From assembly GCA_017407645.1 (NCBI GenBank), contig JAFQWE010000031.1, positions 1 through 61,534 on the forward strand: DNA of 61,534 nucleotides, written 5' to 3'. Of the stretch, positions 1-61,534 are shown piece after piece. The notes under the pieces are model-generated. The model worked only from the letters and a program-made list of their open reading frames with translations, did not search any database and was not told the DNA's origin. Source of the DNA: Clostridia bacterium (GTDB lineage Bacteria > Bacillota > Clostridia > Oscillospirales > Acutalibacteraceae). Position 1 is the stretch's first letter. The number at the start of each line of letters is the position of its first letter. The position numbers and the translations under genes were made by a program.

Positions 1-153
1 GGTTTTATCATCGAAGGTAAACTGAAGTTGCCCTTTCAGCGTTATGATAAAGCAGCTTGCATAGCGTGACCGAAAGGATAAGACACGCCCTTTTTGATCG
101 TTTACATAGGAAATATTTCTAAATTTTTCAATTCGGATTATCTCGCCGGTCAT
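1..153 (-). CDS. AraC-family transcriptional regulator, N-terminal fragment (cut by window edge)
   Basis: Reading leftwards from an ATG at 153, 51 codons stay open to the window edge. The peptide begins MTGEIIRIEKFRN and contains SRYASCFIITLKGQLQFTF, which resembles the start of the cupin sensor domain of AraC/XylS regulators. A GGGTGA ribosome site lies 5-10 bases upstream on this strand. The gene is divergent from the sugar-catabolic genes starting at 321, the usual place for their regulator. The DNA-binding domain would lie outside the window, so the family call rests on about 50 residues and on context. Confidence 0.6.
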   Translation of the reverse strand, partial: MTGEIIRIEKFRNISYVNDQKGRVLSFRSRYASCFIITLKGQLQFTFDDKT

Positions 154-271
154 TTTTATCACCCAATCTATTGTAGTATTTCATTTCGTAATAGTCAATA
201 AGAATGCATAATAAACGCATCAAATTGCGCTTTATGTTTCGAAATGGTTAAATAAAACAACGTTATAAACA

Positions 272-301
272 TTGATTCAAGGGGGCATCCTGCGCTATAC
301 T
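272..301 (+). promoter_or_regulatory. Promoter of the catabolic locus
   Basis: TTGATT at 272-277 and TATACT at 296-301 with an 18-base spacer lie just before the AGGAGGG ribosome site (311-317) of the dehydrogenase gene. Position and match to sigma-A consensus are good; activity is inferred. Confidence 0.55.
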
Positions 302-320
302 TTATAAAAAAGGAGGGATT

Positions 321-1061
321 ATGATGAAATTTCAAGGAAAAGCCGCAATGATAACGGGTGCTTCCGTGGGAATTGGCAGAGCGGTGGCACTTTGCCTTGC
401 AGCGCAAGGGGCGGATTTAGTCTTGTTGGATATCAACAAGGAAAGTCTTTTGGCTGTTGGGGAAGAAGCAAAAAAATATGGGTGCAGGGTGTTGACCTAC
501 GACTGCGATGTCAGCGACGAAGAAAAAGTCAACGAAGTGACCTCTGACGCAGCAAAGCGCCTCGGTAAAATTGATATTCTTGTGAACAACGCAGCATTAT
601 GGCGTGACAGAGCTTCTCTGGCCGAATCATCTTCGGAGTTATGGAAGAAATACCTTGACATCAATATTATGGGTGTGTACTACTGCACAAGAGCGGTGAT
701 CTGTGGCATGATCGAAAATGGTTATGGCAGAATTATTAACGTGGCATCCGTTGCAGGAGTCTATGGAAACGCAAAAATGGTGCATTACTCTACAACGAAG
801 GGAGCCGTCATTGCAATGACTAAGGCCTTGGCCAAAGAGGTGACCGACAAAGGCGTGCTGGTCAACTGTGTTTCTCCTGGCAGTGTTAGTCCTTCTCAAA
901 ACGAGGATATAGACTTTTTTAAGCCGTCCGAATTGAGTTTTATGGGACGTACCGGCACTGACCGTGAAAACGCAAATCTAATCTGCTTTTTGGCAAGTGA
1001 TGAGGCAAGTTATATCTCGGGTCAGAATATCCAGATCGACGGTTGCAGAAAAAAGTTATAA
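321..1061 (+). CDS. SDR-family NAD(P)-dependent oxidoreductase
   Basis: A 246-residue classical short-chain dehydrogenase (FabG/glucose-dehydrogenase-like). Visible are the nucleotide-binding TGASVGIG (12-19), the acidic residue after strand 2 (LLDIN, 35-39), NNAA (89-92), Asn115, the catalytic Ser143 and the YSTTK motif (Tyr156, Lys160). Length is normal. An ATGATG pair at 321/324 follows AGGAGGG; spacing favours the second ATG slightly. It is the first gene of the locus and probably oxidises or reduces a sugar or sugar acid together with the GH36-like, FAD-oxidoreductase and amidohydrolase genes downstream. The substrate cannot be told from sequence. Confidence 0.9.
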   Translation: MMKFQGKAAMITGASVGIGRAVALCLAAQGADLVLLDINKESLLAVGEEAKKYGCRVLTYDCDVSDEEKVNEVTSDAAKRLGKIDILVNNAALWRDRASLAESSSELWKKYLDINIMGVYYCTRAVICGMIENGYGRIINVASVAGVYGNAKMVHYSTTKGAVIAMTKALAKEVTDKGVLVNCVSPGSVSPSQNEDIDFFKPSELSFMGRTGTDRENANLICFLASDEASYISGQNIQIDGCRKKL

Positions 1062-1082
1062 TGCAAGCATCAAAAAACGCCC

Positions 1083-1151
1083 ATATCTTTTTCGGTGCGA
1101 CGCGCCAAAGAAACTCGTTACACCATTGGGTGTGGCGAGTTTTTCGTTATG
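1083..1151 (+). terminator. Repeated motif-plus-terminator element, copy 1
   Basis: The hairpin at 1112-1141 (13-base-pair stem, loop ATTG, then a T run) is an intrinsic terminator after the dehydrogenase gene. It is preceded 13 bases earlier by ATATCTTTTTCGGTGC. The 46 bases 1106-1151 recur exactly at 4433-4478, and the whole 69 bases align without gaps to 4410-4478. Confidence 0.8.
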
Positions 1152-1292
1152 TGGTATGGAGTTGGCTCTTGCTTTCGGCATAAATGTAATTTTTAACTAC
1201 AGTTTGTGCAGCGCAAAAGTTGACATTTTCTCCGAAAGAAGTTATTATGTACCAATAAACAGGGATGACCGGACAAGAAAGGCGGCTAGTAG

Positions 1293-3035
1293 ATGAAGTT
1301 CGAAAGAGTAGCGAATGATACCGTGGTGTTTTTTTCCACGGAGGAGAATTTGGACGTATCATTTTCCTTGCAGGAAGAGTGTGATGGAATTGCCACCTAT
1401 CGAATCGCATTTGATTGGGCAACGGAAGGTGTTCCGAAGCCCGTTAAAATGAAGTTAATACACCCTTGCATAGATATCCATAGCCATTGGACTCCCGTTT
1501 GGCGTAGAGCGCCTTTTATTCCCTGGCATGGCTGCAAATCCTTTGAATCCCGACTGGGCTCTTGGATGCCGTTGGGTCAGTTTTGCTCTAAATCGGGAGA
1601 AAACCGTTTGACGCTTGCTCTTGCCGACGTTAAAACTCCCATTAAAATTGCCAATAGCGTAACGATGCCCGGCTTTAACGTAGAAACAGTGTTTACCTTT
1701 TTTACCGGTACCGTTGCTCCCCTTTCTCATTATGAAACTGTTTTGCGGATAGACCTTCGGACTGTGGCAGGTTGCGAGGCAATTCAAAGCGCTATGGATT
1801 GGTACGGCAGGTTGGGTTATTGCAATCGCGAGGTGCCGGATGGAGCTTTTGATGCAGTTTATTCCACCTGGTATTCTTATATGCAGGACGTAAAGGCGGA
1901 GGACATTCTGAAGGAATGTCGCCTTGCCAAGAAGATGGGAATGGATACCTTAATTTTGGATGACGGCTGGCAAAACGAAGGCATTGTGCGAGACTATGCC
2001 ACCTGCGGTGACTGGAAGCCGGCACCCAACCGTTTCCCCGATATGCGCCGATTTGCAGAGGCGGTTCATCAGCTTGGTATGAAGATGATGCTTTGGTTAT
2101 CGGTGCCCTTTGTTGGTTGGGAATCCGAAAACTATGAGCGTTTTGAAGGAAAATATCTGTTTGATTATGAAGAGATGCGATGCAGTGTTCTGGATCCCCG
2201 CTACCCTGAGGTGCGTCAGTTTTTGATTGACACCTATATCCACGCCGTAGAGGTGTGGGGTATGGATGGATTAAAGTTGGATTTTATCGACCGATTTAAG
2301 TCTAACGGGATTGTTTCACCTGAAATGGATCATTATTCGGTAGAGGATGCGGTGGAAACACTGTTGAGGGAAATTACCGCCGCACTGAAAAAAATCCGAA
2401 ATGATATTCTAATCGAATTCCGCCAACCCTATATCGGGCCGGTTATCTCTACCTACGGCAATATGATTCGCGTGTGGGATTGTCCTGAGGATGCGATGAG
2501 CAACCGTATGGCTATTGCAGATTTGCGCTTGCTTTGTGGTGGGAACGCCGTTCATTCGGATATGGTCATCTGGCAAAAGGAGGAGCCCATCCAATCGGTA
2601 GCCACTCACCTTTATTCCACATTGTTTGCGGTACCGCAAATCTCAGTGCGTATGGCAGAGCTTTCTAAGGAGCATAGGCAGGTCTTAAAGGCGTTTCTCG
2701 CCTTTAGGAATCGGAATCGGGAGCTTTTGATGAAGGGAACATTCGCCGTTCGCGGGATAGAGAACAATGCCTCTTATACTGAGTCCGTCCTTGAAGATCG
2801 GCGAATCGCAGTCTTTACTACAACTCCGCTCATTCGGTTGGAGGAACAGTTTAAAGAAGATATTGCCATCAATCTTTCGGGTGCTGACGAGGTATTTATT
2901 GCTACGGCGGCAGATACAGTTAAGTATGAGGTTTTCGACTGCACAGGCAAACGACTTTGCCGCTTGAAGACGCTCCGCCGAAACGACCGTTTGGTTAAGG
3001 TTCCCCATGCAGGAATGATTCGTTTTGTAAGATAA
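1293..3035 (+). CDS. Glycoside hydrolase, GH36/clan GH-D-like (alpha-galactosidase family)
   Basis: A 580-residue glycosidase with no signal peptide, so cytoplasmic. A beta-rich N-terminal part (about 1-165) is followed by a TIM barrel. The barrel has DDGWQ (223-227), the substrate-binding pattern of GH36, and GLKLDF (326-331), whose Asp330 fits the catalytic nucleophile. RVWDCPED (393-400) is a plausible acid/base region. The C-terminal part (about 490-580) is a beta domain. It probably removes alpha-galactoside or related residues from an imported oligosaccharide. Its own spaced ribosome site (GAAAGGCGG) sits 7 bases before the ATG. GH36 includes several specificities, so the substrate is uncertain. 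Confidence 0.8.
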   Translation: MKFERVANDTVVFFSTEENLDVSFSLQEECDGIATYRIAFDWATEGVPKPVKMKLIHPCIDIHSHWTPVWRRAPFIPWHGCKSFESRLGSWMPLGQFCSKSGENRLTLALADVKTPIKIANSVTMPGFNVETVFTFFTGTVAPLSHYETVLRIDLRTVAGCEAIQSAMDWYGRLGYCNREVPDGAFDAVYSTWYSYMQDVKAEDILKECRLAKKMGMDTLILDDGWQNEGIVRDYATCGDWKPAPNRFPDMRRFAEAVHQLGMKMMLWLSVPFVGWESENYERFEGKYLFDYEEMRCSVLDPRYPEVRQFLIDTYIHAVEVWGMDGLKLDFIDRFKSNGIVSPEMDHYSVEDAVETLLREITAALKKIRNDILIEFRQPYIGPVISTYGNMIRVWDCPEDAMSNRMAIADLRLLCGGNAVHSDMVIWQKEEPIQSVATHLYSTLFAVPQISVRMAELSKEHRQVLKAFLAFRNRNRELLMKGTFAVRGIENNASYTESVLEDRRIAVFTTTPLIRLEEQFKEDIAINLSGADEVFIATAADTVKYEVFDCTGKRLCRLKTLRRNDRLVKVPHAGMIRFVR

Positions 3036-3123
3036 ATATACTGCAGTTTTTACCGATATCTAAATCGGTGCTAATGAAAAAACTAACACTCCAATATACT
3101 TAATTCGAAAGGTAGTAAATTAT

Positions 3124-4407
3124 ATGAGTCACAATACCATTGATTACAGAAAAACGGTAGGTGTTTATTATAATGCCAACATTGTAGTTGTTGGAGGCGG
3201 CCCATCGGGCGTGGCGGCGGCTATTGCAGCTGCAAGGCAAGGCAAAAAAGTTCTATTGCTTGAGCAATCGGGTACTCTTGGCGGAGCAAGCGTTCTGGCT
3301 ATGGTTGCTGAGCTTATGAACTTTGATGATGGCAAAAATTTCATATCAGGCGGCATCGGCAGAGAAATTTTTAAGCGTTTGGGACTTGAGGACCATAGAA
3401 ACAGAGGCTGGCATAATATCCGATATGAACAATTAAAGCGCGTATATGACGATATGGTCCAAGAAGCAGGAGTGCAGGTTCTGTTTTACTGCCGTGTTGT
3501 TGATGCGGTATGCGATAATGATTGTTTACAAAGCGTTATAGTTTCAGGACCAAACGATATGTTTGCAATAAACGGTGATTTTTTCATAGATTGCACAGGC
3601 TCAGGGAGTTTAGCATATTTTGCCGGTGCGAACTATGAATATGGCGATGAAAACGGCAACACCATGAGCGCTACCATTTGCTCTTTATGGGGAGGCATTG
3701 ATTTTTCAAAAAAAGAAAACGACATAAAGCATTATCAAAAAGCCTATGAGGACGGTGTTTTTTCTCAATACGACAGTGTATTACCGGGAATAAAAAAGAA
3801 CTATCCCGAAATAGGTGTTGGAGGTGGAAACGTCGGTCATTGTTTCGGGGTAGATGACCGCAACATTGAGAGTTTGACCGATGCGATGTTCCACGGCAGA
3901 AAAATCTTAGCTGAATATGAACATTATTACCGCAACTATGTTGCAGGCTGTGAAAATGCAGTATTAATTAAAAGCGCCAATTTTATTGGTATTCGGGAAT
4001 CTAAACGAATCATATGTGAATATATGCTGAATGCAGATGACTTTTTCTCCACCAAATCCTTCCCCGATGAAATCGGCCGTTATTCCTATCCTATTGATAT
4101 TCACCCGATGACGCCCGACAAAGCCGGTATGGCGGGATTTAGCAAATCTGTTTCCATGCACCATCAAGATGGCGAAACCTATAGCATTCCCTATCGATGT
4201 CTTATCCCCAGGGGGATAGATAATCTGTTGGTTGCAGGCAGATGCATCGGTGCGGATCGCCCGATGCAAGCATCAACAAGGGTAATCCCTTGTTGCTACA
4301 TCACCGGTCAAGCAGCAGGAAGCGCGGCGGCTGTTTGTGTAGAAGATCATACCTCTGCACACAATGCAGACTACAAAAAAATCAAAAAATATATTGATTC
4401 CCTATAA
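3124..4407 (+). CDS. FAD-dependent oxidoreductase (PF12831-type)
   Basis: A 427-residue flavoprotein. The N-terminal Rossmann fold has GGGPSG (24-29) and ends with the ribose-binding Glu47. Near the C-terminus, VAGRCIGADR and CCYITGQAAGSAAA match the conserved FAD-binding end of the PF12831 family, often annotated only as FAD-dependent oxidoreductase and common in polysaccharide-utilisation loci. An AAAGG ribosome site precedes the ATG. It lies between a glycosidase and an amidohydrolase, so oxidation of a sugar or cyclitol is plausible. No reaction is established for close relatives that I can name. Confidence 0.85.
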   Translation: MSHNTIDYRKTVGVYYNANIVVVGGGPSGVAAAIAAARQGKKVLLLEQSGTLGGASVLAMVAELMNFDDGKNFISGGIGREIFKRLGLEDHRNRGWHNIRYEQLKRVYDDMVQEAGVQVLFYCRVVDAVCDNDCLQSVIVSGPNDMFAINGDFFIDCTGSGSLAYFAGANYEYGDENGNTMSATICSLWGGIDFSKKENDIKHYQKAYEDGVFSQYDSVLPGIKKNYPEIGVGGGNVGHCFGVDDRNIESLTDAMFHGRKILAEYEHYYRNYVAGCENAVLIKSANFIGIRESKRIICEYMLNADDFFSTKSFPDEIGRYSYPIDIHPMTPDKAGMAGFSKSVSMHHQDGETYSIPYRCLIPRGIDNLLVAGRCIGADRPMQASTRVIPCCYITGQAAGSAAAVCVEDHTSAHNADYKKIKKYIDSL

Positions 4408-4409
4408 TA

Positions 4410-4478
4410 GCATCTAAATCTGTGCAACTTTTCAAAGAAACTCGTTACACCATTGGGTGTGGCGAGTTTTTCGTTATG
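4410..4478 (+). terminator. Repeated motif-plus-terminator element, copy 2
   Basis: The hairpin at 4439-4468 has a 13-base-pair stem (two G-T pairs), loop ATTG and a T run. GCATCTAAATCTGTGC lies 13 bases before it. Bases 4433-4478 are identical to 1106-1151. It separates the FAD oxidoreductase from the next gene, which has its own promoter. Confidence 0.8.
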
Positions 4479-4510
4479 CGGTGTGGTCGTTGGGGCGTTT
4501 TGTTTTGTCA

Positions 4511-4538
4511 TTGTAAAATTGAAATGTTGTGATATAAT
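4511..4538 (+). promoter_or_regulatory. Promoter of the amidohydrolase gene
   Basis: TTGTAA at 4511-4516 and an extended -10 (TG-A-TATAAT, 4530-4538) with a 16-base spacer lie just after the terminator at 4439-4468. The second half of the locus can therefore be transcribed independently. Confidence 0.6.
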
Positions 4539-4560
4539 TGATTTGAAAGTTGGTGCTATT

Positions 4561-5337
4561 ATGTATAATAATATTTCTCTGCCTGATTTTACACACAGCC
4601 CTATTGATATACATTCTCACTTCAATCACGGCTCGATATTTGATTGTTCGGGAGATGAACGTCATATTAGAGAATTTGATTTTTTTGAGTCGGTATATCA
4701 TAATGCGAACGTTTCGCAGGTTGGCATATCCACCTTTGCATCCGTGCTTGAACATACGGAATGTATCGTGGAAGAAAATGAATATTTACATAAACTGATA
4801 GATAAAAAAGAATGGGTGTATCAGTGGGTGGTTATTGACCCAAGGCAAAAAGAAACCTATATACAAGCAGAAAAAATGTTATCGCATTCCAAGGTTTTGG
4901 GCATTAAAATACATCCGGATTATCACGGATATAATATTTTAGATTATGCAGACGAGCTCTTTTGCTTTGCAAACAAGCATAAGGCAGTCGTGTTAATGCA
5001 TCCCCAACATATATCAAAAATGCCATCGCTTGTCGATGACTATCCCGATATGAAACTTATAATAGCACATTTGGGTTCTATGGAGCATATAGATGCTATC
5101 GCCAATGCCCGTCACGGCAATATTTATACAGATACCTCGGGTGGCGCAAGCAATTTAAACAACATCATTGAGTATGCTGTAAAACAAGTAGGCTCTCAAA
5201 AAATACTTTTTGGAACGGATACCTATTCATATGCTTTTCAATTTGGAAGAATTGCTCTTTCAACGCTTTCTTTTGAAGAGAAAGAAAATATTTTATGGAA
5301 AAATGCAACCAACCTATTTCCAAAAGCATTCAAATAA
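4561..5337 (+). CDS. Amidohydrolase-family metal-dependent hydrolase (COG2159-like)
   Basis: A 258-residue TIM-barrel hydrolase. The metal-binding HSH (His18, His20) lies at the start. IKIHPDYHGY, VLMHPQH, IIAHLGS and a final GTDTYS follow, matching the ordered His and Asp ligands of amidohydrolase_2 proteins. The frame is open upstream to 4453, but that part lies in the terminator and promoter, so ATG 4561 is taken as the start; its ribosome site is weak. Relatives include lactonases, decarboxylases and predicted hydrolases. Ring opening of an oxidised sugar lactone made by the SDR or FAD enzyme is a reasonable inference, not shown. Confidence 0.8.
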   Translation: MYNNISLPDFTHSPIDIHSHFNHGSIFDCSGDERHIREFDFFESVYHNANVSQVGISTFASVLEHTECIVEENEYLHKLIDKKEWVYQWVVIDPRQKETYIQAEKMLSHSKVLGIKIHPDYHGYNILDYADELFCFANKHKAVVLMHPQHISKMPSLVDDYPDMKLIIAHLGSMEHIDAIANARHGNIYTDTSGGASNLNNIIEYAVKQVGSQKILFGTDTYSYAFQFGRIALSTLSFEEKENILWKNATNLFPKAFK

Positions 5338-5397
5338 AAAATATCTAAACCGTATAACTTGAATTAAATCAACGAATTTGTCAAGGAGAAATACGCT

Positions 5398-7416
5398 ATG
5401 GAACATATATTCAAAGGTAAATGGATAACAAATTCAGAATTCGCCAACTTAAAACCAAGAAATGTTTTTCACAAGCAGTTAGATAAGGTTGATTTGCCTT
5501 GTGATGAACATAGGAACAGACACATTTTATTCAGAAAAAATTTTTATTGCGATAATTCAGGTAATAATGCACTGATTTATATTTCTGCCGACGATTATTA
5601 TAAGCTTTATATCAACGGACAGTTTGTAGCGCAAGGACCTACTCCTTCCTATCATTTCAATTATAATTATAATGTAATTGACGTTAGTAAGTATCTGCAA
5701 AAAGGAGAAAATCTGATTGCTGTCCACACTCTGTATCAAGGGCTTATCAACCGTGTTTGGCAAAGCGGTGACAATCGTCACGGATTGATTCTTGATTTGG
5801 TCATAGACGAAAAAACAGTTGTTGCAAGTGATGAAAGCTTTAAAACAAGCCCTCATACCGCCTATACTGAAATGGGCACTTGCGGTTATGAGACACAGTT
5901 TTTAGAAAGATATGATTCCAACGCAGCAGAGGTTGGATTTGCTTCTTTCGACTTTGATGACAGCAGTTGGGAAAGCTCTCAAATACACAGATACGCTGAC
6001 CATACGTTGACTTTACAGAAAAGCGGTATGCTTGAATTTGAAACCATTTCACCGGTCAACACCACCGCTGTCGAAAACCGAATCTTGTATGACTTTGGCT
6101 CCAATTACGTGGGATATTTATGCGTACGCGCTAAAGGTAAAAAAGGCGACGTTGTCACCGTGCGGTGTGCGCAGGAATTAAACGACGATGGTACCTTGCG
6201 ATACAGCCTTCGTGCAAATTGCGTCTACGAGGAAGAATGGATTTTATCCGATGGAGAAAGTTTCCTTGACTGGTTTGATTATAAGTCGTTTAGATATGCA
6301 CAGCTCTCTATCCCTGCAGGTGTAGAAATATTGGATGTTTGTTTTTGTGTAAGGCATTATCCCTTTGAACTTAAGACTCAATTAAGACCTGAATATACTT
6401 CAAACGAAGACTTGAAGAAAATTTGGAGTTTGTGTGTCCATACTCAAAAGTACGGTGTGCAGGAAGTTATACAAGACTGTATGGAGCGAGAAAAGGGCTT
6501 TTACCTTGGTGACGGATGCTATACGGCGCTTACCAATATGCTTCTGACGGATGACGATTCTATGGTGCGCAAACTCATTGACGATGCTTTTTCCACAACC
6601 TTTATCAGCGATACCCTTGTAACCTGTATGTGCTGCTCCTTTATGCAGGAAATTGCGGAATATCCCTTGATTTTAGTGTATCTTGTATTGTGGCATTACA
6701 ACTATACGGGTGATAAAGAATATTTAACGCAAAATTTTGCAAAGGTCACTAAATTGCTTGAGGCATTCCGCAACGCTTATGAGAAAGATTATCTTTTGAG
6801 AAATCTTGATAAATGGTGTGTGGTAGAGTGGCCGAAAAATTTTCAACACGAGTATGACGTGGATATTCGTGAAGGGCAGATTTGCAAGGAAGCACACGTT
6901 TCCATAAATGCTTATTATATTGCGGCGATACGAACTGCTAATGCAATTGCCACTATTTTGAGTTTGCCCCAATATCGAGACGAAGCACCGCTCATCTCTG
7001 CTTTTTACACTGCTTTTTATGACAAAGATAACCATCTTTTCAAGGATGGCGAAACCACAGAACATATCAGTCTGGTCGGCAACAGTTTTGTGTATGGACT
7101 TGGTCTTTGCTTGGACGATGAATTCCAACAAAAATTCTTGTCGATGATAAAAAAGCAGGGCATCAGTTCCCTTTCTTTTTTCTGCACATTCCCTGTTTTT
7201 ATGGGATTTGTAAGAAACCGCCGATATGACCTTATAAAGCAATGCCTTCTTAATGATGGCGCGTGGAAGCGCATTTTGAAGGAAGACGGAACTACAACCT
7301 TTGAGGGCTGGGGAAAAGATACCAAATGGAACACATCCCTTTTCCATTTGACAATGTCTTACGCCGCAACCTTTATGGCGGACGTTGATTTAAACGCGTT
7401 GTTTAACGGTATCTGA
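5398..7416 (+). CDS. Alpha-L-rhamnosidase-like glycoside hydrolase (GH78-like)
   Basis: A 672-residue protein without a signal peptide. The N-terminal half has jelly-roll modules typical of GH78: SADDYYKLYINGQ, then a second beta domain around YDFGSNYVGYL and the SFRYAQL strand. The helical barrel begins near residue 340 and holds DCMEREKGFYLGDG, close to the GH78 signature D-x-x-x-RE-x-x-x-x-x-GD. GH78 enzymes invert and use paired acidic residues of this region. GGAG precedes the ATG by 8 bases. It closes the locus and suggests a rhamnose-containing substrate, although several GH78-like proteins act on other sugars. Confidence 0.8.
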   Translation: MEHIFKGKWITNSEFANLKPRNVFHKQLDKVDLPCDEHRNRHILFRKNFYCDNSGNNALIYISADDYYKLYINGQFVAQGPTPSYHFNYNYNVIDVSKYLQKGENLIAVHTLYQGLINRVWQSGDNRHGLILDLVIDEKTVVASDESFKTSPHTAYTEMGTCGYETQFLERYDSNAAEVGFASFDFDDSSWESSQIHRYADHTLTLQKSGMLEFETISPVNTTAVENRILYDFGSNYVGYLCVRAKGKKGDVVTVRCAQELNDDGTLRYSLRANCVYEEEWILSDGESFLDWFDYKSFRYAQLSIPAGVEILDVCFCVRHYPFELKTQLRPEYTSNEDLKKIWSLCVHTQKYGVQEVIQDCMEREKGFYLGDGCYTALTNMLLTDDDSMVRKLIDDAFSTTFISDTLVTCMCCSFMQEIAEYPLILVYLVLWHYNYTGDKEYLTQNFAKVTKLLEAFRNAYEKDYLLRNLDKWCVVEWPKNFQHEYDVDIREGQICKEAHVSINAYYIAAIRTANAIATILSLPQYRDEAPLISAFYTAFYDKDNHLFKDGETTEHISLVGNSFVYGLGLCLDDEFQQKFLSMIKKQGISSLSFFCTFPVFMGFVRNRRYDLIKQCLLNDGAWKRILKEDGTTTFEGWGKDTKWNTSLFHLTMSYAATFMADVDLNALFNGI

Positions 7417-7475
7417 ATCGGTGCCAATTGCCAAATAATCAAAGCCTTGGTATTACAATTACCAAGGCTTCTTTA
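7409..7475 (+). terminator. Terminator after the GH78-like gene
   Basis: AAGCCTTGGTA (7442-7452) pairs with TACCAAGGCTT (7460-7470) over a 7-base loop and is followed by CTTT. It lies between convergent genes, so it may also serve nagB. GTATCTGAATCGGTGC at 7409-7424 overlaps the stop codon. The string CCTTGGTATTACAATTACC (7445-7463) recurs at 47352-47370. Confidence 0.7.
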
Positions 7476-7551
7476 CATTTACATTTTTAATTATTGGTAT
7501 ACTACTCCATTCGCTATCGCCCGTAACCGTTTACAGCCGAAAGCTTTATTT

Positions 7552-8283
7552 TTATGCCAATATTCCCGATGCGCTTTCAGCATCAAGATACAATATAAAG
7601 TCGGGATGCTCTTTAAGGAGCGTTGCGGGAACAAGATTTGTGGTGGCCTTTGCATTGATGGTCTTTTTAACAGCTTCGGCCTTAACCGCATATGGAACGC
7701 AGGACACTATTCTCTCGCACTGCATAATCTGATAAGGTGTCATAGACACCGCCTGAGTCGGTACGTCATCTATGGTGGCAAACCAACCCTCGCCCATCTG
7801 CTGACGCTTGCATGCATCATCAAGGTTGACTATAATATATGCCTCTTTTGTATCAAAATCTGCCGGTGGGTCATTGAATGCTATATGTCCGTTTTCGCCG
7901 ATACCGATAAGACCTATATCAATGGGGGCGCTTCTGAGCGCTGCGGTAAGGTCTGCAATTCCCTCCTCTGTGCCGTCTACGAAATGGACCGCCTTCAAAG
8001 GTGCTACCTTATCAACAAACCTTTCTTGCAAATATTTACGAAAGCTTGCAGGATGTGTCTCGGGCAGATCAACGTATTCGTCAAGGTGAAACATCTCTAC
8101 CTTATCCCAAGCGATCCCCTCCTCTTTCGTCAAGGCTTCAAGGGTATCAAACTGCGATGCTCCTGTAGAAAGGACTATACGTGCGCTTCCCTTTTCTTTA
8201 ATTACGTCACGCAAAACATTTGCTACGTGCTTTGCGGCGCTTTCACCCAATGCGTAACGGTCTTTTGTTATTCTTATTTCCAT
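7552..8283 (-). CDS. nagB: Glucosamine-6-phosphate deaminase
   Basis: A 243-residue NagB. It converts glucosamine 6-phosphate to fructose 6-phosphate and ammonia in the cytoplasm. Visible are STGAS (phosphate binding), HLDEYVDL with the catalytic Asp, and GIGENGHIAFNDPP with the catalytic Asp-Glu-His set. The length matches the short Bacillus-type enzyme rather than the roughly 266-residue allosteric E. coli enzyme, so allosteric control by GlcNAc-6-P is unlikely. AAAGGAGAT lies 6 bases before the ATG. It is divergent from nagA rather than in one operon with it. Confidence 0.95.
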   Translation of the reverse strand: MEIRITKDRYALGESAAKHVANVLRDVIKEKGSARIVLSTGASQFDTLEALTKEEGIAWDKVEMFHLDEYVDLPETHPASFRKYLQERFVDKVAPLKAVHFVDGTEEGIADLTAALRSAPIDIGLIGIGENGHIAFNDPPADFDTKEAYIIVNLDDACKRQQMGEGWFATIDDVPTQAVSMTPYQIMQCERIVSCVPYAVKAEAVKKTINAKATTNLVPATLLKEHPDFILYLDAESASGILA

Positions 8284-8328
8284 AATGATATCTCCTTTAT
8301 ATTGTTTACAGCGTCACACTATAATTTA

Positions 8329-8357
8329 ATTGTACTTCATTCCGTGTTTTGTGTCAA
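8329..8357 (-). promoter_or_regulatory. nagB promoter
   Basis: On the minus strand TTGACA (8357-8352) and TACAAT (8334-8329) are separated by 17 bases, about 45 bases before the nagB ATG. This is a near-consensus sigma-A promoter. Confidence 0.75.
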
Positions 8358-8439
8358 GGTCATTTGTTTGCGATTTGCCCTTAAACTTTGGTTATATAAT
8401 TTAAAAAGCACTGTTTAAGACAGATTTAAATCTTTTATC

Positions 8440-8468
8440 TTTTCAAGACGAAAAATTTATGTTATAAT
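8440..8468 (+). promoter_or_regulatory. nagA promoter
   Basis: TTTTCA (8440-8445), a 17-base spacer and an extended -10, TG-T-TATAAT (8460-8468), precede nagA by about 65 bases. Another TATAAT at 8395-8400 lacks a well-placed -35. I see no clear GntR-type operator in the shared nagB-nagA region. Confidence 0.6.
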
Positions 8469-8532
8469 TATGCAAGCTTACGGCACGTCTTCTCAGGAAA
8501 CGCTAAATAATAATCGGTGGGGAGTAACAACT

Positions 8533-9696
8533 ATGACTATCATAAAAAACGCTCGTATCGTCACGGCAGACGGCATTAAATACGGCTCCGTTGCCTATGA
8601 AAACGGAGTTATAACCGAAGCGACCGCACAAACCCAAAGTGAAGAAATAATTGACGGCGGCGGAGCATATCTGTCCGCAGGATTTATTGACTTGCACACA
8701 CACGGCGGAGGCGGTCACGATTTTATGGACGGCACCGTTGAAGCTTTTCTCGGGGCAGCCCGACTTCACGCAAAGCACGGAACGACCACTCTTTTGCCCA
8801 CTGCTACCTCCGGTACCTATGAGGAAACCTGCGCTATGTTTGACACACTTGAACAGGCACAAAAAAACAACACCTCAGGTGCCGATATGCCCGGACTGCA
8901 TCTTGAGGGACCATATTTCTCACCTGCCCAAGCAGGCGCGCAGGACCCTCGTTTTCTTAAGTTGCCGACTCCCGAAGAGTACATTCCCATACTTGACTCC
9001 ACAAACAAAATATTACGTTGGTCTGCGGCTTGCGAGCTTTCAGGTGCATTTGAGTTTGCCGAAGCCTGCCGCGACCGCGGTGTTCTTTGTTCTATCGGTC
9101 ATTCCGATGCTGATCTTGCAACAGTAGAGTCGGCTATCAAGCACGGATTTACTCATCTGACCCATTTTTACTCAGGTATGAGCAGTGTTCACCGAGTTAA
9201 CGCATACCGTGTTTGCGGTGTTGTTGAAGCAGGCTACTTGCTTGACGATTTGACAGTAGAAATTATTGCCGACGGTTGCCATCTGCCTAAGGGCTTACTA
9301 CAAATGATATACCGCTTTATCGGTCCCGACAGAATCTGTCTCGTTACCGATTCTATGCGCGGTGCGGGATTCCCCGACGGAACTGAAAGCATTCTTGGAA
9401 GCCTTACCAACGGTCAGACCGTCATCATTGAGGACGGTGTCGCTAAAATGCCCGATAGACAATCCTTTGCCGGAAGTGTTGCCACCGCAGACCGATTGCT
9501 TAAGACAATGGTCAACATAGCAGAAGTGCCGATTTGTGATGCCGTTAAAATGCTGACCGAAACTCCCGCACGCATTCAGAGACTTACCGACCGCGGAACT
9601 CTTGAAATCGGTAAAAGGGCAGATATAGTTCTTTTTGATGACGATTTTAATATCCTCCGCACCGTAGTGGGTGGTAAAACAGTTTTTGAAAAATAA
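8533..9696 (+). CDS. nagA: N-acetylglucosamine-6-phosphate deacetylase
   Basis: A 387-residue NagA of the amidohydrolase superfamily. It deacetylates GlcNAc-6-P to GlcN-6-P, the NagB substrate. The metal and substrate residues are visible: FIDLHTHGG (HxH), LHLEGPYFSP (Glu ligand), IGHSDA (His), THFYSGM (His), ADGCHLP and VTDSM (catalytic Asp). GGGGAG lies 8 bases before the ATG at 8533; an upstream in-frame extension to 8470 overlaps the promoter and has no homology. With the divergent nagB it completes amino-sugar catabolism; no GlcNAc transporter is in the window. Confidence 0.95.
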   Translation: MTIIKNARIVTADGIKYGSVAYENGVITEATAQTQSEEIIDGGGAYLSAGFIDLHTHGGGGHDFMDGTVEAFLGAARLHAKHGTTTLLPTATSGTYEETCAMFDTLEQAQKNNTSGADMPGLHLEGPYFSPAQAGAQDPRFLKLPTPEEYIPILDSTNKILRWSAACELSGAFEFAEACRDRGVLCSIGHSDADLATVESAIKHGFTHLTHFYSGMSSVHRVNAYRVCGVVEAGYLLDDLTVEIIADGCHLPKGLLQMIYRFIGPDRICLVTDSMRGAGFPDGTESILGSLTNGQTVIIEDGVAKMPDRQSFAGSVATADRLLKTMVNIAEVPICDAVKMLTETPARIQRLTDRGTLEIGKRADIVLFDDDFNILRTVVGGKTVFEK

Positions 9697-9734
9697 AGGC
9701 AACGGCAGGTGATTCGTCTTGTAAGATAAACCAC

Positions 9735-9764
9735 TTGCAAATCAATTAGAAAGTTACCTATAAT
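9735..9764 (+). promoter_or_regulatory. Promoter of the small membrane protein gene
   Basis: TTGCAA (9735-9740) and TATAAT (9759-9764) with an 18-base spacer lie 23 bases before the ATG at 9788. Confidence 0.55.
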
Positions 9765-9787
9765 TAAAATTTGACGGAGATTATATT

Positions 9788-10117
9788 ATGACAAGCTATA
9801 TTTTTGCTTTTCTTGTTGGAGTTATATGCATTGTTCTTGGCATTTCAAATATGCGAGGAAATATCTCATCTTTACATTCATATCATAGAAACAGAGTTTC
9901 TGAAGAGGATAAGCTTCCCTTTGGAAAACAAGTAGGCTTGGGCATTGTTATTGTTGGAATCGGTATAATAATATTCAGTATTCTGTCTGTTGTAACTCTA
10001 TATACCGAAAACAACCTTTTTACATTAGTTGGTACCGCAATTTTGATTATTGGTATTATTGTGGGGCTCGTTATAAGTTTTAAAGCTATGATTAAATATA
10101 ACAAAGGTATATTCTAA
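9788..10117 (+). CDS. Small membrane protein of unknown function
   Basis: A 109-residue protein with three predicted membrane segments (about 4-20, 45-70 and 77-100). Between the first two lies a polar stretch, NMRGNISSLHSYHRNR followed by VSEEDKLPFGK. I recall this N-R/G-N-x-x-x-LHSYHR-x-RV pattern from small uncharacterised Bacillota membrane proteins but cannot name the family. It stands alone between nagA and a terminator at 10174-10211, with its own promoter. Confidence 0.75.
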   Translation: MTSYIFAFLVGVICIVLGISNMRGNISSLHSYHRNRVSEEDKLPFGKQVGLGIVIVGIGIIIFSILSVVTLYTENNLFTLVGTAILIIGIIVGLVISFKAMIKYNKGIF

Positions 10118-10173
10118 TCATAAAGTTCCTGTTAATATTGAGTTTATAATAATATCTGAATCAATATAACGTG

Positions 10174-10211
10174 CAAAAAACTCCCTAACCTTACGGCTTG
10201 GGAGTTTTTTG
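10174..10211. terminator. Bidirectional terminator between convergent genes
   Basis: AAAAAACTCCC pairs with GGGAGTTTTTT around an ACCTTACGGCTT-type loop, with A and T runs on both sides, so it can stop transcription from both the small membrane protein gene and the six-gene operon. ATATCTGAATC, the start of the recurring post-gene motif, occurs at 10152-10162. Confidence 0.8.
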
Positions 10212-10231
10212 TAACTTAAAACTGCGGTCAA

Positions 10232-11527
10232 TCAATATTTTTTCTTGATTACAGATAAAGCTTTATTATAATCCAGTTTTGTTTTGTGTTTCAGATCCAT
10301 AGGTAATTTTCTAAAACGAACGTAAACAACATCATTTCGTTTATGGGAAACCGTTCCCTCATAGCAAAAATAGATTCTTCCGCCATACACCAAAGAAAAT
10401 CCTTTTTTGACTTTTTTATTATTTGAAAGGATTTCCATATCCATCAAATAATTATAATGATCCACAGAAGAAAAAGCTTTTCTTCCAACAATATGCAGTC
10501 CGTCCGCATCAATATATCCAAGGTCGTTGCTGACTTGTTCTTTAGAATCGGTCAGCACCACATTGCCTCGGGAGCATATCTGCCCTACCCCGTTTTTATC
10601 TGTGTTCAAAAGGGATATTTCTACCCCCGTAACGTCTGTGGAAAGGGCAAAGGTTCTGCTAAATGATTTTAAATCCGCCTTTGCCATAAGCACACACTCA
10701 CTGGAGCCGTAAACATAAGAGATTTCGGCATTTGGGAAGTTGGCGTTTATCCTTTCGATTTCTCGTGGATAAAGCATTGCTCCGCCAATTGACACCCTTT
10801 TGACGAAAGGAAGGCAAGTCTTTAGCGCCAACAAATCGGCAATAGGCGCCAGCACAGCGGTTACACCATACTTCTTTATTTCTTCTTTTTTGATTTTTTG
10901 GGATATTACACAGGTAAGTCCGTTAAAGACAATAAACAATGCATAAATAGGAAGCTTTGAAAAAACTACGTCTTTCTTGCCGACAGATATATTTTCGGTT
11001 AAAACATTTATCTGTTCTTCAAGATCCTTTACGCTTCTGTATATTGGTTTGGGGTCACCCGTTGTGCCCGATGTAAAGGTAGTAAGCACAGTGCGGTGCC
11101 CATCGGTATTCTGAACACATACACCATCATCGAAAGATGAATACTTATCAATGGAAATAAATTCAAGGTCGTTTCCTATAACAGACTTTAAAAGCCTTGT
11201 AAAGCCATTGCAACAAACATATTTAATATTATTGCTTTTTAAAACCCTGCCGATACGTTTAATATCCCTATAAGAATCCATCACTACAAGATTTATGCCG
11301 TAGTACAATCCGGCAAACATAAGAAGATAAAATTCATAAGACGGCACAACAAGTATCAGCGCCTTGTCGCCGGCCACAAGCCCTTTGCTCTTCAAAAGGT
11401 TGACGGTGCGGTACATATCCGACAGCAGTTTTTTAAAAGATATACGGCGCCCGTGATAAACAAAGGCTGTTTTGTTTTCGTTTTCTTTGCAGGTGGCAAT
11501 AAACCTGTCGATAATAGACCTTTCCAT
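10232..11527 (-). CDS. AMP-forming acyl-CoA synthetase/ligase family protein
   Basis: A 431-residue adenylate-forming enzyme, last gene of the six-gene operon. It would activate a carboxylate with ATP, giving an acyl-AMP for transfer to CoA, a carrier or an amine. The P-loop-like TSGTTGDPKP (about 149-160), YGSSE (about 274) and DLGYIDADGLHIVGRK (about 337-352) are the A3, A5 and A7-A8 motifs. The C-terminal lid is short and ends with DLKHKTKLDY, where the A10 lysine is expected, so it seems complete though shorter than the usual 500 or so residues. The ATG is 3 bases past the previous stop. Substrate unknown; a fatty acid is only one option. Confidence 0.85.
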   Translation of the reverse strand: MERSIIDRFIATCKENENKTAFVYHGRRISFKKLLSDMYRTVNLLKSKGLVAGDKALILVVPSYEFYLLMFAGLYYGINLVVMDSYRDIKRIGRVLKSNNIKYVCCNGFTRLLKSVIGNDLEFISIDKYSSFDDGVCVQNTDGHRTVLTTFTSGTTGDPKPIYRSVKDLEEQINVLTENISVGKKDVVFSKLPIYALFIVFNGLTCVISQKIKKEEIKKYGVTAVLAPIADLLALKTCLPFVKRVSIGGAMLYPREIERINANFPNAEISYVYGSSECVLMAKADLKSFSRTFALSTDVTGVEISLLNTDKNGVGQICSRGNVVLTDSKEQVSNDLGYIDADGLHIVGRKAFSSVDHYNYLMDMEILSNNKKVKKGFSLVYGGRIYFCYEGTVSHKRNDVVYVRFRKLPMDLKHKTKLDYNKALSVIKKKY

Positions 11528-11530
11528 ATG

Positions 11531-12580
11531 TCAGTCCTTTTCATAACGGTAACAGTGAAGATAATAAAACGTACGGTTGTTGGTTTGATCCAGTTCGGTT
11601 TCCTTTAAGCCCGATAGATGCCGCTCAATCATCATATTATAAAGCAGCACCTGTCCGCCTGAATTTAGCGCCTTACAAATATTCTTTGAAAGCATTTCGG
11701 TAGTTTTCCCATCCATATATTCAAATATATCTGACAAATACATAAAGTCATATCTTTTATTGCTTTTGATCTCTTCTTGGAAGGAAACCTTTTTGATTTC
11801 TAAACGGGAAATATTCGCCTTGATCTTATAATAGTTTTCCTTTACAAGATAAGCAGGTAAAGCGATCATTCTTCCCTGCACGATATACTGAAGATAGGGA
11901 TTTTCTATATTAAGATTGTTTTCAACGCAAAGCTCAAACTTGCTTTTTTGCATCGAGGCAAGGCCGCCCTTTGCATACGCAAAATAATCTTTATCACGCC
12001 CGAGGATTTTCATTACCGTTTTTGAAAAAAAGAGGTTGAAAAGCATCCTGAATCGCAGATTGTTGAATTTTGTTTTATAAACCGTCCTCTGCTCATTCAG
12101 GTCCTTGGCTGACATAAAGCTGTCAATAGTTTTTTGAGAATTGGTTTTAGACAAAATATGCTTTTTGAAAATTTGAAAATAATTCTCAAACCTACCGCAA
12201 TTTATCAGACCCACTTGGGAAATAAGAAAGAAATGATTGTCGAAATATTCACGGGTCTCACTGTCTAAATACCCTTTTATTTGGTCGTAAATAAGTCCAC
12301 TGTCACCCTTCCCAATACCCAAAAGGGTCAAAAACTGCTCATACTCAAGATGCTCTATGCCGCATTTTTTAAGCTTACACAGAAAAATCTGGGTGTCATT
12401 ATAGTCGATTGCCAGAACGGATTCGGGATTGAGAAGCAAAAATGCCAAGGCATTATCCAAGCTCGAAGCCACCGTCAGAATAGACCTAGGGCTGCCCTTT
12501 ATATTGTTTAAGGCAAAATCCGCATCCTCATGGCAGTTGCTGTAGTGAATATATGATGCTTCTTTATAATACCGACGCAT
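11531..12580 (-). CDS. DUF3419 / BtaA-like SAM-dependent 3-amino-3-carboxypropyl transferase
   Basis: A 349-residue protein resembling DUF3419 (PF11899). The best-known member, BtaA, moves the 3-amino-3-carboxypropyl group of S-adenosylmethionine onto diacylglycerol in betaine-lipid synthesis. Evidence is YIHYSNCHEDADFAL near the N-terminus and the Rossmann signature SILTVASSLDNALAFLL, ending in the acidic AIDYND and KLKKCGIE. A second recognisable stretch is FMYLSDIFEYMD. ATG 12580 is preferred; the frame continues to a TTG at 12601 without a better ribosome site. It overlaps the dikinase gene by 17 bases. The acceptor in this operon is unknown. Confidence 0.75.
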   Translation of the reverse strand: MRRYYKEASYIHYSNCHEDADFALNNIKGSPRSILTVASSLDNALAFLLLNPESVLAIDYNDTQIFLCKLKKCGIEHLEYEQFLTLLGIGKGDSGLIYDQIKGYLDSETREYFDNHFFLISQVGLINCGRFENYFQIFKKHILSKTNSQKTIDSFMSAKDLNEQRTVYKTKFNNLRFRMLFNLFFSKTVMKILGRDKDYFAYAKGGLASMQKSKFELCVENNLNIENPYLQYIVQGRMIALPAYLVKENYYKIKANISRLEIKKVSFQEEIKSNKRYDFMYLSDIFEYMDGKTTEMLSKNICKALNSGGQVLLYNMMIERHLSGLKETELDQTNNRTFYYLHCYRYEKD

Positions 12581-14906
12581 ATTCTTTCTTATCTTCTTCA
12601 ACCGTCACTATCCCCTTTACTCCGTCTAAGGTCACCAAAGCACCGTCTGATATACGCTCGGTGACGTTTTCTATGCCTACAACAGCCGGCAGATTCATTT
12701 CGCGAGCCACAACAAAGCTGTGTGAGAGCATACTTCCGTGTTCTACAATAAGTCCGGCTGCTCTTGGAAACAGACCTATCCAGCCCGGATCGGTGCGTTT
12801 GGTCAAGATTAACTCGCCTGGCAACAATATATCGTTAGGTGAATTCATCAGCCGAACGCGAGCGGTAACAACACCTGCGCCGGTGGGAATACCGCACAAC
12901 CCGCCACCCTCGGCGGTTTGCCTTACAGGGAGCACTTTATCACCGTAAAAAACAATGCGGTCATAGGTGGGCTTTTGACGGTTTTGTTCCTGCTCAAGTT
13001 TTCGCATTTTAATCAAGCTTTTAAAGTCGCCGTTGCCGCTGAACACCTCCTGCTTTGTAAGATAAAAGATATCTCGCGGGTCATCTATTCTGCCGTCGTT
13101 ATAATAATTACGCCCATATGCCAAAAAGATATTTCTGACAACAGAATAAATATAGGTCCTTTTAAGCCGAAGCCTTTCTCGATTTTTAATGAATTTTTTT
13201 GTTTTCTCCCCAAGTCTTCTCAGTTTTTTCGGAATGTCGGTATTATCACATACGGGTTGGTCTAAGGTGAATCCCAAGGTTTGCTTAATTGCTCGGTAAA
13301 GTAAGGTTTCGTCCTCTATCATAGTTATGGTTTCAAGCTTTAGTTCGTCACCCACCCTTGCGCCAAACTCTAACCGATAACGGTTTAATGCCTCTGATAT
13401 TTTTGAATCATTTTTATATTTGACGGCAAGCCGGTCTTCGGTAAGATTTTCAAAATCCCAGAGCAACTCTTTGTCGGATCTTATTGTTTCAACTATATTG
13501 ATAAGTTGGGTGGCGCTGCCGACGCTTTTTACATTGCCATGATTAGAAATGTATTTATTTAACGTTTCCTTTGAGATGTTAAGCTTTTTTGCCTTTTCCC
13601 TTAACATTCCGAAATATATCATAACGGCACAGTCATTTATTATCGGCACAACAAATTCTTTAACTACCTTGCTCTCAATGGTGCAAAATAGCTCGTACAG
13701 TTCTTCGTTGCTGCCTGAAATAGTTCTGCCGTAGTAGGGTAAAACGATCTGGTCAAAGCGTTTTTCAAACCTATCGGAAATGGCATCAATCTTAATTAGC
13801 TTGCCTGCAAGTGCAACAACTATCTTGATCATATCAATAAGATTAAGACGAAGTTTTTTAAAGCTGTCGGTACTGCTCTTTACACCCATCATTCCTTCCA
13901 TATGTGATGCCGTTTTTTTGGCAGGAAAGATGGAATTAACGTGATACCAGCTGTTCATATTGTAGTATATTTTGCCCTCGTACATATACAGCATTTGAGC
14001 AAGGGACGGCTTAAGCTCGTCCAATATTTTTTTGCGAACCTTACCGCATTTGAGGGTTGCGGTATAGACGTCGCGGTAAACATCCTTTGCAAAGGTATAT
14101 GTAAGCGGAGAGGTTACACCAAAATAAGATTCTATTATATTGGAATTGTCGATAAATAAGCTTCTGTTTTTAGGATTTATATCCTTATATGCTACTACGG
14201 GGCGTGCTTGCAAAAAGTACACTGTGTTATTTACTACCGAAAACTCTATATCAAGAAAACACTCGGTTTTTTGAGAAACCGTTTTTATCATTTCAAGAAT
14301 AGCTTTAAGCTGTTTTTTTGTGAGAATATCTTCTCCGCGAAGTTTAACGTCTTTTCCGCTCAAGGTGTAAGTAGAGCCCGAAACAGAGCCGTCGACAATG
14401 CCTTCACCAAGCCCTTTTGTCACAGAAATAATAATTTCATCGGGATTGTTGGTAACCGGATTTATTGTAAATGCGACTCCCGAAAGCTCAGCCGCTACCA
14501 TTTCCTGAACTATAACAGCAATGCCTATATTCTTTGTGTCCATCTCATTGATTTTGCGGTATTCAATGGCTCGCTCAGAAAATGCACTGCGGTAAACCTT
14601 AAAAATATGCTCAAGAACATCCTCTTTTTTTACATTCAAAAAAGAAGAATGAATACCTGCAAAGCTGGCAGCTGCCGAATCCTCATCAACTGCAGAGCTT
14701 CGCACGGCATAAAGCTTGCGGCTATCCAGTTTTGAATTTAGCTCTTCTTGTAATTTCTCGGCAAGGGAGCTATCCTCCATATAATGAGAGAAGTAGCTCG
14801 CAGGGACTACCAATAAAGTCGGTGTGTTGGGTACATTTAAACTAAAAAGAGTGTGCGCTTTTCCGCCGATCTCCCGTACGTCTGCAACCTTATCAATCAG
14901 AATCAT
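12564..14906 (-). CDS. Dikinase-type phosphotransferase (PEP-synthase/rifampicin-phosphotransferase-like architecture)
   Basis: A 780-residue protein with the PPDK/PEP-synthase ATP-grasp domain at the N-terminus: GGKAHTLFSL (14-23), VRSSAVDEDSAAASFAG (about 68-84), QEMV...SGVAFT and LQARPV (about 233). The middle 250-640 is unique. The C-terminus has the swivelling phosphohistidine domain, EHGSMLSHSFVVAREM, with the likely catalytic His729, followed by LPAVVG. There is no PEP/pyruvate TIM barrel after it. The ATP, unique, His order is that of rifampicin phosphotransferase (Rph), so it probably splits ATP to AMP and phosphorylates a small molecule. GAGGTG precedes the ATG; it overlaps the upstream gene by 14 bases. 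Confidence 0.8.
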   Translation of the reverse strand: MILIDKVADVREIGGKAHTLFSLNVPNTPTLLVVPASYFSHYMEDSSLAEKLQEELNSKLDSRKLYAVRSSAVDEDSAAASFAGIHSSFLNVKKEDVLEHIFKVYRSAFSERAIEYRKINEMDTKNIGIAVIVQEMVAAELSGVAFTINPVTNNPDEIIISVTKGLGEGIVDGSVSGSTYTLSGKDVKLRGEDILTKKQLKAILEMIKTVSQKTECFLDIEFSVVNNTVYFLQARPVVAYKDINPKNRSLFIDNSNIIESYFGVTSPLTYTFAKDVYRDVYTATLKCGKVRKKILDELKPSLAQMLYMYEGKIYYNMNSWYHVNSIFPAKKTASHMEGMMGVKSSTDSFKKLRLNLIDMIKIVVALAGKLIKIDAISDRFEKRFDQIVLPYYGRTISGSNEELYELFCTIESKVVKEFVVPIINDCAVMIYFGMLREKAKKLNISKETLNKYISNHGNVKSVGSATQLINIVETIRSDKELLWDFENLTEDRLAVKYKNDSKISEALNRYRLEFGARVGDELKLETITMIEDETLLYRAIKQTLGFTLDQPVCDNTDIPKKLRRLGEKTKKFIKNRERLRLKRTYIYSVVRNIFLAYGRNYYNDGRIDDPRDIFYLTKQEVFSGNGDFKSLIKMRKLEQEQNRQKPTYDRIVFYGDKVLPVRQTAEGGGLCGIPTGAGVVTARVRLMNSPNDILLPGELILTKRTDPGWIGLFPRAAGLIVEHGSMLSHSFVVAREMNLPAVVGIENVTERISDGALVTLDGVKGIVTVEEDKKEYASVL

Positions 14907-15384
14907 CAGAACACCTCTTTCGCAAAATGATTATAATATCAAAAACTATAACAACAGCTATGATAAGCGGAATCCATCGGCTGTAAAGAAAAACAGTGTT
15001 AAATAGCGCTATCAATATAGCAGGAAGGAAAAGGGGTTTTATAAAATCTCGGTATTTTTCTTTGATCAAAAACTGTACCAATACGATTATAAGCGGCAAT
15101 AAAACCCAATAAAGTGCCAAAAACAAAGCCAAGCACAACAAAGCAAAAAAGACGCCTAACACCAAAAACACAAGCGTTTTTCTTCCAATTAACGCCTTGC
15201 CAACCCGTTGGTCACCTTCAAAATCCAAAATGTCATCGCACAGCCTTATAAGATATGCCATCAGAACAGTAACGACAAGCCCCACAACGTAAAGTCCGTC
15301 AACAGATGAAAATACAACACCCATTATCAAATATGAACAAGCTGCTAAAACACCGGGGAGAAGATACCGCTTTATTGCCAACAC
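14893..15384 (-). CDS. Half-size UbiA-like integral membrane protein
   Basis: A 163-residue protein, nearly all membrane (about five segments). After the second segment it has LIRLCDDILDFEGDQRVGKA, which fits the first Asp-rich motif of UbiA prenyltransferases (D-D-x-x-D-x-x-x-D), including the following basic residues. Normal UbiA proteins have about 280-300 residues and two Asp-rich motifs; the second is not visible, although KEKYRDFIKP could be a relic. The start is a GTG 1 base after the upstream stop; ATG in TAATG is out of frame. It could be a truncated, dimeric or non-catalytic relative. Family call is tentative. Confidence 0.6.
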   Translation of the reverse strand: MLAIKRYLLPGVLAACSYLIMGVVFSSVDGLYVVGLVVTVLMAYLIRLCDDILDFEGDQRVGKALIGRKTLVFLVLGVFFALLCLALFLALYWVLLPLIIVLVQFLIKEKYRDFIKPLFLPAILIALFNTVFLYSRWIPLIIAVVIVFDIIIILRKRCSDDSD

Positions 15385-15385
15385 A

Positions 15386-16456
15386 TTACCACCATCTTTT
15401 AGAATATATCTTTGCCTTTAACATTATCGAGTTATAATTCAAATCAGCGTATTCACAAAGCATCCTAAGTTCCTTTTCGGCAAGGTGCTTATCTATCTTT
15501 TCCGCCATTTTCAGAGTGGCCTCCTCTTTTGTGACTATACCTTCGTTTATCATAACCGAATACTCCGGCATCAGATGAGATCGCCTTGCAACTATGTTTT
15601 TTAAATAAAGTGCACCGTTATGAATAAGACAATCGAAATGCTCAGCTTCGGTTTCTACCCTCCAGGATGTGTTTTTCTCCAAAAAATCCACAATGTCCCG
15701 ATGGTCGTACGGATGATAAAGGAAGTAAGCAATGAAGTCTCTGTATCTCTTTGTCTTTGTATCCACAAGCAATTGGTTTTTTATATCGGATGCCAGTTGT
15801 TTGTCTACAAGCAAATCTATTTTGCCGATAATATCGCTATAAAGAGCGTTGAGGTCTGTGGGTTCATCCTTAAGTCCGGCATCGATAAAGGGCCGAAAAA
15901 CATCACTACTGCTGTCTGAAAGCCCTCTAAACATCTGATAGGTAGATCTTCCGTGAATACCAACCCGAGCATTTATCCGCGAGGCATAGTTTATCATTGC
16001 CGCGTAGCCCAAAAAAGAACATGCAATGCAGGGTGACAAGTATCTTGACACAATATATTTATAGGTCTTTTTCAGCAAAAAATCGTCATATACAACATAT
16101 TCATGCTCTACCCCGATCTCTTTAACCAATCGATCGATTTTAGACCTTGCTTCTTTTGACATAAAGCCGTTATCTAACGTATAAGCCTTTACCTTAAGCT
16201 TATAATCCTTAACCAGCTTGTAAAGCACATACGTTGAGTCTTTGCCTCCGGAAAACCCCACCGCTGCATCATAATCATAATTACCGGGCACCGTTATTTT
16301 ATTTAAAAACAGCTTTTTTAAATGATCATAATCCTTAATCAAGGGTTTATAACTATCGTAGCAGCTACAATGTGAGCAAAGGCCCTTTTCATCAAAGGTT
16401 ATGTTTTTGACAGTTGTGTCGTTTACACAGCGTGTGCAGCACCGATTATTTTTCAT
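15386..16456 (-). CDS. PP-loop ATPase, N-acetyl-sugar amidotransferase-like
   Basis: A 356-residue adenine-nucleotide alpha-hydrolase. Near the N-terminus RCCTRCVNDTTV and FDEKGLCSHC form the two CxxC pairs typical of the WbpG/PseA/LegG amidotransferase family. The PP-loop GFSGGKDS (about 62-69) binds ATP, and another pair, CIAC, lies near residue 145. Such enzymes adenylate a carbonyl and receive ammonia, usually with HisH/HisF-like partners; none is present here. GGAG lies 7 bases before ATG 16456; an ATG at 16477 lacks a site. It overlaps the HAD-GNAT gene by 11 bases. A thiolation role is a possible alternative. Confidence 0.75.
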   Translation of the reverse strand: MKNNRCCTRCVNDTTVKNITFDEKGLCSHCSCYDSYKPLIKDYDHLKKLFLNKITVPGNYDYDAAVGFSGGKDSTYVLYKLVKDYKLKVKAYTLDNGFMSKEARSKIDRLVKEIGVEHEYVVYDDFLLKKTYKYIVSRYLSPCIACSFLGYAAMINYASRINARVGIHGRSTYQMFRGLSDSSSDVFRPFIDAGLKDEPTDLNALYSDIIGKIDLLVDKQLASDIKNQLLVDTKTKRYRDFIAYFLYHPYDHRDIVDFLEKNTSWRVETEAEHFDCLIHNGALYLKNIVARRSHLMPEYSVMINEGIVTKEEATLKMAEKIDKHLAEKELRMLCEYADLNYNSIMLKAKIYSKRWW

Positions 16457-17903
16457 TATCAAACTCCAGCAGTGCATATTTCTTTTGTCTTACGAATGTG
16501 TTTTTAAAGAGGGCAAAGCTTTTTCTGGATCTAAGATTTTTAAAATGGTGAAGAACCTGAGTCTGTCCGCTTTTCTCCATCATTCTGTAAGAACTATCCA
16601 CAAGGCAGTACAAAATGCCAATATTGTTGCGCTCTTCTTTTTTTACGGCAATGGTCTTGCAAACATAAAATCGTTTTTCCGGATCTTCATAGCAAAAGCA
16701 GAATGCCACCGGTCTGTCAAAATGATAGATCATTACCAGATCGGGCACTATTCCCTTAAGCCCTTCTACATAAATATCAATGAAATCCTGACAGCTTATG
16801 GGCTCATAAAAATACGCATCGTCAAAAGCCTCCACCGCCACCTTATAAATATCTTCCAGACGCTCGTAAACTGCGTCACCGTACAGCTCTTCCACACGGT
16901 ATTCGTCAGAAAGCTTGGCTCGCTTTGCTTTTTTCCACATAAAGTGGTCTATCTCTGCCAACACTGAAACATATTCCTGATGTATTTTAAATCCGTTGTT
17001 CAAGAAGGTCGATATCTCTTTTTCACCTTTACAATCGGGATAAAGATGCCAATCAAAATTATCCATTGCAAATCTGTAAGGGTAATAGGTATTAGAGTCT
17101 ATTGGGCCGATAAGCTTACCTTGGCAAACAGACTTCAGTTCGTTTACCACTCTTTCAAAATTCTCGTCAACGCATTTTACAAATCCAAAATAGGTGGTAG
17201 ATTCGTCTTTGTGCATAAGTGTAACTTGATTATCACCACAAGAGATGACCCTATACGGTTTGCCCGAGGTCTGACGCTCCTTAATATTGATTTTGTCAAC
17301 AACTTCAAGCAGTTCAAGCGGTTTATTGATGGCATAATCATATTGCCCACACAGCTTATAGCCGTATTTGGCATAGCAAAAATATTGGGTATATCGATCT
17401 GTTAATGCATTATAATCGTCAGTGCAATCCCCCACAAAGAGCATTTTGCCACTAATGATTTTGGCGATTTTTGCAATATTTTCGTTTTTCTCTCCGTCTT
17501 CAATGGTGTATATACCCGTTATATGCTTTGCGGTGTTTGAAATATGTACAAAGGTGTCGGCATATGCTCTGGGACAGTTGGAAACAAGATATATTTCATA
17601 TTTTTCAGACAAACAGGAAAGCAGCTCGCCGATACCCTCAAAGCAACAGTCATCCCGATGAGAAAGCAGATATTCTATAGACAGATCAACCGCGCGGTAG
17701 GAAAGTTCGCGCTGATCTTCCACCGAGGGAAACAGGTTTATAAGGACTTCTTCCAGCTTAACTCCCAAATATTCTTTAACTGCACTGTCAGACATACGCT
17801 CGGTAATACCGTAAAGTTCACACAGTTTATGGTAAGCATATATATATGATGATCCGGTCTGCCACAAGGTGCCGTCCAAATCAAAAATTATTCCTTTCAG
17901 CAT
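16446..17903 (-). CDS. HAD-superfamily phosphatase fused to a GNAT-like acyltransferase domain
   Basis: A 485-residue two-domain protein, first gene of the operon. Residues 1-215 are a haloacid-dehalogenase hydrolase: FDLDGTLW (Asp8, Asp10), VSNC near 107, a basic residue in the following helix and FVGDCTDDYNA near 178. Residues 225-485 look like an acyltransferase of GNAT type; GPIDSNTYYPYRF and the central YVEGL-KGIVPDL region resemble GNAT proteins that use a similar G-P-x-x-x-x-T-x-x-x-Y-R motif. The HAD half would dephosphorylate an intermediate and the GNAT half acylate an amine. AGGAG precedes the ATG. The fusion suggests consecutive steps. Confidence 0.75.
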   Translation of the reverse strand: MLKGIIFDLDGTLWQTGSSYIYAYHKLCELYGITERMSDSAVKEYLGVKLEEVLINLFPSVEDQRELSYRAVDLSIEYLLSHRDDCCFEGIGELLSCLSEKYEIYLVSNCPRAYADTFVHISNTAKHITGIYTIEDGEKNENIAKIAKIISGKMLFVGDCTDDYNALTDRYTQYFCYAKYGYKLCGQYDYAINKPLELLEVVDKINIKERQTSGKPYRVISCGDNQVTLMHKDESTTYFGFVKCVDENFERVVNELKSVCQGKLIGPIDSNTYYPYRFAMDNFDWHLYPDCKGEKEISTFLNNGFKIHQEYVSVLAEIDHFMWKKAKRAKLSDEYRVEELYGDAVYERLEDIYKVAVEAFDDAYFYEPISCQDFIDIYVEGLKGIVPDLVMIYHFDRPVAFCFCYEDPEKRFYVCKTIAVKKEERNNIGILYCLVDSSYRMMEKSGQTQVLHHFKNLRSRKSFALFKNTFVRQKKYALLEFDNEK

Positions 17904-17955
17904 TTTTACAACTCCTATATATACTTGAGGGTTTTTAGACTAAAAATCTTTCATT

Positions 17956-17984
17956 ATTTTAGCATATTTTGAGGAAAAATGCAA
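17956..17984 (-). promoter_or_regulatory. Promoter of the six-gene operon
   Basis: On the minus strand TTGCAT (17984-17979) and TAAAAT (17961-17956) are separated by 17 bases, about 50 bases before the ATG of the HAD-GNAT gene. No second promoter is obvious inside the operon, where genes overlap or lie within 3 bases. Confidence 0.65.
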
Positions 17985-18089
17985 CATTCGGAACTATGAA
18001 CGGTATCTGGACATAATTTAACTTTCAAAAATGTATTAAATATGGTAACGGTCTGTTGCAGGGAAATATTCAAACCCATAACAAAAAAA

Positions 18090-18118
18090 CAAGTCGTAAC
18101 GGCTTGGGATTTTTTACA
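18090..18118. terminator. Short terminator-like hairpin
   Basis: CAAGTC pairs with GGCTTG around GTAAC, followed by GGATTTTTT and preceded by an A run. It lies between the divergent operon promoter and the TIR-Sel1 promoter and has no obvious gene of its own upstream. It resembles the terminator at 10174-10211. Confidence 0.5.
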
Positions 18119-18138
18119 AAGTAAGAATTGGTTTCCCG

Positions 18139-18167
18139 TTGAAAAAATCCATTATTTATGTTACACT
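18139..18167 (+). promoter_or_regulatory. Promoter of the TIR-Sel1 gene
   Basis: TTGAAA (18139-18144) and TACACT (18162-18167) with a 17-base spacer lie 25 bases before the TTG start. Confidence 0.6.
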
Positions 18168-18192
18168 GTATAAAACAAGGGAGGCGTAAATT

Positions 18193-19776
18193 TTGTCTAA
18201 AGATATTTTTATTTCATACAGAAACGACGGATGCAGCAACCAGTTCGCTCACCGATTGGCAAGTGACCTGATGGAATTGGGATACAGCGTTTATTTTAAC
18301 CCTAACGAGCAACATAGTGACTGCTTTCCCGAACGTCTTAAAAATGCCGTCAGAGAATGCAAAGACTTTATATTAGTCCTCTCCCCTGCTTGCATAGAGC
18401 GACTTATGCGAGATGACGACATTGATTGGGTGCGAGAAGAAATTCTGACTGCCAAAGCAAACGGCAAGCACATAGTTCCCGTTTTGGTAGACGGTGCGGC
18501 AATGCCCTCAAGACCTGAGGATATGCCCGAAAGCTTAAGCTTTCTGCCTTACGTGGATGCCGTCAAGCTGCCCGATGAATATATGAACTCTCCCTTTACC
18601 ACTCTGCTTGTGGGACTTAACTCCAAGCAGGACGGACGAGACAGATATAAGGATGCCTTTAACAGCAATCCCGATTACCCCGTGGACCAAATTTTCAGTC
18701 AGCTGTCTGACCAAGCCAAAGAGGGCAACGTTGAGGCTATGTATGAGCTTGCCATGATTCACTACTACGGTGTAACCTCTGCCGATGGGCAGTCAAGCTT
18801 TGATTATGAGCAGGCGGTTTATTGGCTTCGTCTGGTATCGGAAGCCGACCATCCTTTGTGCCACGAGGCAGAAAACATCCTTGCCCGTATGTACTATAAC
18901 GGCACCGTTCCCGCAGAGCCTCAATCCTACGAAAAGGCAATGGAATACATAGAGCGTGCCGCACCCTATAGCGAATATGCAAAGTCCCAAAAGGCATACC
19001 ATTTAAGAGAAGGCATAGGTTGTAAATTTGACTTTAACAAATACTTGGATTTTCTTAAAGAGGACTTTGACACCGGCGATAATATGAGAGCTGTCGGTCT
19101 TGCAAATTTCTATATAAAATACGGCAAGTACGATGAAGCAATGGCGGTCTATGATTCCATAGAAAACCTGACTCCCGACATAAACTATCAAATCGGTATG
19201 CTTTACCGCAATGGTGTGCTTTCTGACCCGCCAAATCCCGATTTTATGCAGGCGGCTTACTATCTGCGAAATGCGGCTGACGAAAATCACGTTAACGCCG
19301 CCTTTGAATACGGTATGCTTTGCTTCCGCCCGACAGGCAGATTTCGCAAGGATTTTCGCAGTGCGGAAAAATACCTGAAGATGGCGGCTGACGGCGGCCA
19401 TGCAACTGCGCAGTACGTTCTTGGATTTATGTACAAATCAGGTCACGTCACCAGAGATTTGCCTTTGGCGGTGGAATATTTTGAAAAGGCAAAGGCTCAG
19501 GGCAATTCTTTCTCTGCTATGGAGCTTGCCTCCCTATATCAGCAACCCGAAGTGCAGAACTATCAGCGCGCCTATGAGTGCGCTTTGATGGCGGCTGAAC
19601 ACGGCGTTGCCGAGGGTGAATTCCTTTTGGCAAATCTGCTCTTTTTGGGCAGAGGTTGTGAGCCTGACGTCAATAAGGCGTATGAGCTTTTCAAAAAAGC
19701 GTATGCCCACGGAATCCACTACGCATCGGTAATGGTTGCGCGTATTGACAAGCTTAAAAATGAAAAACATATATAA
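18193..19776 (+). CDS. TIR-domain protein with Sel1-like repeats
   Basis: A 527-residue cytoplasmic protein. Residues 1-140 are a TIR domain: DIFISYRNDG at the first strand, GYSVYFN, ILVLSPACIER, and DWVREEI, whose Glu fits the catalytic Glu of NAD-cleaving TIR enzymes. From about 165 to the end there are seven or eight Sel1/TPR-like repeats of 36-44 residues (for example AMYELAMIHYYG, YVLGFMYKSG, FLLANLLFLGRG). The start is TTG with GGGAGGCG 7 bases upstream. It is monocistronic. TIR plus helical repeats occurs in signalling and anti-phage proteins, but no defence gene adjoins it; NADase activity is inference. Confidence 0.85.
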   Translation: MSKDIFISYRNDGCSNQFAHRLASDLMELGYSVYFNPNEQHSDCFPERLKNAVRECKDFILVLSPACIERLMRDDDIDWVREEILTAKANGKHIVPVLVDGAAMPSRPEDMPESLSFLPYVDAVKLPDEYMNSPFTTLLVGLNSKQDGRDRYKDAFNSNPDYPVDQIFSQLSDQAKEGNVEAMYELAMIHYYGVTSADGQSSFDYEQAVYWLRLVSEADHPLCHEAENILARMYYNGTVPAEPQSYEKAMEYIERAAPYSEYAKSQKAYHLREGIGCKFDFNKYLDFLKEDFDTGDNMRAVGLANFYIKYGKYDEAMAVYDSIENLTPDINYQIGMLYRNGVLSDPPNPDFMQAAYYLRNAADENHVNAAFEYGMLCFRPTGRFRKDFRSAEKYLKMAADGGHATAQYVLGFMYKSGHVTRDLPLAVEYFEKAKAQGNSFSAMELASLYQQPEVQNYQRAYECALMAAEHGVAEGEFLLANLLFLGRGCEPDVNKAYELFKKAYAHGIHYASVMVARIDKLKNEKHI

Positions 19777-19794
19777 AGCTGAAGCAACTTAACA

Positions 19795-19834
19795 AAAACT
19801 CGCCACACCCGTTGGTGTAGCGAGTTTTTTGTGG
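19795..19834 (+). terminator. Terminator after TIR-Sel1 gene
   Basis: AAAACTCG-CCACACC pairs with GGTGTAGCGAGTTTT (one mismatch), followed by TT. It is a diverged relative of the elements at 1083-1151 and 4410-4478, sharing GCAACTT upstream and the ACTCG...CGAGT stem. Confidence 0.8.
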
Positions 19835-19841
19835 TGTATTA

Positions 19842-19870
19842 TTGACAACGCTGTAAATAAACAATATAAT
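19842..19870 (+). promoter_or_regulatory. Promoter of the kinase-aldolase pair
   Basis: TTGACA (19842-19847), 17 bases, TATAAT (19865-19870): a full consensus sigma-A promoter 33 bases before the kinase ATG. Confidence 0.8.
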
Positions 19871-19903
19871 ACACATATATTTTTATAAGGATTTGACTGA
19901 CGC

Positions 19904-20494
19904 ATGAACAAAAAACTGATTTTGGTTGCTTCACCGCCTGCTTGCGGAAAAACCTATGTTTCTCAGCTAATCGCGAAAGCGGTAGACCACATCGTTTATC
20001 TGGATAAGGATGACCTGTGCGACTTAATTAGAGCCGCTTTTGCCGCTTCAGGCAACGAATTAGATATGGATGGAGATTTTTACAAAAACAATCTTCGTTG
20101 TGCCGAATATTCCACTATTGTAAACATCGCATTTTCAACACTTAGATTTGAGGATAAGGTTATTCTTAACGCGCCTTTTGGCAAAGAGGTTCGCAATACA
20201 GAATATATGAAAACGCTTAAGGACAAGGCTAACAAAATGGGTGCAGAACTTTTGCTTATTTGGGTTACGGCACCGCTTGAGCTTTGTTATGAAAGAATGA
20301 AAAGCAGAAATTCGGACAGAGATACTCTAAAACTAAAAAACTGGGATGAGTATGTCAAAAAAATCAACTACACCCCACCTTATGAGCTTAAAGATAAGAA
20401 TGCCGTTGACCGATTTGTAATTTTTGATACCAAAGACGATGAGGCGTTAGAAAAATCTTTAAAAGAAACCATAGAAATGATTTTAGGAGAATAA
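19904..20494 (+). CDS. P-loop small-molecule kinase-like ATPase (AAA_33-like)
   Basis: A 196-residue P-loop protein. Walker A is SPPACGKTY near residue 10; an acidic YLDKDDL follows strand 2, and LLLIWVTAPLELCYERMKSR is the strand and LID-like Arg segment of shikimate/gluconate-type kinases. It lies 3 bases before a KDPG aldolase gene and shares its promoter. That makes phosphorylation of 2-keto-3-deoxygluconate or a related sugar acid an attractive guess, because the usual KDG kinase is a PfkB protein and none is seen here. Sequence alone does not show the substrate. Confidence 0.75.
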   Translation: MNKKLILVASPPACGKTYVSQLIAKAVDHIVYLDKDDLCDLIRAAFAASGNELDMDGDFYKNNLRCAEYSTIVNIAFSTLRFEDKVILNAPFGKEVRNTEYMKTLKDKANKMGAELLLIWVTAPLELCYERMKSRNSDRDTLKLKNWDEYVKKINYTPPYELKDKNAVDRFVIFDTKDDEALEKSLKETIEMILGE

Positions 20495-20497
20495 ACT

Positions 20498-21148
20498 ATG
20501 CTTAACAGAGAAGAAATTATAAAAGATATTGAAAAAAACAAAATCATTGTTATTATGCGCGGCTTTACAAAAGAGCAGCTTATTTCTGCAGTTGACGCTA
20601 TGGAAAAAGGCGGAATTAAACTGGTTGAGGTTACCTTTGACCAAAGCGGCGCCATAAGTGACGAGACTACGGCAGCTAACATTCGTGCTCTTAAAGAGCA
20701 TTTTGAGGGTAAAGTCAGAATCGGCGCAGGCACCGTTATGACCGAAGAACAGGTTGAGCTTGCCTACAAGGCAGGTGCAGAATTCATTATTTCTCCCGAC
20801 TGCTATGAGCCTGTTATTAAAAAGACCCGTACACTCGGTATGGTGTCTATGCCCGGTGTATTTACCCCATCCGAAGCGGCAAACGCTCACCGATACGGCG
20901 CAGATTTTGCAAAGCTTTTCCCCAACTCCGAGGTTAAGCTTTCTTATCTTAAGGCTTTGATGGCTCCCCTTTCACACATCAAGTTTATTTCAGTTGGAGG
21001 GGTTAACCACGAAAATATGAAGGATTATCTTGATGCAGGCGCAAAAGGTATTGGCGTGGCTACCGGCATTGCCGATAAAAAGACCATATTGGCAGGCGAT
21101 TACGAAGAACTGACCCGTCGCGCAAAACTGTTCACCTCTCAGCTCTAA
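20498..21148 (+). CDS. eda: 2-keto-3-deoxy-6-phosphogluconate aldolase (KDPG/KHG family)
   Basis: A 216-residue class I aldolase. It splits KDPG to pyruvate and glyceraldehyde 3-phosphate. VIMRGF at the first strand holds the usual Arg, LVEVTFD has the catalytic Glu, RIGAGTVMT the conserved G-A-G-T-V, and FAKLFP the Schiff-base Lys. SVGGVNHEN and GVATGIA bind phosphate. The length matches the family. It ends an operon with the P-loop kinase. Relatives acting on 2-keto-4-hydroxyglutarate or KDPGal cannot be excluded. Confidence 0.9.
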   Translation: MLNREEIIKDIEKNKIIVIMRGFTKEQLISAVDAMEKGGIKLVEVTFDQSGAISDETTAANIRALKEHFEGKVRIGAGTVMTEEQVELAYKAGAEFIISPDCYEPVIKKTRTLGMVSMPGVFTPSEAANAHRYGADFAKLFPNSEVKLSYLKALMAPLSHIKFISVGGVNHENMKDYLDAGAKGIGVATGIADKKTILAGDYEELTRRAKLFTSQL

Positions 21149-21173
21149 CCAAACAGCCTAATAGCGAAATTGA

Positions 21174-21207
21174 AAGCTCAGGCTTACACCTGAGCTTATT
21201 TTTTTAC
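21174..21207 (+). terminator. Terminator after the aldolase gene
   Basis: AAGCTCAGG pairs with CCTGAGCTT around CTTACA, followed by ATTTTTTT. Confidence 0.85.
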
Positions 21208-21222
21208 AGCGCCTTATTTTTG

Positions 21223-21251
21223 TTGAATTCATCCGCCGATTATGTTATACT
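21223..21251 (+). promoter_or_regulatory. Promoter of the zinc-ribbon membrane protein gene
   Basis: TTGAAT (21223-21228), 17 bases, and an extended -10, TG-T-TATACT (21243-21251). The reading frame is open through this region, but the AGGAGG before ATG 21298 marks the real start. Confidence 0.65.
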
Positions 21252-21297
21252 ACACACAAGGCGGATTCCTTACCATCAAATCACAGGAGGTCTTTTT

Positions 21298-22146
21298 ATG
21301 AAATGTCAAAAATGCGGTTTTGAAATTCAGGAGGGTATGGGCTTTTGCTCAAAATGCGGCACCGCAATTACCTATACTTCTCAACCTGAACAGCCTGTTC
21401 AGTCTGAGCCATCTGTAAATATCTTTAACCCCTTTGCAGAAAGAATAATGTCTGTGGTGCAGGACAAATTGTTTTTGACGATTTGTATTTTAATGACTGT
21501 TTCTTGCGGTTGTTCTGTTTTAAGCGGTTCACTGCCTGACATTATAAGTATTTTGTTCACGATTTTCCTTTGGCTTGCCTTTGCAAACGGTCAAAAAGGC
21601 GTTCTGCCTACAGAACATTTAAAGTGTGTAAGCGGTACCGTTTATGCCAATTACGTTATAGCAAACGTTGTTAGCGGCATTTTTATTGTGTGTGGAATTA
21701 TCTTTTTGAGTTCTTTTGGTTACGCTTCAAAGCTTGGGGAATATTACATTTACGAATTGATGAATAAACTTGGGCTTAGTCTTAACCTTGTCGTTGATAT
21801 TGCTCAGATAAGCCTTGCAGCAATATTCTTAATATTCGGTTTTGCGTTTATTTTTGCCGCCGCTTTGATGTTAGTCTTCAATCTTTTGGGTATGAAGAAA
21901 ATCCACCGCTTTGTTAAGTCGGCTTATCAATCGGTCAACTCTCCTGCTCCTTATTTTGAAAACCCTGTGGGTGCAAAAAATTGGCTTATGTTCTTTGGCG
22001 TGTGCAGTGTTATCTCATCTCTTTCAGCCCTTAACTCAGGTCTGCTTGCTTTTGTTGCGTCCGCCTGTGCAGGTGTTGCAGGCATTCTTGGTTCAGTGCT
22101 AATTGGCAAATACTTTACCTACGTTCAGCAAAACAATATTCTTTAA
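21298..22146 (+). CDS. Zinc-ribbon multi-pass membrane protein
   Basis: A 282-residue protein. The first 25 residues form a zinc ribbon with two CxxC pairs (KCQKCGF and CSKCGTA). A short Pro/Glu-rich linker is followed by about six membrane segments between 55 and 280. Zinc-ribbon plus membrane proteins are common and mostly uncharacterised in Clostridia. AGGAGG lies 7 bases before the ATG. It is monocistronic, with a promoter and a terminator of its own. No function can be assigned. Confidence 0.85.
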   Translation: MKCQKCGFEIQEGMGFCSKCGTAITYTSQPEQPVQSEPSVNIFNPFAERIMSVVQDKLFLTICILMTVSCGCSVLSGSLPDIISILFTIFLWLAFANGQKGVLPTEHLKCVSGTVYANYVIANVVSGIFIVCGIIFLSSFGYASKLGEYYIYELMNKLGLSLNLVVDIAQISLAAIFLIFGFAFIFAAALMLVFNLLGMKKIHRFVKSAYQSVNSPAPYFENPVGAKNWLMFFGVCSVISSLSALNSGLLAFVASACAGVAGILGSVLIGKYFTYVQQNNIL

Positions 22147-22160
22147 TCAAACATAAAAAA

Positions 22161-22186
22161 ACAGCCGAAAAATCGGCTGTTTTTTA
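22161..22186. terminator. Bidirectional terminator
   Basis: ACAGCCGA pairs with TCGGCTGT around AAAA, with A and T runs outside, between two convergent genes. Confidence 0.85.
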
Positions 22187-22192
22187 TGTCAT

Positions 22193-22861
22193 TTATTTAG
22201 CACCACGGCCGCGAAGCACTGCACCGACAGTAGCAAATACTATTTTAACATCCCACCAAAAATTTGCATTGTCTACATAAAAAAGTTCCATTTCCATCCG
22301 CTGTTCATAACTGCAGGTGCTACGGGCGTATGCCTGCCAATATCCAGTAAGCCCCGGTACAACACTTAAAAACTTGTCTTTGTTATTGCCGTACTTTTCC
22401 AGCTCTTCCTCAATCACCGGACGGGGACCAACAATTGAAAGTTCGCCCTTTAATACATTAAAAAGTTGAGGCAACTCATCTAAACTTGTCCTGCGCAAAA
22501 AAGCACCTACACGAGTGATTCTCGGGTCATGATCAAGTTTAAAATTATTATCCCACTCGGTCTTTTGCTCAGGTGTAAAATTCTTTATCATTTTATCAGC
22601 ATCAATATGCATTGAGCGAAACTTCAAAAGAGGAAGGGTTTTGCCGTGCTTTCCGACACGCTTATGTACATATATTGCAGAACCAGGCGACTCAATTTTA
22701 ATAAGCAAAAAGATAATGGCCATTGGAATTATGCTTGCGATTATTCCCAAAACTGAAAAAACTATATCAAAAGTTCTTTTTAGCGCCAAATAACTTATCT
22801 TTTGAGTAACAACCGATTCATACTCTTCCAAAATAATGTTTTGAGTTTCAGGTTCAGTCAT
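22193..22861 (-). CDS. Bacterial sugar transferase (undecaprenyl-phosphate sugar-1-phosphate transferase)
   Basis: A 222-residue phosphoglycosyltransferase of the PF02397 family. It loads the first sugar 1-phosphate onto undecaprenyl phosphate at the inner membrane face, starting a surface polysaccharide or glycan. One membrane segment (about 32-56) follows KRTFDIV. KFRSMHIDAD, RRTSLDELPQ with the catalytic Asp-Glu pair, IVGPRPV and PGLTGYWQ are all present. It is the monotopic PglC/WcaJ-C-terminal type. ATG 22861 follows GGGGGGC; an upstream ATG at 22900 would place that site inside the coding region. It is divergent from the membrane-glycosylation operon at 23170. Confidence 0.92.
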   Translation of the reverse strand: MTEPETQNIILEEYESVVTQKISYLALKRTFDIVFSVLGIIASIIPMAIIFLLIKIESPGSAIYVHKRVGKHGKTLPLLKFRSMHIDADKMIKNFTPEQKTEWDNNFKLDHDPRITRVGAFLRRTSLDELPQLFNVLKGELSIVGPRPVIEEELEKYGNNKDKFLSVVPGLTGYWQAYARSTCSYEQRMEMELFYVDNANFWWDVKIVFATVGAVLRGRGAK

Positions 22862-22969
22862 TGAAAAACGCCCCCCTTTCGTCCAAGTCTTATGAAACAT
22901 TTATACGAATATAACTGTTTATTATATAACAACACTTCACATTTTTATAAAAGCATACACATTACAGTC

Positions 22970-22998
22970 AGTATATCACACTTGCTTTTAAAAGTAAA
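22970..22998 (-). promoter_or_regulatory. Promoter of the sugar transferase gene
   Basis: On the minus strand TTTACT (22998-22993), 17 bases, TATACT (22975-22970). It lies about 110 bases before the ATG. Confidence 0.55.
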
Positions 22999-23081
22999 GA
23001 GTTTGTAAGCTCAATATTATATCTAATTTTTAGCAAAATAAGTAAAAACCAACAGATAAAAGGTATACACCAAAAAATCAA

Positions 23082-23110
23082 TTGACATACCTTTATATGA
23101 GGTGTAAAAT
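23082..23110 (+). promoter_or_regulatory. Promoter of the membrane-glycosylation operon
   Basis: TTGACA (23082-23087), 17 bases, TAAAAT (23105-23110), 60 bases before the ATG at 23170. Confidence 0.7.
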
Positions 23111-23169
23111 TATTGTGTATAATTATGTAGTAATATTGTTTCCTTTTATTCTGAAAGCAAGGAGTTAAA

Positions 23170-24756
23170 ATGAAAACGATTTGTAAAAAAATATACAATC
23201 TTCTTGAAGGTACAAACGGAATAATTTTCATCATTTATGCGCTTTTTATTACACTGACTCAAGTCTATATTCACACTGTTGACGACGGTGCTTTTTGGAT
23301 TGGTGCACTGATATGGCTGGTAATTTGTCTTTTGGGCTGCCCTTTCATTCTGAGGCTTGTGAGAAATGCTTCCTTTAACGAAGATAAAAATTGCAAATTT
23401 ACAATTCACAACAATGTGTGGCGTGTTGTGTTTTTCATTGTGCCGCTTTTGGTGTTTTTGTTCCATTATTTTTTATATTACCCAGGTTGCTTCTCGAACG
23501 ATTCACTTACACAGTACGAGCAGTGTATGCAAGGGGTATATAACGACTGGCATCCTGTTTTCCACACCTTGTTTGCCTTTAAGCTTCCCCTTTTTATTAC
23601 ACGGGGATGGATTGGCTCTATCGTTTTATTCCAGATGATACTTTTTTCTGCAGTAATCGGATACAGTCTTTGTGCAATCAAGCAGTACACCAACACAGGC
23701 TATGCCTTGTTAACAATGCTGTTTATACTCATAAACCCTGAAACATCAAGTATGGCGCTTTTTCCTTGGAAAGATGTTTCTTTTGCAATAGGTGCAATGC
23801 TAATGGTGACCTATGGGTTAAAGGTCTATTTCACCAAGGGTGATTGGCTAAAGCGCCCCCTTAATGTCATTTGCTTTGTACTTACTGCGGTGGCAACCAC
23901 TCTTTTCAGACACAACGCTCTGCTGTTTACAGTACCGTTGGTCTTTGCAGTGCTTTTGTTTGCTTCCAAAAAGCGCGCCCTTGTAATCGCTACTGCCTGT
24001 ATTCTTTTGATTGGAGCAGTTAAAATGCCTCTTTATGCTGTTTTAAAGGTTGAAAGCCCTGACAGTCGGCAAATTGAAACCCTAGGTCTGCCAATGACGG
24101 TTATCGGTGCCGCAGTTACCGTTGACGCCGAAAATGTTGATGAGGATATTTTGGAGTTTGCCTACAAGGTTGCGCCCAAAGAGGTATGGCAAAGCACCTA
24201 CTACTATGGCTCGTATAACGAGGTTAAGTGGGACCAGCGCACCAACAACGATGTAATTGAAGAATACGGTGCCGCAAAAGTGCTTAATATGGCGGCAAGG
24301 TGCTTTAAGGATTGTCCCAAGGCATCCTTTACAGGCCTTATAAAACTAACTGAAGTTGTTTATACTGTCAGCGATGATTATCACCTTTACATCACCCCCT
24401 ACAGTAGCTTGAGTCAGTATAGCGAGGTGTCGGAAAGCAAGGCAGAGCTGCAGCGATTTGACAAGCAACTGTCTGCCGATTTTAACAAGTTATTCCCTCA
24501 TCTGTTTATGTATGTGGGTATGATGCATATAATACTGCTTGTTTCTGTGCTTGCCAAATGCAAGCTAAACAAGTGGGCAGACTGGAAAAAGATATTCTTT
24601 GTGTTGCCTGTTTTTCTTTATAATTTTGGCACAACACTGTTGCTCACAGGCTCGGGGGATTCTTGCAGATTCTTTTTCTACACCTTTATGCTTACGCCAA
24701 TTTTATTAGTATTTCTTTATAAAAACCAAAAAGATGGGAGTTCACAACAAATATGA
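23170..24756 (+). CDS. Polytopic membrane protein, probable GT-C-type glycosyltransferase
   Basis: A 528-residue protein with about 12 membrane segments. A large loop between the first half and the last segments (about 295-440) contains most polar residues. After the third segment, [18 protein letters not shown] followed by DWHPVFHT resembles the acidic loop-1 region of GT-C glycosyltransferases that use polyprenyl-phosphate sugars, and [10 protein letters not shown] recalls DUF6020-like proteins. AAGGAG precedes the ATG. It overlaps the next gene by 4 bases (ATGA) and is followed by GtrA, so a role in glycosylating a cell-surface lipid or polymer is likely. Confidence 0.75.
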
Positions 24757-26303
24757 AAAAGGTTCTTATTATCGGTGCAGGTCCTGCAGGACTAACTGCT
24801 GCCTATGAATTGATGGACAAATCAAAGGATTATGAGGTTGTTGTTTTTGAAGAAACCGACTGCTTCGGCGGTATCTCAAGAACTGTTAACTACAAAGGCA
24901 ACCGAATGGATATGGGTGGCCACCGTTTCTTCTCCAAGGTACCTGAGGTTAACGAGTGGTGGGAAAAGATGCTCCCCACTCAAGGTGCTATGCCCTTTGA
25001 CGATATTGCTTTAGGCAGAACTTCCACTGTTGCAGATGGCGGTCCTGACCCCGAAAAAGACGACCGCGTTATGCTTAGAAGAAACCGTCTGTCAAGAATT
25101 TTCTTTAACAACAAATTCTTTGATTACCCTGTTTCATTAAAGTTTGATACCATCAAAAATATGGGCCTTGGCACCACTATTGTTGTAGGCTTCAGCTATC
25201 TTAAATCGGTCTTTCATAAGCGTGAGGAAAAATCCTTGGAGGATTTTTATATTAACCGCTTCGGCAAAAAGCTCTACTCAATGTTTTTTGAAAATTATAC
25301 CGAAAATCTGTGGGGCCGTCATCCCAGCGAAATCTCACCTGAATGGGGCGCACAGCGTGTTAAGGGACTGTCTATAAAGGCTATTCTTAAGGATATTTTC
25401 GGCAAAATTTTTAACAAGAAAAACCGCGTGGTTGAAACCTCTTTGATTGAGGAGTTTGCATATCCCAAGCTTGGTCCAGGTCAGTTGTGGGAGTTAACTG
25501 CCGCCGATTTTGAGGCTATGGGTGGCACCATCATCAAGAACGCCAAGGTTGTTAAGCTTATAAAGGATGAAAACAACCAATTGACAGGCATTGTTTATGA
25601 AAAAGATGGTGAAACCATAACCGTCGAGGGTGATTATGTTATCTCTTCTATGCCTGTTAAGGATTTGGTGCTTGGTATGAACGATGTGCCTGCAGAGTGT
25701 GTAGAAATTGCAGAGGGTCTGCCCTATCGCGATTATATGACTGTTGGTGTGCTTGTTCCTAATTTGCAGCTTAAAAACGAGACTAAAATCAAAACCTTGG
25801 GCAATATTGTGCCTGACAACTGGGTGTATGTTCACGACAGAAGTGTAAAAATGGGTCGTTTCCAGATTTATAACAACTGGTCACCCTATATGGTTAAGGA
25901 TATTGAAAACAACGTTTGGGTAGGTCTTGAGTATTTCTGCAACGAGGGTGACGAAATGTGGTCTATGACCGATGATGAGTTTGCCAAGTTTGCAATCAAG
26001 GAAATGGCAACTATGGGTCTTATCAAAAGTGAGGACGAGGTGCTTGATTCTCACGTTGAGCGTGTTAAGAAGGCATATCCCGCATACTTTGACACCTATG
26101 AGAATATGGATACCCTGCGTGAATACCTTGACTCTATTCCCAACTTGTTCTGTGTAGGCCGTAACGGTCAGCACCGCTACAACAACATTGACCACAGTAT
26201 GTGCACATCTTTTGAGTGCGTAAAGAATATTCTGTCGGGTGAGACAAGCAAGGATAACATCTGGAACGTTAACACCGAAAAGGAATATCACGAAGAAAAA
26301 TAA
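24753..26303 (+). CDS. NAD(P)/FAD-dependent flavoprotein, UDP-galactopyranose-mutase/protoporphyrinogen-oxidase-like
   Basis: A 516-residue flavoprotein. The N-terminal Rossmann fold has [13 protein letters not shown] and EETDCFGG, then MGGHRFFSK, characteristic of UGM-like and amine-oxidase flavoproteins encoded in surface-polysaccharide loci. [12 protein letters not shown] and the C-terminal [14 protein letters not shown] complete the FAD site. Canonical UGM has about 370-390 residues, so this is a longer relative and may be an oxidoreductase rather than a mutase. It overlaps the upstream membrane protein by ATGA and precedes gtrA by 12 bases, so the three are one operon. Confidence 0.85.
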
Positions 26304-26315
26304 ACGGAGCAAGGT

Positions 26316-26765
26316 ATGAAAGAGTTTTTTGAGTTGCTGAAAAAGCTTGATTTGAAGAGCATTTTTATAACCCCCACCAAAAACGGATTTTTGCAATTTT
26401 TCAGATATTTGTTTGTGGGTGGTATTGCCACAGTTGTTGATTGGGGCATTTTATTTCTTTTGACCGATATTGCAAAGATTCACCATCTTGTGTCGGCAAT
26501 CATATCTTTTATTGCAGGACTTGCGGCAAATTTCATTCTTTCAAAAGCATTGGTGTTTAAGCAAAACGAAGCAAAGGTAAATCCTCTTTGGGAGTTTGTC
26601 AGCTATGCGGTTATCGGTGTGGTTGGTTTGGGCATAACAGAACTGATTATGTTTGTTATAACCGACTGCTTTAATCAGTACTATATGCTGTCGAAGGTGA
26701 TTGCTACTGTTATTGTTCTGGCTTGGAACTATCTTGCAAGAAAAATTATAATTTATAAAGACTGA
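26316..26765 (+). CDS. GtrA-family membrane protein
   Basis: A 149-residue protein with four membrane segments. FFRYLFVGGIATVVDWGILF is the first-segment signature of the GtrA family, and ANFILSKALVFK and WNYLARKIIIYKD are the conserved ends of helices 2 and 4. GtrA proteins are thought to flip or help transfer polyprenyl-phosphate sugars, fitting the operon with the membrane protein and flavoprotein. GGAG lies 8 bases before the ATG. No dedicated GT2 (GtrB) is next to it. Confidence 0.9.
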   Translation: MKEFFELLKKLDLKSIFITPTKNGFLQFFRYLFVGGIATVVDWGILFLLTDIAKIHHLVSAIISFIAGLAANFILSKALVFKQNEAKVNPLWEFVSYAVIGVVGLGITELIMFVITDCFNQYYMLSKVIATVIVLAWNYLARKIIIYKD

Positions 26766-26770
26766 TAATA

Positions 26771-26800
26771 AAACGGTGCTTAAAAAAGTGCCGTTTTATT
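26771..26800 (+). terminator. Terminator after gtrA
   Basis: AAACGGTGCTT pairs with AAGTGCCGTTT (two G-T pairs) around AAAA, followed by TATTAT. Confidence 0.75.
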
Positions 26801-26808
26801 ATAAACTA

Positions 26809-26837
26809 TTGCTTTTTCAAGGATTAGTAGATATAAT
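26809..26837 (+). promoter_or_regulatory. Promoter before the small ORF and EamA gene
   Basis: TTGCTT (26809-26814), 17 bases, TATAAT (26832-26837). It drives the 31-codon frame and probably the transporter gene. Confidence 0.6.
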
Positions 26838-26877
26838 GAACGAAAAGGGTTATTGTGTAAAAACAAAGGTGATAAAA

Positions 26878-26970
26878 ATGAAGCGAATTTTATTGGTGCT
26901 TGCCCAAAATAGATATGATAATGAACTTAGCACAAACTTTTTTCAGTTAAGTTTCTCTTTAATCAAATAA
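26878..26970 (+). CDS. Possible 31-residue peptide or gene remnant
   Basis: AAAGGTGAT lies 4 bases before an ATG that opens 30 codons ending at TAA 26970. The peptide starts MKRILLVLAQNRYDNEL, like the first strand and loop of a Rossmann-type protein such as DJ-1/PfpI, then becomes uninformative (STNFFQLSFSLIK). The frame is open further upstream to an ATG at 26836. It may be a decayed gene start, a leader peptide for the transporter 15 bases downstream, or chance. Confidence 0.3.
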   Translation: MKRILLVLAQNRYDNELSTNFFQLSFSLIK

Positions 26971-26985
26971 ATCAGGAAAATCATT

Positions 26986-27861
26986 ATGAAAAAAACTTAT
27001 TTTTATGCAGGGGTGTCAATCCTGCTTTGGTCAAGCCTTGCAACCGTTTCAAAACTATTGCTTGGCACTATGAACAGTTACAAGGTGCTTTGCATAAGCG
27101 CATTTTTTGCGGCAGTGGCGCTGCTTATCGTTAACCTTTTTACAAAGCGCCTGTCTGTGCTTAAAGCTTACAAATTAAAGGACTACTTAACCATAATTCT
27201 TATTGGGCTTCCCGGCACATTCTTTTATTATGTCTTTTTATATTTAGGTACCGACAGAATGCTTGCCTCACAAGCCTTTATCATCAATTATCTGTGGCCT
27301 ATTATGAGCGTGGTTTTTGCCTGCATTTTGCTTAAAGAAAAGCTGACGATACGCAAAATCATTGCCATTGCAATGTCCTTTTTAGGAGTTATTACCGTTG
27401 CAGGCGGTGAGCTTGCAAGCTTCAATCTGCAAACACTGTTTGGTATGCTGTTTTGCATTGGTGCGGCAGTATCCTACGGACTTTTTACTGCTCTTAACCA
27501 AAAGTGGCACTATGATAAATTTGTGTCACTGATGCTGTCCTTTGTTGCGGCTTTTGGGCTTAGTCTGATTATAAATCTTGCTATGGGTACCAATATGGGC
27601 ATCGGCGCTTTTGAAGCATTAGGACTTGGTTGGAACGGACTTACGGTTATGGCAATTGCAACTGTAACCTGGGCATTAGCGCTTGATTCAGGCAAAACGG
27701 CAAAGGTATCTAACCTTGCTTATATAACCCCCTTTTTATCACTGGTATGGACGGCAATTTTCTTAAAAGAGCCTATAAATCCTTGGTCTGTTTTGGGGCT
27801 TGTTGTAATTGTGCTTGGGATTTTTGTGCAGCTTAAAGAGGGTAAAAAACAAATATCTTAA
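26986..27861 (+). CDS. EamA/DMT-family transporter
   Basis: A 291-residue protein with ten predicted membrane segments in two homologous halves. The first half ends with SLLWPIM-like YLWPIMSVVFA and LLKEKLTIRKIIAIAMSFLG; the second with YITPFLSLVWTAIFLKEPI and GLVVIVLG, the paired EamA signatures. Such exporters move amino acids or metabolites; substrate unknown. AGGA lies 8 bases before the ATG. It follows the 31-codon frame and is monocistronic otherwise. Confidence 0.9.
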   Translation: MKKTYFYAGVSILLWSSLATVSKLLLGTMNSYKVLCISAFFAAVALLIVNLFTKRLSVLKAYKLKDYLTIILIGLPGTFFYYVFLYLGTDRMLASQAFIINYLWPIMSVVFACILLKEKLTIRKIIAIAMSFLGVITVAGGELASFNLQTLFGMLFCIGAAVSYGLFTALNQKWHYDKFVSLMLSFVAAFGLSLIINLAMGTNMGIGAFEALGLGWNGLTVMAIATVTWALALDSGKTAKVSNLAYITPFLSLVWTAIFLKEPINPWSVLGLVVIVLGIFVQLKEGKKQIS

Positions 27862-27990
27862 TTCAAGGTATTTTTGTCCGTATTTAAAGTGGCAATTTGT
27901 TTTATCGGTTGTATAATGTTTTTTGTAAAAACTTTTGATTTTTATGCAATCAAAAGAAAAACGAAAACTTAACGGCAAAGGGGAAGTTTT

Positions 27991-30009
27991 ATGAAACTTA
28001 TTCAGCGTATCGGAGACAACGTAGAGTTGGTTGATTTTTTGTTAAACACCCTTGACAAATATCCTAACTCTTTTACAAACGTGTGGCTAAATACCGCCTA
28101 CGGTTACCCCGCCCAATCGGTGCATTATGAAACGGCAGAGCATTTTGCGGAATATGCAAAAAAATTCCGTGAAAAAGGCGTTACCGTGTCCTTGCAGTTA
28201 AGCAACACTTTGGGCCACGGTCAATATATGATGACCCGCGATTGCTCAGGTCTTGTATACGAGGGCTCCCCCGTTAAAAGGATGGTGGGCGCCAACGGTT
28301 GCACCGCTGAATACGGATTTTGCTGGAATGACGACTTTTTCAAAAACTACCTTGCCGACCACGTAAGATATTACGTAGAAAAGGTTCAGCCCGCTGAAAT
28401 CTGGATTGATGATGACCTGCGTGCACGTAACCACGCCCCCGTTGATTTTGGTTGCTTTTGCGATGACTGTCTTGCCACGTTTAACGCTATGCACGGCTAC
28501 AATTACAATCGCGAGGATTTGGTTAACGAATTTTTGCACGGCGATATAAACGTGCGCGATAATTGGATAAAATTTGTTCGCAAGGGCATGAGCGGTCTTG
28601 CTGAAGTAATCGCTAAGGCGACTCACGAGGGTTGCGCAGACACTGTGGTTTGCCTGCAAAACGGATATAACGGCGGCTACACAGGTTACGGTCACGACTA
28701 TTTGTTTGATACTATGTATAAGGCTACGGGCCACGCACCTATGTACCGTGCAGGCGGCGGCGCGTATCACGCCCACAACCCCAACGAAATGTTGGATAAG
28801 GCTGTTCAGATAGCCTTTGACCACTCCCGTTTGCCCGATTACGTTGTCGAGCGTTGCCCTGAAATAGAAAGCACACCCGACACCGCTTTTGGTAAGGTTG
28901 CTCGCGGTCACGCCTTCGAGACGGCGGCATATCTTGCAGTTGGTGCAACAGGTATGAGTTATGCTATGCTTGGCGCATTACCCGAAAAGCCTGAATTCTT
29001 TCATAAATCCTTTAAGCTGTTTGACGAGCAAAGAGGATATTACGAGCAGTTGGGTGACCTTTCAAGGAAATCCATTGCCGGCGGTATGACCTTTGCTACC
29101 TCTAAAAAGGCGCACTTGCGCAAGTTACCTGAAGACGCTACTTTTGGGTCGTCTTTTAACTATAATTCGGAAGAATATGAATGTGCCAATTTTATGCTCC
29201 GCAACGGTTTTGCAATGAATTATGAAAACGAAAATAGCGGCATATTCCTGCTTCATCCCAACGCCGCCCGTCAGATGCAATATGATGAGTTGGAGTCTCT
29301 TACAAAGAAAAACGTTTTAACCGATGCCGATACGGTTATGTATCTTAAATCCATAGGTATCGACCTTGGTGTTGAGGCAAGAGCGCTTTCAAGTGATGAA
29401 GGAATGGCATCAAGCGAAAACTTTACCAATCACAAATTAAACAAGGGTTACCGCTCTGTTTTCACCGCTTCCTTCTTTTCAGGCGGACTGGCTAACTATT
29501 ACACCATCACCAAGGTGCCCGAAAATGCCGAGATTTTAGGTACCTATAAGATTAAATTCCCAGAGGTAACCTACAATCTGCCTGATGCACCCCACGGCTA
29601 TACCTCGGTTATCATCCACAATGCTCAGGGTGGTAACTGGGCAATTATGGGCTACGGACTTTGGAAGAGCGTTATCCCCTCTTTCCAACGTGACCGCCTG
29701 CTGAACATCATCGATTACATAAGCGGTGACGCACCGGCTGTAAGACCTATCAGTGCCACTCAAGATGTATATTTGCCCAGAGTTTGCAAAGAGACAGGTA
29801 AAACCTTAGCAGTCAGCGTAATAAACTGCACCATTGAGCCTCAGGATGACGTTGAAATCATCATCCGCAATCCTAAATCCGATAAGTTCAGATTTATGTC
29901 ACAGTATGACGGCGAAAAAGAACTTGTTGCTAACAAGGTTGGCAATGATTATATTATAAAACTGCCTGAGATTACCCCTTGGTCAGTAGCAACCGTATTT
30001 TGTGACTGA
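27991..30009 (+). CDS. Uncharacterised TIM-barrel protein, probable glycoside-hydrolase-like
   Basis: A 672-residue cytoplasmic protein (no signal peptide). The N-terminal half reads like a TIM barrel: FTNVWLNTAYG, VSLQLSNTLGHG, AEIWIDDDLRARNH with an acidic strand end, then FGCFCDDCLATFNA, where the CFCDDC cluster recalls the metal or structural cysteines next to the active site of GH42-like and related barrels. VVERCPEIESTPDT may carry a second acidic residue. The C-terminal 200 residues are beta-rich, ending LPEITPWSVATVF as in many glycosidases. GGGGAAG precedes the ATG. It is monocistronic. I cannot assign a family. Confidence 0.75.
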   Translation: MKLIQRIGDNVELVDFLLNTLDKYPNSFTNVWLNTAYGYPAQSVHYETAEHFAEYAKKFREKGVTVSLQLSNTLGHGQYMMTRDCSGLVYEGSPVKRMVGANGCTAEYGFCWNDDFFKNYLADHVRYYVEKVQPAEIWIDDDLRARNHAPVDFGCFCDDCLATFNAMHGYNYNREDLVNEFLHGDINVRDNWIKFVRKGMSGLAEVIAKATHEGCADTVVCLQNGYNGGYTGYGHDYLFDTMYKATGHAPMYRAGGGAYHAHNPNEMLDKAVQIAFDHSRLPDYVVERCPEIESTPDTAFGKVARGHAFETAAYLAVGATGMSYAMLGALPEKPEFFHKSFKLFDEQRGYYEQLGDLSRKSIAGGMTFATSKKAHLRKLPEDATFGSSFNYNSEEYECANFMLRNGFAMNYENENSGIFLLHPNAARQMQYDELESLTKKNVLTDADTVMYLKSIGIDLGVEARALSSDEGMASSENFTNHKLNKGYRSVFTASFFSGGLANYYTITKVPENAEILGTYKIKFPEVTYNLPDAPHGYTSVIIHNAQGGNWAIMGYGLWKSVIPSFQRDRLLNIIDYISGDAPAVRPISATQDVYLPRVCKETGKTLAVSVINCTIEPQDDVEIIIRNPKSDKFRFMSQYDGEKELVANKVGNDYIIKLPEITPWSVATVFCD

Positions 30010-30017
30010 CAAAAAAT

Positions 30018-30053
30018 TATCTCCTTAACTCGCTTGAGTTAAGGAGATTTTTT
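30018..30053. terminator. Strong bidirectional terminator
   Basis: ATCTCCTTAACTC (30019-30031) pairs perfectly with GAGTTAAGGAGAT (30036-30048) around GCTT, with A and T runs outside, between convergent genes. Confidence 0.9.
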
Positions 30054-30055
30054 GT

Positions 30056-32077
30056 TTATTCTTCGTCTATTTTTGCGGTGTCGATTACCTTTTGGGCAAG
30101 CTGTGAGGGCATTTCCTCATACCTTTCAAATGCAAGAGTAAACTCTGCTCTGCCCTGAGTTATAGAGCGCATTGCAGTAGAGAAGTCGTGCATTTCACCC
30201 ATTGGTACCTCTGCCACAACCTCGGTCAGTTTATTGCCCTGAGGATTCATACCCAGCACTCTGCCGCGACGTTTGTTTATATCGCCAATGGCATCACCCA
30301 TCAAGTCGTCAGGCACGATAACGTTCAGTGTGCCGATAGGCTCAAGAAGTACGGGTTTCGCCTGTGGCAAGCCTGTCTTGTATGCGATAGCGGCGGCAGT
30401 CTTGAAGGCCATTTCAGAGGAGTCAACGGGGTGATATGAGCCGTCAACCAGAGTGGCTTTAAGTCCAACAACGGGATAGCCTGCAAGGACACCCTTTACC
30501 GCAGAGTCTCGCAGACCCTTTTCAACTGCGGGGAAGTAATTCTTGGGAACGGCGCCGCCGAAGACCTTTTCTTCAAAGAGCAGGTCAATGCCATCGTATG
30601 GCTCAAACTCAATCCAAACATCGCCAAACTGACCGTGACCGCCCGACTGCTTCTTATGTCTGCCCTGCACCTTAACCTTGCCCTTGATGGCTTCGCGGTA
30701 GGCTACACGAGGCACCTCAAGGCGCATCTCGGCGGCAAACTTGGTCTTTAGTCTGCTTGCGATAACATCAAGATGGGATTCACCCATACCTGACAAAATC
30801 TGTTCGCCCGTTTCTTCGTTAAGAGTAAAGGATACGGTTGGATCTTCTTCTATCATACGGATAAGACCGCTTGCAATCTTTTCTTCGTCACCCTTCTTAA
30901 CGGCGTAAACTGCCATTGAAAGACAAGGATTGGGGTAATCAATACCCTCAAGTGTAACCTTAGCAGAAGCACTGCAAAGTGTATCACCTGTGCGAACGTC
31001 ACCAAGCTTTGCAACTGCGCCGATGTCACCTGCCACAATCTTGTCGGCATCTTCCTGCTTGCCGCCGCGGAGATATACAGGCTTGCCTACGCGAACCTCT
31101 TCCCCTGTGCGTGAGTTAACAAGAGATGCGGATGCGCCGATTGCACCCGACACAACCTTGAACATTGAAAGTTTGCCAACAAATGGGTCGGCTACTGTGC
31201 GGAAAACGATAGCCGCAGTGTCGTTAGACTCTTTATATTCAGGAGAATCGATGGCAGAGGGCATAACGCGAGCAATCATATCAAGAGTAAGATCTATTCC
31301 CTCGCAAATTTGCTGTGCGCCCGCAAAAACAGGGATTATTTCGCCCGAAAGGATACCTGTTTTGAGTCCGCAGATAATTTCTTCAGGGGTGAAGGCTTCG
31401 CCGCCAAAATATTTTTCCATCAAAGCCTCGTCCTGTGAGGCAACTGCTTCGTTAAGCAAATCGAACAAACCGCCGATACCGCTGTCAAGAGGCAGTGGTA
31501 CCTCGTTGCGCTTGCCGTCGGTATACGTATAAGCCTTGCCTGCCACAAGGTCAACGTAGCCTTTTAACTTATCAGCCTCATAGAAGGGCGCGATAACGGG
31601 GCAAATCTGCGCGCCAAAGGCACCTGTCAAACTATTAAGAACTTTATTATAAGCGGCGTGTGCCGAATCTAACTTTCCAATGAAAAAGGCGTGAGGAAGC
31701 CCCTTTTTAACACAAAGGTCGTGTGCCTTTTGTGCGCCAACGTTAAGGCCTGATTTACTTGAAAGAACTATTACTGCACTGTCGGCGGCGCGCACTGCCT
31801 CGTGCATACCTGCCGCAAAATCGAAAAGACCGGGAGCGTCGATAAGATTATACTTACAGTCACCGTACTCCATAGCGCAAACAGAGGTAAAAAGTGATAC
31901 CTTGCGCTTTCTTTCTTCGGCGTCGCTATCCATAAACAAGGTGCCGTCAACCGATTTGCCCATACGCTCAACCATACCGCCAAGCAGCAATGCTGCTTCG
32001 GCAAAGGTGCTCTTGCCACTGCCAGCGTGGCCAAGCAAGGCAATGTTACGGATTTTTTCGGGTGTGTACTGTTTCAT
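30056..32077 (-). CDS. EF-G-like translational GTPase (paralogue)
   Basis: A 673-residue protein with the complete EF-G domain series: GTPase, domain II, and III-V with RVAYREAI and LEPIGTLNVIVPDDLMGDAIGDINKRRGRV. G1 is GHAGSGKS (16-23), not the canonical AHIDAGKT, and G3 is DAPG. The G4 position reads GKLD instead of NKxD. These marks place it in the EF-G-like branch (sometimes called EF-G2) rather than the housekeeping FusA. ATG 32077 has AGG 11 bases away; ATG 32086 would be only 2 bases from it. The role of this branch is not settled. Confidence 0.85.
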   Translation of the reverse strand: MKQYTPEKIRNIALLGHAGSGKSTFAEAALLLGGMVERMGKSVDGTLFMDSDAEERKRKVSLFTSVCAMEYGDCKYNLIDAPGLFDFAAGMHEAVRAADSAVIVLSSKSGLNVGAQKAHDLCVKKGLPHAFFIGKLDSAHAAYNKVLNSLTGAFGAQICPVIAPFYEADKLKGYVDLVAGKAYTYTDGKRNEVPLPLDSGIGGLFDLLNEAVASQDEALMEKYFGGEAFTPEEIICGLKTGILSGEIIPVFAGAQQICEGIDLTLDMIARVMPSAIDSPEYKESNDTAAIVFRTVADPFVGKLSMFKVVSGAIGASASLVNSRTGEEVRVGKPVYLRGGKQEDADKIVAGDIGAVAKLGDVRTGDTLCSASAKVTLEGIDYPNPCLSMAVYAVKKGDEEKIASGLIRMIEEDPTVSFTLNEETGEQILSGMGESHLDVIASRLKTKFAAEMRLEVPRVAYREAIKGKVKVQGRHKKQSGGHGQFGDVWIEFEPYDGIDLLFEEKVFGGAVPKNYFPAVEKGLRDSAVKGVLAGYPVVGLKATLVDGSYHPVDSSEMAFKTAAAIAYKTGLPQAKPVLLEPIGTLNVIVPDDLMGDAIGDINKRRGRVLGMNPQGNKLTEVVAEVPMGEMHDFSTAMRSITQGRAEFTLAFERYEEMPSQLAQKVIDTAKIDEE

Positions 32078-32151
32078 AATAATCATATCCTTTCCGGCTT
32101 TTTAGTTGCCGCTTAAATTTAATTAAGGGTCTGTGCCTTTTGATTGTTAGT

Positions 32152-32180
32152 ATTATAACATATTGCACAAAAGATTTCAA
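32152..32180 (-). promoter_or_regulatory. Promoter of the EF-G-like gene
   Basis: On the minus strand TTGAAA (32180-32175), 17 bases, and an extended -10 TG-T-TATAAT ending at 32152. The leader is about 70 bases. Confidence 0.7.
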
Positions 32181-32237
32181 GATACTTTATAAAATATATG
32201 TGAATTGTGCAAGAAAAGTCGCTTTTTAGTGTAATTA

Positions 32238-32274
32238 TAAAAAAATTACGGTTACTTTAACAAAAGTAACCGTA
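32238..32274 (-). terminator. Terminator of the trpS operon
   Basis: On the minus strand a 12-base-pair stem (TACGGTTACTTT / AAAGTAACCGTA, loop TGTT) is followed by ATTTTTTTATAA. It ends the operon that includes the 176-residue membrane protein. Confidence 0.85.
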
Positions 32275-32308
32275 TAATTTTGTGCAATTTATATGTGGTT
32301 TTTAATAC

Positions 32309-32839
32309 TTACTCATCCCAACGCGCTATATTTTGCACGCGCCTTTTAATTTCGTCTTCCATTGTTTTAACGATATTTAAGCCCTGTTGTTTACGCTTTA
32401 TTGTAGTATTAACAGAGCAAAAACTCAAAGTTAAAAAAATTGCAAAAGAAATCAACATAGCAGGTATAAAAAAAGCGCCTTTAATGAACGCCCACCAAGG
32501 AAATAAGAGCGCTGCAAAAACTAACAACAAGCTTCGTAGCCATAGGTCTGATTTTTTATAAAATGACGTTATTATTACATACGTCTTATTATTGATAGAA
32601 GCAACTTCACCACGTACATAATAAATCTGAAGTATCCCTCTGAAATCTATATGACGTTCAAACATACTGTCGACGCGAATTTTTCCATGTTCAGAGCATT
32701 CAAAATATACCGTCATATCGTTTGTTGAGTTTCGGCACAATCCGTTTTGTTCACGCAAACATTGTATAGTTTCAGAAACGCTTTTATTAACCTCTATATA
32801 TTCTTCGTTAAGAATATGGCGGAATATTGATTTTTTCAT
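32309..32839 (-). CDS. Membrane protein of unknown function
   Basis: A 176-residue protein. The N-terminal 95 residues are soluble with predicted beta strands (MTVYFECSEHG, ILQIYYVRGEV, TYVIITSFY). Two membrane segments follow at about 100-120 and 122-143, and a basic tail ends with KTMEDEIKRRVQNIAR. ATG 32839 is 6 bases from AAAGGTG; a TTG just before it is not needed. It is the last gene of the aminotransferase-trpS operon, 15 bases after the 65-residue protein. I do not recognise the family. Confidence 0.75.
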   Translation of the reverse strand: MKKSIFRHILNEEYIEVNKSVSETIQCLREQNGLCRNSTNDMTVYFECSEHGKIRVDSMFERHIDFRGILQIYYVRGEVASINNKTYVIITSFYKKSDLWLRSLLLVFAALLFPWWAFIKGAFFIPAMLISFAIFLTLSFCSVNTTIKRKQQGLNIVKTMEDEIKRRVQNIARWDE

Positions 32840-32854
32840 CAATTCACCTTTGTC

Positions 32855-33052
32855 TTAATCCTTTTTTAAGTACCACAACAGATTGACGGCGGTCAGCAGC
32901 GCGAAAAAGAGGACTAAACTTAACACAAGGTAGAGTTGATGCTCCTTTTCACCCGGCATACTGAACATACGCCACATAAGTGCAATCACGCCCACTGATG
33001 CGGCAATACGCACGCCAAACCAAATATTGTGCTTTAAATTACCTTTTTTCAT
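32855..33052 (-). CDS. Small two-segment membrane protein
   Basis: A 65-residue protein: basic start MKKGNLKHN, a membrane segment (10-28), a short polar loop MPGEKEHQ and a second segment (38-60) ending WYLKKD. Its ATG is 1 base after the trpS stop, with only a weak ribosome site, so it is probably translated by coupling. No family recognised. Confidence 0.7.
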   Translation of the reverse strand: MKKGNLKHNIWFGVRIAASVGVIALMWRMFSMPGEKEHQLYLVLSLVLFFALLTAVNLLWYLKKD

Positions 33053-33053
33053 A

Positions 33054-34052
33054 TTACACGTAACCGATTTTGCGCATTACCTTTGCCACAGTCTTGCGGG
33101 CAATATGACGGGCGCTGTCGGCACCCTTGGCATACAATTCTTCAAGATATGCCTTGTCGGTAATAATCTGATTATATCTTTCCTGAACAGGACGCAAGGT
33201 TTCAACAATTGCCTCGCCGACGGCTGCCTTGAAATCGCCGTAGCCCTTGCCTGCAAACTCTGCCTCAATCTGCTCATAGGTGGCGCCTGTGCAAGCAGAA
33301 TAAATGCTCATCAGGTTGTTAACGCCCTCCTTACCCTCGCCGTAGCGGACACAAGCCTCGCTATCGGTAACGGCACGCTTAACCTTGCGAATAATATCGT
33401 CAGGCTTATCAAGAATGGCAATCCAAGAGTTAACATTCTCGTCTGATTTAGACATCTTTTTGGTGGGGTCCTGCAAGCTCATAACGCGAGCGCACACCTT
33501 GGGAATGTAAGGCTCAGGAATGGTAAATGTGGGTGAATAGGTCATATTGAAGCGCTCGGCAATGTTGCGAGTCAGTTCAAGATGCTGTTTTTGGTCCTGA
33601 CCGATGGGCACCAAGTCGGCTTGGTAAAGCAGAATATCTGCCGCCATAAGTGTAGGATATGTAAAAAGGCCTGCATTGATGTTGTCGGCGTGCTTTTGTG
33701 ACTTGTCCTTAAACTGAGTCATACGCTGAAGCTCGCCGTACTGGGTGTAGCAGTTAAGCAGCCAAGCAAGCTGAGAATGCTCTGCAACGTGGGACTGCAA
33801 AAATACAGGGCTTTTTTCGGGGTCAACGCCAACTGCCAAAAGCAGTGCAAAGGTAGAGCGGATTTGCTCGCGGAGTTTTGCAGGCTCCTGCCTTACGGTG
33901 ATGGCGTGCAAATCGGCAACGGCATAAAGGCAGTCAAACTCGTCTTGCATTAAAGTCCAGTTTTTAAGGGCGCCCAAATAGTTACCCAAAGTAAGCATAC
34001 CGCTGGGCTGTATGGCGCTGAATACTCTTTTTTTAGTTTCTACGTTTTCCAT
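33054..34052 (-). CDS. trpS: Tryptophanyl-tRNA synthetase
   Basis: A 332-residue class I synthetase, the normal bacterial length. It charges tRNA-Trp with tryptophan and ATP. The HIGH-like motif sits in SGMLTLGNYLGA (residues 18-29), and KKMSKSDEN (about 203-211) is the KMSKS motif. DILLYQADLVPIGQDQKQH binds tryptophan. Its ATG shares a base with the upstream stop (TAATG), so it is coupled to the aminotransferase gene. I see no T-box upstream of this operon. Confidence 0.96.
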   Translation of the reverse strand: MENVETKKRVFSAIQPSGMLTLGNYLGALKNWTLMQDEFDCLYAVADLHAITVRQEPAKLREQIRSTFALLLAVGVDPEKSPVFLQSHVAEHSQLAWLLNCYTQYGELQRMTQFKDKSQKHADNINAGLFTYPTLMAADILLYQADLVPIGQDQKQHLELTRNIAERFNMTYSPTFTIPEPYIPKVCARVMSLQDPTKKMSKSDENVNSWIAILDKPDDIIRKVKRAVTDSEACVRYGEGKEGVNNLMSIYSACTGATYEQIEAEFAGKGYGDFKAAVGEAIVETLRPVQERYNQIITDKAYLEELYAKGADSARHIARKTVAKVMRKIGYV

Positions 34053-35242
34053 TATTTAAACTCCTCTAAGGTTTTTGCCAAGAGCTGAATACCCTTTTCA
34101 AGATTTTCGTCGCTTGGTGCAGAATAATTGATGCGGATGCAGTTGATTTTATCGTCACCCTCAATACTAAATGCAGAACCTGGAACAACTGCCACCTTAT
34201 ATTTCAGTGCGGCGGTGCAAACCTGCTCGGAAGGGATTGAGTCGGGAAGTCGGAGCCAAAGGAACAAGCCGCCCTCAATAGCATCGTAACTGACGGTATC
34301 ACCGATATATTTGTCGATAAACTCTTGTGCTTTTTTTGCTTTTTCGCGGTAAATGGCACGAATTTTTTCAAGATGGGCGGCATAGTCACACTTGGTCATA
34401 AACTGGTGAGTTATAATCTGTGACCACATCTGAGTGTGAACGTCGCTAACCTGCTTGCACACCACCATTTTTTGAATAACGGGCGCAGGAGCGATACAAA
34501 AGCCCACGCGCATTGCAGGGGCAAGCACCTTTGAAAATGAGCCTGCATAGATAACCAATCCGTCGGTATCCATTGATTTGATAGCAGGGATTGGCTCACC
34601 TGTAAAGCGGATATCACCGTAAGGATTGTCTTCAATAATCATAACGGAATACTGCTTGGCAAGTTCATAAAGACGCACACGCTTTTCATAAGACATACAA
34701 AAACCTGTGGGGTTTTGGAAATTTGGGATAACGTAAATCAGTTTAACGTTGGGAGTGGTTTTGAGTTTTTGCTCAAGCACCTCCATATTCATTCCGTCAG
34801 ATTCCATAGGCACGCCTACAAGGTTAAGTCCGTAAGAGCGGAAAGCGTTAACTGAGCCGACAAACGAGGGGCTTTCGCAGATTATGGCATCCCCCTCGTT
34901 GCAAATTGCCTTGGTAGCAAGGTCCATTACCTGCTGTGCGCCCGAGGTGATAAGAATATTGTCGTCATCGTTGCCAACAGACTGAGTTTTGCGCATATAG
35001 TCGCGAACTGTTTCCCGCAAAGGAGTGTATCCCTCACTGACAGAATAGTGGAGTGCCTCCATCGGTCTTTCGGCAAAAATCTGCGCAGAGATTTTTGATA
35101 TTTCCTCAACGGGAAATGCATCAGAGGCAGGACTGCCTGCGGCAAGAGAAATAAAGCCCGGCTCTGAAGAATATTTTAATATTTCACGAATGGCAGAGGG
35201 TGCAAGGGTTGAGATTCGATTGGCAAATTTGTAATCCATCAT
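34052..35242 (-). CDS. PLP-dependent aminotransferase, class I/II (2-aminoadipate/MocR-like type)
   Basis: A 396-residue fold-type I aminotransferase. ITSGAQQVMDL binds cofactor phosphate, YVIPNFQNPTG and IIEDNPYGDIRF hold the conserved Asn and Asp/Tyr, and YAGSFSKVLAPAMRVGF contains the Schiff-base Lys. GIRINYSA-like CIRINYSAP near the end has the substrate carboxylate Arg. The NP-YGD and S-F-S-K spacing is that of LysN/2-aminoadipate and multi-substrate enzymes. It heads an operon with trpS. An ATGATG pair (35242/35239) follows GAAAGAAG. Confidence 0.88.
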   Translation of the reverse strand: MMDYKFANRISTLAPSAIREILKYSSEPGFISLAAGSPASDAFPVEEISKISAQIFAERPMEALHYSVSEGYTPLRETVRDYMRKTQSVGNDDDNILITSGAQQVMDLATKAICNEGDAIICESPSFVGSVNAFRSYGLNLVGVPMESDGMNMEVLEQKLKTTPNVKLIYVIPNFQNPTGFCMSYEKRVRLYELAKQYSVMIIEDNPYGDIRFTGEPIPAIKSMDTDGLVIYAGSFSKVLAPAMRVGFCIAPAPVIQKMVVCKQVSDVHTQMWSQIITHQFMTKCDYAAHLEKIRAIYREKAKKAQEFIDKYIGDTVSYDAIEGGLFLWLRLPDSIPSEQVCTAALKYKVAVVPGSAFSIEGDDKINCIRINYSAPSDENLEKGIQLLAKTLEEFK

Positions 35243-35278
35243 TTACGCTTCTTTCACAAAAAGATAATAATTATGTTT

Positions 35279-35307
35279 ATTGTATCACATTATATCCCCG
35301 TATGCAA
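35279..35307 (-). promoter_or_regulatory. Promoter of the aminotransferase-trpS operon
   Basis: On the minus strand TTGCAT (35307-35302), 17 bases, TACAAT (35284-35279), about 40 bases before the start codon. Confidence 0.65.
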
Positions 35308-35354
35308 TTGTTTTTTAAGATTTGTGTGTGCGCCTCATCCTCACCGTAGAAAGC

Positions 35355-35380
35355 AAAAAGGAGGCGGTTGCCTCCTTTTT
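35355..35380 (-). terminator. Terminator after the clan-A glycosidase gene
   Basis: AAAAAGGAGGC (35355-35365) pairs with GCCTCCTTTTT (35370-35380) around GGTT; on the minus strand it follows the stop codon of the glycosidase directly. Confidence 0.85.
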
Positions 35381-36796
35381 TTAAAACAACAGCATAAGTG
35401 GACTGTCGGTTATTTTGATTTTTATCAGGTCATAATCGGTCTCGTTTATCCGTTTGATATGCTCTTCGCCGATTTCATATATGTTGCCGTCTGCCAAATC
35501 CACAAGCTGAGGGACGTTTCCCATATTTACGGCGTGCATTGATATGGTTGTATCAACCCTTTCGGTCAAAATATCGCTTGCCACCCAATAGATCATTGCC
35601 TTTTTGCCATTTGCAAGCGACAAATCAAGGCGGTTGATACGGCTGTCCTGAGGAGAAATTGTGGTCTGCCAACGGACAGCGGTATTCATAAACTGAATGG
35701 GCAATTTAGTCTTTTGTGTGCCGTTGCAAAGGATTGCCGACAGGGTTTGCAAAGCGTAATATGAAGGCTTTTTATAATAGGTGCCAAGAAAATTTTCGTT
35801 CTCGTCAAACTGTGCGCCGAGAACACCGTAAAAGCCAAACTTTTCCCGATTTTTATCGGCTCTCTCCCCCATTGGCTCAAACATATCAACGGCGGTAAAG
35901 TAGGAAGAAAATCTTACTCCGCCCTTATAGTCACTGAGGATTCTGCGAAGAAGCAATTTAGTCTGCTTTTCTTCTGTCCAGTTACAGCCCTCTACCGCGC
36001 CGTAGAGGGAATTTTCAGAATGGCAACCCGTCTCACCCTGAATTATATCGATACTGGGATTATACATATCAATAAGAGCGCGCAAATTACGCTGAAAATC
36101 GGCAAGCGTTTCTTGCTCTATGCCGTCAAACTGATTGTATTCGGGATTTATGCTGTAATCGTGGTAGGTTACCGCGTCAATATGAGGCGCCATAATTTTA
36201 AGAGCGGAGTTCAGCCAATTCAAATCACGAGAGCAAAATGCGCCTGCAAAAATTTCGGCATCGGGGTTACCATTTTTAACGGCAAGGGCGGTATCACGGG
36301 CAAAATTGCCATACTCGGTGCCGTTTACTCCGTGGCGCCAGCACCACTCTCCGTCAGGCTCGTTCCACACCTCGAAATGTGCCACTCTGCCTAAAAAATG
36401 CTTTGCGACGGCAGTGCAATAGTTTGCCCAAGCGGTCTTCATTTCGTCGTTATGAATGGGTGGGCATCCCATTCCGCCTGCCAAGCCCTCACAGCGATTA
36501 TCATAAAGAATGTTGCCGTAGCAAAGACACATCCAAGGAGTCATACCGCTGTCAATAAGGTTGTCAACAATTTTGTCAAGCCAAGCAAAATCGTATTCTC
36601 CCTTTTTCTGTTCAGTTTTTTGCCAGCCTGATTGAATTCGCACCCACTTTACGCCAAGTTCGCTTAAAGGCTTATAGCATTCGGTAGGGTCAAAAACGTC
36701 TCTGTCTAACTTTTCAAAGCCGATACCAACAGGTGATGATACAACATCTTTAGAACGTACAACCGGTATTTTGCCAACTTTTTTATAGGTAAACAT
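35381..36796 (-). CDS. Cytoplasmic glycoside hydrolase, clan GH-A (GH39/GH5-like)
   Basis: A 471-residue retaining glycosidase without a signal peptide. LGVKWVRIQSGW and the second-strand WMCLCYGN begin the barrel. FEVWNEPDGEW (about 141-151) has the Asn-Glu acid/base pair and IIQGETGCHS (about 245) the nucleophile Glu. The last 110 residues form a beta domain. The nearest pattern is GH39 or a GH-A orphan; xylosidase, iduronidase-like and other specificities are possible. AAGGAG lies 8 bases before the ATG. It is monocistronic. Confidence 0.8.
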   Translation of the reverse strand: MFTYKKVGKIPVVRSKDVVSSPVGIGFEKLDRDVFDPTECYKPLSELGVKWVRIQSGWQKTEQKKGEYDFAWLDKIVDNLIDSGMTPWMCLCYGNILYDNRCEGLAGGMGCPPIHNDEMKTAWANYCTAVAKHFLGRVAHFEVWNEPDGEWCWRHGVNGTEYGNFARDTALAVKNGNPDAEIFAGAFCSRDLNWLNSALKIMAPHIDAVTYHDYSINPEYNQFDGIEQETLADFQRNLRALIDMYNPSIDIIQGETGCHSENSLYGAVEGCNWTEEKQTKLLLRRILSDYKGGVRFSSYFTAVDMFEPMGERADKNREKFGFYGVLGAQFDENENFLGTYYKKPSYYALQTLSAILCNGTQKTKLPIQFMNTAVRWQTTISPQDSRINRLDLSLANGKKAMIYWVASDILTERVDTTISMHAVNMGNVPQLVDLADGNIYEIGEEHIKRINETDYDLIKIKITDSPLMLLF

Positions 36797-36825
36797 ATGC
36801 TTTCTCCTTGTATTTTTATAGTATT

Positions 36826-36854
36826 ATGCTATCAAAGAGTAAAAACTGTGTCAA
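36826..36854 (-). promoter_or_regulatory. Promoter of the clan-A glycosidase gene
   Basis: On the minus strand TTGACA (36854-36849), 17 bases, TAGCAT (36831-36826), about 30 bases before the ATG. Confidence 0.6.
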
Positions 36855-36911
36855 GTTTATTTTAAGATTTTATTCATTATTGATGAATAAAAATTAAATT
36901 TAAAATAGGTG

Positions 36912-36940
36912 TTGCAAAGTATGGAAAATAGTTGTAAAAT
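36912..36940 (+). promoter_or_regulatory. pduL promoter
   Basis: TTGCAA (36912-36917), 17 bases, TAAAAT (36935-36940), 35 bases before the TTG start codon. Confidence 0.65.
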
Positions 36941-36975
36941 TAAGTTACATTAAAAAACGAAAGGAAGTTTTTATT

Positions 36976-37551
36976 TTGGCTAACAAAGTTCTTGTTGAAA
37001 CCTCTGCAAGACACGTTCACGTGTCTAAAGAGCATCTTGAAATACTTTTCGGTGAGGGTTACGAGCTTACCGTAAAGAAAATGCTTTCTCAACCCGGTCA
37101 GTTCGCTTGCGAAGAAAGAGTTACCGTTGTTGGAAGCAAAAAGGAATTGGCTAACGTTTCTATTCTCGGTCCCTGCCGCAACGCTACTCAGGTTGAGTTG
37201 TCACTGACCGACGCCCGTTCAATCGGTGTTGCCGCTCCCGTTCGTGAGTCAGGTGACATTGCAGGTTCAGGTGCTTGCAAGCTTATCGGACCTAAGGGTG
37301 AGGTTGAAATCAGCGAGGGTGTTATCTCTGCAAAGCGCCACATCCACATGACCACTGCCGATGCCGCTGAGTTTGGCGTTAAGGATACCCAGATTGTAAG
37401 CGTTAAGGTTGATTCTGACGGTCGCAGTCTTACCTTTGGTGACGTTGTTGTTCGTGTTAGCGACAGCTACGCTTTGGCAATGCACATTGACACCGACGAG
37501 TCTAACGCAGCAGGCTGCACTCCCGGTATGATGGGCGAAGTTATTCTTTAA
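36976..37551 (+). CDS. pduL: PduL-type phosphate acyltransferase (phosphotransacylase)
   Basis: A 191-residue PduL-family enzyme. It exchanges acyl-CoA and acyl-phosphate (acetyl or propanoyl), leading to ATP via an acyl kinase. The two beta-barrel halves each carry a zinc-binding His pair: SARHVHVS (10-17) and KRHIHMT (about 120-126). GPCRNATQVELS and the final AAGCTPGMMGEV are family hallmarks. There is no N-terminal encapsulation helix and no microcompartment gene nearby, so it is probably a free cytosolic Pta. The start is TTG, with AAAGGAAG 8 bases upstream. Confidence 0.92.
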   Translation: MANKVLVETSARHVHVSKEHLEILFGEGYELTVKKMLSQPGQFACEERVTVVGSKKELANVSILGPCRNATQVELSLTDARSIGVAAPVRESGDIAGSGACKLIGPKGEVEISEGVISAKRHIHMTTADAAEFGVKDTQIVSVKVDSDGRSLTFGDVVVRVSDSYALAMHIDTDESNAAGCTPGMMGEVIL

Positions 37552-37561
37552 TAGCAAGGTT

Positions 37562-37596
37562 AAAATGCTCGACTTGATTTCAAGTCGAGCATTTTT
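37562..37596. terminator. Bidirectional terminator
   Basis: AAATGCTCGACTTGA pairs perfectly with TCAAGTCGAGCATTT around TT, followed by a T run, between convergent pduL and tspO. Confidence 0.9.
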
Positions 37597-38069
37597 TAAT
37601 TTAACACTGCATATCCGATATTAAGATAAAGAGCAAAGAGGCACCACAAAAGATAGGGCAGCATAAGTCGGGCGGCAGTGGAGCTTGCATCACCAAAATG
37701 TTTGATTGTCAGAACAATTGCTACTATAAGCGCAAGCAAAACTATTACCGATACCCACAGCCATCCGAAACGGAAAAAGGTTACCACCCACAAAAAGTTA
37801 AGAGCAAGTTGTATGTAAAAATACTGCATTGCCTCACTTTTGCTGTAGGAGTTTGCAATACGCACGTTGTATACCGCCACGCCCATCAGTATATACAAAA
37901 CCGTCCACACCACCGAAAAAACCCATGCAGGCGGTACAAGTGGCGGTTTTTTGAGCAATTCAAAAGCATCCATACCCGATGCAGTTACAAGGGCGCCTGC
38001 AATCCCCACCAGAATCGGCAGTGCCAGACTTATTAGCAAAAGCCGTAAATTAACCGTTCTTACCTTCAT
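37596..38069 (-). CDS. tspO: TspO/MBR family tryptophan-rich sensory protein
   Basis: A 157-residue protein with five membrane helices. The family signature PPLVPPAWVFSVVWTVLY joins helices 1 and 2, QLALNFLWVVTFF lies in helix 3, and PYLLWCLFALYLNIGYAVLN is the conserved fifth helix. Bacterial TspO binds porphyrins and may break them down or act in stress control. GGGG lies 8 bases before the ATG. It is monocistronic. Confidence 0.93.
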   Translation of the reverse strand: MKVRTVNLRLLLISLALPILVGIAGALVTASGMDAFELLKKPPLVPPAWVFSVVWTVLYILMGVAVYNVRIANSYSKSEAMQYFYIQLALNFLWVVTFFRFGWLWVSVIVLLALIVAIVLTIKHFGDASSTAARLMLPYLLWCLFALYLNIGYAVLN

Positions 38070-38226
38070 AAATATACCCCTTTATTAGTTATGTATATAC
38101 ATTTATATTATGGGGTGGCGGCTTTTATACTTTGATAATTTTTTATCAGTGTAATTAAAAAATTAACAAAATTTTTGACCTGTTTTTCCCTTTGTAGTCA
38201 CTCTTGCCGAATTTTACCAAAACGCC

Positions 38227-38255
38227 TTGCATACTGTGTTTTTTTGCAGTATACT
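38227..38255 (+). promoter_or_regulatory. Promoter of the EIIC-type permease gene
   Basis: TTGCAT (38227-38232), 17 bases, TATACT (38250-38255), 31 bases before the GTG start. Confidence 0.7.
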
Positions 38256-38286
38256 GCACTCAAAAGTTAATTTAGGAGGAATAGAC

Positions 38287-39336
38287 GTGAAGAAATTTGC
38301 AGAATTCTTGAAAAAGAAGGATATAAATTTGTCCTTGAAAACCTATTTTATCGATTCAATGGGCGCTATGGCATTGGGACTTTTTGCATCCTTGCTTATT
38401 GGCACCATCCTCAAAACACTTGGCGAGCAGTTAAACCTTGCCTTTTTAGTAGAGGTGGCAGGCTTTGCTACCGCCGCTACGGGTATGGCTATCGGCGTTG
38501 CCGTTGCAAGCTCCCTTAAGGCTTCCCCCCTTGTTATGTATTCCTGCGCCGTTGTTGGTACAATCGGCTATTCATTGGGCGCACAAATCAGTGACTCCCT
38601 TACCTACACTGCAGGCCCTGCCGGCGCATTCTTTGCCGTTATTTTTGCCTGCGAGTTTGGTAAGCTTGTATCTAAAGAAACCAAGGTTGATATTATCGTA
38701 ACCCCCGTCGTTACCATCCTTACAGGTTACGGTATCGCAAAGCTTTGCTGCCCTGCTATTGCTTACTGTATGTATTACCTTGGCGATTTTGTTAACACCG
38801 CCACCGAGATTGAGCCATTCTGGATGGGTATTATCATCAGCGTTGTGGTTGGTATCATCCTTACCCTGCCTATTTCAAGTGCCGCAATTTGCGCTATGAT
38901 TGGCATTACCGGTCTTGCAGGCGGTGCCGCAGCAGTCGGTTGTTGCGCTCAAATGGTGGGATTTGCCGTTATAAGCTTCAGAGAAAACAAGTGGTCAGGT
39001 CTTGTAGCGCAAGGTCTTGGCACGTCTATGCTTCAGATGGGTAACATCTGCCGCCGTCCTTTAATCTGGATTCCACCCACACTTGCCGCCGCAATTACAG
39101 GTCCTATCTCTACAATGGTATTTAAGCTTGAATGCACCGGTGCCGCCGCAGGTATGGGTACTTGCGGATTGGTAGGCCCTATCGGTATTTTAAGTGATAT
39201 GCAAGGCGGTGCATCTATGTGGATTGGCATCTTGCTTCTTTGCATTGTGGCACCTGCTGTGCTTAGTCTTATATTCAGCGAGATTATGCGTAAGGTTGGT
39301 TGGATTAAAGAGGGCGACCTTAAATTAGATTTGTAA
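38287..39336 (+). CDS. PTS EIIC_2/PfoR-type membrane permease
   Basis: A 349-residue protein with eight to ten membrane segments and repeated Gly/Ala-rich stretches (AGFATAATGMAIGVAVAS, IGITGLAGGAAAVGCCAQ, GTCGLVGPIG). These match the EIIC_2 family (PF13303, COG3641), which includes the PfoR protein of Clostridium perfringens. No EIIA or EIIB domain or gene is near, so phosphotransfer-coupled transport is not shown. The frame is open to 38227, but AGGAGGA before GTG 38287 marks the start; upstream is promoter. Substrate unknown. Confidence 0.85.
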   Translation: MKKFAEFLKKKDINLSLKTYFIDSMGAMALGLFASLLIGTILKTLGEQLNLAFLVEVAGFATAATGMAIGVAVASSLKASPLVMYSCAVVGTIGYSLGAQISDSLTYTAGPAGAFFAVIFACEFGKLVSKETKVDIIVTPVVTILTGYGIAKLCCPAIAYCMYYLGDFVNTATEIEPFWMGIIISVVVGIILTLPISSAAICAMIGITGLAGGAAAVGCCAQMVGFAVISFRENKWSGLVAQGLGTSMLQMGNICRRPLIWIPPTLAAAITGPISTMVFKLECTGAAAGMGTCGLVGPIGILSDMQGGASMWIGILLLCIVAPAVLSLIFSEIMRKVGWIKEGDLKLDL

Positions 39337-39350
39337 ATTTATGAATATCA

Positions 39351-39382
39351 AAAAGCCACGATACGAGGTATCGTGGCTTTCA
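39351..39382. terminator. Terminator between convergent genes
   Basis: AAAGCCACGATA pairs with TATCGTGGCTTT around CGAGG. The following T run is short on both strands. Confidence 0.7.
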
Positions 39383-39385
39383 TTC

Positions 39386-39760
39386 TTATTCGTTTATAAC
39401 TTCACCGTCACCGAAGGCAAAGAATTTGCCCTCAACCGTAACAAGAGTGCCATAGTCATTCTCTTTAATTGAATTATATACCTCTTGGGGAATACTGAGC
39501 TCAACCATTTCGCCTGCATCGGTTGAAAAGGTTGCATAACAGCAAAGGGTACTGTGGGGGTATTTTGGACCACCCATATTTTGAATGTTTGCCCGTTTTG
39601 ACACAACCACTGCACCGATAGCAACGGCAGGACTTTCTTCAATGGGGTCGTCAAGCTTTTCATACATTTTGCGGCGTTGATGCCAATCGTAAAAGCCTAC
39701 AATTACCAATGCCACAAAGACAACGCCGATAATTATAAGGACAATGTTCACGCTATCCAT
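39386..39760 (-). CDS. DUF2500-like membrane-anchored protein
   Basis: A 124-residue protein with one N-terminal membrane segment (4-24), then a soluble beta domain. AIGAVVVSKRAN, the YATFSTDAG strand, VELSIPQEVYNSI and DYGTLVTVEG fit the layout of DUF2500 proteins. The function is unknown. Its ATG shares a base with the upstream stop (TAATG), so it is the last, coupled gene of the murD operon. Confidence 0.75.
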   Translation of the reverse strand: MDSVNIVLIIIGVVFVALVIVGFYDWHQRRKMYEKLDDPIEESPAVAIGAVVVSKRANIQNMGGPKYPHSTLCCYATFSTDAGEMVELSIPQEVYNSIKENDYGTLVTVEGKFFAFGDGEVINE

Positions 39761-41025
39761 TACCCGTTACCCCCCAACAAAGAATCAACTGCCAGAAGCA
39801 CACCCATTTTTCCGCTATGGAAGTTGAGGGAGCCTTGAAGCCAAGCGGCATAGGGCTCTCGCAAGGGTGCATCTGCCGACAGTTCACTTGTAGCGCCCAA
39901 AGTAAAGCTTCCGCAAGCCATAATAATATCACAATCGTAGCCGGGCATATCGCTTGGGTCAGGTCTTAAGAAGGCATCGACGGGCATTCCCTTTTGCAGT
40001 CCTCTGCAAAATGCCACAAGTCGTTCAGGGGTACCAAGAGTCAAGGTTTGGATTATATCCCCTCTTACCTCATCCCAACGGGGTGACACGGCAAAGCCTA
40101 ATTTTTCAAGGAGACAGGCAGAATATACCGCTGTTTTGACCGCTTCACCTGTCAAGTGGGGAGCATTGAAAAGCCCCATAAACAGCTCGCGGCTATGACC
40201 AAGGGTAGCACCAATTTCACTGCCTGCATTAGGCACAGTCAGTCGGTATGAGCATTTTTCAACCAAGTCGGCTCTGCCTGCGATGTATCCGCCTGTGGAA
40301 GCAATACCGCCGCCAACATTTTTGATAAGAGAGCCGATTATCAAGTCGGCTCCTACGTCGCAAGGCTCCCTTGTTTGCACAAATTCGCCGTAGCAGTTAT
40401 CCACAACCACAGGGATATTGGGGCATATAGATTTTGAAAGTTTGGTGATTTTTTCAATATCTTCAACTGTCAAAGAGGGTCGCACACTGTACCCCCTTGA
40501 GCGCTGAATGTAAACAATATTAAATCCGCCTTTTTTAAGGCGAGCCTCTATCCCCTCATAGTCAACAGTGCCGTCGGGGAGTAGGTCAACGTCGTCGTAA
40601 CCAATGCCAAACTCTTTAAGAGAGCCGTCAGACTCCCCATTCAGACCGATTACGCCAAGCAAGGTATCATAAGGTCTGCCAGTAACACAAAGCATTGTAT
40701 CACCCGGACGAAGAAGTCCGAAAAGGGCTACCGTCAAGGCGTGAGTGCCGCTAACAAAATTGTGGCGCACAATAGCCGCCTCGGCACCAAAAGCATCGGC
40801 GGCTACAAGGTCTATGACCTCGCGGCCTCTGTCACCGTAACCGTAGCCGGTGGAGGCAACGAAATGGGACTCACTGACACCGTTTTTTATAAATGCATTT
40901 AGCATTTTAAGTTGGTTATATTCGGTTATTTGGTCGATTTTTGCAAACTGTTCCTTGACCTGCTCCATTACCTCTTTATCAAGGGCTTCAAGTTGGGGTG
41001 ACAGTTTAAAAAAGGGTTGTTGCAT
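39760..41025 (-). CDS. Methionine-gamma-lyase family protein (PF06838, aluminium-resistance type)
   Basis: A 421-residue PLP enzyme of PF06838. STGYGYGDRGREVID and FVSGTHAL are family motifs; VVDNCYGEF holds the PLP Asp and IIGSLIKNVGGG the Schiff-base Lys. Members were first noted for aluminium resistance and are annotated as methionine gamma-lyase-like C-S lyases, but their physiological substrate is unclear. ATG 41025 is 1 base after the GNAT stop and 9 bases from GGAG; longer starts overlap the GNAT gene. Middle of the murD operon. Confidence 0.9.
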   Translation of the reverse strand: MQQPFFKLSPQLEALDKEVMEQVKEQFAKIDQITEYNQLKMLNAFIKNGVSESHFVASTGYGYGDRGREVIDLVAADAFGAEAAIVRHNFVSGTHALTVALFGLLRPGDTMLCVTGRPYDTLLGVIGLNGESDGSLKEFGIGYDDVDLLPDGTVDYEGIEARLKKGGFNIVYIQRSRGYSVRPSLTVEDIEKITKLSKSICPNIPVVVDNCYGEFVQTREPCDVGADLIIGSLIKNVGGGIASTGGYIAGRADLVEKCSYRLTVPNAGSEIGATLGHSRELFMGLFNAPHLTGEAVKTAVYSACLLEKLGFAVSPRWDEVRGDIIQTLTLGTPERLVAFCRGLQKGMPVDAFLRPDPSDMPGYDCDIIMACGSFTLGATSELSADAPLREPYAAWLQGSLNFHSGKMGVLLAVDSLLGGNG

Positions 41026-41026
41026 T

Positions 41027-41716
41027 TTACACATCTCCATATGTATAGTGATTGCCCAAAAGGGCAAAATCTTGGTTTACATAATATTGTTTTAGTTTAT
41101 CCTCTGCCAAAACGAAATAGTTTTTAGCAAGGGTGGAATTTGCAATCTTCTTAAGCAGTTTTGTGGCTGTACCTTGCCCCTTGCACTCAGGGATTGAGCA
41201 TAGTCCCACAATAAGCATACTGTTTCCGTCAACGAATCCGCACAAAGCGACCTTGCCGTCACTGATAAGCTCTGCCGCGCCGTGTCGCACGCGGTGACAT
41301 ACATCGGGATACCACACTTCAAAAGGCGGCATAGCAAATCGGGTTGACATAACACCGTACGCATCTTTATAATCAGGTGTTGCAAGTTCAACCTTTGTGG
41401 GATTTTTTGGCGCATAACAAAACTGATATAGCGTCGTCTCATCAGGCAGGTTTAACGGCAGGTTTGATAGCACCGACTGTGCCCCAATCACCGATATAAA
41501 CTGCTCTATTTCTTCCGTACCCTCATTATTATACACACAAATTGTGACCGCCCCATCCATTTTTGAAATGAGTGCGGCGGTTTCTTCATTATCATTTTGT
41601 TGTTGCCAAAACAACGCCATACCACTGTTGCCATATGCCTTAAAAAGCGAGTAAATTCGGATTTCGGCGGCACAGGTTGGCTCTTTTTTCGGCAGTGCTT
41701 CAATCAGTTCAATCAT
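41027..41716 (-). CDS. GNAT-family acetyltransferase
   Basis: A 229-residue protein. The C-terminal half is a GNAT domain: GFVDGNSMLIVGLCSIPECKG with the acetyl-CoA loop CKGQGTATKLLKKI, then LAEDKLKQYYVNQDFALLG. The N-terminal 110 residues are poorly conserved (ALISKMDGAVTICVY). It overlaps the M42 peptidase gene by ATGA and abuts the lyase gene, so it is co-expressed. The acceptor amine is unknown. Confidence 0.85.
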   Translation of the reverse strand: MIELIEALPKKEPTCAAEIRIYSLFKAYGNSGMALFWQQQNDNEETAALISKMDGAVTICVYNNEGTEEIEQFISVIGAQSVLSNLPLNLPDETTLYQFCYAPKNPTKVELATPDYKDAYGVMSTRFAMPPFEVWYPDVCHRVRHGAAELISDGKVALCGFVDGNSMLIVGLCSIPECKGQGTATKLLKKIANSTLAKNYFVLAEDKLKQYYVNQDFALLGNHYTYGDV

Positions 41717-42744
41717 ACCTCACCCGATGCACAAAGAGCAAGCATTTGACGGGCTGTATCAAGTTGCGCCTGCATATCCTCAAGATTTATAAGGCAAGCG
41801 CTTGAGTGCAAATAACGGCAAGGAGTTGAAATTGCAAGAACACGCACTCCGTCACCAACCTGATGAATTGCGGCGGCATCATTGGCGCCGCTCACCGCAG
41901 TTTTTGCTTGCACCTTAACGCCTTGCTTTTGTGCCATTTCGAATACCGCCTTATAAAGCTTGCGGTCATAAAGGGTGCCATTATCCATAAAGGATATTGC
42001 CGCGCCTTTTCCAAGATGGCAGGCCTTTTGACCTTGAGAAATATCGGTAATATCGGCGGCAGTGGTAGTTTCCAACACTAAGGCGATATCGGGATTCACC
42101 TGATACGTGGCAGTGCGGGCACCTCTGCAGCCAACCTCTTCCTGTACGGAAAAGGTATAGTAGGCATCGTAGGGTTGGTCTTCGGTAATCATAGTCATAA
42201 GCACAGCGCAACCTACTCTGTCATCAAGGGCGCGGGCAAGGAGTGTGTTTTCATTTAACTTTTCGTATTTGCTGTAAAAGGTGCCTATATCCCCTACTGA
42301 CACATATTTCTCGGCATCTTCACGGGAGGTAGCACCGATATCGATTGTCAAAGAGGATTTTTCGGGCATTTTGCTCTTTTCAGAGTCAGAAAGCAGATGG
42401 ACGGGTTTGGTTTGAACAACGCCGATAACGTCGCCAAAAATCACACGCTTTGACACAAGGCTTTCGCAGTTTATACCGCCAACGGTGGTAAAGGACAAGG
42501 AGCCGTCACCGTTTATGGCGGTAATAATGATGCCGACCTCGTCGGTATGGGCATCAAGCTGAACCTTTTTGACTGCTCGGTTTTTGCCCTCTTTAAATGC
42601 AATAAGGTTGCCCAAAGCATCCACATAACACTCTTTACAATAGGGCTTAATAACCGATTTGATATATTCGGTAATTGAACTTTCCATACCTGAGGGGGCA
42701 TAAAACTGACAAAGCTTTTCTAAATACATTTCTGTTTTTGTCAT
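41713..42744 (-). CDS. M42 family metallopeptidase, second copy
   Basis: A 343-residue aminopeptidase or glucanase-family (M42) enzyme with two metals. Ligands are visible: LDAHTDEVG (His-x-Asp), ALDDRVGCAV (Asp), QEEVGCRGA (the base and ligand Glu pair) and YLHSSACLI (His). It overlaps the first M42 gene by ATGA and has GGAGG 6 bases before ATG 42744. It is clearly a paralogue of its neighbour, but the sequences have drifted far. M42 enzymes form large tetrahedral assemblies that trim peptides; two in one operon may have different residue preference. Confidence 0.92.
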   Translation of the reverse strand: MTKTEMYLEKLCQFYAPSGMESSITEYIKSVIKPYCKECYVDALGNLIAFKEGKNRAVKKVQLDAHTDEVGIIITAINGDGSLSFTTVGGINCESLVSKRVIFGDVIGVVQTKPVHLLSDSEKSKMPEKSSLTIDIGATSREDAEKYVSVGDIGTFYSKYEKLNENTLLARALDDRVGCAVLMTMITEDQPYDAYYTFSVQEEVGCRGARTATYQVNPDIALVLETTTAADITDISQGQKACHLGKGAAISFMDNGTLYDRKLYKAVFEMAQKQGVKVQAKTAVSGANDAAAIHQVGDGVRVLAISTPCRYLHSSACLINLEDMQAQLDTARQMLALCASGEV

Positions 42745-43742
42745 ACCGCACCTCCGCAAATATAGGCAGTGATAAGACCCACCGTGCTCTCGATATCCTT
42801 AATATCCACAACCTCGCAGCAGGTGTGCATATTCCTAAGTGGGATAGATAAAAGTGCCGTAGGCACACCCTCACAGTTGATGGTAACAACGTCGGCATTA
42901 GTACCTGTTGAGCCACCCATTGCCTCTATCTGATAGGGAATATTATGCTCTTTGGCAAGGGCTTTCATCTTATCGGTCATAGCCTTATTAAGAATGGGAG
43001 ATGCGCCAATCATTACGCCTTCACCCAGTTTTCCACACTCTTTATCAGAAAGGCCTGCACCATCACCGAAAGAGACGTCAACTACAATTGCCTCGTGGGG
43101 TTTAAGGGCATAGGTAGCGGTGCGGGCACCTCTTAGTCCCAATTCCTCTTGTGCGGAAAGAGATAGAATAAGGGTAATATCTGCATTTTTCTGTGAAACT
43201 TGCTTTGCCGCCTCGATTATTGCGGCAACGCCAACTCGGTTATCCAAAGATTTGCCTGTGATTCTGCCGTTAAGAAGTTCGGCAGGCTCGCAATCAAAAC
43301 TGATTCTGTCGCCCGTGCAAACAATATCGTTAACTGTTTCAGCAGGCAGACCGCAATCAATTACAAGCTCCTCGATTTTAGGAGCATCGGTTGACTCTTT
43401 TTTAAGGTGGGGAGGCATTGATGACACCACGCCCGAAATATCCTTTTTGCCGTGAACAGTCACCCTTTGACCGATAACCGTTCTTGCATCTATGCCACCG
43501 CACTTGCCCACACGGATAAATCCGTCCTCAAGAGCAGTAACAACAAAGCCGATTTCGTCAATATGGGCATCAAGCATTACGCGACGGGCACCATTGCCGA
43601 TTGTGCAGGTTATACCCCCTGCGTTATCGGTTGCAACCTCACCCAAAGGAGCAAGAAAAGCTTCGGCTACCTTTAATGCGCCGTCAAGACCTGTTACCCC
43701 TTTTGCAGAGGATAAAGCGAAAACCATTTCTTTTAAAGTCAT
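42741..43742 (-). CDS. M42 family metallopeptidase, first copy
   Basis: A 333-residue M42 peptidase. LDAHIDEIG, KSLDNRVGVAA, QEELGLRGA and MHTCCEVV supply the two-metal site and catalytic Glu. AAGGTGA lies 4 bases before the ATG, 12 bases after murD. Its function is likely removal of N-terminal residues from cytosolic peptides. Confidence 0.92.
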   Translation of the reverse strand: MTLKEMVFALSSAKGVTGLDGALKVAEAFLAPLGEVATDNAGGITCTIGNGARRVMLDAHIDEIGFVVTALEDGFIRVGKCGGIDARTVIGQRVTVHGKKDISGVVSSMPPHLKKESTDAPKIEELVIDCGLPAETVNDIVCTGDRISFDCEPAELLNGRITGKSLDNRVGVAAIIEAAKQVSQKNADITLILSLSAQEELGLRGARTATYALKPHEAIVVDVSFGDGAGLSDKECGKLGEGVMIGASPILNKAMTDKMKALAKEHNIPYQIEAMGGSTGTNADVVTINCEGVPTALLSIPLRNMHTCCEVVDIKDIESTVGLITAYICGGAV

Positions 43743-43754
43743 TTTATCACCTTA

Positions 43755-45143
43755 TTATAAAGCGTTTACAATCTCTTTAAAGTGTTTGCCTCTGAGTTCA
43801 AAGTTTGAATAGGCATCAAAGCTTGCACATGCGGGGCTGAGGGTAACTATATCCCCTGCCGTTGCGATGCTGTGGGCCTTTGCTACGGCATCTGCCATAT
43901 TTTCGGCGCGGATAATCTGCACGCCTGAGTCGGCAAAGCCCTCGTCGGCACGGACAACCGCCTCTATCTTATCGGCAGTGGTACCTGTAAGAATAAGGGT
44001 GCCTACCTTTTCGATAATATGAGGAGCAAGAGGCTCAAAGGGGATGTGCTTATCATAGCCGCCTGCAAGAAGAATTACCTTGCGGTCAAAGGCGGCAAGT
44101 CCTGCAATAGTACGGGTGGGACTTGTAGCAATTGAGTCGTTATAGTAGCGGACACCGTCAAGCTCTCGGACAAATTCAATACGATGCTCCACACCGTTGA
44201 ATTCACGGGCAGTTTTTACAATGTTTTCGGGAGTAACGTAGCCCCACACTGCCGAGATAGCGGCAAGGAAGTTTTCAACGTTATGTTCACCAAGCACCTT
44301 AATATCACTGCGATGCATAACAGGAACGTTGCCCTTTTTCTCTGCCATATAAAGCACGCCGTCGGCACCGTAGTATGCGCCGTTTTCAACGGGGTGATGG
44401 TAACTGAAGGTCACTGTCTGACCGCGAACATCCTTTTCAAAGCCTGCGGTAATTTCGTTATCGGCATTAAGGACTGTGCGGGAAAATGCATTTTGATGAA
44501 TCATAATATTGCGCTTGGCAGAGATGTATTCATCCATTGTTTTATGCACGTCAAGGTGGTTGGGTGCCACGTTAGTGATAACGCTTACGTTAGGGCTTTT
44601 GCGCATTGAGATAAGCTGGAAGGATGAGAGTTCAACCACGGCGCAATCGTCAGCGTCAATCTCGTCAATTATGGGAAGCAGAGGTCTGCCTATATTACCG
44701 CCAAGGTGCACTTTGTAGCCCTGAGTTTCGAGCATTTTTGCAATAAGGGTGGTAGTGGTAGTCTTACCGTCAGAGCCGGTTACTGCAAAAAGCTTGCAGG
44801 GGCAAAGGTCAAAGAAAACCTCCATTTCGGAAGTAACAACTATGCCGCGTCGCCTTGCCTCAACAAGTTCGGGCAGGAAGAAGTTCATACCGGGGGTGCG
44901 GAAGATAATATCCACATCCAAGTTTTTAAGGTAGTCGTTGCCAAGAATCAGACCGATGCCTGCTTTTTTTAGTTGGTCGGCAGTGGCGCCCAATTGCTCC
45001 TCTGTGCGACGGTCACAAGCGTACACGTCGGCACCGATATTTTTGAATTTGTATATAAGGGGCAGGTTGCTGATACCCACACCGCAAAAGGCAATTTTTT
45101 TGCCCTTAATGCTATTATAAAAATTTTCAAGTTTGTAGTACAT
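43755..45143 (-). CDS. murD: UDP-N-acetylmuramoylalanine--D-glutamate ligase
   Basis: A 462-residue Mur ligase. It adds D-Glu to UDP-MurNAc-L-Ala. The N-terminal UDP domain has GVGISNLPLIYKF, the ATP loop is AVTGSDGKTTTTT (about 115-127), then GGNIGRPL, ITNVAPNHLDVH, VRYYNDSIATSPT and LSPACASFDAYSNFELRG, all MurD signatures. The start is ATG 45143; the frame continues upstream without homology, and the nearest AAAGG is 12 bases away. It heads a six-gene operon and stands outside the usual mur/fts cluster. Confidence 0.95.
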   Translation of the reverse strand: MYYKLENFYNSIKGKKIAFCGVGISNLPLIYKFKNIGADVYACDRRTEEQLGATADQLKKAGIGLILGNDYLKNLDVDIIFRTPGMNFFLPELVEARRRGIVVTSEMEVFFDLCPCKLFAVTGSDGKTTTTTLIAKMLETQGYKVHLGGNIGRPLLPIIDEIDADDCAVVELSSFQLISMRKSPNVSVITNVAPNHLDVHKTMDEYISAKRNIMIHQNAFSRTVLNADNEITAGFEKDVRGQTVTFSYHHPVENGAYYGADGVLYMAEKKGNVPVMHRSDIKVLGEHNVENFLAAISAVWGYVTPENIVKTAREFNGVEHRIEFVRELDGVRYYNDSIATSPTRTIAGLAAFDRKVILLAGGYDKHIPFEPLAPHIIEKVGTLILTGTTADKIEAVVRADEGFADSGVQIIRAENMADAVAKAHSIATAGDIVTLSPACASFDAYSNFELRGKHFKEIVNAL

Positions 45144-45190
45144 AGGTTGCACTATCCTTTCATTTGAAATATTGCAAAACACCATCTTAT

Positions 45191-45219
45191 ATTATACCAA
45201 ATATATACAACAAATACAA
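45191..45219 (-). promoter_or_regulatory. Promoter of the murD operon
   Basis: On the minus strand TTGTAT (45219-45214), 17 bases, and an extended -10 TG-G-TATAAT ending at 45191, about 48 bases before the ATG. Confidence 0.7.
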
Positions 45220-45244
45220 TATTTATTTTTCTTGCAAGCACAGA

Positions 45245-45269
45245 AAAAGCCGCCGAAAATTCGGCAGCT
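45245..45269 (-). terminator. Terminator of the MFS transporter gene
   Basis: On the minus strand AGCTGCCGA pairs with TCGGCGGCT around ATTT and is followed by TTTTTCTG, just after the transporter stop codon. Confidence 0.8.
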
Positions 45270-45273
45270 CTGT

Positions 45274-46494
45274 TTAAGGCTTTTTGATTGTGAAATTGAG
45301 AATAAGTGCCGCAATAGATATGCTGAGCAACACTATAAAAGGCAGTGTATATCCGCCGCTTATTGACATCAAGTTGCTGCTTAGGGTGGCAATAAAGGAT
45401 GCGGCAATAAGATTGAAATTGATAATGCTGAAATTGGTGGCAAAGTGCTTTGTTCCGTAAAAAGAGGATACAAATGCCGAGCAAACAGTGGGGCAAGAGC
45501 CGTAAGAAAGTCCTGTCAGGCATAGTCCCACAATGCAAAGGGGCAACGAGCCAAGCATTATAGAAACAAGGGTTATGAGCGCCGCAAATATAGTAAGCAG
45601 ATTGGAAAAAAGCATTGTAAGGCGTCTGCCCACATTGTCAAAAAGCACGCCCGTAATTATTCTGCCAAGACCGTTGCACACCGCAAGCACACCCACAAGG
45701 GTTGCCGCCCAAGAGTCAGTTGCGCCTACCGACAAAACAAGGTCGCGGGCAAAGCTTATAACCGAGTTGCCAACGGCGGTAAGGAATACAAGCAGGATAA
45801 AAGCACGCCAAAAGGTAAAGCGTTTTATCATTTGTGCGGAGGTGAAATCGGTTGCCTCAAAGGACTCTTTGTTAGCCTTTTTAATACTTTGGTTTTCGGG
45901 GAATATAACATCGGCACTTGGGGCTTTTATAATAACGCCTGCACCGATTATGACGACAGCAATAACGGTGCCGAGCAGCATATATGTAGCCTTGTAGCCC
46001 ACGCTCTCTGCCTTAAAAAGCAGGTCAATAACATTGCCGAGAATAAGGGTGCTGGCGCCAAACCCCATAAGCAACACGCCCGATGAAAAGCCCTTTTTAT
46101 CGGGGTACCAAGCGTTAACCACCGAGATAATAACGTTATAGGCGATACCGATGCCGAAGCCTGCAAAAAGAGCGTAAAAAACGTAAAGGAGTACAGAATT
46201 AAGAGGTACACAACCCGTCAGGAAAAATCCCAATCCCGAAAGGGCACCTGCAATCACGCAAGTAAGGGTGACGCCTATTTTTTTGTATAGCTTGCTGCCG
46301 AAAAATGCCCCAAGGCAAAAGGTACACATTGTAAAGGTAAAGCAAAGAGAAAGGGCGGAATCGGCAAAGCCAAGTTCTGTTTTAAATGGGACTTTTAGTA
46401 TAGACCAAGCGTATATTACCCCCGCAAAAAGCATAGCAATAAGCCCTGCAATCAAAAAGTATTTACGGTTGGATAGTTTAGTATTTGAGAACAT
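45274..46494 (-). CDS. MFS transporter, oxalate/formate antiporter (OFA)-like
   Basis: A 406-residue protein with twelve membrane segments. FAGVIYAWSILKVPFKTELG, the loop GSKLYKKIGVTL and YNVIISVVNAWYPDKKGFSSGVLLMGFG are typical of the OFA branch; GRIITGVLFDNVGRR is the repeated MFS loop motif in the second half. It probably exchanges small carboxylates, but OFA sequences seldom reveal substrate. AAGGAG lies 6 bases before the ATG. It is monocistronic. Confidence 0.9.
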   Translation of the reverse strand: MFSNTKLSNRKYFLIAGLIAMLFAGVIYAWSILKVPFKTELGFADSALSLCFTFTMCTFCLGAFFGSKLYKKIGVTLTCVIAGALSGLGFFLTGCVPLNSVLLYVFYALFAGFGIGIAYNVIISVVNAWYPDKKGFSSGVLLMGFGASTLILGNVIDLLFKAESVGYKATYMLLGTVIAVVIIGAGVIIKAPSADVIFPENQSIKKANKESFEATDFTSAQMIKRFTFWRAFILLVFLTAVGNSVISFARDLVLSVGATDSWAATLVGVLAVCNGLGRIITGVLFDNVGRRLTMLFSNLLTIFAALITLVSIMLGSLPLCIVGLCLTGLSYGSCPTVCSAFVSSFYGTKHFATNFSIINFNLIAASFIATLSSNLMSISGGYTLPFIVLLSISIAALILNFTIKKP

Positions 46495-46523
46495 AGTTTC
46501 TCCTTGGTTTTTGTTGATAAGTT

Positions 46524-46552
46524 ATTATATATCAGTTACCTAAAATTGTCAA
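46524..46552 (-). promoter_or_regulatory. Promoter of the MFS transporter gene
   Basis: On the minus strand TTGACA (46552-46547), 17 bases, TATAAT (46529-46524): full consensus, about 30 bases before the ATG. Confidence 0.8.
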
Positions 46553-46563
46553 ACGGGAGTAGC

Positions 46564-46602
46564 AAAAAAGAGCAAGCTCGCAGTCCGAACTTGCTCTTTT
46601 TT
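46564..46602. terminator. Terminator of the 174-residue membrane protein gene
   Basis: AAAAAAGAGCAAG pairs with CTTGCTCTTTTTT over a 13-base loop. The AGCAAG...CTTGCTCTTT stem closely resembles the terminator at 47787-47811. Confidence 0.85.
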
Positions 46603-46614
46603 GTTAGGTTTGTT

Positions 46615-47139
46615 TTACTGTGTTAACACAAGAGTGTCTTTCTTAAAGCAGTGTTTTGACAATAAAAAGCCTGCAATATGTGCAATTGTGAATTTTATTA
46701 TTAAAAAAATGGGTCCTATTATAATTGATAAAGTTGATGCACTACCGTTATTTAGAAAAATCATTGTAAAAAATGCTGAAAACAGCATCCCATTCACTTC
46801 AGATTTGGAATCTAACAACATTTGAAAAAACTGCCATCTTGTGCTGGGAATAACTAACAAAAGCAATAACAATAATACAACTATCAACACATACGATATA
46901 ACATTAACAATAATATATTTAAAACTTTTAATCCACTTTTTAAAAGTAAGCGTGCTCAAAAACACAGATACCATCCAAACAATATTTATAACTACTATAA
47001 TAGTACCAATGCCGATATGCATTTGCTTAGTGAAACATTTGTCAATAATAACAGTAGTAACAAACGGGATACCTATCGTAAATAAAATGCTTATAAATTG
47101 AAAAAGCAAAAGGTTTAGAATGAATTTAATCCTATTCAT
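46615..47139 (-). CDS. Membrane protein of unknown function
   Basis: A 174-residue, Ile/Leu-rich protein with four membrane segments (about 8-32, 42-62, 75-97 and 130-160). Its coding DNA is noticeably more AT-rich than its neighbours, mainly because of ATA/ATT/TTA codons, which may mark a later acquisition. AAAGGAC precedes the ATG. It stands alone before the repeat-rich gap. I do not recognise it. Confidence 0.65.
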   Translation of the reverse strand: MNRIKFILNLLLFQFISILFTIGIPFVTTVIIDKCFTKQMHIGIGTIIVVINIVWMVSVFLSTLTFKKWIKSFKYIIVNVISYVLIVVLLLLLLLVIPSTRWQFFQMLLDSKSEVNGMLFSAFFTMIFLNNGSASTLSIIIGPIFLIIKFTIAHIAGFLLSKHCFKKDTLVLTQ

Positions 47140-47470
47140 ACATTAGTCCTTTCTCCACAATAATTATTCATATATTCTTGGTTAAGACATAATATACTTC
47201 TGGATAATGCGGATGCTCTATCCCGTTAAGCGATTCAACCAACACTCCCACCATTGGTATTACCGTTTTTACCGAAATCACTTTTTTTAAAACAACAGAT
47301 ATATCACAATCACCATAACACAGGGGACGGTTCTCTGTGTTCACTTGCCCACCTTGGTATTACAATTACCTTTTTATTATACTCTTCGAGTTACTGTTTG
47401 TCAACAAACAGGAATGTCCCTTTGCGTTACGCCTCATCCGTCACGGCTTTGGTCACACTTGCACCTGTTC

Positions 47471-47500
47471 GTAGGGGATGGCGCTTGCCGACATCCCGTT
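47471..47500. repeat. 30-base direct repeat, copy A
   Basis: Begins GTAGGGGATGGCGCTTGCCG and is identical to 47719-47748. It contains the inverted pair GGGATG...CATCCC. Confidence 0.85.
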
Positions 47501-47555
47501 AATGCGGGTCGTCAAAAATTGCCGACCCCTACAAGTTTTGTTCCAACTACGCCTC

Positions 47556-47652
47556 ATTGCAAAGCAATATATCGAGCCGATAGGCATATCGAGTTTTGCT
47601 TGCAAAACATATCGAATTGCCACAGGCAATATATCGAGCGAACGAAGTTCGC
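47556..47652. repeat. Chain of five different palindromes joined by ATATCGA
   Basis: Five different small hairpins follow one another: ATTGC-AAA-GCAAT (47556-47568), GCC-GATA-GGC (47576-47585), GTTTTGC-TT-GCAAAAC (47593-47608), ATTGCC-ACA-GGCAAT (47616-47630) and GCGAAC-GAA-GTTCGC (47638-47652). Each neighbouring pair is separated by exactly the seven bases ATATCGA (47569, 47586, 47609 and 47631). The stems are unrelated while the joint is constant, the reverse of a CRISPR array. Confidence 0.9.
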
Positions 47653-47718
47653 ATCTTTGCGCCTCATCCGTCACGGCTTTGCAGTGCCACCGGTCACACT
47701 TGCGCCTATTCGTAGTTT

Positions 47719-47748
47719 GTAGGGGATGGCGCTTGCCGACATCCCGTT
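47719..47748. repeat. 30-base direct repeat, copy B
   Basis: Identical to 47471-47500, 248 bases further on, with similar flanking text (GTCACACTTGC-CCT-TTCGTA). Confidence 0.85.
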
Positions 47749-47783
47749 CACCAATCGCCCGTTAAAAACAAATCCTTTGCAGC

Positions 47784-47811
47784 AAAAAAGAGCAAGTTAA
47801 ACTTGCTCTTT
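47784..47811 (-). terminator. Terminator of the lipase-like operon
   Basis: AAAGAGCAAGT pairs with ACTTGCTCTTT around TAA; on the minus strand a TTTTTT run follows. It ends the pair 51793-47818. Confidence 0.8.
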
Positions 47812-47817
47812 CGGGGG

Positions 47818-48216
47818 TTAGGGTTGATTGGAACTTTCCAAAATGTCCTTTTTCTTTTTTCGTTCAATAAGCGTTACTATAAGTTTTGTTATCAGCGCAA
47901 GGATTAAGGAAGGCGTCACAAAAATAAGTGTTGCTTTGATTGCTCTAACCCAAGACAACAACATACAAAAATAACTAAAGTAAACGGTAACTAAAAACAT
48001 CAACTGAGGAACAAAGAATCGTTTAGTGTATAAATATGCCGCTATGCCGTATATGAATGAATATATATAAACAATACCAATCGATATTACTCCGAAAACT
48101 ACAGCTCCCAAACCGGCATCACTAAAATTACCAACTAATCCCATATAAATATGCAAAAGCAAAAAAACCGAATTAAATGCTGCTAATTTCAGGTATCGTT
48201 TAGTCTTTTCAGTCAT
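47818..48216 (-). CDS. Membrane protein of unknown function
   Basis: A 132-residue protein with four membrane segments (about 9-30, 38-62, 68-90 and 95-118) and a basic tail ERKKKKDILES. AGGAGAG lies 6 bases before ATG 48216, which is 10 bases after the stop of the secreted lipase-like gene, so the two are probably co-transcribed. It could help secretion or give immunity to the secreted product, but nothing in the sequence proves this. Confidence 0.75.
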   Translation of the reverse strand: MTEKTKRYLKLAAFNSVFLLLHIYMGLVGNFSDAGLGAVVFGVISIGIVYIYSFIYGIAAYLYTKRFFVPQLMFLVTVYFSYFCMLLSWVRAIKATLIFVTPSLILALITKLIVTLIERKKKKDILESSNQP

Positions 48217-48226
48217 TATATCTCTC

Positions 48227-51200
48227 CTATTCAGACAAAAAATCACAAACCCATTCGATTGTACAAGCCCTATGGGGAGTTTTGCTGTGCAAATGGCTTA
48301 ATGTATCATTACCACCGTTAGCATCTACAAGTATGCGTATTTCTTCCATTTGAATAATCTTTTTTTCAGTACCATCATCATACCAACCTATTTGGCTCAA
48401 AAATCCGACAATATTGTCATCCATCATTGTTGGGGCAGCATAAATTGTCATCTCATATTCATCTTTTTCGTAAATCTTATAAAGGTTTTTAACTTTAAAA
48501 AATTCGCTTATTTCAGATACAGTCGAAAAAGTTGTAGGCAACCAGAATGTATAATTGTTAAGGTCTATATCAGTAGCATTATAATCAACACTTGCAATAG
48601 CATAATATTTTGTGTGACGAGGTTCAGAATAATTTAGTTCACTTGTTAAAGAATATTCTCCAGTATAACAAGGTCCAAAAAACGCGTTACAGTCTAACCC
48701 TGTATTATAGTTTCCGCCATACATACAACTCTCTGGGTACAAGTCATGGTCACATATATAATGAAAAACACCTGCATCGTTTGATAATTTTGCTAAGTCA
48801 CTACCCCAATGAGGTGTACCTATGGTAATAAGCTTATCAACATTTTCATCACAATCTAAGTTCTCTATATAGTATCGTGAGACAAGACCGCCCATACTAT
48901 GTGCAACTATATTGATGTGAAAAAGTTTGTTAGTTTCAGAGGTGTTTTCCATATCTTCTCTCGATTTAAAGAAGCACACCTTCATCTTATCCGAACCTGA
49001 AGTTTTAACATAATCAATCAAATTATCAATATATTTATCGAACTTCTCTGCGCTATATTTAACTGCATCTTCATTAGGATAGTTGAAGGCAAACAAGTTT
49101 ATGTTTTCAGTGTATCCAGCATCAACTAATTCTTTGCCAAGATTTCTTGGTTTATCTTCATCGTCTTCAGTTCCATCATCATCTGTATCTCCGCTGTTAT
49201 CATATATTCCGTCTTTCACTATCTTTTGACTGTCTACACTAATGTATTTTTTACCATTTAATGCATCAGCATATTCATCTGTGTTAAAATGGTCGTTTTG
49301 TTCTTCCGGTATACCGTTTTTTACGCCCCAAACTTTTTCAGAATTATCTATTCTTCCGTGTATCAAAAAAACAGGGGTTTTACCTCTTACCCAAACCTCA
49401 CATTCCTGATACATAGTATAATCATTTGAAGCAGTTGCTCTTACAGTACATATTCCGCTATCAACTGCAACAAATTCACCGTGCCCTACAGATACAACAA
49501 CAGAACTGTCACTGCTTGACCATACAACATCTACATCATCATTGTTAGTTGTTGCAAATAGCGCAAAAGAGTCATATACATCTACTGAAACAGTATACTT
49601 ATCCAAGCTCAGCCCCACACTCAAATGCCAAGTACACGAATAAGGCTCATTACGCCCGGTTATTGGGCTTTTAACAGAAAAAGATACGGTTATATCGGTT
49701 GAGCCCACAGCCTTGCATTTTACATATGCGTGGTAGCGGTCGTAAGATACAAGTTCGGCAACATCTTCATTGACTATATCGATACTATAGTTGGCATCAA
49801 TGGGTGCTATAGAATAATGGAACGGCACGTTTTCGCCAACAACACCGCTTATGTTGGTATCGCCATCTGCAAACACGCCATAGTCTGCAAGTTCAAACTC
49901 CCAACGCTGATTATCAAGTCCCTTAACCTTTTCTTGAACAATGGGTGTGCCGTTTTCTTTGTTATAGTTTTTAGCCGCAACGGCTTTCTTCCCCGCTGTC
50001 AGAACGCGATGATACTGTTCGGTTTGTTCAACTATGTAGAAGCAAGTTCCGTCTCCTACACCTGCAGGTACTGAGGATTCATTACGCCATTCAATAGTGC
50101 TGCTGCCCGATGATTTTAAATAGTCATTTTTTGCGGTACCAACGCTGTATATATAATACATACCAACGTTTTGGTCGTAAACCTCGTCAACTCTCTTTAC
50201 GTACCATATCTGATTGGGGTCGGCTTGGTTGAAATCTCTCAGTTCTGCTCCCGTGCTTGTTGCAGTCATATATCTGGCACCATCGTAGTAATAGCCTGAC
50301 TGTATGTAATAATAGCCTGATGGAAGTAAGGCTTGGTCAACCGTATACCTGACTGTAACCATAGGCGCATTTGACGTCCCCGGTGAACATAACGTTGCAT
50401 TCATTGTTCCGCTTGAGGGTAAAGAATAAAGGAAAAGTCCGTCCTCAGCAGAAATAGTATTTTCACGGCTGTAATATTTGGTGTAGGCTGTCATCCAAGA
50501 CTTAAAAACATCTGTAATATATAATTGCGTTGTGTTGGTTATTTGAGCAACATTTTCTGACGAATTAGTGCATCGCGATGCCACACTATTCCAATTTAAG
50601 TTTGAAATTACTGTGCTTGGGTCGGTAGTAAAGTTATGACCTATAGCATAAAGGTTGCCCATTCCGTCTACATTAAAGTCTGAGAATTTAAGGGAAAGAT
50701 AAGCATACTCTATCTCTTTGGGATTAATATGGGCAAAGGTTGTCAAATCGACCATTTGCAAATGTGTTATTGCAGTTGCACCGGAACTGTTATTTGATAT
50801 TTCGTTAACAGAGGTTGATACACTTCCGTCACTTTTATAGGTGGTTGCCTTAAACTGTGTTGACCATTCAGTGTCTTTAATTGCTTCAATTTCAGGATCC
50901 ACAACAACAGGATAAACGGTGTTTTCGTCGGTCAAAAACTCCTCGTCAATGATAAGAGTTACCAAATACTTGCCGTCGTCGATTTCCTCAACAGTGTAGG
51001 AGTTGTTGCTGTTAGTTGCAGGCATATCGGCTGAGTCAAACAGCACTATCTCACCAAGGGTATATACGGTCTGCAAATTGCCGTCATAAAACTCTACGGT
51101 TTTGCCTGCACTTCGCACAGGGGTAAGCCCCTCTGCCTCAACAATATACTCAAAGGTGTTATTGCCGTTGTAGGCTTCAAGGATTATATCTTCCTTAACA

Positions 51201-51793
51201 CCCTCATTAATAGCAGTATAACGGATATTGGTGTTTTTGTCAAATACATCCTTATAAAGCACATACTCAGTATTACCCTCTTCAACCTTTGATGACATAC
51301 TGAGTCTTGCACCCTTTGGAGTCATACGAATATTGCCCTGTTCACTTTCAACAAGCACACCTGTGCCGATAAACAAGGGGAAATAGGTTTTAACTGAGTT
51401 TGCAGTGTTTTCGTATGAGTACCAATCGAAAAGTCCGTCTGCCTTAACACAAGGCTTAAGACTGCTGTCGATAAAGCGCACGTATCCCTCTTCATCCACG
51501 TATTTAATGGGGGAATCGTAGGAATATAGCGTTTTTGTGCCGTCTGCATCCACTGTTGTCAGCACATTTTCACGCTCGGCATCGGCACTGTCAAGAGTTG
51601 CCCTTGACCAGCCCGAATTAAGATGGCGGCGCAAGCTCTTAGGCAGTTCATTAACGGTGTAATGTGCTAATCTATTGAATGCTTGCTGCACATCCTCCAG
51701 TGTCAGTGCCGTTGCTGATGCTTGTACACAGGTGAACATCATTGCCATACAAAGCACCAACGACACAATGCGGATTGTTAGTCTTTTTGTCAT
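48227..51793 (-). CDS. Large secreted lipase-like protein with DNRLRE-like, ricin-B and Big_2-like domains
   Basis: A 1188-residue secreted protein. A signal peptide (1-29, ending ASATA) is followed by a region resembling wall-associated/RHS leader domains with VYPVVVDPEI and a DNRLRE-like beta domain. A ricin-B lectin domain (about 490-640) has QIWYVKRV and DNQRWEFEL. A Big_2-like domain (about 735-810) contains VVWSSSDSSV. A catalytic alpha/beta-hydrolase follows: FLIHGR, AHSMGG with the nucleophile Ser (about 985), and a C-terminal LSHLHS as likely His. GDTDDDGTEDDEDKP may bind calcium. AAGGTC precedes ATG 51793. It likely cleaves an ester in bound glycan or lipid. Confidence 0.85.
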   Translation of the reverse strand: MTKRLTIRIVSLVLCMAMMFTCVQASATALTLEDVQQAFNRLAHYTVNELPKSLRRHLNSGWSRATLDSADAERENVLTTVDADGTKTLYSYDSPIKYVDEEGYVRFIDSSLKPCVKADGLFDWYSYENTANSVKTYFPLFIGTGVLVESEQGNIRMTPKGARLSMSSKVEEGNTEYVLYKDVFDKNTNIRYTAINEGVKEDIILEAYNGNNTFEYIVEAEGLTPVRSAGKTVEFYDGNLQTVYTLGEIVLFDSADMPATNSNNSYTVEEIDDGKYLVTLIIDEEFLTDENTVYPVVVDPEIEAIKDTEWSTQFKATTYKSDGSVSTSVNEISNNSSGATAITHLQMVDLTTFAHINPKEIEYAYLSLKFSDFNVDGMGNLYAIGHNFTTDPSTVISNLNWNSVASRCTNSSENVAQITNTTQLYITDVFKSWMTAYTKYYSRENTISAEDGLFLYSLPSSGTMNATLCSPGTSNAPMVTVRYTVDQALLPSGYYYIQSGYYYDGARYMTATSTGAELRDFNQADPNQIWYVKRVDEVYDQNVGMYYIYSVGTAKNDYLKSSGSSTIEWRNESSVPAGVGDGTCFYIVEQTEQYHRVLTAGKKAVAAKNYNKENGTPIVQEKVKGLDNQRWEFELADYGVFADGDTNISGVVGENVPFHYSIAPIDANYSIDIVNEDVAELVSYDRYHAYVKCKAVGSTDITVSFSVKSPITGRNEPYSCTWHLSVGLSLDKYTVSVDVYDSFALFATTNNDDVDVVWSSSDSSVVVSVGHGEFVAVDSGICTVRATASNDYTMYQECEVWVRGKTPVFLIHGRIDNSEKVWGVKNGIPEEQNDHFNTDEYADALNGKKYISVDSQKIVKDGIYDNSGDTDDDGTEDDEDKPRNLGKELVDAGYTENINLFAFNYPNEDAVKYSAEKFDKYIDNLIDYVKTSGSDKMKVCFFKSREDMENTSETNKLFHINIVAHSMGGLVSRYYIENLDCDENVDKLITIGTPHWGSDLAKLSNDAGVFHYICDHDLYPESCMYGGNYNTGLDCNAFFGPCYTGEYSLTSELNYSEPRHTKYYAIASVDYNATDIDLNNYTFWLPTTFSTVSEISEFFKVKNLYKIYEKDEYEMTIYAAPTMMDDNIVGFLSQIGWYDDGTEKKIIQMEEIRILVDANGGNDTLSHLHSKTPHRACTIEWVCDFLSE

Positions 51794-51827
51794 ATATTGT
51801 GACCTTCTTTCATAATAAGTTAAACAA

Positions 51828-51856
51828 ACAATACCACTATTGTGAAAGAAAGTCAA
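51828..51856 (-). promoter_or_regulatory. Promoter of the lipase-like operon
   Basis: On the minus strand TTGACT (51856-51851), 17 bases, TATTGT (51833-51828), 35 bases before the ATG. Confidence 0.6.
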
Positions 51857-51919
51857 GTATTTTTACAAAATTTGTCGCATAAAGTTTCAAAAAATTGGTT
51901 TTTGTTGGATTGACGTAAC

Positions 51920-51946
51920 AAAAGAACCGCCTCGGTTGAGGCGGTT
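51920..51946 (-). terminator. Terminator of the ACT-PFL operon
   Basis: AACCGCCTC (51925-51933) pairs with GAGGCGGTT (51938-51946) around GGTT; on the minus strand CTTTTG follows. Confidence 0.8.
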
Positions 51947-51950
51947 TGTA

Positions 51951-53312
51951 TTAGTTTTTAAGGCTTTGGAGGGGGGCAGGCAATCGTCCGCCGCGGTTTA
52001 TAAACACCTTGGGTGATGCGGTGTTAACCTTCATAACGGGGCCGCCACCAAGGAGGCCGCCAAAAGACAACTCCTCACCTACTCCCTTGCCAATGGCTGG
52101 GATAAGGCGGACGGCAGTGGTTTTGCTGTTAACCATACCGATTGCGGCTTCGTCGGCAATAATGCCCGAAATAACCTCACTTGGAGTGTCACCGGGAATA
52201 TTTATCATATCAAGACCAACCGAGCAAACGGCAGTCATAGCCTCAAGCTTTTCAATAGTAAGAGCGCCACTGCGAGCGGCATCAATCATACCTGCATCCT
52301 CGGTTACGGGAATAAATGCGCCCGACAGACCGCCAACGTGGGATGATGCCATTACGCCACCCTTTTTGACTGCATCGTTAAGCAGTGCAAGGCAAGCGGT
52401 AGTGCCACAGGCACCGCAGGACTCCAAGCCCATTTCTTCAAGAATATGAGCAACCGAGTCACCAACTGCAGGTGTGGGAGCAAGGGACAAATCAACAATA
52501 CCAAAGGGCACGCCAAGACGGGCAGATGCCTCTTTTGCAACAAGCTGACCCATTCGGGTAATCTTAAAGGCAGTACGTTTAATAAGGTCGGCAACCTCGG
52601 TAATACTTGCATCGCCGCCAAGCTTGGCAAGAGCGGCGCGGACTACACCGGGGCCTGAAACGCCAACGTTGATTACACAGTCAGCCTCGCCAACACCGTG
52701 GAATGCGCCTGCCATAAAGGGATTATCCTCAGGAGCGTTGCAGAAAACAACCAGCTTTGCGGCACCGATGCAATCACGGTCGGCAGTAAGCTCGGCAGTG
52801 CGGCGGATAACCTTGCCCATCATAGCCACAGCGTCCATATTGATGCCTGCTTTGGTGGAGCCGATATTAACCGATGAACAGATATGGTCGGTAATTGCCA
52901 AGGCTTCGGGGATGGAGTTGATAAGCTCGGCATCGCCGTGAGCAAAGCCCTTTTGCACCAAGGCACTGTAGCCGCCGATAAAGTTAACGCCAACCTTTAA
53001 AGCCGCCTTTTCAAGCGCCAATGCAAATTTTGTCAAATCGGCATTGGGGCAAGCAGAAGCAAGCATTGCAATAGGAGTAACCGATATACGCTTATTGATA
53101 ATGGGAATTCCGTAGGTCTTTTCAATATCCTGACAAACGGGTACCAAACGCTCGGCATAACGGGTGATTTTGTCGTAAACCTTGCGGCAGGCAGAATCAA
53201 TATCAGGGTCGATACAGTCAAGCAGTGATATACCCATGGTTACAGTGCGTATATCAAGATGCTCGTCTTGTATCATTGCAATAGTTTCAAGAATATCTTT
53301 TGTGTTAAGCAT
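51951..53312 (-). CDS. PFL-family protein, UPF0210 (DUF711)
   Basis: A 453-residue protein of the conserved UPF0210/DUF711 family. [50 protein letters not shown] and [10 protein letters not shown] are its landmarks; it is structurally related to pyruvate formate-lyase but lacks the usual glycyl-radical end. Its role is unknown. It sits 12 bases after an ACT-domain gene, an arrangement seen across many bacteria and archaea. GGGGG lies 7 bases before the ATG. Confidence 0.93.
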
Positions 53313-53324
53313 TATGCGTCCCCC

Positions 53325-53594
53325 TTAAATGCGGTGCATAGAGTTGAAAATCTCTTCATGCATAACGTGAACGCTAAGATTATTTTCCTTACCGATAGAG
53401 CCGGCGGAATCTACAAAATCAGAAAAACTGCCTGTCATTGTGTCAATATTGCAAAGCATTATCATACAAAACAAATCCTGCATAACTGTTTGAGTTACAT
53501 CAATAATATTTATGTTCTTTTCTGCGCAAAGATTTGATACCTTTGCCAAAATGCCAACGGTATCCTTACCAACAACTGTAATAACTGCTTTCAT
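53325..53594 (-). CDS. ACT-domain protein, UPF0237
   Basis: An 89-residue single ACT domain: MKAVITVVGKDTVGILAKVS, then INIIDVTQTVMQDLFCMIML. ACT domains sense amino acids or other small ligands. GGAGG lies 7 bases before ATG 53594; upstream open frame is promoter. It pairs with the PFL-family gene and presumably senses a ligand for it. Confidence 0.93.
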   Translation of the reverse strand: MKAVITVVGKDTVGILAKVSNLCAEKNINIIDVTQTVMQDLFCMIMLCNIDTMTGSFSDFVDSAGSIGKENNLSVHVMHEEIFNSMHRI

Positions 53595-53622
53595 ATTTCT
53601 ACCTCCAGTATAAATATATTTG

Positions 53623-53651
53623 ATTTTACCACATATTTCATAAAAATGAAA
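53623..53651 (-). promoter_or_regulatory. Promoter of the ACT-PFL operon
   Basis: On the minus strand TTTCAT (53651-53646), 17 bases and TG-G-TAAAAT (ending 53623), about 29 bases before the ATG. Confidence 0.6.
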
Positions 53652-53670
53652 CACCTTTATTTAATTATGA

Positions 53671-53699
53671 TTGTTTTTTGTTGTTTTATATGGTATAAT
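53671..53699 (+). promoter_or_regulatory. Promoter upstream of the AGCTAAAT palindrome chain
   Basis: TTGTTT (53671-53676), 17 bases, TATAAT (53694-53699). If used, the transcript would carry the whole palindrome chain as a leader of almost 290 bases before the GTG at 53993. Confidence 0.55.
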
Positions 53700-53700
53700 A

Positions 53701-53973
53701 AATTCAACTTAAGTTGAATTTAGCTAAATTCGCTAACGCGAGCTAAATTGAGTAAACTCAGCTAAATTTGGCTATGCCAAGCTAAATGTGCTCTGCACGC
53801 TTTTGCGAGTTTTATTTAGCTGTTTCAACAGAAACAATTTAGCTATGAAGCAAAGCAAAATAATTTCGCTTTGAACGAAGTTCAAAATTTAGCTAAATTC
53901 GCTAACGCGAGCTAAATTGAGTAAACTCAGCTAAATTTGGCTATGCCAAGCTAAATGTGCTCTGCACGCTTTG
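53701..53973. repeat. Chain of palindromes joined by AGCTAAAT, with an 87-base direct repeat
   Basis: After the inverted repeat ATTCAACTT-AAGTTGAAT (53702-53719), small hairpins TCGC-TAAC-GCGA, TGAG-TAAA-CTCA, TTGGC-TAT-GCCAA and GTGC-TCT-GCAC are joined by AGCTAAAT. The 87 bases 53717-53803 recur exactly at 53886-53972. Between the copies the joint appears inverted (ATTTAGCT) and flanks TGTTTC-AACA-GAAACA and TTTGAAC-GAA-GTTCAAA. The plan is the same as at 47556-47652 but with other words. No gene fits here. Confidence 0.9.
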
Positions 53974-53992
53974 ATATAATGAGGTGGTTTTT

Positions 53993-54337
53993 GTGGATAC
54001 TACTCCTGTAATGCGCGCCGATGATGAGGAGCGCAGTCAAAAATTCGAAATTTCGGCAGAGCAAAAAAAGGCCCTTTCTGTTATGATTATTATTCAAGCG
54101 GTAATGATTGTTGTCAATTTTGCTCTGTTTGGATTGCAGATTACCACCTTTTTGAAATTTGGTGTGGGCTCTATTGCCACAATAATCATTTATATGGTAA
54201 TTTATCTTAACTTTTTAAAGCTTGCAAATTTTCTTGCAGACTGTGGCATTAAAAAAGCTTTTATTACCCTTGTTAAGATAGTTAGCCCTATTCTTTACTT
54301 TTTGTCATTTATTCTTTGCATAACTACTATGGTTTAA
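53993..54337 (+). CDS. Small three-segment membrane protein
   Basis: A 114-residue protein: a polar start with ADDEERSQKFEISAEQKKA, then membrane segments at about 30-50, 56-76 and 90-112. The start is GTG 53993, 5 bases from GAGGTGG; no ATG is suitable. It lies 12 bases before the lrp-type gene and may share its transcript. I do not recognise the family. Confidence 0.7.
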   Translation: MDTTPVMRADDEERSQKFEISAEQKKALSVMIIIQAVMIVVNFALFGLQITTFLKFGVGSIATIIIYMVIYLNFLKLANFLADCGIKKAFITLVKIVSPILYFLSFILCITTMV

Positions 54338-54349
54338 GGAGTTAGAATT

Positions 54350-54829
54350 ATGAAAGAGAAACTTTTGCACTTATTAAGCGAAAATGCGCGCTACACCTCT
54401 GCCGATTTGGCTACTATGCTTGGTGTAAGCGAGACCGAAATTTGCGCCGCCGTTGCCGAGTTAGAGGCAGACGGCATTATCAGAGGATACAAAGCCCTTA
54501 TCGACTGGGCAAGCGTGGATGACAGACACATCACCGCTATTATCGAGATAAACGTTACTCCTCAGGCTGATGCAGGCTTTGAGGAAATTGCCGAACGTAT
54601 TGCTGAGTTTGAGTACGTTGAGGCAGTTTATCTTATGTCAGGCGGTTACGACCTTAGCGTTATTGTTACAGGTCAGACCTTCCAAAAGGTTGCTATGTTT
54701 GTTGCAAAGCATCTTGCAACTATGAAGGAGGTTACCTCTACAGGTACTCACTTCGTTTTGCGCAGATATAAGGATATGGGTGTCAAGATGTGTGGCACAC
54801 CCGATGACAGAGAAACGGTGTCGTTATAA
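54350..54829 (+). CDS. Lrp/AsnC-family transcriptional regulator
   Basis: A 159-residue regulator. An N-terminal winged helix-turn-helix (LLSENARYTSADLATMLGVS, then VAELEADGIIRGY) is joined to a RAM ligand-binding domain (about 62-140) with AVYLMSGGYDLSVIVTG. Lrp proteins sense amino acids. Its stop shares a base with the start of the aminotransferase gene, so local control of that enzyme is likely. AAGGAG precedes the ATG. Confidence 0.93.
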   Translation: MKEKLLHLLSENARYTSADLATMLGVSETEICAAVAELEADGIIRGYKALIDWASVDDRHITAIIEINVTPQADAGFEEIAERIAEFEYVEAVYLMSGGYDLSVIVTGQTFQKVAMFVAKHLATMKEVTSTGTHFVLRRYKDMGVKMCGTPDDRETVSL

Positions 54830-56007
54830 TGGATTATTCTAAAATTCTTAATCCCGATGTGGTTAACATAACACCATCGGGTATACGAAAATTCTTCGAT
54901 ATTGCCGCTAATATGAGCGACGTTATATCTCTTGGTGTGGGTGAGCCCGACTTTGCTACACCTTGGCACATCCGTCAGGCAGGTATCGAAGCAATACAAG
55001 GCAGAAAGACCCGTTACACATCTAACAGCGGTCTTATTGAGTTGCGCCGTGAAATTGCCGAGTATTTAAAGCGCCGTTTTGACCTTAATTACTGCGGTGA
55101 CAGTGATATGCTTATTACCGTTGGCGGCAGTGAGGGTATTGACGCGGCTATACGTGCCATTGTGGGTGCAGGTGACGAGGTTATAATTCCTCAACCAAGT
55201 TTTGTTTGCTATGACCCCATTGTTCGTTTGGCAGGGGGTACTCCCGTTGCCCTTGAAACTCTTGCTGAAAATGAATTCAGAATTACTGCAGAGCAGTTGA
55301 AGGCGCTCATTACCGACAAAACAAAGATGCTTATTCTTCCCTATCCCTGCAATCCTACCGGTGCTGTTATGGAGCGTGAGCATCTGGAAGAAATTGCAGA
55401 GGTGCTTCGCGGCACCGACATTATGATTTTGTCTGACGAGATTTACGGCGAGCTTACCTACGGCATTAAGCACATATCTGTGGCTTCTATTGACGGCATG
55501 CAGGAGCGTACCGTTATAATCGGCGGTTTTTCCAAGACCTACTCTATGACAGGTTGGCGTTTGGGTTATGCTTGCGGTCCTGCCGAAGTCATTACACAAA
55601 TGACCAAAATCCATCAGTTTGCCATTATGAGCGCACCCACCGTTTCACAATACGCCGCTATTGAGGCTATCAAATACGGTGATGCCGACATTGAAAAAAT
55701 GCTCCAGCAATATGATGCCCGCCGCAGAATAATGGTTAACGGCTTTAATCAAATCGGTCTTACCTGTTTTGAGCCCAAGGGTGCTTTTTACGCCTTCCCC
55801 TGCATCCGTTCAAGTGGCCTTTCCAGTGAGGAGTTTTGCGAGCGACTGCTTTATTCTCACAAGGTTGCTCTTGTGCCGGGCACTGCATTCGGCGTTGGCG
55901 GTGAGGGCTTTGTGCGCGCCTCATACTGCTACTCGGTTGACCATATTAAAGAGGCTATCCGTCGCGTTGGATTATTCCTTGACGAATTAAAGAGTGAAGG
56001 CAAATGA
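54829..56007 (+). CDS. PLP-dependent aminotransferase, class I/II (AspC/PatA-like)
   Basis: A 392-residue fold-type I aminotransferase. ITVGGSEGID binds cofactor phosphate, LILPYPCNPTGAVM and ILSDEIYGELTY hold the Asn, Asp and Tyr, and GGFSKTYSMTGWRLGY has the Schiff-base Lys. FVRASYCYS supplies the Arg for substrate carboxylate. It is coupled to the Lrp gene upstream (TAATG) and overlaps ispE by ATGA. Substrate uncertain: aspartate, aromatic or alanine types share these motifs. Confidence 0.92.
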   Translation: MDYSKILNPDVVNITPSGIRKFFDIAANMSDVISLGVGEPDFATPWHIRQAGIEAIQGRKTRYTSNSGLIELRREIAEYLKRRFDLNYCGDSDMLITVGGSEGIDAAIRAIVGAGDEVIIPQPSFVCYDPIVRLAGGTPVALETLAENEFRITAEQLKALITDKTKMLILPYPCNPTGAVMEREHLEEIAEVLRGTDIMILSDEIYGELTYGIKHISVASIDGMQERTVIIGGFSKTYSMTGWRLGYACGPAEVITQMTKIHQFAIMSAPTVSQYAAIEAIKYGDADIEKMLQQYDARRRIMVNGFNQIGLTCFEPKGAFYAFPCIRSSGLSSEEFCERLLYSHKVALVPGTAFGVGGEGFVRASYCYSVDHIKEAIRRVGLFLDELKSEGK

Positions 56008-56852
56008 AATTAAAGGCTAATGCTAAATTAAACCTTCTTCTTGACATCGGTGCAAGAGAGGATAACGGATATCACCAAATGCGAATGATTATGCAGACGG
56101 TAGATATTGCCGACTTTATTACCGCTAATTTTGCCCTTGATACTCCCTTGACGGTTACCTCCTCTGTTGAAATAGAGGGTGAAAACATTGTTACAAAGGC
56201 CGTTAAGGCATACGGTGAAGCGGCAGGGCTTAATATCGGTGGCAATATTCACATTGAGAAGCATATTCCGATGACTGCTGGTATGGGCGGCGGCAGTGCC
56301 GACTGTGCCGCAGTGCTGACTGCTCTTGACCGTACCTTTGGCAAGGTAGACAAGGGCAAGCTTGATAAAGTTGCCCTATTCCTTGGTGCAGACGTACCCT
56401 TTGCTATGGTTGGAGGCACCGCTTATGCTACGGGTGTAGGCGAAAATCTGACCCTCCTTTCCCCTTTGCCTCATTGCTACATAGTGTTGGCGTCAGGCGG
56501 AGTAAAAGACTCTACGGGAGCTATGTTCCGCCGTTTTGACGAGGCAAAGGAGCAATTTCATCCGCAAATAGAGGGTGCTATCGACTGTGTTAACAAAGGT
56601 GATTTAAAAGGTCTGTGCGGCTTGCTGGGTAACAGTTTCGCTCCTCTTTGGCAAAACGAAAGGGTGCAGAGCATTTGCCGTTTTTTTGAGCAAAAGGGCT
56701 CCCTTGGTCACAGTTTAAGCGGCGCAGGGCCTACTTTGTTTGGCATTTTTACTGATTTTGAAAAGGCAGAAAAAGCTGCAAAAGAAATTAAAAATCAGTT
56801 TGGTTGGGCGCATATTTGCAAGCCCACTGCACAATCTATTGAAGAAATTTGA
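56004..56852 (+). CDS. ispE: 4-diphosphocytidyl-2-C-methyl-D-erythritol kinase
   Basis: A 282-residue GHMP kinase. It phosphorylates CDP-ME in the non-mevalonate isoprenoid pathway. KANAKLNLLLDI is the N-terminal substrate motif, IPMTAGMGGGSADCAAVL (about 88-105) the ATP loop, and SLSGAGPTLFGIF the third GHMP motif. Length is normal. It overlaps the aminotransferase stop by 4 bases. Confidence 0.95.
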   Translation: MKLKANAKLNLLLDIGAREDNGYHQMRMIMQTVDIADFITANFALDTPLTVTSSVEIEGENIVTKAVKAYGEAAGLNIGGNIHIEKHIPMTAGMGGGSADCAAVLTALDRTFGKVDKGKLDKVALFLGADVPFAMVGGTAYATGVGENLTLLSPLPHCYIVLASGGVKDSTGAMFRRFDEAKEQFHPQIEGAIDCVNKGDLKGLCGLLGNSFAPLWQNERVQSICRFFEQKGSLGHSLSGAGPTLFGIFTDFEKAEKAAKEIKNQFGWAHICKPTAQSIEEI

Positions 56853-56861
56853 ATAAAAATT

Positions 56862-56900
56862 AACCGCCTGTTCAATAATCACATTGAAAGGCGGTTTTTT
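56862..56900 (+). terminator. Terminator-like hairpin containing the spoIIR ribosome site
   Basis: AACCGCCT (56862-56869) pairs with AGGCGGTT (56889-56896) over a 19-base loop and is followed by TTTT. The 3' arm AAAGGCGG is also the Shine-Dalgarno sequence 6 to 8 bases before the spoIIR ATG, so pairing would both weaken read-through from ispE and hide the ribosome site. Confidence 0.6.
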
Positions 56901-56901
56901 A

Positions 56902-57510
56902 ATGAGTAAAATTGATAGCAAGCGGCTTTTTGCCGCAATTTCCTTTAGTCTTGTTTTTTCCATACTTATGTCACTTGCCTGCTTTGATGCAAGCTGTGAG
57001 CAGGTAAGAGACAAGGTTCTGCGACTGCATATTATTGCCAACTCTGACAGTAATGCCGACCAAAAGGTGAAAATCAAAGTGCGAGACGCCTTGCTTAGTG
57101 AGTTTGGAAATCTGTTTGACGGAGCGTCCACCCTTGAGGAAGCAGAAATTTTAGCAGAGGAGAACATTCCAAAACTACAGCAAATTGCCAAAAGCACCCT
57201 TGAGCAAAACGGATTTAACTACTCTGTAGCGGTTGAAGTTGCTCCTTCTGATTTTGGCACCAGAGTATATGACGGCAACTTAACATTGCCCGCAGGTAAA
57301 TATATGGCGGTGCGAGTGCTTTTAGGCAACGCCGACGGACAGAATTGGTGGTGCGTTTGCTTCCCTAACGTCTGCCTTGGCAGTGCGGCAGAAAATGTTG
57401 ACAGTGTGCTTGACAGTAACGGCCGACGAATTGTAAAAAACGGACAGAAATTCAAAATCAAGTTTAAAGTGGTTGAGATTTATGAAAGCATTAAGGCAAA
57501 GCTGAAATAA
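56902..57510 (+). CDS. spoIIR: Stage II sporulation protein R
   Basis: A 202-residue secreted signalling protein. SpoIIR is made in the forespore and triggers SpoIIGA to process pro-sigma-E in the mother cell. A membrane/signal segment (about 10-30) is followed by the family core VLRLHIIANSDSNADQ and KIKVRDALL. NWWCVCFPNVCL is the conserved C-terminal region. ATG 56902 fits AAAGGCGG; an ATG at 56884 lies in the hairpin loop. In Bacillus spoIIR is sigma-F controlled; I could not find a convincing sigma-F site here. It marks the host as a likely endospore former. Confidence 0.93.
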   Translation: MSKIDSKRLFAAISFSLVFSILMSLACFDASCEQVRDKVLRLHIIANSDSNADQKVKIKVRDALLSEFGNLFDGASTLEEAEILAEENIPKLQQIAKSTLEQNGFNYSVAVEVAPSDFGTRVYDGNLTLPAGKYMAVRVLLGNADGQNWWCVCFPNVCLGSAAENVDSVLDSNGRRIVKNGQKFKIKFKVVEIYESIKAKLK

Positions 57511-57513
57511 AAA

Positions 57514-57550
57514 AAGCACTGCATTGAAAACAATGCAGTGCTTATATTTT
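57514..57550. terminator. Terminator between spoIIR and the SGNH gene
   Basis: AAGCACTGCATTG pairs perfectly with CAATGCAGTGCTT around AAAA, with an A run before it, so on the minus strand the SGNH gene gains a T run. Confidence 0.9.
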
Positions 57551-57552
57551 AA

Positions 57553-59847
57553 TTAGAAGCTGCCAAGATAGATGTTATCTGCCAGCACGTTACGCCAACG
57601 CTGGTTGTGAACGAAAGTGACTTCCGAAGCTGTGCTATCAACAGTTATATTCTGTGCCACAATAACGGGCTCGTTGTTATAATATGCGGTCATTGTGCCG
57701 TCTTTATAAATAAGTCGGCAATTTACATAGTAGATTGTAGCCACGGTTGAATAACTGCCTAAAACACTGCCGTCGGCACCAACCAAAATAAGTTGTCTGC
57801 CTGCATCAGCACAGCGAAGCTCATAGCCTGCATAACCCACAGCGCCGTAAAATCCGTCGCCGTAAACCTTACCCTCGTTGCCGTATGCCTTATAATCAAA
57901 CTCAATTTCAAAGCCGTTAGTAAAGGTGTACTCATTGATGGTTGTAATAGTTTCGGTCACTTGAGTGTAGTGAGCGTTAATAACGCCGTCGCCTACTACA
58001 AAAACGGTATCCTCGGCAACATTCCAGTTATCAAAAGTATCAAAGCATTCGCTGAACAGTTCGGTTGATGCAGTATCGTTTGCCTCAGTAACGGTAACAG
58101 TAACCATCTTTTCAATGGCGTTATCAAGAGTTTTAGCAGTGATAGTGGCAGTGCCTACAGAAACGCCTGTTATACGGCCGTTAAAATCGACGGTTGCCAC
58201 GGCCTCGTCATCACTTGACCAAAGCACGTTTTGAACGGGCGCATTAGAAGGAGTAACGGTTGCGCCAACAGTTTTGGCATAACCCTCTTCAATAGTAAAT
58301 GCACTGTCAGTAACGGTCAAACCGGTAACAACATTCATTTTAGGTTCATAGGTAAAGCTTGCCGCCTGATTGTTAAGATAAAGCATATCATTCTTCATAA
58401 CATCGCAGAAAGCGGTAGCAATCTTTGCTCTGCCCTTTTCGGTGGGATGAATGTAGTCGGACGCGGGGAAATCTGCCGCCGTCCAGCCATAAGGAATGTT
58501 GTTAACAAACTTTATTGTATAGCCTGCTTCAGCATACTGTGCCACCATATCGGGAAGTAACGGATTGATTGTATAATCGTACCACTCGGCACAGTCATTA
58601 TCAAGATGCTGTGCATCAGGGCTCATTGTTGAAACATAAACATACGCCTCGGGGTTTTTGGCATAAATGGCGTCAAGAATACCGCAGTAATACTCAATAG
58701 AGGTTTCGGCGCTCCACTGCAAACGGTCATTGTAACCAAGCATAATAGCCACTACGTCAAAATCATTCTCTACATAGGTAGACATATTCTCAAGAATCTT
58801 CTTGGTGGTCCAACCCCCCTTGGCTGAATAGCCTCGATAGCCCTCGGGCAGACGAAAATCGCCTGTGGTAGTATAGGAGCCAACCAAATTGAATTTTACG
58901 CCTGCGGCATACATTTGTTCAAAGAAGCTGTAACGCCAGCCGCTGAGTGTGCCCACACCCTCGGTTATTGAGTCACCGATACACATAATATTAACGGGAT
59001 CAGACTCGTATCCTTCAAGCCAACCTCTGCCAAGCAGATGTTGCGTAAGAGCAAGAATATCGCCTGCGGTCAGTTTGTCGTCATAGGTGCTGTCGCAATT
59101 TTCAGCATCAGCGCTTAAACCGAGCATAGCCTGCTGTGCTAAAAGTAGGTCAGAGCTGTCCACACTGCCGTCATAGTTGTTGTCACCGTTGACGGTGCCG
59201 CGAAGAGTGAATTTATTAATATATCGGTTGCTTGACCAGTTGCCTGTAACAGACACTTTAACAGCAGTATTTTTGACTGCATCAAAGGCAACCTCTACCT
59301 CTTCGGCAGTAGATTCACCGACAGTCCATTGAACAGCGGTGCCGCCAAAGGTTCCCGAAAGGACTCCTGAGTTATAAGCAAAGGTGTAATCGCCGTTAAC
59401 GGCGGCATCACCTTCACCCAAAGAAGCGGTAGCAACAAGTCCTGTGCTGTTATAAACTTCAATTATGTATGTGTTTTCACCCGAGTTATTTGCAATTCGG
59501 ATTTCATTGGTGCCCAGAATTACTGCGGCATATTCACCGTTAAAGTTGTTAAAATCTTTAAACCTAAGTGTAAAGGCAATATCCCACTTATCCGACAAAG
59601 AATAAAAAGTATTGGTCTGTGCAACAACAGTTCCTCTGCTTGCAGGAGCCTTTAGTTTACCGTCGGCATCAACAATGGTATCAGCAACGTCGACAGTCCA
59701 ATCGGTATTATTGAAGCCGACAACCTGCTTGCCCACAAGGCTTCTGACAGGCGCATTCACCTCTGCCAAGGCAGTAAGACCCATAAGACAACTGAACATT
59801 GTGCAAAGTATCGCTATGCACAATGTAAATGAAAACAGTTTTTTCAT
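57553..59847 (-). CDS. Secreted SGNH/GDSL hydrolase with dockerin, Big_2 and LamG-like domains
   Basis: A 764-residue secreted esterase. Signal peptide 1-28 (ending LTALA). Residues 30-215 form a beta domain. A type I dockerin pair (about 218-275) has DNNYDGSVDSSDLL and DSTYDDKLTAGDIL, each a calcium loop followed by a helix. The SGNH domain (about 285-490) has IGDSITEG (Ser near 293), GGWTT, LGYND and DYIHPTEKG, the Ser-Gly-Asn-His blocks. A Big_2 domain (about 500-590) with VLWSSDDEAV precedes a C-terminal LamG/DUF1080-like fold. Probably deacetylates plant glycans; the dockerin implies a scaffold. AAGGGAG precedes ATG 59847. Confidence 0.9.
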   Translation of the reverse strand: MKKLFSFTLCIAILCTMFSCLMGLTALAEVNAPVRSLVGKQVVGFNNTDWTVDVADTIVDADGKLKAPASRGTVVAQTNTFYSLSDKWDIAFTLRFKDFNNFNGEYAAVILGTNEIRIANNSGENTYIIEVYNSTGLVATASLGEGDAAVNGDYTFAYNSGVLSGTFGGTAVQWTVGESTAEEVEVAFDAVKNTAVKVSVTGNWSSNRYINKFTLRGTVNGDNNYDGSVDSSDLLLAQQAMLGLSADAENCDSTYDDKLTAGDILALTQHLLGRGWLEGYESDPVNIMCIGDSITEGVGTLSGWRYSFFEQMYAAGVKFNLVGSYTTTGDFRLPEGYRGYSAKGGWTTKKILENMSTYVENDFDVVAIMLGYNDRLQWSAETSIEYYCGILDAIYAKNPEAYVYVSTMSPDAQHLDNDCAEWYDYTINPLLPDMVAQYAEAGYTIKFVNNIPYGWTAADFPASDYIHPTEKGRAKIATAFCDVMKNDMLYLNNQAASFTYEPKMNVVTGLTVTDSAFTIEEGYAKTVGATVTPSNAPVQNVLWSSDDEAVATVDFNGRITGVSVGTATITAKTLDNAIEKMVTVTVTEANDTASTELFSECFDTFDNWNVAEDTVFVVGDGVINAHYTQVTETITTINEYTFTNGFEIEFDYKAYGNEGKVYGDGFYGAVGYAGYELRCADAGRQLILVGADGSVLGSYSTVATIYYVNCRLIYKDGTMTAYYNNEPVIVAQNITVDSTASEVTFVHNQRWRNVLADNIYLGSF

Positions 59848-59870
59848 AAAATCTCCCTTGTGTATAATCA

Positions 59871-59906
59871 CAATTAACTGCGTTGGAAAACCAACGCAGT
59901 TAATTG
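59871..59906. repeat. Perfect 16-base-pair inverted repeat between the two SGNH genes
   Basis: CAATTAACTGCGTTGG (59871-59886) pairs with CCAACGCAGTTAATTG (59891-59906) around AAAA. No T run follows on the minus strand, so it is either a poor terminator or an mRNA-stabilising or processing hairpin. Confidence 0.7.
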
Positions 59907-59930
59907 TTAAATATTATATCTTAATATTAA

Positions 59931-61534
59931 TCAGAAACTACCAAGATAGAGGTTGTCAAGATAGCAGTTACGCCACTTCTCAGTGTGGTTGATAGTAATG
60001 TTAGAAGCGGTGCTATCAATAGTTACGTCAGATACGGTTGCAACCAACTCATTATCATAATAAATAGAGATAACGTTGTTTGCATATACCATACGAGCGT
60101 TTACATAAAGAGTTGTAGCATTGGTAGTATAGGTTGCAACGGCGGTACCCTCTGAATCTACAAGAATCATGTAACGGCCGCAGTCTGCAACTCTAAGCTC
60201 GTAGCCTGCAAACTTCACACCAACGTAGAAGCCATTACCATAAGGTTGCTCGTTGGTTGAAGCAGAGTAGTCAAAGCTGAGCTCAAAGCCGTTGTTGAAG
60301 CTATAATCACTATTAGAAACAATGCTCTCTGTTCCGTTAGACATCTTAACTGCCAATCTCTCGTAGCTAATTGAGTAGATAGATGGACTAGCAGATACGA
60401 TCCAGTTGTTAATGTTAGCAAAGTTATCGGCAAATACCTGGGTTGAAGCAACCTTAGTAGAAGCAACAACGTTTACAGTAATAGTCTTAACAACACCACC
60501 ACTAAGAGTCTTTGCAGTAATGGTAGTAGTTCCCTCTGAAATACCGGTTACACGGCCGAAGTTACCTACGGTTGCAATTGACTCATCAGCAGATGACCAG
60601 AGAATTGTTTGAACTGCTACGTTTGAAGGAACGATTTCGGTTTCAATAGTGTCTGCTGCGCCAACCTCAACAGTCAAGTTGTCGTTAACAATAAGGTCGG
60701 TTGCCCTTTTGTCAGGAGTGTAGGTGAAACTAACAGGCATAGTGTTGCCAAGAGAAATCATATCTTCCTTCATTGCGTTGAAGAATGCATCTGCAACCTT
60801 TTCTCTACCCTGTGCATTGGGGTGGACGGGGTCGCCTGCAATAAAGTCAGCAGAAGACCAAGGATAGCCGGTGATGTTATCAACGTAAGTGATGTCGTAA
60901 CCCATTTCAGCATACTCTGCTACCAACTCAGGAATATAAGGATTAAGACCGAACTTCCACCAAGTAGCGATTGCAATGCCATCCTTGGGACACATTGAAG
61001 CAGCATATACCTTAGCATTGGGGTTGGTTTCAAAAATACGATCAAGAATAGTGCGATAGTTAGCGATTGATCCGTTAATGTCCTTATCAGCATCGTTGGT
61101 ACCAATCATCATTGCGATAACGTCAAAGTCAACTGCCATATAGTTGTCAAGTTTGCTTACTACGTCTGAAGTTTTGTAACCGCCAACTGCAGAGTGACCG
61201 CAGTAGCCATCAGGCAAACGAGGCTCTTCAACAGTGGTATGAACACCAACAAGACGGAAGTTTGCACCGTAGCCGTAAAGCTTTTCGAAGAAGCTATATC
61301 TCCAGGCACCGGGAACGCCTGCGCCTGCAGTAATAGAGTCACCGATAGCCATAATCTTAACGGGAGGACGCTCGTAATGATCCATTACACCTGTGCCCAA
61401 AATATGATGGGTCATTGAAAGAATGTCTGCTGCAGACAAAACGTCGTCATAGGTATTGTCACAAAAAGCGCCGTTAACAGCACCCTCTATACCGAGAAGT
61501 GCCTGCTGTGAAGCAAGAAGGTCAGCACTTGTGA
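59931..61534 (-). CDS. Secreted SGNH hydrolase with dockerin, second paralogue (cut by window edge)
   Basis: The frame is open from the right edge (61532) to the stop at 59931, giving 533 residues without a start. It begins inside a dockerin (TSADLLASQQALLG, then DNTYDDVLSAADIL). The SGNH domain has IGDSITAG, GGYKT, IGTNDADKD and DPVHPNAQG. A Big_2 domain with ILWSSADES and a LamG-like end with ELRVADCGRY follow. Domain order and even the final residues (LYLGSF versus IYLGSF) match the gene at 57553-59847, so this is a tandem duplication. A TTG near 61439 is not the real start. Confidence 0.9.
   Translation of the reverse strand, partial: TSADLLASQQALLGIEGAVNGAFCDNTYDDVLSAADILSMTHHILGTGVMDHYERPPVKIMAIGDSITAGAGVPGAWRYSFFEKLYGYGANFRLVGVHTTVEEPRLPDGYCGHSAVGGYKTSDVVSKLDNYMAVDFDVIAMMIGTNDADKDINGSIANYRTILDRIFETNPNAKVYAASMCPKDGIAIATWWKFGLNPYIPELVAEYAEMGYDITYVDNITGYPWSSADFIAGDPVHPNAQGREKVADAFFNAMKEDMISLGNTMPVSFTYTPDKRATDLIVNDNLTVEVGAADTIETEIVPSNVAVQTILWSSADESIATVGNFGRVTGISEGTTTITAKTLSGGVVKTITVNVVASTKVASTQVFADNFANINNWIVSASPSIYSISYERLAVKMSNGTESIVSNSDYSFNNGFELSFDYSASTNEQPYGNGFYVGVKFAGYELRVADCGRYMILVDSEGTAVATYTTNATTLYVNARMVYANNVISIYYDNELVATVSDVTIDSTASNITINHTEKWRNCYLDNLYLGSF

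Follow-up and report, generated by a model that had tools for sequence, protein, structure and literature searches.

Gene content and boundaries of the locus

The window, the whole 61,534-nucleotide stretch of Clostridia bacterium DNA analysed (contig JAFQWE010000031.1), contains six intact minus-strand open reading frames between positions 10232 and 17903, followed by a hairpin. The features, from gene 1 to gene 6, are:

16446..17903, minus strand: gene 1, HAD phosphatase domain (N-terminal ~200 aa) and GNAT N-acyltransferase domain (C-terminal ~290 aa); HAD_2 5e-14, hhalign
15386..16477, minus strand: gene 2, PP-loop ATP-pyrophosphatase, WbpG/WbuX-related, with N-terminal CxxC..CxxC; TIGR03573 3.5e-37, below cut-off
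14893..15384, minus strand: gene 3, short UbiA-like membrane protein, N-terminal UbiA part with the first Asp-rich motif (RxxDDxxDxxxD) only; motif and predicted fold
12564..14906, minus strand: gene 4, Rph-like dikinase with ATP-grasp PPDK_N, middle and C-terminal swivelling His domains; PF01326, PF00391
11531..12601, minus strand: gene 5, DUF3419 (BtaA-like), presumed SAM-dependent 3-amino-3-carboxypropyl (ACP) transferase of a dikinase-linked subfamily; PF11899 4e-50
10232..11527, minus strand: gene 6, compact AMP-forming ligase (431 aa), nearest to the PRK09274/OleC group; PF00501 6e-27, PRK09274 1.9e-27
10174..10211, minus strand: terminator-like hairpin; -22.9 kcal/mol, z -5.4

The six genes are a real operon. 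With the longest start of each frame, successive genes overlap by 32 bases, lie 1 base apart, overlap by 14, overlap by 38 and lie 3 bases apart. Internal ATG starts read from the sequence at 16456 and 12580 shrink two of these overlaps to 11 and 17, which reproduces the overlaps of up to 17 bases and gaps within 3 bases described in the original prediction. The promoter placed there at 17984-17956 was absent from the sites listed by a promoter scan of both strands of 9900-18300, which gave 38 sites against 23 expected. The hairpin (12 + 4 pairs) lies 20 bases past the last stop, and its 3' arm ends in six U. None of 200 shuffled sequences was equally stable, and the hairpin was absent from the output of a simple terminator scan. 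The GC content of the operon was 39.6%, compared with 42.3% and 43.2% in the flanks, and 2 of 108 same-sized windows were lower. This is suggestive of recent import, although composition alone is not decisive.

Conservation of the operon and its relatives

A genome scan with the dikinase found nine other loci in MAGs of Clostridia, Bacilli and Acholeplasmatales. In six of the nine, all six genes recur in an unchanged order (L003, L004, L005, L007, L008 and L010). Chance neighbourhood is rejected on this conserved order, and a strain-specific set is rejected as well. The original prediction had proposed that conservation of at least four of the six genes in distant genomes would support a pathway, and the operon goes beyond this mark. 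Variant operons were present in four further genomes, in three of which the short UbiA-like protein is fused to the dikinase (L064, L065 and L066). Two MAGs (L006 and L009) have the dikinase and lack the DUF3419 and PP-loop genes; these look like losses, though the MAGs may be incomplete. Their dikinases nest within the type A dikinases defined below, and the L009 gene is split in two frames.

We examined 27 loci with both a dikinase and a DUF3419 gene, from Bacillota/Mycoplasmatota, Bacteroidota and one alphaproteobacterial plasmid. A UbiA-type protein and a GNAT were present in all 27 and an AMP-ligase in 24, indicating that the operon belongs to a wider pathway family, in which it represents the type A branch. 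Of the UbiA-type proteins, 16 belong to the full-length kind, a further 8 are short and 3 are fused to the dikinase. The PP-loop gene occurs in 11/11 type A and 0/16 type B loci, and a membrane protein of unassigned family (MP) in 14/16 type B and 0/11 type A loci. One type B cluster lies on plasmid NZ_CP121116.1 of Roseinatronobacter sp. S2. Pairwise distances of the proteins correlate (r 0.92-0.96), with none of 500 shuffles as high; shared species history contributes to this correlation too. A scan of viral_contigs gave no confirmed dikinase relative among 58 pattern matches.

The type B MP carries a motif that we take to resemble that of phytol/dolichol-type CTP-dependent kinases. This assignment is unproven: no such Pfam match was found in nine members and there was no solved relative, PF01148 being hit in one of nine genomes at E 0.007, below its cut-off.

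The dikinase and the UbiA-like protein

The dikinase matched PPDK_N (PF01326) at 6e-49 and PEP-utilizers (PF00391) at 9e-21, in the order ATP-grasp, middle domain and C-terminal His domain that is seen in Rph, RedH and PigC. Both domains of the Rph-type dikinase expected from the first reading are therefore present, and the protein is presumed from its sequence to be an ATP-dependent phosphotransferase. The ATP-site and His motifs were found in 28 of the 29 listed dikinase loci, the exception being the split L009 gene. Its closest solved relatives were 5hv2, 5fbs and 5hv1 (about 1e-87), deposited as PEP synthase, which we take to be Rph. The NCBIfam matches include RedH, PigC and Rph, but the scores lie far under the equivalog cut-offs (214.4 bits for Rph, cut-off 999). 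The present type also differs from these enzymes in its company, since a UbiA-type protein, DUF3419 and GNAT accompany it in 27 of the 29 loci.

The gene 3 protein gave no Pfam UbiA (PF01040) match, in contrast to its full-length relatives in L011 and L018. Its predicted fold is UbiA, and VIA-align of the model gave best matches that include archaeal digeranylgeranylglyceryl phosphate (DGGGP) synthase. The first Asp-rich motif, shared with UbiA prenyltransferases, was invariant in 8/8 proteins. Unlike those enzymes, the type A protein stops before the second Asp-rich motif and lacks the remainder, so it does not carry both motifs; in most type B proteins the second-motif region reads ExxRKxR...E or nearly so. 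The original assignment to UbiA thus holds for the predicted fold, but the protein is truncated to the N-terminal part. Because half of the UbiA active site is missing, prenyl or alkyl transfer by this protein is doubtful. The fusion in L064-L066 suggests that it and the dikinase act together.

The PP-loop enzyme, the HAD-GNAT fusion and the AMP-forming ligase

The gene 2 protein shares the PP-loop motif SGGKDS and the N-terminal CxxC pairs with the WbpG/WbuX/PseA N-acetyl sugar amidotransferases. It was first described as WbpG-type, and it is a related PP-loop enzyme, but its score of 128.2-128.6 bits falls short of the 203.2 bits required by the curated WbuX family TIGR03573. It also differs in having extra cysteines, Cys150, Cys153 and Cys283, and in that no glutaminase partner is among the six operon genes. 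The SGGKDS motif and the cysteines, including the extra ones, were invariant in 11/11 type A orthologues. The extra cysteines were missing from L088, the one above-cut-off WbuX homologue examined; L089, which is below the cut-off, has cysteines near the first pair. We take the extra cysteines to resemble those of TtuA/TtcA thiolases, a likeness that bears on whether the enzyme's chemistry involves sulphur or nitrogen. The relationship to WbpG raises the alternative of a cell-envelope or glycan modification, with sugar amidation by the PP-loop enzyme and with the HAD and UbiA-like proteins acting on polyprenyl carriers. The sub-threshold WbuX score argues against it, as does the lack of any gene for glycosyl transfer or nucleotide-sugar synthesis in the six-gene set, and we regard it as improbable.

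Gene 1 had been read as an HAD phosphatase. Its N-terminal half is an HAD domain with the motifs DLDGT and VGDxxxD, but the reading was incomplete, as a fused C-terminal GNAT was overlooked. The gene 1 protein had no Pfam GNAT match; its C-terminal half aligned with the GNATs of related clusters by hhalign (P 100, E 1.9e-39; control pair P 0.7). Among the related clusters, the GNAT proteins of L011 and of L002, a locus identical to L023, gave PF00583 matches of 1.2e-11 and 3.5e-11, respectively. L010 keeps a reduced HAD half, and L021 has none.

The AMP ligase proposed for gene 6 agrees with its PF00501 match, and the protein contains the motif TSGTTG and the tail PxDxKHxxK. The OleC/PRK09274 ligases are its best family match, and the tail motif PxDxxHxxK presumably resembles that of OleC. 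It differs from that group in being compact and far under the cut-offs (60.5 bits against NCBIfam OleC, cut-off 900), and no OleA/B/D-like gene is among the six operon genes.

The DUF3419 enzyme and comparison with betaine-lipid synthesis

The PF11899 match of gene 5 spans residues 18-325 of 356. We compared DUF3419 columns in three sets: type A, type B and five proteins from L077, L078, L082, L083 and L086. All three sets conserve 21 columns; in 17 of these the majority residue is identical across the sets, and in 3 it differs solely in type A. The BtaA-type core residues are thus shared, as the BtaA-like label of the original prediction implied. BtaA converts diacylglycerol and SAM into diacylglycerol-O-homoserine, according to PMC10685587. 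The family match and core residues would fit an operon for a betaine or homoserine lipid (DGTS-like), in which the ACP group of SAM is presumably moved to a hydroxyl and the remaining genes supply or tailor diacylglycerol. However, type A forms a clade of its own in the DUF3419 tree (99/98), and the dikinase-linked proteins lie on one side of a branch with support 95/87. L082, L083 and L086, in which a class I (BtaB-like) methyltransferase stands beside DUF3419, form a separate clade (100/100, with long branches there). No BtaB-like methyltransferase was found among the six operon genes by open reading frames and family matches, and, unlike the BtaA/BtaB pathway, the operon contains several extra enzymes in a fixed arrangement. 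Since its DUF3419 enzyme groups with dikinase-linked relatives, apart from the three with a BtaB-like neighbour, we consider a betaine-lipid operon very improbable.

No dikinase lies near the two close DUF3419 relatives, L077 and L078. On a Rhizobium plasmid, DUF3419 lies within a different set (ketoacyl synthase III, CoF synthetase), so family membership is no proof of a lipid.

Proposed pathway and product

We give about an even chance to the reading that the operon encodes a membrane-associated pathway making an ACP-bearing lipid or lipid-like conjugate. A lipid or lipid conjugate is favoured by the lipid genes of some relatives. Both L074 and L075 encode PS decarboxylase and fatty acyl-CoA reductase, with a DAG kinase in L075, and in L077 DUF3419 is fused to a PEMT-type methyltransferase and adjoins a DAG kinase. 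The DGGGP synthase match of the predicted UbiA fold is a further hint of lipid. These markers are limited to a few Bacteroidota type B clusters or the dikinase-free L077, and the type A operon itself contains none; only a minority of the genes flanking type A operons could be identified. Also weighing against this reading are the L006 and L009 dikinases that lack DUF3419 and PP-loop companions, the 3 of 27 clusters devoid of an AMP-ligase, and the dikinase-free L077 and L078. The original suggestion of an undescribed conserved pathway, possibly for a modified lipid, stands as to conservation, and the accessory genes of some related clusters hint at lipid.

From the gene content and order, the families, the intact motifs, the fusion and the parallel divergence, we infer the lipidic product, all substrates and the order of steps. 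The dikinase would phosphorylate a lipid, or an alcohol precursor of one, with ATP. The UbiA-derived membrane module may hold the phosphorylated or diphosphorylated isoprenyl or alkyl substrate, as a reduced transferase or a docking subunit for the dikinase. The DUF3419 enzyme would then place the ACP group of SAM on a hydroxyl, in the manner of BtaA with diacylglycerol, and the GNAT domain may acylate the newly added alpha-amine. The OleC-type ligase would adenylate a carboxylate, which the ACP group itself might provide. In type A, the PP-loop enzyme may then exchange a carbonyl or carboxyl oxygen for nitrogen or sulphur, and a phosphate would be removed by the HAD domain.

Rph-like dikinases act on soluble small molecules too. 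The product could be a small soluble specialised metabolite of the antibiotic, signal or metallophore type, built on a soluble core by ACP transfer, N-acylation, adenylation and PP-loop chemistry, with the membrane module merely anchoring the dikinase. The truncation of the short UbiA and its fusion to the dikinase are consistent with this, as are the RedH, PigC and Rph matches and a Mur-ligase-like gene directly after the type A operon in L064, L065 and L066. The distribution of the operon is rare and patchy (5 of 391 genomes of its class, its own genome counted; a single, already known case among 245 genomes of another order), which is typical of specialised metabolism. Against it, family matches to Pfam and NCBIfam recognised no exporter or self-resistance gene among the six operon genes, and some related clusters include lipid-metabolism enzymes. 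We regard a soluble product as possible, if rather doubtful.

Within the lipid reading, we tentatively propose a specific structure, with limited confidence. The family may make a novel bacterial lipid of the isoprenyl/alkyl ether type with a SAM-derived ACP head group, N-acylated and carboxyl-activated; type A would yield an amide, amidine or thio-acid derivative, and the truncated UbiA would be the membrane half of a dikinase complex.

In line with the original statement that no cluster with this set was known, the literature searched, including passages of PMC12419801, PMC10491745 and PMC10685587, gave no description of the operon or the wider pathway family. The locus belongs to a conserved biosynthetic gene family spanning at least Bacillota/Mycoplasmatota, Bacteroidota and one alphaproteobacterium. 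The family includes dikinases fused to a truncated UbiA and provides a second large genomic setting for DUF3419, a domain familiar from betaine lipids.

Structure of the operon in the window

The operon spans 10232-17903 on the minus strand, a stretch filled by six ORFs that are transcribed in the following order:

10232-17903, minus strand:
HAD protein (HAD domain fused to GNAT)
PP-loop enzyme
Short membrane protein (truncated UbiA-like, N-terminal part only)
Rph-like dikinase
DUF3419 protein (BtaA-like)
AMP-ligase

With the longest starts, the spacings were -32, +1, -14, -38 and +3 bases; when internal ATG starts were taken, two of the overlaps shrank to 11 and 17 bases, in agreement with the original prediction. 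The last gene is followed by a strong hairpin with six U at the end of its 3' arm. This hairpin was absent from the output of a simple terminator scan, and the promoter that had been proposed for the operon was absent from that of a promoter scan. Divergent from the operon, window 18193-19776 encodes a protein with a TIR domain (PF13676, 1e-13) and Sel1 repeats, whose sequence possibly points to a role in TIR signalling or defence. Window 48227-51856 encodes a 1209-aa protein, and its sole matches at E 1e-5 were alpha/beta-hydrolase families near the C-terminus.

Conservation and rarity of the operon

We scanned genome contigs with the dikinase as the query and obtained nine loci. The results showed all six genes, in the window order, at six of them: L003, L004 and L005 (Clostridia), L007 and L008 (Bacilli), and L010 (Acholeplasmatales), where the HAD half was reduced. 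The genes flanking the operons varied in size and strand from locus to locus. The ninth locus, L011 (Bacteroidales), held a related cluster. At L006 and L009 the dikinase stood alone (split in two frames in L009), and searches of these two genomes returned no DUF3419 or PP-loop match. In the dikinase tree, both solo dikinases were placed inside the clade of type A, the window-like branch with a PP-loop gene, so the rest of the operon appears to have been lost there. The operon family was rare, being found in its own genome and 1 of 97 other relatives, and, within the class, in its own genome and 4 of 390 others. In two other orders, 2 of 43 and 1 of 245 genomes were positive, every one an already known locus.

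A wider dikinase and DUF3419 family

Additional loci were collected by DUF3419 searches of genomes and one plasmid search. A dikinase lay within the fetched stretch for 18 of the 20 strong DUF3419 genome matches examined (1 + 4 + 4 + 11 from four genome searches), which is not an unbiased rate, since each search started either from the window protein itself or from a profile of dikinase-linked rows; the stretches of L077 and L078 contained none. No dikinase was near any of the five weaker matches examined, which were drawn from 34 genomes, with another search's 13 weaker genomes outside this count. Dikinase and DUF3419 were joined in 27 loci, type B being related clusters without the PP-loop gene:

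Type A (11): window, L003, L004, L005, L007, L008, L010, L021, L064, L065, L066
Type B (16): L011, L018, L019, L020, L022, L023, L067-L076

All 27 loci contained a GNAT and a UbiA-type protein. Eight had a short, stand-alone UbiA-type protein, three (L064-L066) had it joined to the N-terminus of the dikinase (937 aa), and the other 16 encoded the full-length kind, which in L019 is broken across two frames. Of the 27 loci, 24 had the AMP-ligase, with the L022 and L023 genes cut by the contig end; it was missing from L011, L074 and L075. The PP-loop gene occurred in 11/11 type A and 0/16 type B loci, and a membrane protein (MP) in 14/16 type B and 0/11 type A loci. Type B loci without MP were L023, whose stretch ends near there, and L075, which has a DAG kinase. 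A Mur-ligase-like gene lies directly 3' of the type A AMP-ligase at L064:6814-8082 (overlapping it by 4 bases), L065:9795-11033 and L066:11732-12973.

The one named strain among the loci was Roseinatronobacter sp. S2, whose plasmid cluster is annotated as follows:

NZ_CP121116.1: UbiA, PEP/pyruvate-binding protein, DUF3419 protein, two hypothetical proteins (MP and GNAT by our assignment), AMP-binding protein

DUF3419 was also seen in another set on a Rhizobium plasmid (L084), annotated ketoacyl synthase III, oxidoreductase, MBL-fold hydrolase and CoF synthetase, and on a Shinella plasmid (L085) with unannotated ORFs matching the L084 sizes.

Phylogeny and protein distances

A 37-row tree of DUF3419 proteins placed type A in a single clade (99/98) amid type B rows, and a branch (95/87) set the 27 dikinase-linked rows on one side. 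L082, L083 and L086, in which a class I methyltransferase adjoins DUF3419, like BtaB, formed their own clade (100/100). Deep placements in this tree are unsure because several branches, including L083, are long. The dikinase tree also separated type A, together with the two solo genes, from type B. Protein distances, compared without L006, L009, L022, L023, L064 and L077, were correlated in five pairings (r 0.92-0.96; 21 or 24 loci), and 0 of 500 shuffles were as high; species history by itself also generates correlation.

Conserved residues of the operon enzymes

By sequence, each operon enzyme is near a known family. Among 21 DUF3419 columns conserved across type A, type B and a BtaA-like set, 17 had the same majority residue and 3 were changed in type A only; the core residues are kept. 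The AMP-ligase tail PxDxxHxxK, which we take to resemble that of OleC, was kept in the 22 of 24 proteins long enough to include it, with one residue changed in L010; a PRK09274 match is a further likeness to OleC. The PP-loop enzyme retained SGGKDS, and its Cys150, Cys153 and Cys283 were invariant in 11/11 type A proteins. L088, the sole above-cut-off WbuX homologue compared, lacks these cysteines, while L089, which scored below the cut-off, has cysteines close to the first two. The PP-loop enzyme may insert either N or S.

Possible product and novelty

The best-supported account, which we hold with even confidence, is that the operon makes a lipid or lipid conjugate bearing an aminocarboxypropyl (ACP) group. 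DUF3419 is known from BtaA, which converts diacylglycerol and SAM to diacylglycerol-O-homoserine (PMC10685587; PMC10491745). The main rival product, a soluble metabolite, is less probable. Lipid enzymes were accessory genes of some related clusters. In L074 and L075 (Bacteroidota), PS decarboxylase and fatty acyl-CoA reductase occur with UbiA, dikinase, GNAT and DUF3419, and the L075 cluster includes its DAG kinase; the decarboxylase could convert an ACP head group to an aminopropyl one. Of seven same-placed genes (419-430 aa), two were tested, those of L071 and L073, and both encode HMG-CoA-reductase-like proteins. At L077:9073-10935, DUF3419 is fused to a PEMT-type methyltransferase and adjoins DAG kinase and GNAT, with a PLP decarboxylase nearby; this fusion is a possible alternative betaine-lipid enzyme. 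The GNAT would acylate the new alpha-amine following ACP transfer, a natural reading because GNAT also adjoins DUF3419 in dikinase-free L080.

The titles, abstracts and passages of the literature searched yielded no published description of this gene set. Curated cut-offs placed none of the operon enzymes in Rph, WbuX or OleC, and the window operon lacks the BtaB adjacency of BtaA/BtaB. We regard the operon as a new biosynthetic operon family assembled from known enzyme folds.
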